Of a DNA stretch of 54,577 nt, positions 1-54,577 are shown in pieces. Source of the DNA: Chitinivibrionia bacterium (GTDB taxonomy: Bacteria; Fibrobacterota; Chitinivibrionia; Chitinivibrionales; Chitinivibrionaceae); contig WRAZ01000012.1 in the NCBI GenBank assembly GCA_009779925.1, positions 1 to 54,577 of the forward strand, read 5' to 3'. The translations under genes were made by a program, and so were the position numbers. The notes under the pieces are model-generated. The model was given only the letters and a program-made list of their open reading frames with translations, had not been told where the DNA came from and made no database searches. How positions within the stretch are numbered: position 1 is the first letter of the stretch; every line of letters starts with the position of its first letter.

Positions 1-81
1 CTAACCCTCGACAAATTTGATAAATGCCAAAGACAAAGCTTTTGCAATTATTGCGAGTTTCAAGAGTTGTGTATAAAATAA
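1..81 (+). CDS. C-terminal end of a Fe-S cluster RecB-like (PD-(D/E)XK) nuclease, partial
   Basis: Frame 1 is open from the window edge to a TAA at 79-81 and encodes the last 26 residues of a protein. The tail contains Cys-x2-Cys-x5-Cys (residues 15, 18, 24 of the fragment), with another Cys six residues upstream. This spacing closes the 4Fe-4S cluster at the C-terminus of Cas4-, AddB- and RecB-like nucleases. The catalytic domain lies outside the window, so the assignment rests only on Cys spacing and terminal position. The gene converges on the radical SAM gene that follows. An unrelated Cys-rich protein is possible. Confidence 0.45.
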   Translation, partial: LTLDKFDKCQRQSFCNYCEFQELCIK

Positions 82-262
82 TTCATGCTTAACTTATCTT
101 TAACCTAATGTTTAACTGAAAACCACCTTAAAAGACATTATGCCATTGTCTAAAATTATCGACCATTATAGTTTTTTCTCACCCCCGTCCTCTCCATTTT
201 GGGCTTTTGCAAGGCAAAAAGCAGGGGGCAAAGACAAGCAAGGCGATAATTTTTTCCCTCCC

Positions 263-1315
263 TCAATGAAAATTCCGCAACCCAGCCTCTCGCGCCCAGC
301 GCATTGCTTGGTCGAATTCTCCGGGGATCAGTCGTCTGTTAAGCGGCGGATAATCGTTTGCCATAAACTTTGGCGTGTATTGGCTCATAATATTTACGTG
401 GGTATCCGTGCCGAGTTCGTCGGCGACCCAGCGGACAAATTTATCCGTCCCCGCAAGATTTTCGGGCAAAACCAAATGACGAATAAGCACCCCGCGACTT
501 GCAATGCCGTTGGGGCGCAACGTGCCGACTTGTCTGTGCATTTCTTTTATGGCGGCGGCAGTATGCTCCGTATAATTCGGCGCTCCTTTTGAAAAGCGCG
601 CGGCAATCGCAGAGTCCTGATACTTAAAATCGGGCAGATAAATATCGACAATGCCGTCTAAAAGTTTAACGACCTCAAGCGACTCGTATCCGCTGGAATT
701 GTAAACTAACGGCAAATGCAACCCGTCGGATATGGCAATGCGAAGCGCTTTTATAATATGAGGCAAAACGTGAGTCGGCGTAACCAAATTTATGTTGTGG
801 CAGCCTCTGCGCTGAAGTTCGAGCATCATATTTGCAAGCTCGGCGTGGGTGGTTTGCGTTCCGTCGCCGCGGTGATTTATTTGCCAATTAAGGCAAAATA
901 CGCAGAGCAAATTGCAGTTCGAAAAGAAAACAGTTCCCGAGCCGCGCACGCCGCGAAGCGGTCTTTCCTCGCCGAAGTGAGGAGCAAACGAAGCGACCTT
1001 AAAATCTCTTCCGAGAGAACAAGCGCCCGCTCTGTCCGCCGCGCGATTGACATTGCAATTACGCGGACAAAGACGACAAGGCGAAAATAAATCCCAAAGC
1101 GCTTGCTCGCGTTTTGCAAGTTCGCCGCTGAGTTCCAAATCAATATATCTGAGCGCCTGTGTGTTTTCTATCTGTATATTTTCACCGTCGATGTCAATAA
1201 TTTCCATAGGTTTTTCGGCAAACAAATTGCGCGCCAAACCTATTCCTCCCAAAGCGGTTGCCGCGCCTGCCGCAACGATACCGCCTTTAATAAAATCTCT
1301 TCTGGATAGCACCAT
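263..1315 (-). CDS. Tat-exported radical SAM protein, PflX-like (COG1313)
   Basis: A 350-residue protein of the PflX family, related to pyruvate-formate-lyase activases. The radical SAM motif Cys-x3-Cys-x2-Cys is at about residues 134-141 (CNLLCVFC). A second Cys group (residues 80, 83, 87, 99) precedes it, as is usual in this family. The N-terminus is a twin-arginine signal (SRRDFIKGG, then a hydrophobic stretch and a likely AxA-type cleavage at NLFA), so the enzyme is probably exported folded with its cluster. The start at 1315 was chosen because AGGAGG lies just upstream and the Tat motif begins there; an in-frame ATG at 1399 lacks this. The tat genes lie 3 kb away. The substrate is unknown; the AmmeMemoRadiSam radical SAM proteins are the closest alternative. 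Confidence 0.85.
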   Translation of the reverse strand: MVLSRRDFIKGGIVAAGAATALGGIGLARNLFAEKPMEIIDIDGENIQIENTQALRYIDLELSGELAKREQALWDLFSPCRLCPRNCNVNRAADRAGACSLGRDFKVASFAPHFGEERPLRGVRGSGTVFFSNCNLLCVFCLNWQINHRGDGTQTTHAELANMMLELQRRGCHNINLVTPTHVLPHIIKALRIAISDGLHLPLVYNSSGYESLEVVKLLDGIVDIYLPDFKYQDSAIAARFSKGAPNYTEHTAAAIKEMHRQVGTLRPNGIASRGVLIRHLVLPENLAGTDKFVRWVADELGTDTHVNIMSQYTPKFMANDYPPLNRRLIPGEFDQAMRWAREAGLRNFH

Positions 1316-1659
1316 AAAGACCTCCTTTTTTAAGAAAAATAATATAATGCCGCTTAAAATGGTATATAAAAATATAAATTTATGGCAATTTTCAAGCATT
1401 TTTTTGGTTTTGGCAGAATGTATTTTAGTACTACTATATGCCGAATTTGCGGAGATTTATACTTCGCAGTTTTATATTTATCAAATAGGCGAAATAGCCC
1501 TTTAGGTTGTTATGCCGTCCTATTTTGATAAACAAAAAACAATAGACATATTCGGTATATGGTAAAACTCAATATGGGCAGAACAGCCGTTGAAATTTTC
1601 ATGCAGATAAATTCTCCTCATATTGATTATACTAACAAATAAAAAAAGGAGAAATTGGT
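1316..1659. other. Divergent intergenic region
   Basis: This 344-base AT-rich region separates two divergent genes. On the minus strand a GCGGCA followed by TATTAT, about 20-30 bases upstream of the radical SAM start, resembles the recurrent promoter element seen elsewhere in the window. A GGCAGAACAGCC motif at 1577-1588 is a single copy of a small repeat also found near 3222 and 35875. No convincing ORF or RNA gene was seen. Confidence 0.4.
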
Positions 1660-2334
1660 ATGCCATTTTCAAAATTCAAAGTCGCGGCGATTGCCGTTTT
1701 GTTGTCGATTGGCATTTGCTTTGCGAGTGTCTTTTGTATGAACTGCGGAACACAATTATTAACAGGAACAAATTTTTGCGGACAATGTGGAACTGCTGTA
1801 GATAAATTTTCCACACTACAACAGGTGCCGCCTGAATTGCACATGCTGCAAAACCAAACCAATGAAAGGCAAAATGATAATGTTCGTGTTGTTTTACATA
1901 AAGAGAAGAATGATGTAAATAATGACTATGATAATCGCGCCATGAGGGTGATGTTGTCGCATATTGAACAAGGGCGTTCATTTTTGGTAGGTGTAGCAGA
2001 AAGAAGATCGGCAGACTCCATTAATATTATAGTTCGTCATTTTGAACGTATAGATGGAGATGGCGTTACAAAAACTACATCTCTTACTTTTACAGGCGTG
2101 CGAACCAGCAGTGCCAATCTTAGTGTTGATGTTTTAGAGTTTTACATTAATGATAATTTGTCGTTTTTTCTAGTAAACAATAACTGGGTCAGCGGCGGAA
2201 GCAGTGGAACATTTGACGGAAAGGGTTTGATACGCGAGCTTTTTAAAAGAAACGTGAGAAGAGAAGTTAGAAAATTTTTCAGCAACATCAATTTTTATAG
2301 GCAAGCAAGTAATGTGCCAACAAGAGTTATATAG
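1660..2334 (+). CDS. Exported or membrane-anchored zinc-ribbon protein, unknown function
   Basis: A 224-residue protein with a hydrophobic N-terminal segment (about residues 7-25) followed at once by a zinc ribbon: Cys26-x2-Cys29 and Cys40-x2-Cys43. The remaining 180 residues match nothing I recognise. The usual architecture of zinc-ribbon membrane proteins is ribbon first, membrane segment second; here the order is reversed, which would place the ribbon outside the cytoplasm if the segment is a signal or anchor. AAAGGAG lies eight bases before the ATG. It stands alone, followed by a palindrome with a short T run that could end transcription. Confidence 0.6.
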   Translation: MPFSKFKVAAIAVLLSIGICFASVFCMNCGTQLLTGTNFCGQCGTAVDKFSTLQQVPPELHMLQNQTNERQNDNVRVVLHKEKNDVNNDYDNRAMRVMLSHIEQGRSFLVGVAERRSADSINIIVRHFERIDGDGVTKTTSLTFTGVRTSSANLSVDVLEFYINDNLSFFLVNNNWVSGGSSGTFDGKGLIRELFKRNVRREVRKFFSNINFYRQASNVPTRVI

Positions 2335-2373
2335 TGTCGAAGCAACCAATATCAGCGGCAGGCGGTTTGTACA

Positions 2374-2486
2374 TTCGTCGAGAGTTGAAATAAACATATA
2401 ACATTTTATACAATTTTCACCCAGTTTGTAGAGCCAAGGCATGCCTTGGCTCCTTTTTGTTTGCGGCAAATATTATATTTATATGA
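2374..2486 (+). repeat. Repeat unit, copy 1 (leader, palindrome and promoter)
   Basis: This stretch aligns over its whole length with 4300-4411. Shared blocks are TTCGTCGAGAGTTG at the left end, ATACAATTTTC in the middle, TTTGTAGAG before a palindrome, and GGCAAATATTAT at the right end. The palindrome (2431-2452) is a perfect 22-base inverted repeat followed by CCTTTTTG, so it can also act as a terminator. The right end is the presumed promoter of the DUF4160 gene. Each copy therefore places a terminator and a promoter between two genes. Confidence 0.75.
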
Positions 2487-2508
2487 AAATGATAACAAAG
2501 GAGAAAAA

Positions 2509-2748
2509 ATGCCGACTGCGTTTTCTTTTTTCGGAATGAGATTTTATTTTTACTCAAAAGAGCACTTGCCGATACACGTTCACGTGGAAAAAGGCGACGC
2601 GTATGCGAAATGGGCGCTGGAGCCCGAAATCTCTTTTATCGAAAACAATGGTTTCAAAAAACAAGAATTAAAACTTGCCGAAAGTATAATTGAGGAAAAC
2701 AGAGAGACTCTAATATCGAATTGGAATAATTATTTCGGAGGTAAATAA
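2509..2748 (+). CDS. DUF4160 family protein
   Basis: A 79-residue protein matching DUF4160: it starts MPTAFSFFGMRFYFYSKEH and continues with the LPIHVHVE-type motif typical of the family. AAAGGAG precedes the ATG at 2509. It overlaps the next gene (DUF2442) by one base, so the two are translationally coupled. DUF4160 and DUF2442 proteins are often adjacent and are commonly suspected to form a toxin-antitoxin-like module; that role is inferred from family context and not shown by the sequence. Confidence 0.8.
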   Translation: MPTAFSFFGMRFYFYSKEHLPIHVHVEKGDAYAKWALEPEISFIENNGFKKQELKLAESIIEENRETLISNWNNYFGGK

Positions 2749-2990
2749 TGTTCGGTAAAAACGCAAAAGTTTCGTTTGATAAGGATAATTTATTTCTTTG
2801 CACGGAAAACAATAAGGTTTTCGTGCAACCGTTAAGTGATTATCCTATATTGAAGAAAGCAACCGCCGAACAAAAAACAAAATGGAAACTGTCAAATGTC
2901 GGTATTCGTTGGGAAGAAATCGACGAAGATATAAGTTTCGATAGTTTTTTGTATGTCAAAAATGATTCATTAGTGGTAAAAATGCGTTAA
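2748..2990 (+). CDS. DUF2442 family protein
   Basis: An 80-residue protein with the DUF2442 pattern: a residue run like PLSDYPILKKAT, a tryptophan, and the closing WEEIDEDISFDSFL that corresponds to the family's W-x-x-hD-E-D-hS motif. GGAGG in the end of the preceding gene serves as its ribosome binding site. It is the likely partner, and by convention the antitoxin-like member, of the preceding DUF4160 protein. Both are small and plausibly accessory. Confidence 0.8.
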   Translation: MFGKNAKVSFDKDNLFLCTENNKVFVQPLSDYPILKKATAEQKTKWKLSNVGIRWEEIDEDISFDSFLYVKNDSLVVKMR

Positions 2991-3298
2991 TAGCAACACA
3001 AAACACAACAATTTTCCCATTTCACCCAAAACAAAATATTATTTTATGCGTGCGAAAAAAGACAAATTGTTTAGGATTTAGTTCCTGCAATTCGTAGCTC
3101 TTTAATTTTAAAATTGCTAAAAGCAACTGCCTTGTGGCTGTTCTGCTTGCTTTTTGCGGTTTTTATTATTTTAATCTGTGAATTGTTTCAATTCGTCTTT
3201 TTTCGCAGGAATATGAATTTTGGCGGAACAGCCTTGTAGCTGTTTTGGCTTAACTTTTTAACTTTGCCGAAAGAATTTGGCAGAAAGGCGGTTTTAAT
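2991..3298. other. Intergenic region with promoter-like element and small repeats
   Basis: This 308-base gap has the exact 13-base element AAATATTATTTTA at 3034-3046. It also holds two related repeats containing ACTGCCTTGTGGCTGTTCTG (3126-3145) and GGAACAGCCTTGTAGCTGTT (3225-3244). The second, with its flank ATATGAATTTTGG, resembles the reverse complement of 35853-35888. No RNA gene or ORF with a ribosome binding site was found. Confidence 0.45.
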
Positions 3299-3721
3299 AT
3301 GAGTAAATTACTCAATGCTATTGGCGGTTTTACATTGTTAGCGACAATGTGTTTTGTATTTGTCGGATGCACATCAGCGGCAAGAACAAACACTTTATCA
3401 GCTTTGGAATTCGCGCCATCGGCACACACAACAGCGACACTTGCAGATTTAGTTGTTTCCGACAGGAAAGTAATGGGGCAAGCAAGCGGGCTTCCCTCTC
3501 TCAGGAGAGCGTTGGAGCAAGAAGCAATTGCTAATGCGTTGCAAGGAAATGCAGATGCTTTAGTTGGAGCGAACTTCTTTTATGAAACTAAAGGAACGAG
3601 AGCAGAGAGAAATCAAAATATGACTATAGTTGTTATTGGCTATCCTGCTGTTTTCAAAAATTTCAGAACGCCCAAAAGTGAAGACATTTGGCTTTTCGGT
3701 AAGCAGGAGGCAGCAAGATGA
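3299..3721 (+). CDS. Exported protein, putative lipoprotein, GYPA-x-FKNFR family
   Basis: A 140-residue protein with a signal peptide ending FVGC, an acceptable but not ideal lipobox. The mature part shares with the next gene the order ADLxVSxxxVxGxASG, an EAIANAL helix, a DxLxGxxFFY stretch, and a terminal GYPAVFKNFR. Similar small exported proteins ending GYPA-x-[FY]-x-NFR are, as I recall, widespread in Bacteroidetes-type genomes with no known function. It overlaps the following paralogue by four bases (ATGA). The pair looks like a tandem duplication. Confidence 0.65.
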   Translation: MSKLLNAIGGFTLLATMCFVFVGCTSAARTNTLSALEFAPSAHTTATLADLVVSDRKVMGQASGLPSLRRALEQEAIANALQGNADALVGANFFYETKGTRAERNQNMTIVVIGYPAVFKNFRTPKSEDIWLFGKQEAAR

Positions 3722-4281
3722 AAACAACTTTTTGCTTAGGAACTATTGCTTGCATTTTGCTGATAGCCGGAACTGCGAGCGGACACCACGGAACAAGAAG
3801 TGCAAGAAACACTCTACCCGCAATTGAAATTTCTCCAGCCATTAAAGCTCTTCCCGTAGTTGCGGATTTATCTGTATCTGAAACGCGCGTAAGAGGCGAA
3901 GCAAGCGGAAAGATAGAAGAAGGTATTGAAAGTTTGCAACGGCAGGCAATAGCAAACGCGCTCGGACACAACCCTCCATCTATTACTGCGCCCGATGTTC
4001 TTATAGGAACAACATTTTTTTACACACAAGAAGGACATAATCTTGACGTGGTAGCTACAGGTTATCCTGCATTTTTTACAAATTTTCGTTCTGCCCAAGA
4101 AGGCGATGTTAATTTTTTAAGCGTTCATACTGCCTCGAGAAATGAAAACTTGAATTCAACAAGCAGTTCGAGTTATAGAGGTATGAGAATAACAGGAATT
4201 GTATTGACTTCTACCGTTTATGGCGCACCCATAGGCGTTCCGCTTATTATTATTGCTAACAGGAAGTCAAGAAGCCGGTAG
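3718..4281 (+). CDS. Exported paralogue of the preceding protein
   Basis: A 187-residue protein with a cleavable signal peptide (hydrophobic residues about 5-20, then TASG) and no lipobox. Its core repeats that of the upstream protein (ADLSVSETRVRGEASG, QAIANAL, DVLIGTTFFY, GYPAFFTNFR). It has an extra C-terminal tail of about 45 residues with a Ser-rich run and a hydrophobic segment. It overlaps its neighbour by ATGA, so the two are co-translated. Function unknown. The divergence of the pair suggests an old duplication. Confidence 0.65.
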   Translation: MKTTFCLGTIACILLIAGTASGHHGTRSARNTLPAIEISPAIKALPVVADLSVSETRVRGEASGKIEEGIESLQRQAIANALGHNPPSITAPDVLIGTTFFYTQEGHNLDVVATGYPAFFTNFRSAQEGDVNFLSVHTASRNENLNSTSSSSYRGMRITGIVLTSTVYGAPIGVPLIIIANRKSRSR

Positions 4282-4299
4282 CGACAATAGATTTTCCCG

Positions 4300-4411
4300 T
4301 TCGTCGAGAGTTGATGTGAGTAGATAATTTTTTTCATACAATTTTCGCCTAATTTGTAGAGACGCAATGCTTGCGTCTCCTTTCTGTTGTTGGCAAATAT
4401 TATTTTTAATA
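4300..4411 (+). repeat. Repeat unit, copy 2 (leader, palindrome and promoter)
   Basis: Counterpart of 2374-2486: same left block TTCGTCGAGAGTTG, same centre, same TTTGTAGAG, and a palindrome of different sequence (4359-4379, nine-base arms GAGACGCAA/TTGCGTCTC around TGC). It ends in TTGGCAAATATTATTTTTA, the presumed promoter of tatA. The frame is conserved while the palindrome differs, which suggests the palindromes are exchangeable cassettes. Confidence 0.75.
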
Positions 4412-4434
4412 CAAACAAAAGGAGGAAACTAAAT

Positions 4435-4638
4435 ATGGGAAACATCGGAATTTGGAACATTTTAGTAATATTGCTGATTTTCTTGTTGCTTTTCGGCGCT
4501 AAGAAATTGCCCGAACTTGCAAAAGGGCTCGGCAGCGGAATTCGCGAATTTAAGAAAGCCGCCAAAGAAGTTGAAGACGAATTATCGACCGACAAAAGCG
4601 TAGCGGCAAGTGAGCAAACAGCAAACGACAACAAATAA
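4435..4638 (+). CDS. tatA: Sec-independent translocase subunit TatA
   Basis: A 67-residue TatA: a transmembrane helix (about residues 5-21) followed by the canonical hinge and amphipathic helix [20 protein letters not shown] and an acidic tail. TatA oligomers form the pore that lets folded Tat substrates cross the inner membrane. The start at 4435 is set by AAGGAGGAA upstream; a longer in-frame reading from 4387 has no site. It begins a tat operon driven by the element at 4390-4408. The radical SAM gene in this window is a plausible client. Confidence 0.95.
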
Positions 4639-4642
4639 CGAA

Positions 4643-5350
4643 ATGTCGCTGATTGCGCACATAGAAGAACTGCGGCGCGCGCTAATTCGCAGTGGAACCG
4701 CCATAATATTTAGTATGGTTCCCTGCCTCGTTTTTTGGCGGGAAATATTCGAGATTGTCGCAATTTATCCGCTTCGTTTCAGCGACCCCACGCCTATAAT
4801 CATTTACACCGCCCCCGCCGAAGTGGTAATGCTTAGCGTAAAAATCGCGCTAACAGGTGGAATTTTGCTCGCCTCGCCGTTTATTTTCTGGCAGATTTGG
4901 AAATTTATCGCCCCCGCCCTCTACAAAAACGAACGCGCCGTAATTTTGCCCGCCGCAATCGCTTCGACCGTATGTTTTTTGGCGGGATTTACCTTTTGCT
5001 ACTTTTTGCTTCCGTTTTTATTGCAGTTTTTAACGGGATTTGCGGCAGGGCAAGTCGAGCCGTTTTTCAGAATTGACGAATATTTTCGCTTCCTCATAAA
5101 AATGGGTTTTGCCTTCGGAATTGCCTTTGAACTCCCCGTAATTTCGTTTGTTTTGGCAAAAATGGGAATTATCGACCACCGTTTTATGATTAAATATTTT
5201 CGCTACGCAATTATCTTTATTTTTATAATCGCGGCAGTTCTTACACCCCCCGACGCCATATCGCAAATCTTGCTTGCAATGCCGCTTTTACTGCTTTACG
5301 CGCTCGGAATTTTGTTGGCGTTTTTGGCGGGAAGGAGAAAAAAACAATGA
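4643..5350 (+). CDS. tatC: Sec-independent translocase subunit TatC
   Basis: A 235-residue TatC with the diagnostic N-terminus MSLIAHIEELRRALI, which binds the twin-arginine signal, and six predicted membrane spans. I place the start at the ATG 4643, four bases after the tatA stop, because TatC proteins begin there; a GTG at 4610 inside tatA would add 11 poorly conserved residues. No clear ribosome binding site is visible, so it may depend on coupling with tatA. It overlaps the next small gene by ATGA. Confidence 0.93.
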   Translation: MSLIAHIEELRRALIRSGTAIIFSMVPCLVFWREIFEIVAIYPLRFSDPTPIIIYTAPAEVVMLSVKIALTGGILLASPFIFWQIWKFIAPALYKNERAVILPAAIASTVCFLAGFTFCYFLLPFLLQFLTGFAAGQVEPFFRIDEYFRFLIKMGFAFGIAFELPVISFVLAKMGIIDHRFMIKYFRYAIIFIFIIAAVLTPPDAISQILLAMPLLLLYALGILLAFLAGRRKKQ

Positions 5351-5511
5351 CAAGCGGAATAGCCCTTTCGGAAATTCTTATAGTTTTGGCGCTAATCGTT
5401 ATTTTAGTTAAGCCTAAAGATATTCCCGAAATTTTGCGCAAAGTTATAAAACTTGCCCATCAATTACGCGCCGAATTCAAAAAACTTACAGACGAACTCG
5501 GAAAAATCTGA
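5347..5511 (+). CDS. 54-residue TatA/TatB-like protein
   Basis: A short gene in the tat operon, overlapping tatC by ATGA and lipA by one base. It encodes an N-terminal membrane helix (about residues 6-21), a PKDIPEILRK hinge and an amphipathic helix (LRKVIKLAHQLRAEF). This is the TatA/Hcf106 layout, with Lys-Pro in place of the usual Phe-Gly. The position after tatC and the shorter, more polar hinge point to a minimal TatB-like role (substrate docking with TatC), but TatA and TatB cannot be separated reliably by sequence at this length. At 54 residues it is easily missed by gene finders. Confidence 0.8.
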   Translation: MTSGIALSEILIVLALIVILVKPKDIPEILRKVIKLAHQLRAEFKKLTDELGKI

Positions 5512-6365
5512 TGCTCAGAATGCCCAAATCTTATATGCGCCCTATTTTGACAGGGCAAAAAAGCGATTTTGTCGCGCAAATTTTGATTGACGAAAAAATA
5601 AACACAATCTGCGAAAGCGCAAACTGCCCCAACAAAGGCGAATGCTTTTCGGACGGCACGGCAAGTTTTTTAGCGCTCGGAAACATTTGCACCCGAAACT
5701 GCAAATTCTGCGCATTAGGTTGTAAAGACAAGGCACGCCTTGTCTCCCCCTCTCCCCTACCAATCGACGAAAACGAGCCGCAAAAATTTGCAACCGCCAT
5801 AAAAAAACTCGGATTGTCAAGCGTTGTAATAACCACCACCACCCGCGACGATTTACCCGACGGCGGCGCAAATCATTTGGCAAAATGCGTTTTGGAAATA
5901 AAAAATCAATGCCCGAATTGCAAAATCGAAATCCTTATTCCCGATTTTAACGGCGACAAAAATTCCATTGAAATAATCCTGAACTCCCCCATCGACTGCA
6001 TTTCGCACAACATAGAAATGCCGAAAAATTTGTATCCCAAACTTCGAGACAAAGCAGATTTTTCACGTTCCATAGAAGTGTTAAAATTCCTTAAAAACAA
6101 CTCGAAAATCCCGATAAAAAGCGGATTTATGCTCGGACTTGGCGAAAGCGAAGCCGAAATAACAGACCTGATAAAAACGCTCGCCGAAATCCCGATAGAC
6201 ATTTTGAGCATCGGACAATATTTTAAGCCGACAAAACTCGCTTTCGACGTACAAAAATATTACGAAGCCGACGATTTTGAAATTTTCGCGGAATTCGCCC
6301 GAAGTTTGGGCATAAAAAAAGTACATTCGGGCGTTTTTGTAAGGACTTCGTATAAAAATTGTTGA
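5511..6365 (+). CDS. lipA: Lipoyl synthase
   Basis: A 284-residue radical SAM enzyme that inserts two sulfurs into octanoyl groups on lipoyl domains. Both cluster motifs are present: Cys34-x4-Cys39-x5-Cys45 (CESANCPNKGEC) for the auxiliary cluster and Cys60-x3-Cys64-x2-Cys67 (CTRNCKFC) for the SAM cluster. The C-terminal RSSY motif appears as RTSY. Directly after the radical SAM motif the gene carries a palindrome (5726-5745), translated as part of a KDKARLVSPSP loop absent from ordinary LipA. The start codon overlaps the preceding stop (TGATG), so lipA is the last gene of the tat operon. Confidence 0.95.
   Translation: MLRMPKSYMRPILTGQKSDFVAQILIDEKINTICESANCPNKGECFSDGTASFLALGNICTRNCKFCALGCKDKARLVSPSPLPIDENEPQKFATAIKKLGLSSVVITTTTRDDLPDGGANHLAKCVLEIKNQCPNCKIEILIPDFNGDKNSIEIILNSPIDCISHNIEMPKNLYPKLRDKADFSRSIEVLKFLKNNSKIPIKSGFMLGLGESEAEITDLIKTLAEIPIDILSIGQYFKPTKLAFDVQKYYEADDFEIFAEFARSLGIKKVHSGVFVRTSYKNC
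5722..5746 (+). repeat. Palindromic element inside lipA
   Basis: GTAAAGACAAGG followed by its inverted arm CCTTGTCTC; the perfect arms are 5726-5734 and 5737-5745 with a two-base loop. The sequence has the GTAgAG-plus-palindrome design of the intergenic copies at 2428-2452 and 4356-4379, but here it is translated in frame within lipA. Confidence 0.8.
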
Positions 6366-6445
6366 ATTTTGTGATTTGGCAGGTATAAATTATGTATTTT
6401 TGCCTGTAATAATAGTGGGAATAAATTACACACGTAGGAAACCCA

Positions 6446-9400
6446 ATGCCGAAGACCGTTAAACAATCGTTAAATCCTGCTTTTTTGAAGCAAAAGGTTG
6501 AGCAGGAGCAAATCGAAAAATTCGACAAAGAATTCTCGGATATGCTTGGGCGTATAAACGAAAAAGAGAGCGAAGAATTTCATAAAGGGCTGATTAAAGA
6601 TTTTTTGAACGCGGTTTATTATGAAAGAAAGCATTACATAAATACAAAAGACGATATTGACTTGGTTATTCATAATACCCAAAGCGAAAAATCGCCCGTC
6701 GGCGTGGTTATAGAAACAAAAAGTCCGACCGCGAAAACCGAAATGATAAGTTTGCAAAACCTTAATCTTAAGTCGCTTCAGCAGTTGGTTTATTACTATA
6801 TGAAAGAACGAAAAACGCAGAAAAACTTTGAACTTCGGCATTTAATTATCACTAATCTTTACGAATGGTTTGTTTTTGACGCGCAAAACTTTGAAAAACT
6901 GTTTTACGGCGACAATAAATTTGTTAAACGCTTTGAAGAATTTGAGGCGAAAACCTTGGCGGGCACAAAAACCGATTTCTTTTACAAGGAAATTGCCAAA
7001 GACAAAATCGAAACTATAAAAAACGATATAATTTTCACGCATTTCGACATTCGCAAAGAAAATCACGAGCATTTATATAAGTTTTTTGCGCCCGAAAATC
7101 TCTTGAAAATCCAGTCGGAAACAACCGACAGCAACCAACTGAACAAAGAATTTTACGGGGAACTTTTATATATTATCGGCTTGGAAGAAATTGCAGACGG
7201 CGGCAAAAAAATTATCGTGAGAAAAAAAGAAAATCGCGACCACGGCTCAATTATAGAAAATGCCATTGAACAAATAGAATACAATAACAAAGCAAAAAAC
7301 GAAGAAGATGCAGTAGGTTTTGCTTTCGATTTGGCGATAACTTGGATAAACAGAATTCTGTTTTTGAAATTGCTTGAAAGCCAAATTCTGAAATATCATT
7401 CGCAAGACAAAAATTACGCCTTTTTATCGACCGAAAAATTAAGCGGATACGGCGATTTGAATATGCTTTTCTTTGGCGTTTTGGCTAAAAAGATAAATGA
7501 GCGCAACGAACGGGTAAGCGCAAAATTTGCAAATGTTCCGTATCTGAACAGTTCGCTTTTTGAGCAAACGGATATGGAAAACGAAACGATTGGCATAAAT
7601 AGTTTGGACGACAATGCCGAAATTGCAATTTATCCGAAATCGGTGTTAAACAAAAACGCAAGACAAGGAGACGTAAGCATTACGTCTCTACGATTAAAAC
7701 CGTTGGAATATTTTCTGAAATTTTTGGACGCTTACGATTTTAGCGGCGAAAATTCCGATAAAACGCTGATTTCGGCGGCGGTTTTGGGTTTGATTTTTGA
7801 AAAAATTAACGGACACAAAGACGGCTCTTTCTTTACTCCGTCGTTTATTACGATGTATATGTGCCGCGAAACAATCGGGCGTTCGGTTGTGCAGAAATTC
7901 AATGAAGTCAAGGGTTGGAAGTGCGAAAACATTACAGATTTATACAATAAAATCGCCGATATTGCAATAACGGAGGCGAACGCGATTTTCAATTCAATAA
8001 AAATTTGCGACCCGTCGGTTGGCTCGGGACACTTTTTAGTATCCGCTTTGAACGAAATGATTTACTTAAAGTCCGAACTCGGTATTTTGGCGGATAAAAA
8101 CGGAAAACGATTACGGGATTATCAAATATCAATAGAAAACGACGAGTTAATAGTGAAAAATTCCGACGGCGACATTTTTGCATACAACCCCAGAAACATC
8201 GAAAGCCAACGAGTTCAAGAAACATTTTTCAACGAAAAACAGACAATAATCGAAAACTGTTTGTTCGGAGTGGATATAAACCCGAATTCCGTAAAAATTT
8301 GCCGTTTACGCTTGTGGATAGAGTTGCTGAAAAACACATATTATCGTCCGTCCTTCGACTCCGCTCAGGGAACAGGTAAAGATTTAGAAACATTGCCGAA
8401 TATTGACATAAACATAAAATGCGGAAATTCGCTAATCAGCAGGTTTGATTTACGCCGAATTATTGTTGAAGGTCGCGAAATCGGAAGCGGTAATTTAGCA
8501 ACTACAACACAAAAAATTCACGAATACAAAACCCTTGTTTCTCAATACAAAAAATGCTCCGACATTAAAGAAGGCAAGAAAAACATTCGTGAAAATATCG
8601 CGAAAATAAAAAAAGAACTTTACGAAATAAAGAAACACCAAGATTTAGATTTTCTCGAATGGCAAGCAGCAAAAACGAAATACGACAACCACCTTTCTTC
8701 AATGCGTTTAGACGAAAAAAGATGGGACACTGAGCGTGAAAAATTAGAAAAAGAACTAGAAAAACGAGAAAAAACATACCAAGAAAAAGCGGCAAGCAAC
8801 GCCTTTGAATGGAGCTTTGAATTCCCCGAAGTTTTGGACGAGAAAGGCGATTTTGTCGGGTTTGATTTAGTAATTGGAAATCCACCGTATGGAACATCTT
8901 TATTGTCGGAAACAGAAAAGAAATTACTAAAAAACAATTATGAAACATTTGAATATCAGGCGAATACATACGTTTTGTTTTACGAAAAAGGAACAAATTT
9001 ACTTAAAGAAAAAGGGATGCTTGCTTTTATCACTCCTGCAACTTTTGCAAATCAATTTTATTTCAAAAAAATTAGAAATTTTTTACAGAAATATAGGATT
9101 GAAAATATTTGTAAATATTTTTTTGAGGTCTTTGAAGAAGCAGATATAGGTGATACGGCTACACTGATTATCAGTAAAAATGAAAATAAGAAAACAGACG
9201 TCAAAGTCCTTTTGTGCGACAAGCAAGAAGATGTGCTAAATCAACCTATACTACGTTTATATGAGGAATTTTTTAATCAAGATGGCACATACAACTTAAA
9301 TAGTTCAGAATTCAACATTCAGGAATTATATACAAATACCGTTTCGCTAACAAGTGCAACAAATGTGATTGTTGGGATAAAGGCTTATCAAAAAGGCAAA

Positions 9401-9988
9401 GGCAACCCTAAACAAACAGAGCATACCGTTGAAAATAAAATTTTTACCGCAACGACAAAGATAAATGATACTTATATTCCGTGTATTATTGGAAAAGATT
9501 TTCATCGATATTGCCTTTTAAACAGCCCAGCGATGTTTTTAAGTTATGGCAAATGGCTTGCAGAACCACGAGAAACAGCTCCTTTTTTTGATGATGAAAA
9601 AATCGTTTTACGACAGACATCAGATTGCTTAATAGCACATTTGGAAACAAACAAATACATAAACCTAAACAACGTTTATAACATAGGGAAAATTGACGAA
9701 ACGTTTAGTTTGAAGTATTTATTGGCACTGTTAAACAGTCGTTTGCTTAATTCAGTATATCAAAAAATCGCACAAGAGAAAGGACGTTTGTTTGCCGAAG
9801 TTAAAAAAGTCAATCTCGGAAAATTACCAATAAAAAAAGTCCCGTTGTCAGAACAGCAACCGTTTATTGCTCTTGTTGATGAAATTCTCTCTGCAAAAAA
9901 GGAAAACCCTGCGGCTGATACGAGTGAGTTGGAGAGGGAGATTGATTTGTTGGTTTATGGGTTGTATGGGTTGAGTGAGGAAATATAA
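6446..9988 (+). CDS. Type IIG restriction-methylase (Eco57I-like, single chain)
   Basis: A 1180-residue protein combining nuclease, methyltransferase and specificity parts. The N-terminus has a PD-(D/E)xK-type site: Asp72 in DDIDLVI and Glu90-Thr-Lys92 in VVIETK. The N6-adenine methyltransferase has motif I at about residue 522 (DPSVGSGHF) and motif IV NPPY at 812-815. A coiled-coil stretch lies at about 700-790, and a TaqI-like target-recognition domain fills the C-terminal third. Such enzymes both methylate and cut, need SAM, and need no partner. A promoter-like TTTGGCAGGTATAAA lies at 6375. Two palindromic elements (7668-7688 and 8352-8374) are translated within it. A nuclease-free PglX-like methylase is a less likely reading because of the E-x-K site. 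Transfer is likely. Confidence 0.85.
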   Translation: MPKTVKQSLNPAFLKQKVEQEQIEKFDKEFSDMLGRINEKESEEFHKGLIKDFLNAVYYERKHYINTKDDIDLVIHNTQSEKSPVGVVIETKSPTAKTEMISLQNLNLKSLQQLVYYYMKERKTQKNFELRHLIITNLYEWFVFDAQNFEKLFYGDNKFVKRFEEFEAKTLAGTKTDFFYKEIAKDKIETIKNDIIFTHFDIRKENHEHLYKFFAPENLLKIQSETTDSNQLNKEFYGELLYIIGLEEIADGGKKIIVRKKENRDHGSIIENAIEQIEYNNKAKNEEDAVGFAFDLAITWINRILFLKLLESQILKYHSQDKNYAFLSTEKLSGYGDLNMLFFGVLAKKINERNERVSAKFANVPYLNSSLFEQTDMENETIGINSLDDNAEIAIYPKSVLNKNARQGDVSITSLRLKPLEYFLKFLDAYDFSGENSDKTLISAAVLGLIFEKINGHKDGSFFTPSFITMYMCRETIGRSVVQKFNEVKGWKCENITDLYNKIADIAITEANAIFNSIKICDPSVGSGHFLVSALNEMIYLKSELGILADKNGKRLRDYQISIENDELIVKNSDGDIFAYNPRNIESQRVQETFFNEKQTIIENCLFGVDINPNSVKICRLRLWIELLKNTYYRPSFDSAQGTGKDLETLPNIDINIKCGNSLISRFDLRRIIVEGREIGSGNLATTTQKIHEYKTLVSQYKKCSDIKEGKKNIRENIAKIKKELYEIKKHQDLDFLEWQAAKTKYDNHLSSMRLDEKRWDTEREKLEKELEKREKTYQEKAASNAFEWSFEFPEVLDEKGDFVGFDLVIGNPPYGTSLLSETEKKLLKNNYETFEYQANTYVLFYEKGTNLLKEKGMLAFITPATFANQFYFKKIRNFLQKYRIENICKYFFEVFEEADIGDTATLIISKNENKKTDVKVLLCDKQEDVLNQPILRLYEEFFNQDGTYNLNSSEFNIQELYTNTVSLTSATNVIVGIKAYQKGKGNPKQTEHTVENKIFTATTKINDTYIPCIIGKDFHRYCLLNSPAMFLSYGKWLAEPRETAPFFDDEKIVLRQTSDCLIAHLETNKYINLNNVYNIGKIDETFSLKYLLALLNSRLLNSVYQKIAQEKGRLFAEVKKVNLGKLPIKKVPLSEQQPFIALVDEILSAKKENPAADTSELEREIDLLVYGLYGLSEEI
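7668..7692 (-). repeat. Palindromic element inside the restriction-methylase gene
   Basis: Nine-base arms GAGACGTAA/TTACGTCTC around GCA, followed by TACG, so on the minus strand it reads GTAGAGACGTAATGC and onward. This differs at only a couple of positions from the copies at 4356-4379 and 31477-31500. It is translated as GDVSITSLR at about residue 408. Confidence 0.8.
8352..8374 (+). repeat. CTTCGACTCCGCTCAG element inside the restriction-methylase gene
   Basis: The core CTTCGACTCCGCTCAGGGAA belongs to a second repeat family whose relatives occur at 37563-37579 (in rsmH) and 45139-45214 (in the giant outer-membrane gene). Here it is translated as SFDSAQGT between methyltransferase motifs I and IV. 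Confidence 0.6.
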
Positions 9989-10041
9989 GAATGAAAATCT
10001 GATACTTTCATTCTTATTACCAACACAAATATAAATGATTT

Positions 10042-10422
10042 TTACCTTATTCGTCTAGCCAAACACTCATTCGTAATATTTTCGAAAGGTATTGTTTCTT
10101 TTGTATCGGTTGTCTCTTCCACATTAGCAACAAAAGGATAAAGTCCATTACGCGTTATTTTCCTAGGCACTAATCTAAATAAATCAGAAACAAGCGTGGA
10201 CATTTTTTCCTGTGGGTGCTCTACAATTGCTTCACCACATATTATTTCTAATTTCCCTAAACTTTCTTGCGTATCAGGATCTAAAATTTCCTCGCCTAGA
10301 TAATAGATTTGAAAACGCTGACCTTTCGCTACATTATCAGCAATTCCTTTGTTAATAACGATTTTTTTATCGTCAATAACTTTAATTACTTTCGCCTCAA
10401 TTTTTTCATTTGTCAAAACCAT
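10042..10422 (-). CDS. Unknown protein with a beta-barrel-like fold
   Basis: A 126-residue protein without signal peptide. The middle reads INKGIADNVAKGQRFQIY, then DPDTQESLGKLEI. This pattern (I-x-x-G-x-x-x-G-V-x-x-G-x-x-F-x-V-Y, DP-x-T-G-x-x-LG) recurs in small beta-barrel domains such as the FlgT C-terminal domain. AAGGAGAATTAAA lies before the ATG. It follows and overlaps the membrane-protein gene by ten bases and converges on the restriction-methylase. Function unknown; both genes look accessory. Confidence 0.55.
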   Translation of the reverse strand: MVLTNEKIEAKVIKVIDDKKIVINKGIADNVAKGQRFQIYYLGEEILDPDTQESLGKLEIICGEAIVEHPQEKMSTLVSDLFRLVPRKITRNGLYPFVANVEETTDTKETIPFENITNECLARRIR

Positions 10423-10970
10423 TTTAATTCTCCTTTTAGTAAATCTTTGTGGATTGTTGGCTTTATTTTAATTGCACAACAATCTTTTTTGTTGTTTTGC
10501 AGATTTCCAATTAGTTCATAGTGTTCGTTATTTGAAATATCGTTATCATAGAAAACAATTTGCATATTACCGCTTGTGTTAATTGTCTCTACAATTCCAA
10601 TTCCAAGTAATTTTTCAATTTGACTGTCAAATTGTTGATGACAAATTGATACCATCATACCTTGTGAAAATAGTTCGTTTTTTTCTACTATAAACGTTAA
10701 TTTTTTTGCTCTATCAATCGCTTTTACTCTTGGTAGAGTATATAAAACGACTCTCTCTTTTGATTTACAAATTCCATACGTAATAATACACATAAAATAA
10801 CCCAATATAATTACCAAAGACAAAAGCCACATAGGGACAAGGTGGCTTGGTGTAAATATCCACCACAACAAACCTATTAGAAACGTAAAGCCAACTGTAA
10901 TGCTTCCAACTAACAATTTGTCAATTTGCGTAAGAAATTTCCTCAAAATCACCTCTTGAAAATATGTCAA
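10413..10970 (-). CDS. Unknown protein with two membrane segments
   Basis: A 185-residue protein with two hydrophobic segments (about residues 20-38 and 44-66), then a soluble C-terminal domain of about 115 residues. The same INxG-like turns occur, but no family was recognised. The start is uncertain: the longest reading begins with TTG at 10970 without a binding site, while a TTG at 10946 has AGAGG a few bases upstream and is the better candidate. It is co-transcribed with the following barrel-like protein, and the two probably act together at the membrane. Confidence 0.5.
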   Translation of the reverse strand: MTYFQEVILRKFLTQIDKLLVGSITVGFTFLIGLLWWIFTPSHLVPMWLLSLVIILGYFMCIITYGICKSKERVVLYTLPRVKAIDRAKKLTFIVEKNELFSQGMMVSICHQQFDSQIEKLLGIGIVETINTSGNMQIVFYDNDISNNEHYELIGNLQNNKKDCCAIKIKPTIHKDLLKGELKWF

Positions 10971-11034
10971 ATTAGTTATTTTTTACTCAAAAACATTCTA
11001 AAATACTAAAATGCACAACAAGATAAACGAAATT

Positions 11035-11303
11035 ATGGTAATGTTGTCAGACTTTCCGCCGAAATCGAACGCAACCTCATCTCCCAACGCACACGCGAAG
11101 TTCCCTCGCCCGTAAAAAAGTGGAGAAAGTTAAATTAGGTCGTCCGTTCGGCAGTAAATCGAAAGTCAAAAAATTAACAGGCTGAGAAATGGAAATCAAA
11201 GAATTGCTTGATAAAAAAAGTTCCCAAAAGCGTTATTGCTCGGATTTTAGGGGTGCATAGATTGACGGTGGCGGAGTTTGTGAAACTGTTTTATGGCGGT
11301 TAG
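11035..11303 (+). pseudogene. Decayed serine recombinase (resolvase/invertase family), C-terminal part
   Basis: Broken reading frames give, in order, LSAEIERNLISQRTRE, then after a frameshift LARKKVEKVKLGRPFGSKSK, then after an in-frame stop and a second frameshift KVPKSVIARILGVHRLTVAE. Together these are the end of the catalytic domain, the GRP linker and the helix-turn-helix of a Hin/Tn3-type serine recombinase. At least two frameshifts and one stop make it non-functional, and the N-terminal catalytic half is missing. It marks the restriction-methylase region as a former mobile island. Confidence 0.85.
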
Positions 11304-11317
11304 ATGATTTTATTAGC

Positions 11318-11345
11318 AAAAACGAGGGCGCTGTTCTCGTTTTTG
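11318..11345 (+). terminator. Terminator hairpin after the recombinase remnant
   Basis: Arms CAAAAACGAG (11318-11327) and CTCGTTTTTG (11336-11345) around a nine-base loop, with the T run inside the 3' arm. A near copy of this hairpin and its downstream sequence sits at 11594-11640. Confidence 0.6.
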
Positions 11346-11408
11346 TTTTTGGGATTTGGCAAATGGTATATTTAACAAAAAGAACCCCCAATAAACAAGG
11401 AGTTTATT

Positions 11409-11585
11409 ATGTATTCATTAAAAACCAATGCCTGCAAAACTTTGAGAAAATCAGAGGCGCAAAGAATCTTAGGAGCAATGCGACGGGCTGCCGAGATAGC
11501 AGGAACTTCCGATATTACAGACGAGGAAATAAATGCAGAAATTGCCGCGGCGCGCAAAGAAAGACGAATTATGGGTGAGATTTGA
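11409..11585 (+). CDS. Small antitoxin-like protein, orphan
   Basis: A 58-residue protein starting MYSLKTNACKTLRKSEAQRI and ending with an acidic helix DITDEEINAEIAAARKERR. That ending is typical of small antitoxins paired with PIN-domain or RelE-type toxins. The ATG follows AAGGAGTTTATT and a promoter-like TTTGGCAAATGGTAT (11354-11368), and a hairpin terminator follows, so it is a complete one-gene unit. No toxin gene lies next to it. It may be a remnant antitoxin kept after toxin loss; the family assignment rests on resemblance only. Confidence 0.55.
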   Translation: MYSLKTNACKTLRKSEAQRILGAMRRAAEIAGTSDITDEEINAEIAAARKERRIMGEI

Positions 11586-11593
11586 ATTTGGAG

Positions 11594-11620
11594 AAACGAG
11601 GGCAATCTCCCTCGTTTTTT
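11594..11620 (+). terminator. Terminator after the antitoxin-like gene
   Basis: Nine-base arms AAACGAGGG (11594-11602) and CCCTCGTTT (11609-11617) around CAATCT, followed by TTT. It ends nine bases after the stop of the small gene, and the ACP promoter element follows directly. Confidence 0.8.
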
Positions 11621-11630
11621 GTTTTGGGGA

Positions 11631-11649
11631 TTTGGCAAATATTATTTTA
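11631..11649 (+). promoter_or_regulatory. Promoter-like element of the ACP-ketosynthase operon
   Basis: TTTGGCAAATATTATTTTA, including the exact 13-base element AAATATTATTTTA that recurs before other genes in the window. TATTAT is the likely -10 hexamer, preceded two bases upstream by TTGGCA. The ACP start codon is about 45 bases further on. Confidence 0.6.
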
Positions 11650-11690
11650 ATGCCGTTGGGCTAAAAAATTAAAACAAATCAGGAGAAAAA

Positions 11691-11948
11691 ATGAAAGAAC
11701 TTATTGAAGAACTAAAATTGGAAATCGTTGATTTATTCGAACTTTCTGATATTACACCGAATGACATTGATGAAAACGCGCAACTTGTAAACGGCGAATT
11801 GGGTATCGACTCCATCGACACGCTTGAACTAACAATTATGATTGAGAAAAAATACGGCGTAAAAATCCCGAGCCCGCAGGTAGGGCGCGAAGTTTTTGCG
11901 AGCGTCGCAAGTATGGCAAAATACATTTCGGAGAACAGAAATCAATGA
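11691..11948 (+). CDS. Acyl carrier protein (specialised)
   Basis: An 85-residue acyl carrier protein. The phosphopantetheine attachment site is Ser41 in GIDSIDTLEL, and helix 3 and the conserved hydrophobics follow. The N-terminus LIEELKLEIVDLFEL and the GIDS (instead of GADS) motif fit carriers of polyketide- or aryl-polyene-like pathways better than the housekeeping AcpP. AGGAG lies before the ATG. It overlaps the ketosynthase gene by four bases (ATGA), so the two are a dedicated pair. Confidence 0.9.
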   Translation: MKELIEELKLEIVDLFELSDITPNDIDENAQLVNGELGIDSIDTLELTIMIEKKYGVKIPSPQVGREVFASVASMAKYISENRNQ

Positions 11949-13585
11949 AAATTCCGATAATTCGCCACTCGTTTAACTGCGAAAATATTTCCAAACAGAC
12001 GGCGACGGGCGCTCAATCAGGCGATAATTACGGAAAAACCGAAAAATTTGCCGACATTGTCCTTGATAATCTGCTTAAAAATGTAAATTTCGACGAATTT
12101 TCGTCCGCATTGTTTGTAGGAACAACCGTCGGCGGTTTAGACAGAAGCGAAAGCGAATATCTGAAAGCAAAAAAAACAGACGAAATTATCGGTAAATCTT
12201 TTTTGAGACACGAAGCCGGCGAAATGACGAATTTTTTAGCCGAAAAATATAAATTCAAGCAACATTTTACGATTTCCGCCGCTTGTTCTTCAGGACTTCA
12301 CGCAATCGGACTTGCCAAAAAAGCAATCGAAAAAGGCGCCGTCGATTTTGCCGCCGCCATCGGAAGCGACGCCTTATGCGGACTTACCGAAAACGGCTTC
12401 GGCTCGCTTATGCTGATTGATCCGAGCGGAAACGCCCACCCGTTCGACAAAAACAGGGCGGGAATAAAATTAGGCGAGGGAGCGGGCGGCGTTATTTTAT
12501 GCAGTGAAAAATTCGCAAAAACAAACAATCTCAGCCCCGAATTTTACATAATCGGATACGGCTCGTCCTGCGACGCATATCACGCAACCGCGCCAAGTCC
12601 AAACGGAGAAGGTGCGATTTCGGCGATAAATCAGGCGATTAACGAAGCGGGAATTTCGCCCGATAAAATAGACTGGATTTGCTCGCACGGCACAGGAACT
12701 TTAGACAACGATTTGACGGAAACGAATGCTTACAGAGCAGTTTTCGGAGAGAATATTCCGCCGTTTATGTCGTTTAAAGGCGAAATCGGACACACGCTTG
12801 CCGCAAGCGGAGCGATTGAAACCGCAATGGTTTTGAACGCAATGAAAAATGGGATAATTCCACCGTCGGCTGGTTTTACGGAGCAAGATGAGGACATCGG
12901 CGTTTCTCCGAATACCCAAGCAATAGATAAGCAAAGCAAATTCGTGTTAAAAACATCTTTTGGTTTTGGCGGAAACAATTCGGCGGTGGTAATTGAAATG
13001 TGCGACGTCAGGGCGTATTGCATACGCCCTGATGTTTGTACGTTATATTCAGGGCGTATGCAATACGCCCCTACAATTACGCAAACCGTAAAAATAACAA
13101 AAAGCGATTTAGATACAATGAAAAACCTATTGCCATCGTCTCTTGCCAGAAGAGTACCGACCGTATATCAGTTGGCGTATTTGGCGGCGAAATCAGTTAT
13201 CGAAAGTCAGAAAAAAATCTCGGAGGCGACGGTCGCCCAGGCGATAATTTGCGTTTCCGCGCTTGGTTGTTTGGACGAAACTATTTCTTTTTTAGATAAA
13301 TTTGACGAAACGGGTTTAGGCTCGCCTAAAGATTTTGTTTTTTCTACGCACAATTCGCTCGGCGGAATGCTCGCAAAAGAGTTCGGAATTAAAGGCGCAA
13401 ATTTTACAGTATGCGACCGTTCCGTTGAAAGCGCGTTAAAAATCGCCGAGATTTTGGACGAAAAAGTAATATTAATTGTAGAATTTGACGATGCGAACGA
13501 ATTTGCAGAAAAAGTAATGCAAAAATGCGGTAAAACTCGCTCGAATTCGGTAAGTTTTGCTACCGCATTTTTGTATTATAAATAA
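11945..13585 (+). CDS. Beta-ketoacyl-ACP synthase fused to a second ketosynthase-like domain
   Basis: A 546-residue protein. Residues 1-352 are a complete condensing enzyme: Cys114 in AACSSGLHA, His248 in HGTGT, Lys278 and His283 in KGEIGHTLAASGA, and the GFGGNNS turn. Residues about 382-546 resemble the small ketoacyl-synt_2 / chain-length-factor-like domain, with LARRVPTVYQLAYLAAKS and FSTHNSLGGMLAKEFG, and lack a catalytic Cys in the usual place. The linker at about 353-381 is encoded by two copies of a palindromic element (13008-13032 and 13049-13074). The protein probably elongates acyl chains on the upstream ACP. The pathway cannot be named because no ketoreductase, dehydratase or transferase lies nearby. 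Confidence 0.85.
   Translation: MKIPIIRHSFNCENISKQTATGAQSGDNYGKTEKFADIVLDNLLKNVNFDEFSSALFVGTTVGGLDRSESEYLKAKKTDEIIGKSFLRHEAGEMTNFLAEKYKFKQHFTISAACSSGLHAIGLAKKAIEKGAVDFAAAIGSDALCGLTENGFGSLMLIDPSGNAHPFDKNRAGIKLGEGAGGVILCSEKFAKTNNLSPEFYIIGYGSSCDAYHATAPSPNGEGAISAINQAINEAGISPDKIDWICSHGTGTLDNDLTETNAYRAVFGENIPPFMSFKGEIGHTLAASGAIETAMVLNAMKNGIIPPSAGFTEQDEDIGVSPNTQAIDKQSKFVLKTSFGFGGNNSAVVIEMCDVRAYCIRPDVCTLYSGRMQYAPTITQTVKITKSDLDTMKNLLPSSLARRVPTVYQLAYLAAKSVIESQKKISEATVAQAIICVSALGCLDETISFLDKFDETGLGSPKDFVFSTHNSLGGMLAKEFGIKGANFTVCDRSVESALKIAEILDEKVILIVEFDDANEFAEKVMQKCGKTRSNSVSFATAFLYYK
13008..13074. repeat. Paired palindromic elements at the domain junction of the ketosynthase
   Basis: Two inverted copies of one element: GGGCGTATTGCATACGCCC at 13011-13029 (flanked by TCA/TGA) and GGGCGTATGCAATACGCCCC at 13052-13071, then TAC. 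The 22-base spacer is also translated. A closely similar pair lies at 43545-43614, and both encode the peptide AYCIRP. Confidence 0.85.
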
Positions 13586-13746
13586 CAAGAAAAAAGTAAA
13601 CCAAAAGATTTGGAGAAATATTTGTTTTCAGTGAAATGGGGAATTTTTTTCTAAAACTGAATTTTTCATTCGTTTTTTTACTAATCCCTTGCGCACAGTT
13701 TCAGGAATATAGTATTTTGAAAGAAAATAAAGAGGAGGTTTGCCTT

Positions 13747-13935
13747 ATGGAAATCAAAATCACAGACAATGTTTATAGTGAATTTGTGAAAAATTCGCGA
13801 AACATAGAAAATTCTCCTGTGAGAGATGAAAAAAAGGGATTTTGGGACATATTCGACGAAAAAGAATCTGACATTTCCCAAAATACAATGTTTATGAATT
13901 TTCTCGCTAACATAAATACCGAAATTCCTGCATAA
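13747..13935 (+). CDS. Unknown 62-residue protein
   Basis: A small acidic protein (MEIKITDNVYSEFVKN start) with no signal, membrane segment or recognised motif. The start is fixed by AAAGAGGAGG eight bases upstream; an in-frame ATG at 13636 gives a leader with no binding site. It ends nine bases before the next gene, so the two form an operon. A small-plus-larger unknown pair of this kind could be a toxin-antitoxin or immunity module, but nothing in the sequence proves it. Confidence 0.5.
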   Translation: MEIKITDNVYSEFVKNSRNIENSPVRDEKKGFWDIFDEKESDISQNTMFMNFLANINTEIPA

Positions 13936-13944
13936 GGAGATTTG

Positions 13945-14427
13945 ATGAGACGAGAAAATGACCCGTTTGAGTTTCCTGTTTACGAAAACATCTCTCAAAA
14001 AGTTGCTGTTATTACGGCGGCAAAACTCTGTAAAACGATAAACACCGCACCTAAATCTTTATTTCCCGAAAATTTACAATGTAATGCTGTTGTTATGTGT
14101 GAAATTATAAATAAAATTCAAATGCGAAAAGTTTATTTCCGTGTATTCCACGACTGCATTATGGGAGAAATAAACGAGGTTGCATTATATTGTTTTTGGA
14201 TAGTCAAGTTTGTTCCGTTTTATGCTGAAAAACAAAACACATTAGAATTAAATGTAAAAATAGCCGTTTATTTATTATTGAGAACACTCACGTATCACGT
14301 TAACAATAAAAAGTGTGGAACATTACGCATAGACGAAAAAACTCTTAATGAAATTTACTATGCTCTAAAAAACCGTGATTTATCAAAAGAAGCAATTATG
14401 ATACTTGCAAGCGCGTTGGTCAGATAA
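13945..14427 (+). CDS. Unknown 160-residue protein
   Basis: A protein of about 160 residues starting MRRENDPFEFPVYENIS, with alternating hydrophobic helices such as ALYCFWIVKFVPFYAEK and VKIAVYLLLRTLTYHVNN but no clear membrane anchor. AAGGAGA lies four bases before the ATG at 13945, which is preferred to a TTG three bases upstream. It is downstream partner of the 62-residue protein. No family recognised. Both genes are richer in A and T than the ketosynthase before them, which fits acquired DNA. Confidence 0.5.
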   Translation: MRRENDPFEFPVYENISQKVAVITAAKLCKTINTAPKSLFPENLQCNAVVMCEIINKIQMRKVYFRVFHDCIMGEINEVALYCFWIVKFVPFYAEKQNTLELNVKIAVYLLLRTLTYHVNNKKCGTLRIDEKTLNEIYYALKNRDLSKEAIMILASALVR

Positions 14428-14440
14428 TTTTCTTTGTTTT

Positions 14441-15166
14441 ATGTTTATTCTTTACACTATTCTCGGACTATTTTTCGCACTGATGTTCTGCGGAGTTCGG
14501 TTTTTGTCGCTGAATATTTTCGGAAAATCTGTCTGCAAAATTAAAAATGCGCCCCAAAATACGATTTATCTAACTTTCGACGACGGTCCTAGTCCGAATA
14601 TTACGCCGCGCGTTTTGGAATTACTGAAAAAATATAATCAAAAAGCGACTTTTTTTTGCATTGCCGAAAACGCGAAAAAATATCCCGAAATTGTAAGAAA
14701 AATCGTCAAAGACGGGCATACTCTCGGCTCGCACGATTTACACCACCATTGGACAAGTAATTTCAGAATGACAAAAAAAATGACAGAAGAAATTGGCGAA
14801 AGTGTACGAATTTTGGAAGATATTCTAAATACAGTAAGGGCAGGTTTCAAACCTGCCCCTACGAAAATCCGCCTCTATCGTCCGCCTGTCGGGCTTTCAA
14901 ATCCGCATTTGTTTGGGGCGCTCAAAAAACTGGATTTGCAATGCGTTGGTTGGTCGAAATCAACGCGAGACGGGGGAAACCGTATTTTATCGGCTATAAA
15001 AAACATTCCGAATTTGGCAAAGGCGACTGCCGCCCAAGACGGCGATATAATTTTATTGCACGACAACTCCCCTGTTCAAAATGAGGAGTTGTTTTTAGAA
15101 AAGGTTAATGGGTTGTTGGCTAATCTTCAAGAATTCCGGAAGAAATCTCTTCCTCTTTCTGTATAA
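14441..15166 (+). CDS. Polysaccharide deacetylase (NodB homology, CE4)
   Basis: A membrane-anchored deacetylase of N-acetylated glycans, probably peptidoglycan. An N-terminal membrane helix (about residues 3-22) is followed by the NodB motifs: TFDDGPS, the metal-binding SHDLHHH, RPPVG, and LLHDNS near the end. The start at 14441 gives a clean signal-anchor; a TTG at 14405 inside the previous gene is less likely, and no strong binding site is visible for either. Between motifs 2 and 3 a 31-base palindromic element (14832-14862) is translated as TVRAGFKPAPT. The 3' end overlaps the convergent lipoprotein gene by 47 bases. Confidence 0.88.
   Translation: MFILYTILGLFFALMFCGVRFLSLNIFGKSVCKIKNAPQNTIYLTFDDGPSPNITPRVLELLKKYNQKATFFCIAENAKKYPEIVRKIVKDGHTLGSHDLHHHWTSNFRMTKKMTEEIGESVRILEDILNTVRAGFKPAPTKIRLYRPPVGLSNPHLFGALKKLDLQCVGWSKSTRDGGNRILSAIKNIPNLAKATAAQDGDIILLHDNSPVQNEELFLEKVNGLLANLQEFRKKSLPLSV
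14832..14862 (+). repeat. Palindromic element inside the deacetylase gene
   Basis: CAGTAAGGGCAGGTTT with inverted arm AAACCTGCCCCTAC. The whole 31 bases are identical to 41309-41339 inside murE, and both are read in the same frame (VRAGFKPAPT). Confidence 0.92.
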
Positions 15167-16076
15167 CTATAGGACGAATAAACAAATCTCTGTTTTCCCT
15201 TAAATGCCTAACGCGGCGATTTTGCAGAACTCTCAAAAGGCGCATTTCGGGAATGTCGTCCACGCGAATTTGGGCGGCAATGTTCAACAATGAGTCGAAT
15301 TCTGCGCCGTTTTGGTTGGAAACGCTTATTGCCATTACGTAGTTTATGTATGCCGAAATGCTTTGATTTTCGGATAATTTTACCGCCCGCTCAAAATGAT
15401 AGCGCGCTTTTTCGGGGTCGCCGCCCATAGACGCGGGCATTGTGCCGAAAAGCGTTATGAAAAACTCGTCAAGCGCGCCGTTTCCGTAGTCGGGGTTTAG
15501 TTCGGCTACTCTAAAAAGAAGCGCTTTTGCTTGAGGAACGGTTAGCGCAAGGCGAAAATTAGACCTGTCGGAAGTAAATGCGCCCATCCACGCAATTCCC
15601 GTCCAATAAAGCAAATCTATGTCGCGAATTCCGACGGCGGCAAGAGTTGCTTCGGGATTTTTTGCCAATTCCGCGCGAAAATTCGGGTGGCGCAATTCTA
15701 ACGCCGAAAGTCCGTAGTCCCTTGCTCTAATGTACATATTTCTTGCGCGGGTAAAAAGGTGTCGTCTCATTATAGGGTCGCTTGTAGTGTCGGCGTTGTA
15801 GTGAAGAAACGCATAAGCGTAAGACGCAAAGCCCATAGCCGCCGCGCTTCTAAGCCCGACGTGCCTCGGATTTGCCTCGATAAGTCCCTCGTACATTTTC
15901 AGCGCCAAGGGAAGCGCCGCGGCTACAAATTCGGGGTCGTCGTCGTTCATTATGAAAGAGGCGTTTCCACCGCCCGAAAGAGTATCCGACACCCTGTTGA
16001 GCATTGTTTTTCTGCCGCATCCGTTCAAAAGAAACAGAGCAAAAATTAAAATTAATATCGAAATTTTCTTAATCAT
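15120..16076 (-). CDS. TatT-family lipoprotein (TRAP-transporter-associated)
   Basis: A 318-residue lipoprotein with signal peptide and lipobox LLNGC (Cys at about residue 20). The body is helical and TPR-like, matching the TatT family (T component of TRAP-T periplasmic systems, as in Treponema): DDDPEFVAAALPLALKMYEGL, ANPRHVGLRSAAAMGF, and a hydrophobic cavity region. TatT trimers are thought to work with a TRAP solute-binding protein. No TRAP P, Q or M subunit is nearby, so its partner is encoded elsewhere or it acts alone. The start ATG has TGAGGTC upstream. Confidence 0.82.
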   Translation of the reverse strand: MIKKISILILIFALFLLNGCGRKTMLNRVSDTLSGGGNASFIMNDDDPEFVAAALPLALKMYEGLIEANPRHVGLRSAAAMGFASYAYAFLHYNADTTSDPIMRRHLFTRARNMYIRARDYGLSALELRHPNFRAELAKNPEATLAAVGIRDIDLLYWTGIAWMGAFTSDRSNFRLALTVPQAKALLFRVAELNPDYGNGALDEFFITLFGTMPASMGGDPEKARYHFERAVKLSENQSISAYINYVMAISVSNQNGAEFDSLLNIAAQIRVDDIPEMRLLRVLQNRRVRHLRENRDLFIRPIVIQKEEEISSGILED

Positions 16077-16094
16077 AAAGACCTCATATTTCTG

Positions 16095-17633
16095 TTATTT
16101 TTTTGCGTTTATATCCTTTAATACAGCTCTCGAACACATTGCGCCACCTATAATTGTGCCCGAAAATCCGCCGCCGGGAATTGAATACGCCGACGAAAGA
16201 TACAAGTTTTCTATCGGCGTTTTGTGTTTGGGGCGTTCAAAAACCATCTGCCCCGGATTTTGCGCAAAACCGTAAGCGGTTCCCGTCGGATTTCCTGTGT
16301 AGCGGCTTATTGTTTTCGGCGTGCCTACCTCGTAAATTTCAACCAAATCTTTTATTCCGGGAAATTCTTTTTCTAAACGGTTTATCAAGATTTCGGCAAC
16401 TTCTTTTTTCTTGTTTTTGTATTCTTCATCGCTTAAATTTTTCCAGTTTTCTATGTAGTCGGTTAAGCAAATTGTGGCGCAACTTTTGCCTTCGGGCGCC
16501 ATTGAAGAGTCGATTTTTTCGTAATCTACAAAAAACATCGGGCAAGTTTCGTAGCCCGAACGCACGCTCTTCGTAAAATCGTTAAGCGTTTTTAAACTTT
16601 CGTCGAAAATAATAGTGTTGTACGCCTTAACGCCGACTGTTTCGAGCGTTTTTGAAAAGCCGATGTAAACAGACAAAAGCGAACTTGCACCTTTGTATTT
16701 ACCGTATTCTTTTCGCAAAATATCGCTTTCATTTTTGGGAAGAATGTCGTATAAAATCGGAATTGCGCAGTTTGCGATTACTCTGTCGCTGTAATATTCG
16801 GCGGTTTCGCCTTTTTTGTTTTTCGCTTTTATTCCGACTGCGGCTTTTGTTTTTTCGTCGATAATAATCTCGTTTACGGTCGAGTTAAAAACAAGCTCTC
16901 CGCCGTTATCTTTAATGAATTTCGCTAAATAATCCGACAAATTCTGCGAGCCGCCTTTAACAAAATTTCCACCCCCCATAAGATAACTTGCCTGCGCCGA
17001 CGAAAAATAAATCATCGAAAGTTCCATCGGATTATCGTGATAATAAGCGGTGTTCGCCGCAAGAATTAACTTCACTCTTTCATCTTTTACGTGCTTGTTC
17101 AAAAAAATTCCGAGCGTCTGTTTCATATTACTGAACAAATACGGCAAGGTTAACGGAAAAAACGCGAAAAGCAGAGGTTTATATTTCCCGAATTTTGAGA
17201 TTTTATTTATATTTTTGCGAATTCCGATGACTGTCGAAAAGAATTTTTTTATCCCTTTTTTGTCGGCGGGGAAAAGTTCGCACAATTCGTTTATCGGCGC
17301 AATCGGGTCGTCTTTCATTGTAAAGTCAATTTTTTTGTCAGAGGTTTGGATTTTGTAAAATTCGGAAGCTTTCACTATTTCTATGTTATCAAATACTCCG
17401 AGTTTGTCAAAAAGATTGGTTTTGATGTCCTCTTTATAAAGCCCGTCCATTTCGTGCAAGCCCACTTCCATTTTGAAACCGCCGCGCTTAAATGTTGTCG
17501 CGCACCCCCCGGGAACCGAATGTTGTTCTGCAAGCAAAACTTTTTTTCCGTTTTTTGCCAAAAGCGCTCCCGACATCAGTCCGCCCAAACCCGTGCCGAT
17601 TATGGCGACATCATATTTTTTATTTTCTGTCAT
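16095..17633 (-). CDS. FAD-dependent oxidoreductase, phytoene desaturase / CrtI-like
   Basis: A 512-residue flavoprotein of the COG1233 family (phytoene desaturases, carotene isomerases, retinol saturases). The Rossmann motif DVAIIGTGLGGLMSGALLAK is at the N-terminus, then EQHSVPGGCATTF. The C-terminus has LYLSSAYSIPGGGFSGTIIGG, the family's second FAD-binding block. Start at 17633 (MTENKKYD) is preferred because the reading from 17666 adds a leader not seen in the family; the binding site is weak (AAAGAGTG). The substrate could be a polyene made by the nearby ACP-ketosynthase pair, but this is only proximity. It is on the strand opposite to that pair. Confidence 0.85.
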   Translation of the reverse strand: MTENKKYDVAIIGTGLGGLMSGALLAKNGKKVLLAEQHSVPGGCATTFKRGGFKMEVGLHEMDGLYKEDIKTNLFDKLGVFDNIEIVKASEFYKIQTSDKKIDFTMKDDPIAPINELCELFPADKKGIKKFFSTVIGIRKNINKISKFGKYKPLLFAFFPLTLPYLFSNMKQTLGIFLNKHVKDERVKLILAANTAYYHDNPMELSMIYFSSAQASYLMGGGNFVKGGSQNLSDYLAKFIKDNGGELVFNSTVNEIIIDEKTKAAVGIKAKNKKGETAEYYSDRVIANCAIPILYDILPKNESDILRKEYGKYKGASSLLSVYIGFSKTLETVGVKAYNTIIFDESLKTLNDFTKSVRSGYETCPMFFVDYEKIDSSMAPEGKSCATICLTDYIENWKNLSDEEYKNKKKEVAEILINRLEKEFPGIKDLVEIYEVGTPKTISRYTGNPTGTAYGFAQNPGQMVFERPKHKTPIENLYLSSAYSIPGGGFSGTIIGGAMCSRAVLKDINAKK

Positions 17634-17743
17634 TTTACACTCTTTCACAAAACAATTGTAAAACATTTCGAGCGAAAATACTAAATGGCGGGCAAAAAAA
17701 CCGAAAAAATGCGATTATTGCAACATTTTAACATATTTAATAG

Positions 17744-17761
17744 TTGGCAAATAGTAATTTT
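17744..17761 (+). promoter_or_regulatory. Promoter-like element of the XPB helicase gene
   Basis: TTGGCAAATAGTAATTTT, a variant of the recurrent TTGGCAAATATTATTTT element, 34 bases before the helicase start codon. Confidence 0.45.
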
Positions 17762-17794
17762 GCGGCTTAAAAGATAGGAATTTACAAAAAAATT

Positions 17795-19456
17795 ATGAGT
17801 TTTGACACTAAAAATCCACTGATAATACAAAGCGACGGCACAATTTTGCTTGAAGCGGATAATCCGAAATTCACAGAAGCGCGCGACTTGCTTTCGGGAT
17901 TTGCACATTTGGAAAAGTGCCCCGAATATATTCACACCTATTCGATTACGCCGCTGTCTTTATGGAATGCGAAAACGATAGGACTTTCGGCGCAAACCAT
18001 AATCGCCTCGCTCGAAAAATACACTAAATACCCAATCCCTTCAAATGTAATAAGTCAAATTGAGGAGATAAGCGGAAGATTTGGCAAAATAGAGTTGATA
18101 AAAGAGAACGGACGTTTAAAATTATGCTCCGTTGAACCCAAATTGCTCGCCCAGCTATCCAAAAACCCAAGTGTTTGCGATTATATAGATAAAGAGGGCG
18201 AAAATTACTTCGTGCAAGATAAATACCGCGGTGTTCTCAAACAAAAATTTATCGATTTAAACTATCCTATTAACGATATTGCAGGCTTTACCGACGGTGA
18301 AAATTATAACATAAAAATGAGAGAAGTCGGGCTTGACAAACAACCGTTCGTTTTGCGGAATTACCAAAAATTGGCAGTGGATTCATTTATCGGCGACGAT
18401 AATTTGCGCGGTGCAAGCGGCGTAGTTGTTCTTCCCTGCGGCGCGGGAAAAACCGTTGTTGGCATAAAAACGATGGCTACTCTCGCAAAAAAAACGCTCA
18501 TTTTGGTGACAAACATAACGGCGGCGCATCAATGGAAACGCGAAATATTAAACCGCACAAATCTGACCGACGACGACATTGGCGAATATTCGGGCGAGCA
18601 AAAAGTGATAAAGCCGATAACTATAGCGACTTATCAAATTTTGACATACCGTAAAGACAAAGAGGGCGATTTTTTGCATTTTTCTATATTTAATTCGCAG
18701 GATTGGGGACTTATAATTTACGACGAAGTGCATTTGCTTCCCGCTCCCGTGTTTAAGTTTACCGCAGAAATCCAAGCAAGACGTCGGCTCGGACTTACCG
18801 CAACTTTAATCAGAGAAGACAATTTGCAGACAGATGTTTTTGCGCTTATAGGTCCGAAAAAATTCGATAAACCGTGGAAAGACCTCGAAAAAGAGGGTTG
18901 GATTGCACAGGCAAAATGCGTAGAAATCCGTGTAGATTTGAATGCCGGAGCAAAATTGACCTATCTTTCGCTCGGAAAAAGAGACCAAATAAGAGAAGCG
19001 TACGAAAACAGAAATAAAATGCCCGTCGTTGCTGATTTGCTTGAAAAGCACAAAGGCGAAAAAATCCTGATTTTGGGGCAATATATAGAACAAATCGACC
19101 TTTACGGTAAAGAGTTCGGCGCGCCCGTAATTAAAGGAAACACAAAAAACTCGGACAGAGACGAATTGTACGAAAGGTTCAGGCACGGCGATTTGAACGT
19201 CTTGGTACTTTCGCGCGTGGGAAATATGGCAGTGGACTTGCCCGACGCGAACGTCGCCATACAGGTATCGGGAATGTTCGGTAGCAGACAGGAAGAAGCG
19301 CAACGGCTCGGCAGAATACTTCGCCCCAAACTTAACGGCTCGCAGGCGACATTTTATTCTATAGTTACGCGCGACACAACCGAGCTTGACTTTGCGATGA
19401 AAAGACAGATTTTTCTTGCCGAACAAGGTTATCCGTACGAGATTATTTACGAATAA
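17795..19456 (+). CDS. DNA repair helicase, bacterial XPB
   Basis: A 553-residue SF2 helicase. An N-terminal XPB-type domain is followed by motif I LPCGAGKT (213-220), motif II DEVH (310-313), motif III TATLIRED (335-342) containing the XPB-specific Arg-Glu-Asp, and motif VI QRLGRILRP near the end. Bacterial XPB proteins unwind DNA 3' to 5' and are linked to nucleotide excision or transcription-associated repair. They occur in a minority of bacterial lineages. It stands alone here; no Bax1/XPG-like partner gene is adjacent. uvrC lies 10 kb away. Confidence 0.93.
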   Translation: MSFDTKNPLIIQSDGTILLEADNPKFTEARDLLSGFAHLEKCPEYIHTYSITPLSLWNAKTIGLSAQTIIASLEKYTKYPIPSNVISQIEEISGRFGKIELIKENGRLKLCSVEPKLLAQLSKNPSVCDYIDKEGENYFVQDKYRGVLKQKFIDLNYPINDIAGFTDGENYNIKMREVGLDKQPFVLRNYQKLAVDSFIGDDNLRGASGVVVLPCGAGKTVVGIKTMATLAKKTLILVTNITAAHQWKREILNRTNLTDDDIGEYSGEQKVIKPITIATYQILTYRKDKEGDFLHFSIFNSQDWGLIIYDEVHLLPAPVFKFTAEIQARRRLGLTATLIREDNLQTDVFALIGPKKFDKPWKDLEKEGWIAQAKCVEIRVDLNAGAKLTYLSLGKRDQIREAYENRNKMPVVADLLEKHKGEKILILGQYIEQIDLYGKEFGAPVIKGNTKNSDRDELYERFRHGDLNVLVLSRVGNMAVDLPDANVAIQVSGMFGSRQEEAQRLGRILRPKLNGSQATFYSIVTRDTTELDFAMKRQIFLAEQGYPYEIIYE

Positions 19457-19574
19457 AAGAAAAATTTAATTTAGTGGTAAAAAAACAAGCAAATTTCGAT
19501 TTATTGTATTATACTAATTAGATATGGAGAAATTTATAATAAATGAACAATTTAAACGAAGGAGTAAGACTCAA

Positions 19575-21671
19575 ATGAGAAAAATTTGGGCAGCGGCATT
19601 AGCCGTAATGATTTTAGTATCGACAGCAGTAGCAGGACCAGATCCTGATGAAACAAGAAACATCAGCAGATTTGGCCACGTGGGAGTATGGAACACTTTG
19701 TCAGCGCAAACATTGGGTTATGGCAGATTAGCACTTAATGTCTATGCAAACCATTCATTAGACAAAGATTTTATCAAAAATGTTTATCGTTGGGAAAGTC
19801 TTAGAGTACCAACCAGTACACTTCACTTTGATCCTGACTGGGATTATGTAGATGCGCGTCCAAGCATTACAACCTTTAATTTCAGTATAGCCTACGGTTT
19901 AACGCGGTTTTTGGATTTAGGCGTTATGCTTCCGCTTTATATAGACAACATAGGAGACGGTTTTACTTTCCCTAATTTCTCTAGAGCAGGCTTGAACTGG
20001 GACTGGCCCGGCAGAGGTGATGATCCTCTTGCATGGGTTGGTGATGGTTTTTGGACTCAGACAGGCATTGGCGATTTGGAAGTATCATTAAAATTCAGAT
20101 ATCCGCCCGTACAGCGTAATAACTTTTTCCAAATGGCGTATTACGGAGCGCTTACAGTTCCGACAGGTGTTGCTAACCACGGCTGGTTCCCGAGAGGCAC
20201 TCAGTTTTTGGACCAAAGAATGGGAGCGGCATATATGTACGCGGGAGCGGACAATCCTTACACCGCTGATTTAAGGTCTAATACAGGCGCATACAACAAT
20301 TTTACATCAGGCAGTCCCGAAGTAGATATGAAAATGCTTTGGACTTGGGATTTCAGAGAAATGTCTGATAACTTCCCTGTCCTTTTCCACATAAACTATG
20401 GTTTGCGTTGGATTACCCAGCATAGAAACGACCACGTGTTTTATTTGAACAGTGCGCTTGAAGTTCGCCCTACTTATTGGCTGAGCCTTTTTGCTGATTT
20501 CTCGGCGGCACCAAGATTTGGAAGCATAGCGCGAGAAGAATCTTTTGCATTATGGGGTCAGGGAGAACCGAATGAACTTAGACCAGGAACATACACAATC
20601 CAGCCAACTGCAGCCGATCAGTATTACAGAGGACGTGGATTACTTGACGACCCGATTCGTATTTCTCCCGGATTTGCCATTATGACGCCTCCCGGAATTA
20701 CAGTCAGTATGGGTTTTGATATTTCTCTTGCCCACGAATACGGCGTATTCATTGGCGACAGACAAACATCGCAAACCGGCATGACACGAAACAATGACGG
20801 AACACTTGAAGCAAGCGGCACTCCCAGCAGTATTCTTATGGAAACAGGTGTTGAGCCTAAGTTGAGATTTGTAGCGTCGCTTGGTTGGAACGGACTTACT
20901 ATTCCGAGTTTGCCGATTATGGCTCCGATTGAAGCTCCGAGACCGAGAGATACTATTACTGTAAGAGACACAGTATTCCTTGAAAGATTGATAATCGACA
21001 CACTTGTAGTAGAAGTGGACAGACCGGTTGTGCCGACTCCGACCTTCACTATTAACGCATCGGTTGCGGCAGGTCAGGGAACAATAACCCCGATGGGAAT
21101 AAACGAAGTAAGAGAAGGACGACTTGTAGTTTACAATATCGCTCCTGCACAAGGTTTCTCTATCGGACAAGTTCTTGTTGACGGTATAAATGTAGGCGCG
21201 GTTATGCAACACACTTTCCCAAGTGTTTCGCAAAACCATACAATATCGGTAATTTTCAATCAAGACCCGATTGAAATACCTGTGGAAGCGCCCGTTGCAT
21301 TCGAAATTCCGAGAGAAGGATTGGTATTGAGAGGCGTTAACTTCAGAATCGGAAGCGCTGAATTGCTCCCCGAATCGTTTTCAGCTCTTGACCAAGTTGT
21401 TCGCTCGCTCAGAGATTGGCCAGAAGTTCGCCTTGAAATTCAAGGACACACTTCTGCGGAAGGCGTTCGCTCGGCGAGAAGAATTCAGAATAACCTGAGA
21501 TTGTCTCGTGAAAGAGCATACTCGGTTATGCAATACTTCATACAGCAAGGCATTCCCGCGACACAACTCAGAGCTGTCGGTATGGGTGAAGAATTCCCCA
21601 TAGCAAGCAATGATACGCAAGCAGGAAGAGAAATGAACCGTCGTGTAACTTTGGTTAGAATCGACGACTAA
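19575..21671 (+). CDS. Outer-membrane OmpA-family protein
   Basis: A 698-residue protein with signal peptide (cleavage after STAVA), a long N-terminal beta-rich region of about 430 residues likely to form a barrel, a short repeat-like beta domain (ASVAAGQGTITP ... TISVIF), and a C-terminal OmpA domain that binds peptidoglycan (GHTSAEGVRSARR, LSRERAYSVMQYF, NRRVTLVRI). Start at 19575 has AAGGAG upstream; the ATG at 19524 does not. It is monocistronic with a strong terminator behind it. It probably tethers the outer membrane to the cell wall. Confidence 0.9.
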   Translation: MRKIWAAALAVMILVSTAVAGPDPDETRNISRFGHVGVWNTLSAQTLGYGRLALNVYANHSLDKDFIKNVYRWESLRVPTSTLHFDPDWDYVDARPSITTFNFSIAYGLTRFLDLGVMLPLYIDNIGDGFTFPNFSRAGLNWDWPGRGDDPLAWVGDGFWTQTGIGDLEVSLKFRYPPVQRNNFFQMAYYGALTVPTGVANHGWFPRGTQFLDQRMGAAYMYAGADNPYTADLRSNTGAYNNFTSGSPEVDMKMLWTWDFREMSDNFPVLFHINYGLRWITQHRNDHVFYLNSALEVRPTYWLSLFADFSAAPRFGSIAREESFALWGQGEPNELRPGTYTIQPTAADQYYRGRGLLDDPIRISPGFAIMTPPGITVSMGFDISLAHEYGVFIGDRQTSQTGMTRNNDGTLEASGTPSSILMETGVEPKLRFVASLGWNGLTIPSLPIMAPIEAPRPRDTITVRDTVFLERLIIDTLVVEVDRPVVPTPTFTINASVAAGQGTITPMGINEVREGRLVVYNIAPAQGFSIGQVLVDGINVGAVMQHTFPSVSQNHTISVIFNQDPIEIPVEAPVAFEIPREGLVLRGVNFRIGSAELLPESFSALDQVVRSLRDWPEVRLEIQGHTSAEGVRSARRIQNNLRLSRERAYSVMQYFIQQGIPATQLRAVGMGEEFPIASNDTQAGREMNRRVTLVRIDD

Positions 21672-21691
21672 GCAACAGCCCCAAAACGGCT

Positions 21692-21727
21692 AAAAAGTTG
21701 CCTGTGAGAAATCACGGGCAACTTTTT
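21692..21727 (+). terminator. Rho-independent terminator of the OmpA-family gene
   Basis: Stem AAGTTGCCTGTGA and TCACGGGCAACTT with a GAAA loop and one wobble pair, followed by TTTT. It begins 20 bases after the stop. Confidence 0.9.
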
Positions 21728-21976
21728 TATTTTAGAAAAGATTACACCCGCCAAACGCAAAATGCCAACAAAGCAAAACATTACTACGTAAGTCGCTATA
21801 AAACAACGAGTTATTCACACCCACATTAACAACAAGGCGAGAGCTGTTTTTTTTGCACAAATTCACTTCCAGTGTTTTTTTATGATTTTTTGTGTTTTTT
21901 TGTGTTTTACGTGCAGAATTATAGTATATTATATGAGTATATTTGTTTTTATTAGATAATTTGGAGTTTTGAGTTT
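21728..21976. other. Intergenic region upstream of the murC division block
   Basis: Together with the terminator this makes a 305-base gap. It holds T-rich tracts (21848-21908) and a TATAGTATATTATATGAG stretch (21920-21937) that is the best candidate for the -10 region of the division operon. A lone TTATTCACA (21811-21819) matches a DnaA box but has no companions. No ORF or RNA gene seen. Confidence 0.35.
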
Positions 21977-22384
21977 ATGGAAAACCTTGGATATATGTCC
22001 TACGATGTTACGCTGTCGGGTGCTGCTGGAGCCACGAAGAATAAATTCGTGATGCCCGCCGACTTGCGTCCGTCTTTTCAGGGGCAAGGTAAATTCGTAA
22101 TATACTCCAACGTAAAGTTAAGAACATTAACTATTATTGATGAAAAAACATACACGGACATTTGGGAAAAAGCCAACCCCGTCCAAAGAAGAAGTTTCAA
22201 CGCGCGCCCGTATGACCCAAAAGACGACGCGCAAGCACGCGGCTCATTTTCTGCAAGCCAAATGGATTTGCTCGGAAACCCTGAATATGTAATTTTTAGC
22301 GCTCAAGATAAATATATATCTGTACAAAACCCCAATACGGTTAATTACGGAGAGATATCTGACGTCGATGAATTGATTGATTGA
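21977..22384 (+). CDS. MraZ-like protein at the head of the murC block (tentative)
   Basis: A 135-residue protein with no signal peptide. TKNKFVMPADLRPSF in the first half resembles the GRISIPAKFR turn of MraZ/AbrB-type DNA-binding barrels, and FVIYSNVKLRTLTIIDEKTY follows as the corresponding strand-turn-helix. A second repeat (GSFSASQMDLLGNPEYVIFSAQDKYISV) would be the second half. MraZ normally heads the division cluster, which is exactly this position. The similarity is weak and could be fortuitous. GGAG lies upstream. The reading frame ends 19 bases before murC. Confidence 0.4.
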   Translation: MENLGYMSYDVTLSGAAGATKNKFVMPADLRPSFQGQGKFVIYSNVKLRTLTIIDEKTYTDIWEKANPVQRRSFNARPYDPKDDAQARGSFSASQMDLLGNPEYVIFSAQDKYISVQNPNTVNYGEISDVDELID

Positions 22385-22403
22385 TAAGCAGGAGATAAAG
22401 GTT

Positions 22404-23780
22404 ATGATAAACGCAAAAAAAATCTATTTTTTGGGCATAGGCGGCTCGGGGTGCTCCTCGATGGCGTTTTGGCTGAAAGCGCGCGGCTTCGACGTGTGCG
22501 GTAGCGACCTTTGTTTAAGCGACGTTGTAAAAGAACTTATTGTAGCAGGTATCCACGTTCATATCGGGCATTCAGAAAACACGGATTTGCAGAAAAGTGA
22601 TTTGGTGGTTTATTCCTCGGCAATAAAAGACGACAATATCGAACTTGTTTTTGCAAGAAATTCGCAGAAACCGACAATAAAAAGAGCGGCAATGCTTGCA
22701 ATGATGGCAGAAGAGTGCAAAAACGTTATTGCGGTTTGCGGTTCGGCAGGAAAATCGACGACAACAGGTTTTTTGGCAAGTATTTTGAACGCGGCGGCGC
22801 TTTCTCCCTCGGTAATTGTCGGCGGCATTTTTTCAGGGCAGAAAAGCGGAGCGCAAATCGGAAACAACGACGAATATTTTATTGTAGAAGCGGACGAATA
22901 CGACAGAAGTTTCTTGGAAATGAGAAAGGTAAAACTTGCCTTGTGCGTCGGAATAGAAGCGGAACACCTCGACATCTACAAAACATTCGACGGCGTAAAA
23001 GAGGCTTTTTTGCAGTTTTTCGGCAAAGTGGTAAACGACGGTTCGACAGTGCTTTGCATTGGGTCGGCGGGAGTTCGCGAAATTTTGTCTCAAATCGGCT
23101 GTGAAAAAATAACTTACGGATTTTCGGCAGACGCGGAATATCGAGCAGAAAACATAAGATACGAAAACGGAAAAACTGTTTTTGATGTTTATGAAAACGA
23201 GAATTTTTTGGGAAATGTCGAACTTAAGCTTATAGGCGAACATAACGTATTAAACGCGCTCGGAGCGATTTGCTCTGCATTGAAACTCGGAATTTCGTTT
23301 GAAACGGCGGCGCGCGGTGCAGGTGAATTCGACGGAATTAAAAGAAGAATTGAGAAAATTACCGAAATAAACGGAATTACAGTATATAACGATTATGCGC
23401 ATCATCCGACAAAGATTTCGGCAACCCTTGCGGCATTGCAAAACGTTAAAACAAATCGGCTTATTACGATATTTCAGCCGCATACGTTTACAAGAGTGCG
23501 TGATTTTGCCGAGAATTTTGCAACCTCGCTCGAAAATGGCTGTGATGTTGTGCTTATGACTGAAATTTATCCCGCAAGAGAAAAACCGATTGAAGGCGTC
23601 AGCGAAGAAAGTATTGCAAAGTTTTTCAAGAAAGCGACATCGAAAATCGTTCCGCAAAAAAACATCGCGGAAGAATGCGCGAAAATTGCCAAAGCGGGCG
23701 ATATAATCGTGGTAGTCGGCGCGGGTAATATTGACGAGGAAATTGAGAATTTAATAAAGGAATTGGGAAAGAATGGCTAA
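22404..23780 (+). CDS. murC: UDP-N-acetylmuramate--L-alanine ligase
   Basis: A 458-residue Mur ligase that adds L-alanine to UDP-MurNAc. The N-terminal FLGIGGSGCSSMA is the UDP-substrate domain. The ATP loop reads GSAGKSTTT where most MurC have GTHGKTTT. EADEYDRSF, NDYAHHPTKI and FQPHTFTRVRDF confirm MurC. Start at 22404 is preferred over 22377 because GGAGATAAAGG lies directly before it. It overlaps ftsQ by eight bases. Confidence 0.95.
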   Translation: MINAKKIYFLGIGGSGCSSMAFWLKARGFDVCGSDLCLSDVVKELIVAGIHVHIGHSENTDLQKSDLVVYSSAIKDDNIELVFARNSQKPTIKRAAMLAMMAEECKNVIAVCGSAGKSTTTGFLASILNAAALSPSVIVGGIFSGQKSGAQIGNNDEYFIVEADEYDRSFLEMRKVKLALCVGIEAEHLDIYKTFDGVKEAFLQFFGKVVNDGSTVLCIGSAGVREILSQIGCEKITYGFSADAEYRAENIRYENGKTVFDVYENENFLGNVELKLIGEHNVLNALGAICSALKLGISFETAARGAGEFDGIKRRIEKITEINGITVYNDYAHHPTKISATLAALQNVKTNRLITIFQPHTFTRVRDFAENFATSLENGCDVVLMTEIYPAREKPIEGVSEESIAKFFKKATSKIVPQKNIAEECAKIAKAGDIIVVVGAGNIDEEIENLIKELGKNG

Positions 23781-24570
23781 GAAAAGAAGAAAAGGTCCCA
23801 ACGCTCAAAGAAAAGCGGCACAACAACGGGCAAAGGTTTCCAACTTTTTCGGGCGCGGCATTATTGCGGCGGCTGTAATTGCAGGAATTGCCTTTGTTTA
23901 CTCGGCTGTGCTTCCTGTTGTAGGAGAAAAAATAACGCCTTATATCAGCATACACGGACACGAAATAAGAGGCGGAGAAAACTTGGATTTGAGTGCAATA
24001 GAAGATATTCTGGAACTCGACGAAAACGCACACCTTTTTAATGTATCGACCCGAGAAATTTCCAAACAGATAGCAAAAATCGAAGGCGTGGAAAAAGTCA
24101 GAGTAAACAGAAGACCGTTTGAACAGTCGCTTGAAATAAGGATTACACAAAGAACGCCCAGATACCTGTTCGTTATAAACAACGAATTACTGTGGGCTGA
24201 CAGATACGGATATTTGTGGGCGAGCGAAAACATTGAAACGAGAGGCAATATTCCTCTGATTGTCGGACTTCGAGTTTTCCAAAGCGAATTTGGGCGTCGA
24301 ATCGTTCCCGAAGACCTTAAAAGGTTAGAAAGAACATATTTAAGCGTAAGAGGAACGGGGAGAAATGCAAACAATATAAGAAGTATGCATTTTAGGGATT
24401 TTGGGATTGTGGAATTTACGGCAAGCAATATTTCGGTGCCTGTTCGCCTGAACGGAACATTGAGGTTCGGACTTGACGATTTCGTAGTATTTGAAGATAT
24501 TTTACGCAGAAACAGAAGAGCTCCCGTGCGCTATCTGGACGCGTTTGAAAATGTCGTTTATGCAAGATAG
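23773..24570 (+). CDS. ftsQ: Cell division protein FtsQ/DivIB
   Basis: A 265-residue bitopic protein: a basic cytoplasmic tail (about residues 1-26), one membrane span (27-49), a POTRA domain starting at about 57 (ISIHGHEIRGGENLDLSAI), then the FtsQ beta domain ending with VRYLDAFENVVYAR. It links FtsB/FtsL to the divisome in the periplasm. It overlaps murC by eight bases and precedes ftsA by 16, the classic order. Confidence 0.92.
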   Translation: MAKKRRKGPNAQRKAAQQRAKVSNFFGRGIIAAAVIAGIAFVYSAVLPVVGEKITPYISIHGHEIRGGENLDLSAIEDILELDENAHLFNVSTREISKQIAKIEGVEKVRVNRRPFEQSLEIRITQRTPRYLFVINNELLWADRYGYLWASENIETRGNIPLIVGLRVFQSEFGRRIVPEDLKRLERTYLSVRGTGRNANNIRSMHFRDFGIVEFTASNISVPVRLNGTLRFGLDDFVVFEDILRRNRRAPVRYLDAFENVVYAR

Positions 24571-24586
24571 TATAGGGGGACATATT

Positions 24587-25948
24587 ATGATAGATACTGA
24601 AAAAACATTAGTGGCTATTGACCTCGGCTCAAGATGGGTTAAGGTGGCAGTTGCAACACAGGACGAAGACGGAGAATTGCATATTCCCGCATACGCGATG
24701 CGCCAAGCAGAGGGCTTTTCTAACGGCGATGTGAAAAATATGGAGAAATTAAAAAGCTGCATTTATTTGGCAATAAAAGAAGTCGAGGAAAACTGGGGCG
24801 AGGATATTGACCCGTCTAAAACGCCTGTTTATTATTCCGTTTCGGGCAATAACATAAGCGGCAAAAACACCGCCACCGAAATGCGGCATATCCAAAGCGT
24901 CGATTATGCAACAAAAATCGGAGAAGTCGGCGAAGAAGATATTCGGTGGTTAAAAAAATCGCTTGAAGCGTCCGTATTACCCAACGGCTTCAAAAAAATC
25001 GGAATGATAACACAATGTTTTCAGGTGGACAGCAACAGAGCAATAGAAAATCCGATAGGTCTCAACGGACAGGAAATTAAAGCGGCTGGGCACATCATTA
25101 CGGATTCTCAAAGCCATATCGCAAATTTGGAAAGTGTTATAAGTAAAGCATTTGCGGTCGATAACGACGACGTGGAAGAAGGAAATATAAAACTTATTCC
25201 TGTTGCGGCAAGTTTGGCTTCGGCGCTTGCGGTTTTGACGGAAGAGCAGAAAGATGCAGGAGTTGCAATCGTCGATATTGGTGAAGGTTGCAGTGATTTA
25301 TCGGTGTTTAGAGATAAATATCCTGTTTTGACTTGTTGTAATGCGGAAAGAGCAGGCGGAGCCATTACCAAAGAAATTAAAAAACTGCTTCAGAATATAA
25401 GCACGGATTATGCGGAAAGCATTAAAAAAGAATATGCTTGCGCCAATCCCGAAAAAACAGGAAGCAAAGAAACTATTCAAGTTGATTTTTTGAACGGTGA
25501 AAAAGGCATTTTACTGGTCGGTACGCTTGCTTCGTGGGTTCGTGATATTGTAATACACTTGTTCGGAAATGTAAAAGACGCACTGAACGGCAACATAGCA
25601 AATACAACCTACAGAAATATTATTTTGCAAAACGGCATAGTAATAACAGGCGGAACGTCAATGCTTAAAGAAATTTCGTCTATTGCTATGCAAGTTCTTG
25701 ATTTGCCCGTAAAAATCGGCAAGCCTAACGTTATACCGATAAAAGAATTTCCAAGATTGAACGATGACCCGAGTTTCAGCACACTTATCGGACTTTGCCA
25801 ATACGGAATGGAAAACTACGAATACTCGGAAGGAGTAAAGAGAAAGAAAAAAAGCGGTTCCGCAAAATCTAAAAACAGAAACAGCGGTGGAGTCGGAGCG
25901 TTTTTTAATAATTTGAAAGAAACAATTAAAAACATACAAATTTCTTAA
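24587..25948 (+). CDS. ftsA: Cell division protein FtsA
   Basis: A 453-residue actin-like protein that anchors FtsZ to the membrane. Phosphate-1 loop VAIDLGSRWVKVAVA is at residues 8-22. Phosphate-2 reads VDIGEGCSDLSVF, where DIGGGTTD is typical. The adenosine motif is GIVITGGTSMLKEI. The end FFNNLKETIKNIQIS forms the expected amphipathic membrane-targeting helix. Start at 24587 has AGGGGGA upstream; earlier in-frame ATGs lie inside ftsQ. Confidence 0.93.
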   Translation: MIDTEKTLVAIDLGSRWVKVAVATQDEDGELHIPAYAMRQAEGFSNGDVKNMEKLKSCIYLAIKEVEENWGEDIDPSKTPVYYSVSGNNISGKNTATEMRHIQSVDYATKIGEVGEEDIRWLKKSLEASVLPNGFKKIGMITQCFQVDSNRAIENPIGLNGQEIKAAGHIITDSQSHIANLESVISKAFAVDNDDVEEGNIKLIPVAASLASALAVLTEEQKDAGVAIVDIGEGCSDLSVFRDKYPVLTCCNAERAGGAITKEIKKLLQNISTDYAESIKKEYACANPEKTGSKETIQVDFLNGEKGILLVGTLASWVRDIVIHLFGNVKDALNGNIANTTYRNIILQNGIVITGGTSMLKEISSIAMQVLDLPVKIGKPNVIPIKEFPRLNDDPSFSTLIGLCQYGMENYEYSEGVKRKKKSGSAKSKNRNSGGVGAFFNNLKETIKNIQIS

Positions 25949-25960
25949 GGGAGGATTTAA

Positions 25961-27514
25961 ATGCCTGTTGATTTTTCAAAATTAGGGTTGGATATTGAGC
26001 CTGCGGAGCTCAATATTGGTGTGGCTAAAGGTAATAGGGCGGACTCAACAGCGCTCAGACAACCAATGGTACAAACAGCGCAATCGGTTGCTGTGGAGAG
26101 CGATTTTGATGAGGATTTTGTGTCTGCGAACTTTATAATCCCAAAAATCAGAACCGTAGTACTGAGTTGTGGTAATGCCGGCGGAAACATATTGAAACAC
26201 ATTCTCACAAAAAATCCTTGTGAAGATGTCGAGTATATTATGACCGATACCGATTATATGGCGTTAAACAAAAAGCGCACGGATAATTGCAAAGTAATGC
26301 TTTTGGGCGAAAAGACCTGCAAAGGTTTCGGCGCAGGGATGCACCCGGAAATCGCAGAAGCGGCGGCTAATGAATCCGAAGAAAAACTGCGCAAAGTTTT
26401 ACGCGGCGCAAGTTTGGTATTCATTATTGCAGGAGAAGGCGGCGGTTCGGGAACAGGTTGTTCGCCCGTTGTAGCAAGAATAGCGAAAGAAGAAGGCGCT
26501 AATGTTATCGCAATGGTCACCAAACCGTTCAGATTTGAAGGCAAAATAGTGATGAACAGAGCCGCTAAAGGCATAAGCGACCTGAGAGATCAAGTTGACG
26601 CGATTGAAGTTATCGACAACCAAAAAGTTTTCTGCATAGGCGACGCCAATATTCCCGCTTCGGTCAGATTTTCTAAAATCGACGAGTTCGTTTCGGATAT
26701 GGTTGCAGGTTTTGTGAATGTAACAAGAGACGCATCGACAATCAAACTTGACTTCCAAGATTTAAAGAAAACCTTAGAGGAATGTCAAGGGGATCTCTTC
26801 ATAGGAGTGGGAGAATCGACTTATGACGCACCCTCAAACGGCGCGCCTTGGGACTACGGCGAACAGGCAATGATGGAAGCGATTGAGCGTGCGATTTCGT
26901 GCCCGCTTATCGACGGAGTAAATATGCAAAACGCCAAAGGTGTGATTGCATTGTATCTTGTCGGCGACGATATTCCGCTCGAAATTCTCGAAAAAGCGCA
27001 AGACGCGATTAACCTGAAAGTTGATGCAGAAAACGCAAACATTGTTTTCGGCGCAGATTTCAACGAGAATATGAACGGAAAAATCAAAGTTTTCTTCATC
27101 ATAGCAGGACTTAACGCTTCCGAAGACGAAGTAAAAGAACACGTTGCATCATCGTTTATTGTAAAACCAAGCCCTTTTGAAAAAGGTGAAAAAATAAATA
27201 TGTTCGATGGAAATGCAACAACAACAGAGGTGATAAAAATTGAAGAATTAGTCGGCGCTTCACAAGGAGTATCGAATATAACTACTGATTTTACACCAAA
27301 TTCGGATACGAGCGAACCTGCAACGCAAACAATAACATCTACAGCCGATATTCAGAAAGTAAACGAACATAGAATAAAAGGCTCAAACAGCGGCGGAAGC
27401 ATTTACGGCATTGACAGAGAAAAAACAAGCACCGAAAGCGCTGATAAACAACCAACTCCGTCAATTTACGGATTTGAAAAAGCGCCTGATTTTATGAGAA
27501 TACAGTGTCAATAA
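25961..27514 (+). CDS. ftsZ: Cell division protein FtsZ, divergent
   Basis: A 517-residue tubulin-like GTPase. An unusual N-terminal extension of about 60 residues precedes the core. The T1 loop reads SCGNAGGN (about 69-76) instead of GVGGxGGN. The tubulin signature is GGGSGTG (160-166). VTKPFRFEGK is canonical. The T7 catalytic loop reads KLDFQDLKK, where the first Asn of NxDxxD is Lys. The C-terminal peptide APDFMRIQCQ parallels the usual IPAFLRxQ that binds FtsA. Position after ftsA and the preserved GTPase motifs make it the division FtsZ; the altered loops may change polymer turnover. AGGGAGG lies upstream. Confidence 0.93.
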   Translation: MPVDFSKLGLDIEPAELNIGVAKGNRADSTALRQPMVQTAQSVAVESDFDEDFVSANFIIPKIRTVVLSCGNAGGNILKHILTKNPCEDVEYIMTDTDYMALNKKRTDNCKVMLLGEKTCKGFGAGMHPEIAEAAANESEEKLRKVLRGASLVFIIAGEGGGSGTGCSPVVARIAKEEGANVIAMVTKPFRFEGKIVMNRAAKGISDLRDQVDAIEVIDNQKVFCIGDANIPASVRFSKIDEFVSDMVAGFVNVTRDASTIKLDFQDLKKTLEECQGDLFIGVGESTYDAPSNGAPWDYGEQAMMEAIERAISCPLIDGVNMQNAKGVIALYLVGDDIPLEILEKAQDAINLKVDAENANIVFGADFNENMNGKIKVFFIIAGLNASEDEVKEHVASSFIVKPSPFEKGEKINMFDGNATTTEVIKIEELVGASQGVSNITTDFTPNSDTSEPATQTITSTADIQKVNEHRIKGSNSGGSIYGIDREKTSTESADKQPTPSIYGFEKAPDFMRIQCQ

Positions 27515-27530
27515 CCCCAAAATGAAGGGA

Positions 27531-27566
27531 AAAAAGCCGAGAACAAAATACGTTCTCGGCTTTTTT
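27531..27566 (+). terminator. Rho-independent terminator of the ftsZ block, abutting ruvC
   Basis: Stem AAAAGCCGAGAAC and GTTCTCGGCTTTT with loop AAAATAC, followed by further T residues. The T run ends only eight bases before the ruvC start codon. Confidence 0.93.
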
Positions 27567-27574
27567 AACAAATT

Positions 27575-28054
27575 ATGAAAATACTCGGAATAGACCCCGG
27601 CTCGCGCGCGCTCGGCTACGGGATAATAAATGTTGCCTCGTCAAAACTAAGCCCCGTCGAATACGGTGTTGTAAAATTAGACGTAAAGCAGGATTTGCCT
27701 TTTCGTTTGTGCGGAATTTATGAAAGCGTAAAAGAGGTCATAGAAAAACACAAACCCGATTTAATAAGCGTGGAAACGCCTTTTGTCGGCAAAAACATAA
27801 ATTCGGCGTTTGTTTTGGGACACGCGCGCGGGGTAGTAATGCTCGTCGTCGGACAAAGCGGCGCAAAATACAGCGAGTTCTCCCCTACCCAAATAAAAAA
27901 AGCGGTAACAGGAAACGGATTAGCCGAAAAAGGGCAGGTCGAATATATGGTAAGAGCGCTTTTGGGACTTCCCGCAGACAAAATAAAAGACGACGCTTTC
28001 GACGCTCTTGCTTGTGCAATTTGTGGGTATAATTATTTGGGCGCGAACAGATAA
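27575..28054 (+). CDS. ruvC: Holliday junction resolvase RuvC
   Basis: A 159-residue endonuclease that cuts Holliday junctions with RuvAB. Catalytic acidic residues are visible: Asp7 in GIDPGS, Glu in SVETPF, and the DDAFDAL pair near the end. The length is normal. The gene has no ribosome binding site, and the ftsZ terminator occupies its leader, so its transcript is either leaderless or made by read-through. ruvA and ruvB are not next to it. Confidence 0.94.
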   Translation: MKILGIDPGSRALGYGIINVASSKLSPVEYGVVKLDVKQDLPFRLCGIYESVKEVIEKHKPDLISVETPFVGKNINSAFVLGHARGVVMLVVGQSGAKYSEFSPTQIKKAVTGNGLAEKGQVEYMVRALLGLPADKIKDDAFDALACAICGYNYLGANR

Positions 28055-28127
28055 TATTGTATCTTTTTTATCCGCCGTATCACTTTCTGCAAGATTTTTG
28101 CAATTTCTGCCACTTTCTCTTAAGCCA

Positions 28128-28140
28128 AATATTATTTTAG
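28128..28140 (+). promoter_or_regulatory. Promoter-like element of the sugar transporter gene
   Basis: AAATATTATTTTA, identical to the element before the ACP gene, with GCC in front of it instead of GGC. It lies 40 bases before the start codon. Confidence 0.55.
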
Positions 28141-28179
28141 TATTAAATCGTAAAACACAAAATATGTAAGGACGCTCTT

Positions 28180-29646
28180 ATGGCTCAAAAAGAATATTCC
28201 GTCGGATATGCGTTGTTTATAGCTTGCGCGGCTGCTTTGGGCGGCTTTCTGTTCGGCTTTGACACATCCGTTATAAACGGAACTTTGGACGCATTGCGCT
28301 ACAAGTTGGGCGCAAACGACGCGCAGTTGGGAATTGCGGCGGCGATAGCGGTTTTGGGCGCGGCTGTCGGAGCGTTTTCGGCGGGAACTTTAGCCGACAA
28401 ATTCGGGCGGCGCAAAGTTATGCTGGTTGCAAGTTTTATCTTTTTTATGAGCTCCGTCGGCGCGGGCTTCCCGTATTTCCTTACGCTTTTGGGCGTGCAT
28501 GGACACTATATGGCGGAATTTATCTTTTGGCGCGTGTTCGGCGGCGTTGGTATCGGCGCGGCAAGTATTATCGTTCCCGCATATATTGCCGAAATTGCGC
28601 CTGCGCCTTTGCGCGGTCGGCTTGCGAGTATGCAACAGCTAGCAATAGTTTTGGGGATTTTTGCGGCGTTATTGTCTAATTATGTATTGGGGATTATAAG
28701 CGGCGGAGGCGGCGCGGCAATCATAAACGAGTATCGTGAAATTACAGGCGTAACAACAATCGGCGCTTTTGAAACTTGGCAGTGGATGTTCTGGATTGAA
28801 TGTATTCCCGCGGCGCTTTACGGTCTGCTCATCATATTTATTCCCGAAAGCCCGCGCTATTTAGTCGCTCGGCAACAGTCGGACAAAGCAGGCGAAATTT
28901 TAAGCAAAATTCTTTCTCCCAACGTTGTGGCGCAAAAAATAGAAGACATAAAAAAGAGTCTGACTTCCGAGGTTGCGCCGAAATTCAGCGATTTGCTCGA
29001 AAAAATAGCGGGCAAAACACGCCTTAAGCCTATTGTTTGGGTTGGTATAGGCATTGCGGCGCTTCAGCAGTTTGTCGGCATAAACGTTATTTTTTATTAC
29101 GGCAACGTTCTTTGGCAATCGGTCGGTTTCACGCAACAAGACGCTATGATGACCAGCGTTATTACTTCCGCCGTGAATATAGCCAGCACGATTATCGCAA
29201 TAGTTTTGGTTGATAAAATCGGGCGCAAACCTCTGCTTTTGGCAGGCTCTGTCGGTATGTTCGTCGCTCTCGGCGTTTTGGCGGTAATTTTCGGCAATGC
29301 GGGATTGGACGCGTACGGCAATCCTAAAATTCACGGATTATCGGCGTACACGGCGGTTATAGCGGCAAATCTTTACGTTGTATTCTTCGCTTTTTCTTGG
29401 GGACCTGTATGCTGGATTTTGCTCGGCGAGATGTTCAACAACAGAATTCGCGGCGCGGCGCTTGCTTTGGGCGGATTATCGCAATGGCTTTCTAATTTTG
29501 CCATATCGGCGACATTCCCGATTTTACTTGCAAAAATAGGTTTGGGCGGCGCTTACGGAATTTACTGTTTCTTTGCTTTTGTGAGCATATTCTTTGTATT
29601 GACCAAAGTAAGAGAAACCAAAGGAAAAGAACTGGAAGATATGTGA
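28180..29646 (+). CDS. Sugar porter, MFS family (XylE/AraE/GalP type)
   Basis: A 488-residue transporter with 12 predicted membrane spans. Family signatures are GFDTSVINGTLDAL in span 1, DKFGRRKVM after span 2, IPESPRYLV before the central loop, QQFVGINVIFYYG in span 7, DKIGRKPLL after span 8, and VRETKGKELED at the C-terminus. It imports a monosaccharide with protons at the inner membrane; the sugar cannot be read from sequence. AAGGACG precedes the ATG. It stands between two DNA-repair genes without a sugar-metabolism neighbour. Confidence 0.92.
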   Translation: MAQKEYSVGYALFIACAAALGGFLFGFDTSVINGTLDALRYKLGANDAQLGIAAAIAVLGAAVGAFSAGTLADKFGRRKVMLVASFIFFMSSVGAGFPYFLTLLGVHGHYMAEFIFWRVFGGVGIGAASIIVPAYIAEIAPAPLRGRLASMQQLAIVLGIFAALLSNYVLGIISGGGGAAIINEYREITGVTTIGAFETWQWMFWIECIPAALYGLLIIFIPESPRYLVARQQSDKAGEILSKILSPNVVAQKIEDIKKSLTSEVAPKFSDLLEKIAGKTRLKPIVWVGIGIAALQQFVGINVIFYYGNVLWQSVGFTQQDAMMTSVITSAVNIASTIIAIVLVDKIGRKPLLLAGSVGMFVALGVLAVIFGNAGLDAYGNPKIHGLSAYTAVIAANLYVVFFAFSWGPVCWILLGEMFNNRIRGAALALGGLSQWLSNFAISATFPILLAKIGLGGAYGIYCFFAFVSIFFVLTKVRETKGKELEDM

Positions 29647-29657
29647 TTTCTTGAATT

Positions 29658-31457
29658 ATGAAAAATTTCAGCGAAATTATAGCCGGTATTCCCGAAAATT
29701 CGGGCGTGTATATTATGAAAGATATTGCCGACGAAATTCTCTACATCGGCAAAGCGATAAACTTAAAAAAGCGCGTTTCCTCGTATTTTAACGACGGCGG
29801 CGACGGGCGTTTTCAATTGCCCGCGCTGGTTTCCAAAATAGAAAACATTGAATTTATTGTTTGCCAAAACGAGACGGAAGCGTTGCTTTTGGAAGCAAAT
29901 TTAGTGCGCGCCCACAAGCCGCCGTACAACCTTTTGCTCAAAGACGACAAGCATTATCCTTACATAAAAATAACAAAAAACAGCGACGAATTTGCGCGAA
30001 TTTTGATTGTGCGAAAAGTGGAAGCCGACAAAAACGCGTATTTTGGTCCTTTTACCGATACAACCCAACTGCGATTGGTGGTTGGCGCCCTCAAAAAAAT
30101 CCTGAAAATTCGCTCTTGCAACCTTAATATTTCAAGCAAAAAAACGCTTCGTCCTTGCATAAACGCGGCAATGAAACTGTGCCTTGCTCCTTGTAATCAG
30201 TCTGTTAGCGCAGAGGATTACGCGATTTTTACCGAGCAGGCGATAAAGTTTTTTCAGGGGCAACAGCGCGAAATGATATCTTTTCTTGAAAATCAAATGG
30301 CGGATTTGTCGCAAAATTTGGAATACGAAAAAGCGGCGAATATCAGAGACATACTTTTCGGAATAAAAAAATTAGTTCGCAAACAAAACATAGATTTTCG
30401 CAATCCAAATCTTGACTGCGACGTTTTTGCGGCTTGCGAACAGAATAAATTCCTGTGCTTTACAACTATGAACGTGCGAAACGGAAACCTTATCAATCAA
30501 AACAATAAAGTTATTCCGATAACCGCGTGGCATTACGACGACCGCGCAAAACTGATTGTAGATTATTACACGACTTCAGCAAACGCCGTCCCCAAAAGCA
30601 TTGTTTTGTCGCAGGAATTTTCGGAAGAAGAGGATTTAATCCGCGATTTTATTTCGCAAAAATACAAAGCACGAACATTTGTCGCAAAAAACGGATATGC
30701 CGCAAAACTTGTTAATTTAGCGCAAAAAAACTGTCAAATTTATCTTGCGCAAACCTATATAAATAATCCGACCGAAATTTTGGAAGAATTGGCGCGAGTA
30801 TGCAAATTGCCAAAAATCCCAATAACAATAGAGGCGTTCGACATAAGCAACGTCGGCGATAAATTCTGCGTTGCGGGAATGGTGAGTTTTGTAAACGGAA
30901 TGCCGAATAAAGCGGATTATCGGCGCTTCAAAATAAAAACCGTATCGGGTCAAAACGACTTTGCAATGATGATGGAAGCAGTAAAAAGACGACTTTCGCG
31001 ACTTGTCAAAGAAGAAAAACCGTTCCCCGATTTACTGCTGATTGACGGCGGAAAAGGGCAGTTATCAGCGGCTCAAAAAGCAATCTCGCAATTTGAAAAC
31101 CCGCCAATGGTTATTTCGATTATCGAAAAAAAAGAGCTGATAATTTCACCGCACTGCAATTTTTCCGAAATTCAGCTTGGAGAAAGCCACCCTGTCCGAC
31201 GACTTTTGCAAAGAATTCGCGACGAAGTTCACAGATACGCGATAACCTACCACAAAAAAATCCGCGGACGTCAATTTAATCACACAATTTTGCTCGATAT
31301 CGAAGGAATAGGCGAAAAAAAAGCGGAAGCGCTACTGAAAACATTCGGAAGCGTGCAGGAAATTTCCGAGAAATCGGTTGAGGAATTGATGACGGTTGAA
31401 GGAATAGGCAAAAAAGACGCGGAATTGATTTTGGTTGAATTGAAAGAGATGTTTTAA
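29658..31457 (+). CDS. uvrC: Excinuclease ABC subunit C
   Basis: A 599-residue UvrC: N-terminal GIY-YIG nuclease (GVYIMKD ... LYIGKAINLKKRV), a UVR motif that binds UvrB (about residues 203-235), an RNase H-like second nuclease (EAFDISNVGD, LLIDGGKGQLSAAQ), and C-terminal helix-hairpin-helices (GIGEKKAEALLKTFG, VEGIGKKDAEL). It makes both incisions in nucleotide excision repair. It starts 11 bases after the transporter stop without a clear binding site. Confidence 0.95.
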   Translation: MKNFSEIIAGIPENSGVYIMKDIADEILYIGKAINLKKRVSSYFNDGGDGRFQLPALVSKIENIEFIVCQNETEALLLEANLVRAHKPPYNLLLKDDKHYPYIKITKNSDEFARILIVRKVEADKNAYFGPFTDTTQLRLVVGALKKILKIRSCNLNISSKKTLRPCINAAMKLCLAPCNQSVSAEDYAIFTEQAIKFFQGQQREMISFLENQMADLSQNLEYEKAANIRDILFGIKKLVRKQNIDFRNPNLDCDVFAACEQNKFLCFTTMNVRNGNLINQNNKVIPITAWHYDDRAKLIVDYYTTSANAVPKSIVLSQEFSEEEDLIRDFISQKYKARTFVAKNGYAAKLVNLAQKNCQIYLAQTYINNPTEILEELARVCKLPKIPITIEAFDISNVGDKFCVAGMVSFVNGMPNKADYRRFKIKTVSGQNDFAMMMEAVKRRLSRLVKEEKPFPDLLLIDGGKGQLSAAQKAISQFENPPMVISIIEKKELIISPHCNFSEIQLGESHPVRRLLQRIRDEVHRYAITYHKKIRGRQFNHTILLDIEGIGEKKAEALLKTFGSVQEISEKSVEELMTVEGIGKKDAELILVELKEMF

Positions 31458-31476
31458 AAACGCTCCCGCCCATTAT

Positions 31477-31500
31477 GTAGAGACACAATGCTTGCGTCTC
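31477..31500 (+). repeat. Intergenic palindromic element after uvrC
   Basis: GTAGAGACACAATGCTTGCGTCTC, one mismatch between its arms; it differs by one base from the copy at 4356-4379. It lies 20 bases after the uvrC stop, with no T run behind it, so it is not an ordinary terminator. Confidence 0.8.
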
Positions 31501-31596
31501 CTTGCCGCACGATAGACAACGTTAATATTCACAAAAACACCGTAAAAACGCCTACGAAAAAATGATGGCATTAGACAAATTGGCAATTTTACACAA

Positions 31597-31701
31597 TTAT
31601 GCAAACCTTACACCAATCTTGCGATTTGGTCTTACATCTATAAAATATCCCATTACTCCAAGTATCACTCCAAAACCTAAAAGCACAAGCATTGTTTCCA
31701 T
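31597..31701 (-). CDS. 34-residue membrane protein
   Basis: A tiny gene with AAGGAGG five bases before its ATG. It encodes METMLVLLGFGVILGVMGYF, one hydrophobic helix, then IDVRPNRKIGVRFA, a short basic tail, so the tail should be cytoplasmic. It begins two bases after the stop of the next small membrane gene, and the two are one operon. Function unknown; its size puts it below most gene-finding cut-offs. Confidence 0.65.
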   Translation of the reverse strand: METMLVLLGFGVILGVMGYFIDVRPNRKIGVRFA

Positions 31702-31703
31702 TT

Positions 31704-31961
31704 TTACCTCCTTGAACTGCTTAACCACAAACCGATAGAAAATAAAATCAAAGATATGCCGGCTCCAACAATAAGCATTTCAGTGCTACTTATAATTCTG
31801 TTAGTGACAACATTATCAACCACAAAAACGGCAAGAATAATTTTTGCTGTGTCAATCAAAAATTTCCCGATTTCACTCTTGTGCGTATTCTTTTCGTTTT
31901 CAACTGCAACTTTGCCTATAATTTCAACTCGTGAGAGTTTTTTACCGCGCTTAAATCTCAT
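31704..31961 (-). CDS. Small membrane protein, DUF6722-like
   Basis: An 85-residue protein: a basic N-terminus, then SEIGKFLIDTAKIILAVFVV, and a second hydrophobic helix LIVGAGISLILFSIGLWL. This two-helix layout with EIGKFLxDxAK resembles a small-protein family I remember as DUF6722; the name is from memory. Start at 31961 is supported by AAAGAGAG upstream, while the reading from 32063 is a long leader. It is divergent to secA. Confidence 0.6.
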   Translation of the reverse strand: MRFKRGKKLSRVEIIGKVAVENEKNTHKSEIGKFLIDTAKIILAVFVVDNVVTNRIISSTEMLIVGAGISLILFSIGLWLSSSRR

Positions 31962-32137
31962 AATTATTCTCTCTTTCTTTCCTAAATATACTATATTTCC
32001 CTGCCCATTATCGAAATTACTGTAAATTTTTCTATTAAAAGACAAACCACCAAAAATCGCCATAAATCGAAAAATCTCGTCAGCTCGCTGTGAAATTTAT
32101 TATTTTCCGTTCCGAAATATGTAATTAAGGAGAAAAA

Positions 32138-35100
32138 ATGACGAGTTTTTGGAAATTGCTTTCGCTGATTTTCGGCACTAAGCAAGAAAGAGATATGAAA
32201 AAATTGCGCCCCGTTCTTGCAACTGTGAACGCGCAATGGGAAAGCATAAAAAAGTTATCGGACGACGAACTTAAAAATAAAACCGCGGAATTCCGCCAAA
32301 GATTAGAAAAAGGCGAAACGCTCGACGACATTTTACCCGAGGCGTTCTCGGTTGTGCGAGAAGCAACTCACAGAGTTTTGGGCGAAGGAAAAATCGTAAA
32401 AGACCCGATTACAGGCAAAGATATTCCGTATATGGCGCACTTTGACGTCCAAATTCTGGCGGCTACCGCGCTTCACAACGGTTGCATCGCCGAAATGAAA
32501 ACGGGCGAGGGAAAAACGCAGGTCGGACCCGTTGCGGCATACCTTAACGCGCTCCCCGGAAAAGGCGTTCACGTCATCACGGTAAACGACTACTTGGCAA
32601 AGCGCGACAGCGAGTGGATGGGCAAGATTTTCAACTTCTTGGGACTTACCGTCGGATGTTTGGATAAGACCGAGCCATCGTCTCAACAACGCCGCGACGC
32701 GTATAATTGCGACATAACTTACGGAACGAACAACGAATTCGGCTTCGATTATTTGCGCGACAATATGGCAATTCATCACACGCATTGCGTTCAGCGCGAA
32801 CTTAATTACGCCATTATCGACGAAGTGGACAACATATTGATTGACGAAGCGCGAACCCCGCTTATTATTTCGGGCGCCGCCGACAAAGACAACAAAGAAT
32901 ACGAGGAATTACAGCCGCTTGTGCGCAAACTTGTCGCCGCTCAGCACAAACTTATGAGCGATAATTTCACAAAACTCAAAGAAAAAATCCAAAAGGAAGA
33001 ATACGACCGCGAACTGGGACTTTTAATGCTTATTGCAAAACGCGGCGAGCCCAAAAACCAAATTTATCTGGATGGAATGAAGAACACCGACATCGCAAAA
33101 ATCACTCGTTCGGTCGAACAGGAATTCTTAATTGAAAAGAAACTTCACACTATCGACAACGAACTGTATTTTACGATTGAAGAAAATCAGCACTCGGCGG
33201 AAATGAACGAAAAAGGGCGCGAATTTATCGGCGGCGCAAACAAAGATTTCTTTGTGGTAAACGACTTGGCGGTAATAATCGGCGAAATAAACAACAACGC
33301 CGACCTCACAATCGAGCAGAAAAACGAACTCCGCGAAAAGGCGCACGCAGATTTTTCGGAGCGTTCCGAGCGGATTCACAGCGTAAGTCAGTTGCTTAAA
33401 GCGTTTGCGCTCTACGAAAAAGACGTAAACTATGTTGTTCAGGACGGGCAGGTTTTGATTGTCGATGAATTCACGGGACGTATTTTGCCGGGGCGCCGTT
33501 GGTCGGACGGGCTTCACCAAGCGGTAGAAGCGAAAGAAAACGTGAAAGTTGCAGGCGAAAGTCAAACTTTGGCGACAATTACTTTCCAAAACTTCTTTAA
33601 AATGTACAATAAAATTGCGGGAATGACGGGAACGGCGGCGACCGAAGCAAAAGAATTCGGCGACATTTACAAATTGGACGTTATCCAAATTCCGACAAAC
33701 CGCACAATAACAAGAATTGACGCGGACGACGAAATTTACAAGACAAAAAAGGAAAAATTTGAGGCGGTCGTCAAAGAAATTAAAGGTATTCAAGAAAAAG
33801 GCGCGCCGATTTTGGTGGGCACAGTTTCCATAGAAATGTCGGAATATTTGAGCCGAATGTTGGAGCGAAACGGCGTCAAACACGAAGTTTTGAACGCAAA
33901 AAACCACGCGCGCGAGGCAAGTATTATTGCGCAGGCTGGTAAAAAAGGCGCGGTGACAATCGCAACAAATATGGCGGGTCGCGGAACGGACATAAAACTT
34001 GGCGGAAACTTTGAAGCGCTCGCCAAAGAAAAACTGCGGTTTGACGGCGAAGACCCCGAAGCATTCACCAACGAAGAAATGCTTGAGCGCTACCCCGAAC
34101 TTGTCGGCGAAATAGAAAAAGACCAAGCGGAAGTTTTGGAAGCAGGCGGACTTTTTGTTCTGGGAACGGAAAGACACGAAAGCAGACGTATAGACAACCA
34201 GTTGCGCGGACGGGCGGGACGTCAGGGAGACCCCGGTTTGTCGAAATTTTTCCTTTCGCTCGACGACGATTTAATGCGAATTTTCGGCTCGGACAGAATG
34301 GCGGGAATTTTGGACAGAATAGGCGTAGAAGAAGGCGAAACAATATCGCATTCACTACTCACAAGAGCAATCGGCAACGCGCAAAGAAAAGTCGAAGGAC
34401 GAAATTTCGAGATAAGAAAACACCTTAAAGAATACGACGACGTAATGAATATGCAGAGAACGGAAATTTACGGTTTGCGCCGTCAAATTCTCTTCGGGGA
34501 CGATATTTCCAAGGAAATAAAAGAGCAGTTTGCGGGCGCGTTGGAAGACATTTTAGTTAAAACCTGCGGCGAAAAAGATAGAAATCAGTGGAATATTCAA
34601 GAATTGGAACTTCAATTAGCGAATGTTTTCGGCATTGTAATCGACAAGGAAAAATACAATTTTGCCCAAATCAGCATAGAAGACCTTTTTGACGGGCTTT
34701 GGGCGGAAGTGAAAGAATATTACGAAACCAAGGAAAAACGTATCGGCACGGAGCAACTTCGCGAATTGGAACGCCGCGTTTTGCTGATAAATATCGACGA
34801 TTTGTGGAAGCACCACCTTTACGAAATGGATCACCTTAAACAGTCGGCGCACTATGCAAGTTTCGGGCAGAAAAACCCGCTTTTCGAATACCAAAGAGAG
34901 GGCTTAAAAGCCTTTGAAGCGCTTCGCGGAAACATTGCAAAAAAGACGACAAGTATGCTTTTCCGTGTAGAAATTGTAGAAAACGTCGGATACAGAAATC
35001 AAAATCGCAGAGTGGTTGAGTTCCACGGCGGCGCAATGCCGATTATGGGCGGACAGCGTTCTCAAGCGGCAAAACCGCAAAATCCCGCCACTCCCCCAAT

Positions 35101-35197
35101 CCCGTTTGAAAGACAAATGCCAAAAGTCGGACGAAACGACGATTGCCCCTGCGGAAGCGGAAAGAAATACAAAAAATGCTGCGGAGCGGCGGAGTAA
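32138..35197 (+). CDS. secA: Preprotein translocase ATPase SecA
   Basis: A 1019-residue SecA, the motor that drives proteins through SecYEG. Walker A is MKTGEGKTQV, Walker B IIDEVDNILIDEARTPLI, and the second nucleotide fold has TNMAGRGTDIKLGG and GRAGRQGDPG. The C-terminus has the zinc-binding, SecB-binding CPCGSGKKYKKCCG. The length exceeds Escherichia coli SecA by about 120 residues, mostly in a mid-protein insertion at about 265-370, a common variant in diderm lineages. AAGGAG precedes the ATG. Confidence 0.97.
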   Translation: MTSFWKLLSLIFGTKQERDMKKLRPVLATVNAQWESIKKLSDDELKNKTAEFRQRLEKGETLDDILPEAFSVVREATHRVLGEGKIVKDPITGKDIPYMAHFDVQILAATALHNGCIAEMKTGEGKTQVGPVAAYLNALPGKGVHVITVNDYLAKRDSEWMGKIFNFLGLTVGCLDKTEPSSQQRRDAYNCDITYGTNNEFGFDYLRDNMAIHHTHCVQRELNYAIIDEVDNILIDEARTPLIISGAADKDNKEYEELQPLVRKLVAAQHKLMSDNFTKLKEKIQKEEYDRELGLLMLIAKRGEPKNQIYLDGMKNTDIAKITRSVEQEFLIEKKLHTIDNELYFTIEENQHSAEMNEKGREFIGGANKDFFVVNDLAVIIGEINNNADLTIEQKNELREKAHADFSERSERIHSVSQLLKAFALYEKDVNYVVQDGQVLIVDEFTGRILPGRRWSDGLHQAVEAKENVKVAGESQTLATITFQNFFKMYNKIAGMTGTAATEAKEFGDIYKLDVIQIPTNRTITRIDADDEIYKTKKEKFEAVVKEIKGIQEKGAPILVGTVSIEMSEYLSRMLERNGVKHEVLNAKNHAREASIIAQAGKKGAVTIATNMAGRGTDIKLGGNFEALAKEKLRFDGEDPEAFTNEEMLERYPELVGEIEKDQAEVLEAGGLFVLGTERHESRRIDNQLRGRAGRQGDPGLSKFFLSLDDDLMRIFGSDRMAGILDRIGVEEGETISHSLLTRAIGNAQRKVEGRNFEIRKHLKEYDDVMNMQRTEIYGLRRQILFGDDISKEIKEQFAGALEDILVKTCGEKDRNQWNIQELELQLANVFGIVIDKEKYNFAQISIEDLFDGLWAEVKEYYETKEKRIGTEQLRELERRVLLINIDDLWKHHLYEMDHLKQSAHYASFGQKNPLFEYQREGLKAFEALRGNIAKKTTSMLFRVEIVENVGYRNQNRRVVEFHGGAMPIMGGQRSQAAKPQNPATPPIPFERQMPKVGRNDDCPCGSGKKYKKCCGAAE

Positions 35198-35988
35198 GTT
35201 ATCGGTTTGTGTTTTAGCGTTGAGTTTGGTTGTCTATATTTTACCTGTTGTGAATTGATGATGGCTCGCAACCGTCTGCTTCAGCTAGTTGCGGAATTTC
35301 GCGGATTTGTTGGTAGATGCAATTAGGTATTACGCAATTTCTTACCTCTGTACCTTCCGCCCAACAAATTGCGAGAATGCTTATCACCCAATTATAATCC
35401 AAGCGTGGGCATTTGAGTTAATCGCTATTGCACCGATGTCTGTTGTATCTTTTCGGAGAGCAGACGGCGGCACTCCGAATACACCTGTAGGTCTTGAGCT
35501 AGAAAGTCCCATAGCATTATTTGCTCCCTCGGCATTATAAAATACAGAAGAAAATGTTGCGCCGTGAGTACCCGCCTAAAATCCCACCGCCTTCTACAGT
35601 TGAACTGATTAATACTCTTGGAGTTGCCAGTTATTATCCCTGAAGCATAAGAATTTGTGAATGTTACGTTGTGCGCGTTAAACGTACTACCTACCAATCC
35701 ACCACCGGATACTTCCCCTCGACCGTAAACCGATAGATTACCTGTTGAATAAGAGTTCTTATCGGGACCCAATTGTTGGTAAGTTCAATATCAGCGCCAA
35801 AACATTAATAAACTTGCCCATAAAGCAACCCTCCTGTAAAAAATTAAAGCAAGAACAGTCAAAGGCTGTTCTGCCCAAAATTCATATTTGCGAAAATACT
35901 GAAATATATCCTATTATTTTAATTAGAAACAGGCTGGCAGAACAATCTCAACGGGCAGTCTTGACAACAATATCGGCATTTTATTATT
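35198..35988. other. Non-coding region with decayed gene and repeat copy
   Basis: The gap between secA and the TetR-type gene has no intact gene. Most of it is the minus-strand GLUG-type pseudogene described separately. A repeat copy with AGGCTGTTCTGCC lies at 35853-35888, reverse complement of the 3211-3246 unit. The right end holds the TetR promoter (TTGACA at 35961-35966). 35205-35400 contains only degenerate sequence. Confidence 0.5.
35400..35830 (-). pseudogene. Decayed GLUG-repeat surface protein gene
   Basis: Reading leftwards, an AGGAGGG site and an ATG begin a short hydrophobic leader MGKFINVLALI. In shifted frames there follow GADIELTNN, then NSYSTGNLSVYGRGEVSGGG and SGIITGN. Later comes TVEGGGILGGYS, again in another frame, and a final RPTGVFGVPPSALRKDTTDI. 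NSYSTGxV-x(n)-GGLVG is the hallmark of GLUG motifs in secreted adhesin-like proteins. At least three frame changes and a stop mean it is not translated as a unit. Only fragments of what is normally a very long gene remain. Confidence 0.65.
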
Positions 35989-36006
35989 TTCTAAACTTGT
36001 TTAGAA
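35961..36006 (+). promoter_or_regulatory. Promoter and operator of the TetR-type gene
   Basis: TTGACA (35961-35966) and TATTTT (35985-35990) with an 18-base spacer form a sigma-70-like promoter. Overlapping its downstream edge is the inverted repeat TTCTAAACTTGTTTAGAA (35989-36006; eight-base perfect arms), with a further half-site GTTTAG at 36009-36014. The placement suits autorepression. Confidence 0.65.
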
Positions 36007-36035
36007 CTTGTTTAGTTTAGAAAAAAGGAGCAAAA

Positions 36036-36494
36036 ATGAACACTAAAGAAAGAATTATAGCCGCAACTATAGAACTTATTAAGAAAAGCGTAGAGAATAC
36101 CACCAATATAAGCACCAGATCGATTACACAAAAAGTTGGAATAAGCGTAGCCGTTGTTAATTACCATTTTCAGAACAAAGAGCGGTTGTTTGACATTTGT
36201 TTGGAGCGAATGCTATGCGATGTTCTCAAAACTTTTAATCTGTCGGAGCACAACCATTTAGATATGCAGAAACATAAACTAAAAACGGTTTTTGATTTTT
36301 TGTCCAAATATTCTGCAGTGGCAAGAATATCTACGCTTGTAAATTTCACAAAGATTTTTTTTGAATACAATCTTGATAATAAAGAGCAAAGAGACGCTAT
36401 TCTTGACTTGTTGGTGGATAGTTTATTCGGCAATACCGAGCCAAAACCCGAAATCAGACAAGAAAAGAAAGGAAACGAAAACTCGCAGAAATGA
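36036..36494 (+). CDS. TetR/AcrR-family transcriptional regulator
   Basis: A 152-residue regulator with the TetR N-terminal helix-turn-helix: ERIIAATIELIKK, ISTRSITQKVGISVAVVNYH and FQNKERLFDICLERML. The ligand domain is short (about 100 residues versus the usual 130-150) with a charged tail. AAAGGAG precedes the ATG. The palindrome between promoter and start suggests it represses itself. No efflux pump or enzyme is adjacent, so its target is not visible. Confidence 0.85.
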   Translation: MNTKERIIAATIELIKKSVENTTNISTRSITQKVGISVAVVNYHFQNKERLFDICLERMLCDVLKTFNLSEHNHLDMQKHKLKTVFDFLSKYSAVARISTLVNFTKIFFEYNLDNKEQRDAILDLLVDSLFGNTEPKPEIRQEKKGNENSQK

Positions 36495-36701
36495 TGGTGA
36501 GGCAGGAATTTTTTATCGTTTTATAGCCATAATATGTAATCTGCAATTTTGCCCTCATTAATTTATACAAACACTTAAATGTAAAATAATATTTGTTTCT
36601 GAAAAATTAGGGGATTTTATGATTTTGGAAAAAATTTGGACGTTTTGTGGTTTTTATTTTCGGCATTTATTATTTTTGAACTTAAAGAAAGGAGCCAAGT
36701 T

Positions 36702-36944
36702 ATGACGAGTGCGATTTTTCAGACGGAAAACAAAAACGACCTAAAACTTTTTGTCGCCTTAGCTAAAAGACAGGGTATTTTCGTTAGATATATTAAAACG
36801 ACGCCAACACAACCTAAAAAGGAAACAGATATTCTTGGCGAAATATGCGGAAAATGGAAAGACAGCAAATCTGCAGAAGAAATGATTGAAGACATTTATT
36901 CAGCAAGAACGTCAGGTAAAACAAGAAAGTTGGTCGAATGGTAG
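36702..36944 (+). CDS. VapB-type antitoxin
   Basis: An 80-residue protein directly before a PIN toxin. The N-terminal part (MTSAIFQTENKNDLKLFVAL) looks like a small DNA-binding or dimerising domain. The C-terminal ILGEICGKWKDSKSAEEMIE and following IYSARTSGK form the acidic and basic helix that typically wraps the toxin. The start at 36702 has AAAGGAG upstream. It overlaps vapC by seven bases. Antitoxin identity is inferred from position, size and layout. Confidence 0.75.
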   Translation: MTSAIFQTENKNDLKLFVALAKRQGIFVRYIKTTPTQPKKETDILGEICGKWKDSKSAEEMIEDIYSARTSGKTRKLVEW

Positions 36945-37351
36945 AAACAAAGTATTTGCTCGATACCAATATCTGCGCTTTTCTTATAAGAGACAGATTT
37001 AATATAAAAGAAAAAATTCGGCAAATAGGCGGATTAAATAGTTGTGCTATATCGGAAATTACATACGCAGAATTATATTATGGCGCCGAAAGCAGCGAAT
37101 ATAAGATAAAAAATCTTGATATTTTGGATGTATTTGCGAAAAACATAAAAATAATCCCAATAAGAAAGACAATTCCGTTATTTGCAAAAGAAAAGGTAAG
37201 ATTAAAAAAAAAAGGACAAATAATAGATGATTTTGATTTACTAATAGGAACAACAGCGGTTGCAAATAATTTAATTATGGTCAGCGAAAATGAAAAACAT
37301 TTATCTCGCATAGAAAATATAAAATTAGAAAATTGGGTACAAAGGCAATGA
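36938..37351 (+). CDS. vapC: VapC-type PIN-domain toxin
   Basis: A 137-residue PIN ribonuclease with the acidic residues in place: Asp in YLLDTNICAF, Glu in ITYAELYYGA, and Asp in DDFDLLIGTTA; a final region NNLIMVSENEKHLSRIENI is typical. VapC toxins cut tRNA or rRNA when free of antitoxin. Its stop codon overlaps the rsmH start (ATGA), so this toxin-antitoxin unit is translationally coupled to a cell-division operon. Confidence 0.9.
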   Translation: MVETKYLLDTNICAFLIRDRFNIKEKIRQIGGLNSCAISEITYAELYYGAESSEYKIKNLDILDVFAKNIKIIPIRKTIPLFAKEKVRLKKKGQIIDDFDLLIGTTAVANNLIMVSENEKHLSRIENIKLENWVQRQ

Positions 37352-38298
37352 GCGATAATTATCATATTCCTGTTTTGCTTAACGAGTGCGTCGAACATTT
37401 GAATATCAAAAAAGATGGTATTTATTGTGATTTTACGCTCGGTGGCGGCGGACATTTTGCCGAAATTGCGAAAATGTTGGGTAAAGACGGAATTGCCATC
37501 GGAATTGACAGAGATTTGACGGCAGTAGAACGTGCCACTCTGAAATGGTCAACAATATCGGAGGCTGAGCCTGTCGAAGCCAAAATAATTATAGAGCAAA
37601 GCCCGTTTTCGCAATTTGCGGAAATTTTGCAGAAACACAAGATTGAAAAAATTGACGGGATTTTGATGGATTTGGGCGTTTCTTCACACCAGTTCGACGA
37701 GGGCGAGCGAGGTTTCAGCTATAGAAGCGACGCGCTTTTGGATATGCGGATGAACAGGAACGACGAAAAAAATGCCGCGGATATAATAAATTTTGCGAGC
37801 GAAAGCGAACTCGCGGAGATTTTAGGCGAATACGGAGAAGTAAGAAACCCGCAGAGAATGGCAAAAAAAATTGTTGTAAGCAGAAAACTGAAGAAAATTG
37901 AAACAACGGGCGAATTTGTAGCGATTTTGAACGAAGAATACGGAAATTTGCAAAATGCGGTGTTATCGAAAATTTTTCAGGCGTTCAGAATTGCCGTAAA
38001 CAGCGAGTTGGACGAACTGAAAACCGCCCTGCAAACCTCGCTGGAATATTTGAATACGGGCGGACGAATTGTGGTGCTTTCGTATCATTCGCTTGAAGAC
38101 AGGATTGTGAAAAATTTTCTTCGCGACAATGCTCAAAATTGTGTTTGCCCGCGGGAATTGCCGAAATGCGTTTGCGAAGGCAAGGCGAAATTAGAGCTTA
38201 TTACAAAAAAATCTCTCGTTGCGAAAGATGATGAAATTTCAGATAACCGCAGAGCAAGAAGCGCGAAACTTCGATGCGGAGAAAGGATAAATTTATGA
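37348..38298 (+). CDS. rsmH: 16S rRNA (cytosine1402-N4)-methyltransferase RsmH
   Basis: A 316-residue MraW/RsmH: HIPVLLNECVEHL at the start, SAM-binding DFTLGGGGHFAEI, GILMDLGVSSHQFD, GFSYR and MRMN, VLSYHSLEDRIVKNF, and the C-terminal RRARSAKLR. Start at 37348 overlaps the vapC stop; the reading from 37333 lies inside vapC. A CTGAGCCTGTCGAAG repeat core (37565-37579) is translated as AEPVEA in a variable loop. It begins the second division block and overlaps ftsL by ATGA. Confidence 0.95.
   Translation: MSDNYHIPVLLNECVEHLNIKKDGIYCDFTLGGGGHFAEIAKMLGKDGIAIGIDRDLTAVERATLKWSTISEAEPVEAKIIIEQSPFSQFAEILQKHKIEKIDGILMDLGVSSHQFDEGERGFSYRSDALLDMRMNRNDEKNAADIINFASESELAEILGEYGEVRNPQRMAKKIVVSRKLKKIETTGEFVAILNEEYGNLQNAVLSKIFQAFRIAVNSELDELKTALQTSLEYLNTGGRIVVLSYHSLEDRIVKNFLRDNAQNCVCPRELPKCVCEGKAKLELITKKSLVAKDDEISDNRRARSAKLRCGERINL
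37563..37579 (+). repeat. CTGAGC-GTCGAAG element inside rsmH
   Basis: GGCTGAGCCTGTCGAAG, related by reverse complement to the CTTCGACTCCGCTCAG core at 8352-8374 and to the pair at 45139-45214. It is translated as EAEPVEA. Confidence 0.5.
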
Positions 38299-38615
38299 AG
38301 AATTTGTTGTGGTTTTTCTTTTTTGGCGCGGTAGCGTTTGTGTTTGTTTTGGAGTCGAAAATCAGCGACGCCATTGAGCGCGACATTCAAACAAGAAGAA
38401 ACGAAATAGCCGTTATAGAAAAGGAAATAGCCGAACTGAAATTACATATAAATTCGGCGGTGTCATTAAGCGACATCCGAAATTTTGCAGAAAGCCGAAA
38501 TATGGTCTTAACAAATCCGATGGACATAATAACTCTTGAAACACGGCGAAACACCTACACTGTCCGAGGAGAAAATCGTAGTATCGTAGAACAAATAATG
38601 TCGCTTTTGGAGTAA
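38295..38615 (+). CDS. ftsL: FtsL-like cell division protein
   Basis: A 106-residue bitopic protein: membrane helix LLWFFFFGAVAFVFVLE at about residues 4-20, then a coiled coil (SDAIERDIQTRRNEIAVIEK onward), and a short C-terminal region. FtsL sequences are poorly conserved; the call rests on this layout and on the slot between rsmH and ftsI. It overlaps rsmH by ATGA and ends two bases before ftsI. Confidence 0.85.
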   Translation: MKNLLWFFFFGAVAFVFVLESKISDAIERDIQTRRNEIAVIEKEIAELKLHINSAVSLSDIRNFAESRNMVLTNPMDIITLETRRNTYTVRGENRSIVEQIMSLLE

Positions 38616-38617
38616 AA

Positions 38618-40615
38618 ATGACTATCGGAGACATTTCTGCAAAGTTCGTTAATTCGCTGAAAACCGATGGGTTTATACACCTTTCGATATTTGTTTTTTT
38701 TCTTATATGCTTGTTTTTTATAACTCGACTTTGGGAATTGCAGATAGTCAAAGGCGGCGACAAAAGAGAATTTGTCAGAAATTCCACCGAAAGAACAATC
38801 CCCGAACATCCCAGACGCGGAAGAATATTAGACCGAAACGGAAACGAAATAGCATTTTCCGTGCCGATGAGAGATAACAGAGACACAACATTAACAAGAT
38901 GGACAAGAGTTTATACATATACAAAATCCGCGCCTCTTATCGGTTTTGTTAAAAGAGACATAACGCAGGCGGGACTTGCGGGTGTGGAGCGAGCTTTCGA
39001 CAATTATTTGGCAGGCGAAGTAGGATTTTCGCAGTTTCGCAGAGACGGTCGCGGACGGCTTGTTCCTAGGTCGGGACGAATGCAACAAAACGTAAGGCAC
39101 GGCTCGGACGTTCATTTAACAATCGACCTTAATATACAAAGAATAGTCGATGATGTGCTTGCGGAAACCGTCCGAAATTCCAGAGCGAGCGGCGGAATGG
39201 CTATAGTTATGAACCCGCATACAGGCGAAATTTACGCAATGGCTTCAAATCCGAGTTTTGACCCGAATGTTAGCCGAACCACAGTCCCCAAAAACAGAGC
39301 TATAGGCGAAAATTATGAGCCGGGAAGTATATTCAAAATAATCGCCTTTGCCGCGGCGCTCGAAGAAGGACTGATTACTCCCGACCAAGTTGTTGATTTA
39401 TTGGGCGGAGAATTTCAAATTCCAAACGAACGTCCGATAAGAGACCCGTTTCCGCTGAGCGAAACTACTTTTTCCGAGGCGTTTCGACTTTCGAGCAACA
39501 TTGCTTCGCTCAAAATTGCGGGCAAACTCGGCAACAGGTTATTTTACAGTTATATAGAAAGATTTGGAATGGGCGCCCAAACAGGCATCGGGCTTTTTGA
39601 GGAAGAGCGCGGAATTCTTCACCATTTTAACAATTGGAGAGCCCGCGACGCTATGAGTATAAGTTTCGGAAACGCGATTTCGGTCACTGCTTTGCAAATG
39701 GCTATAGCAACTTCGGCAATAGCCAACGGCGGCTTCATTTTGCGCCCGCAGATTTACAGAAGAATTACCGACGAAAGAGGTCGCATAATAACGGGCAACA
39801 ACGGACAACGCCGCGAAACAAGACGAACGGTCGTTAGACAGGTAATTTCCGAAGAAACCGCCGAAACTATGCGTTTGCTTATGAGCGACGTGGTAAACGA
39901 AAGAGGAACGGGACGAGCCGCCTTTATAGAGGGCTTAAACATCGGCGGAAAAACAGGAACAAGCCGTATAGTTCGCGGCGGCAGATACCTTGAAAACAAC
40001 TATTGGGCGTCTTTCATAGGAATTACTCCCATAGACCAGCCCGCGCTCGTTGCGGTCGTTTCGGTTTACGACCCGTTGCGCGGCAGATTTGGCGGTCCTG
40101 TTGCGGGCGCCGCCGTCGCACAAATAATGAAAAATATTGTCGCTTCACCCAAAGTAACAATCGGAAAAGACATTCGCTTATACCGCGACACCACAGAAGC
40201 AGCCACCCAACATTGGAGCGACCAACAAAGAGAAATAAGAATTTTTCCAAATCTAACAGGTCTCGATTTAAGAACGGCAAGAAGAATTTCATCGGAAAGC
40301 AGAATTGATTTTGAAATTATGGGAACAGGAAACGTGGTATTGTCTCAAGACCCCACAGCGGGTACAGAAGTAAGAAATCTTGCGCGCGTTGTACTTTTCA
40401 CCGACTCTATTGACACGCAAATAACAATGCCGAATTTTGTAGGAGTGAATATCAGAGACGCAATAGAAATGCTTCGTCAGCGCGGAATAACGCCGACCTT
40501 TGTAGAAGAGGGAATAGGAAGAGTTCGCAGACAATACCCGACAGTCGGCACATTTTGGCAAGAAGGAATGCCCTGTTCACTGTTTGTAGAGAGAGGAATT
40601 AGTGATTTATGGTAA
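38618..40615 (+). CDS. ftsI: Penicillin-binding protein, FtsI-type, with PASTA domains
   Basis: A 665-residue class B transpeptidase of the septum. A membrane helix at 21-37 is followed by the dimerisation region (RGRILDRNG) and the transpeptidase with Ser237-x2-Lys240 (EPGSIFK), Ser292-Ser-Asn294, and Lys445-Thr-Gly447. Two C-terminal PASTA domains (about 540-600 and 605-660: FPNLTGLDLRTARRI, MPNFVGVNIRDAIEML) may sense muropeptides or stabilise the fold. PASTA-bearing FtsI is usual in sporulating and some diderm lineages. It overlaps murE by seven bases. Confidence 0.95.
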   Translation: MTIGDISAKFVNSLKTDGFIHLSIFVFFLICLFFITRLWELQIVKGGDKREFVRNSTERTIPEHPRRGRILDRNGNEIAFSVPMRDNRDTTLTRWTRVYTYTKSAPLIGFVKRDITQAGLAGVERAFDNYLAGEVGFSQFRRDGRGRLVPRSGRMQQNVRHGSDVHLTIDLNIQRIVDDVLAETVRNSRASGGMAIVMNPHTGEIYAMASNPSFDPNVSRTTVPKNRAIGENYEPGSIFKIIAFAAALEEGLITPDQVVDLLGGEFQIPNERPIRDPFPLSETTFSEAFRLSSNIASLKIAGKLGNRLFYSYIERFGMGAQTGIGLFEEERGILHHFNNWRARDAMSISFGNAISVTALQMAIATSAIANGGFILRPQIYRRITDERGRIITGNNGQRRETRRTVVRQVISEETAETMRLLMSDVVNERGTGRAAFIEGLNIGGKTGTSRIVRGGRYLENNYWASFIGITPIDQPALVAVVSVYDPLRGRFGGPVAGAAVAQIMKNIVASPKVTIGKDIRLYRDTTEAATQHWSDQQREIRIFPNLTGLDLRTARRISSESRIDFEIMGTGNVVLSQDPTAGTEVRNLARVVLFTDSIDTQITMPNFVGVNIRDAIEMLRQRGITPTFVEEGIGRVRRQYPTVGTFWQEGMPCSLFVERGISDLW

Positions 40616-54577: not shown

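Follow-up and report, generated by a model that had tools for sequence, protein, structure and literature searches.

Short palindromic repeats of bacteria are mostly discussed as extragenic sequences or as passive inserts within single genes. GTAG-tagged REP dimers have been described, intragenic ones included (Di Nocera et al., 2013; PMC3733652), and Rickettsia palindromic elements (RPEs) are selfish palindromes residing in frame in protein genes, where they are tolerated as an extra peptide (PMC10969869). In REPINs, two inverted REPs form one unit (PMC8049555; PMC8266576). On the protein side, the ketosynthase (KS) ApeO and the chain-length factor (CLF) ApeC, which has half the size of the KS, form a heterodimer that serves aryl polyene synthesis (6QSP, 7F28; PMC8358021). 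Sequence relatives of both chains are encoded in the window, i.e. the whole 54,577-nt stretch of DNA analysed, which comes from an uncultured member of the Fibrobacterota; ApeO-ApeC consists of two chains, whereas here KS and CLF, both shortened, share one joined reading frame, with a pair of GTAG-type REPs at the joint. Intragenic GTAG REPs and in-frame RPEs are thus already known, and what is new is the joining of two genes; the main text of PMC3733652 contains none of the words fusion, fused and start codon. The locus comprises the following features:

11691-11948, forward strand: acyl carrier protein (ACP) gene (PF00550, E 1e-8), its stop overlapping the KS start (ATGA)
11945-13585, forward strand: fused open reading frame (ORF) of KS, palindrome linker and CLF, 546 codons, open throughout
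11945-13000, forward strand: ketosynthase (ApeO-like) part, residues 1-352, from Pfam, BLAST and PDB alignments
13007-13074, no strand assigned: head-to-head REP pair of the GTAG type, 68 nt, encoding residues 355-377
13011-13032, forward strand: left arm, the forward REP unit
13049-13070, reverse strand: right arm, the reverse REP unit
13058-13060, forward strand: in-frame ATG within the right arm (CLF reading MQYAPTITQ...)
13076-13530, forward strand: ApeC-like chain-length factor part, from about residue 378
13515-13578, no strand assigned: terminator-like hairpin with a T-run, overlapping the ORF end
13636-13935 and 13942-14427, forward strand: two small ORFs between CLF and deacetylase
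14405-15166, forward strand: polysaccharide deacetylase, 39% identical to the gene following the CLF in the relative G002

The preliminary description had let the condensing domain end at about residue 352, and BLAST and PDB alignments agree (residue 351-352). Pfam recognizes ketoacyl-synt (PF00109) and Ketoacyl-synt_C (PF02801) at residues 53-311, the best NCBIfam model for the KS part, NF006618 (PRK09185), scores below its cutoff, and the catalytic residues Cys114, His248 and His283 are kept. The same domain had been called complete, which does not hold: about 36 residues are absent just after MKIPI in comparison with the predicted proteins of 12 of 13 relatives. The second domain, assigned a start at about residue 382, does follow the linker, but the CLF half begins directly after the palindrome and clear homology is found only from about residue 395. 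Pfam gives a weak match to Ketoacyl-synt_2 there (395-499, E 5e-4, below cutoff), and a profile of the CLF family compared with the PDB ranks ApeC of Acinetobacter (7f28_A, E 2e-6) before 6qsp_B (E 3e-4), in agreement with the suggested resemblance to the CLFs of aryl polyene clusters. The CLF Arg-Arg pair is still present; the C-terminus is shorter than in the CLFs of the relatives (233-269 aa), and homology stops at the terminator-like hairpin. As KS and CLF are both thiolase folds, a joint alignment of their rows put the CLF onto the KS half, and read-through rows were used instead. In an AlphaFold model of the fused protein (pTM 0.77), the KS and most of the CLF fold; residues 356-388 have pLDDT values below 50, with 28-29 at the linker core, so that the linker is predicted to be probably disordered. 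Foldseek searches with this model returned ordinary FabF/KS chains (TM ~0.75 by target length), a result uninformative on the CLF half.

That the palindrome pair forms the linker, as had been proposed, is confirmed. The element, GTCAGGGCGTATTGCATACGCCCTGATGTTTGTACGTTATATTCAGGGCGTATGCAATACGCCCCTAC, is stop-free when translated in the KS frame and yields the 23 residues VRAYCIRPDVCTLYSGRMQYAPT; the linker peptide stretch is VRAYCIRPDVCTLYSGR. Of the three forward frames of the element, one contains a stop. The two inverted arms of 22 nt each are 100% complementary and enclose a 16-nt loop, and RNA folding over 141 nt gives one 22-bp hairpin (MFE -50.2 kcal/mol; z -5.4 against shuffles). The right outer tag, CTAC, is intact; the left one reads GTCA, altered from GTAG, and because of this wear the copy at the joint is not fresh.

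The 19-nt core of the repeat, GGGCGTATTGCATACGCCC, is matched eight times within the window when up to three mismatches are allowed, with 0 expected from 100 shuffles. Genome-wide, 91 matches (47 + 44) were found at up to two mismatches and none with the reversed control; exact core copies number 79. The repeat occupies 53 places, 37 as pairs and 16 as singles. Every pair is arranged forward-then-reverse (head to head) with a spacer of 16-50 nt, and the outer tags are GTAG on the left in 35/37 and CTAC on the right in 37/37. By its tag, its many copies of a short imperfect palindrome and its head-to-head pairs with variable spacers, the repeat is a GTAG-type REP dimer. The REPs of PMC3733652 share the GTAG tail, the imperfect 19-nt palindrome and the pairing with variable spacers. 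They also share the location at 3' ends of convergent genes, where many copies are found here and the TAG stop is often supplied by the tag, and the occurrence of some pairs in frame in genes, those for DNA repair among them (MutL in the present genome). The differences are that a pair joins two genes and that no RAYT was found in this genome. RPEs resemble the repeat in their tolerated in-frame residence; they differ in sequence, in phylum, in the greater length of their units (about 150 bp; PMC10969869) and in the tag, which is CGTC in RPE-type families (PMC3733652). Membership in the RPEs was rejected because of the GTAG tag and the Fibrobacterota relatives. The inverted arrangement corresponds to that of REPINs but, unlike in REPINs with RAYT, a dedicated transposase was not found: PF01797 and NF047646 detected no RAYT/Y1 gene in the draft genome (97.6% complete), and an assignment to RAYT-mobilised REPINs was therefore not made. 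Y1_Tnp is present in 32 of 41 genomes searched, and the repeat may have been moved by a RAYT-type enzyme that is now lost or unassembled.

Eleven of the 37 pairs (~30%) lie in frame within ORFs, and the copy between KS and CLF is the only one found to join two genes. The host genes are:

L048, 1331-2833: MurC-type ligase
L049, 1500-3413: MutL
L051: ABC exporter
L058, 2332-3246: class I fumarate hydratase
L066: heptaprenyl diphosphate synthase component I-like protein
L068, 2087-3124: BioB
L073 and its look-alike L085: two FlgD_ig-type proteins
L084, pair at 2635-2722 (G000:C67): another ketosynthase, in its N-terminal part
Window, pair at 43545-43614: protein of 1152 aa (ORF 42070-45528, reverse strand)
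Window, pair at 13007-13074: KS-CLF fusion

Some of these genes encode essential enzymes, and the copies amount to a naturally occurring set of 20-30-residue insertions that known enzymes tolerate. When BioB, fumarate hydratase and MurC are aligned with their PDB homologues, the element falls in a gap of the latter. In the DNA of a genus mate, MurC lacks the element (86% and 83% identity in two matched protein stretches), and the homologue of the 1152-aa protein is 65% identical. The ketosynthase of L084 is located at a contig end, apart from the ACP-KS-CLF genes.

Both KS and CLF genes are held by 13 of 40 genomes of the order. As the preliminary description had anticipated, relatives carry the two domains as adjacent genes: they are separate in all 13 holders and fused in none, overlapping by 1-8 nt in nine (mostly ATGA) and lying 8-9 nt apart in four. 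Judged from these relatives, the fusion is derived, and the repeat sits at its exact joint. The same fusion with an unrelated linker, which had been named as the finding that would speak for an older fusion, did not turn up among the 13 holders in the 40 genomes. A named genome collection, when scanned, yielded 12 loci, 11 of Fibrobacterota type (Chitinivibrionales, Chitinispirillaceae, Fibrobacter) and one distant in the Neisseriaceae, and no additional close holder. In the genus mate G001 the CLF profile has no match and KS matches are FabF-like only; an empty site was not encountered in any close relative, and the concatenated tree places the window on a very long branch (4.55). The core is absent from G001 and from 38 of 39 further relatives searched, the exception being one single copy in G016, and related GTAGGGGCG stems occur in several relatives. 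Since the repeat is present in the own genome and missing from the genus mate and these 38, the element is younger than the gene pair.

The proposal that an insertion fused the neighbours by removing a stop or start is supported by the separate genes of the relatives. The present flanks, when joined in silico, restore neither the KS stop nor the CLF ATG. Without the element, the KS would continue for 74 codons in the wrong frame and the CLF would fall in another frame, with TTG as the only upstream start. From this result, and because 68 nt is not a multiple of three, frame continuity today depends on the element. The pre-insertion site would have differed from the present flanks by at least one small change, the insertion not having been clean or the site having been altered later.

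The order ACP, KS, CLF, deacetylase is common to the window and G002, where the ACP was assigned from its position and 84-aa size alone. The best NCBIfam model for the ACP of the window, NF006617 (PRK09184), stays below its cutoff. In G002 the deacetylase follows the CLF directly; the two small ORFs between them in the window have no Pfam match and are possibly an inserted small module.

The insertion of a REP pair at the junction of neighbouring KS and CLF genes very probably produced the fusion. The pair belongs to a small, non-autonomous repeat of the GTAG type that has multiplied in this lineage. It would have inserted, presumably through the single-stranded route used by RAYT-type transposases, at the stop/start junction between the ApeO-like and the ApeC-like gene; the insertion itself, rather than a later change, would have made the join. 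As the joining frame meets no stop within these 68 nt, ribosomes would pass from the KS through the palindrome into the CLF, and one protein would be made, a single 546-residue chain with a floppy 23-residue linker encoded by the palindrome. By default, translation is expected to run through into one chain, since no stop precedes the ATG at 13058 and the hairpin encloses this ATG; a certain amount of internal initiation is possible. The locus offers a testable case of a palindromic repeat creating multidomain proteins.

Constraint was measured at positions invariant in seven relatives, each relative being left out in turn as a control. The window breaks 20 of 115 such positions in the KS (17%) and 16 of 43 in the CLF (37%), compared with 0-8% in the relatives. 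The housekeeping controls BioB (7%) and MurC (4%) of the own genome fall inside the range of the relatives, so that the host lineage is not fast overall. We read the locus as weakly constrained or decaying, a place where a fusion could be fixed, and its function as doubtful. About an even chance is given to a decaying remnant, in which the insertion hit two genes that selection had ceased to maintain, and neither the fused protein nor the separate ones perform the original function; such a remnant is compatible with the join having been made by the REP insertion. Besides the broken positions, decay would account for the residues missing from the KS, for the terminator-like hairpin and two extra ORFs in place of the CLF end, and for the absence, next to the ACP, of those genes, a KS among them, that stand before it in the operons of relatives. 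On the other hand, the 546-codon frame is still open, the KS Cys-His-His and CLF Arg-Arg residues are kept, and natural ApeC is itself just one thiolase fold of 204 residues (PMC8358021). Most likely, a selfish insertion was tolerated in a weakly constrained locus rather than selected, and these signs of relaxed constraint reduce the biological importance of the fusion. A working single-chain KS-CLF, with the palindrome as flexible linker tying the halves of the heterodimer to each other and the right arm as a spare start for extra CLF, is improbable; if true, it would show directly that a REP can give rise to a multidomain enzyme that did not exist before.

It is rather unlikely that two proteins are still made, with the right-arm ATG as a new CLF start and the joined frame incidental. 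This ATG shares the CLF frame, and its position corresponds to that of the CLF start codons in relatives, but it lies inside the perfect 22-bp hairpin, inspection shows only AGGG, 3 nt upstream, as an SD-like motif, and the KS frame has no stop, which precludes termination-reinitiation. A fusion older than the repeat, into whose linker the repeat entered later, is very improbable: the mutated left tag indicates some age of the copy, against which stand the lack of any fused homologue among the 13 holders and the collection scan. Still less credence, close to none, is given to an assembly or binning artefact. The genome is an 88-contig draft, and an element present at 53 places is one at which assemblers may join wrong partners; yet the whole pair is shorter than a typical read, and KS, CLF and deacetylase are neighbours in relatives too, an arrangement that joining by chance would not produce. 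The gene order agreeing with G002 on either side of the repeat makes misassembly there unlikely.

Beyond the genomes of the order, 17 viral contigs (L130-L146) contain the exact 23-mer GTAGGGGCGTATTGCATACGCCC, L136 in four copies; Y1_Tnp was not found in these 17 records. The deacetylase (window 14834-14862) and a Mur ligase (41311-41339) each contain, in frame, a single copy of a different REP, GTAAGGGCAGGTTTCAAACCTGCCCCTAC, which encodes VRAGFKPAPT, and units with related CGGGTTT stems are present at other loci, among them L081.
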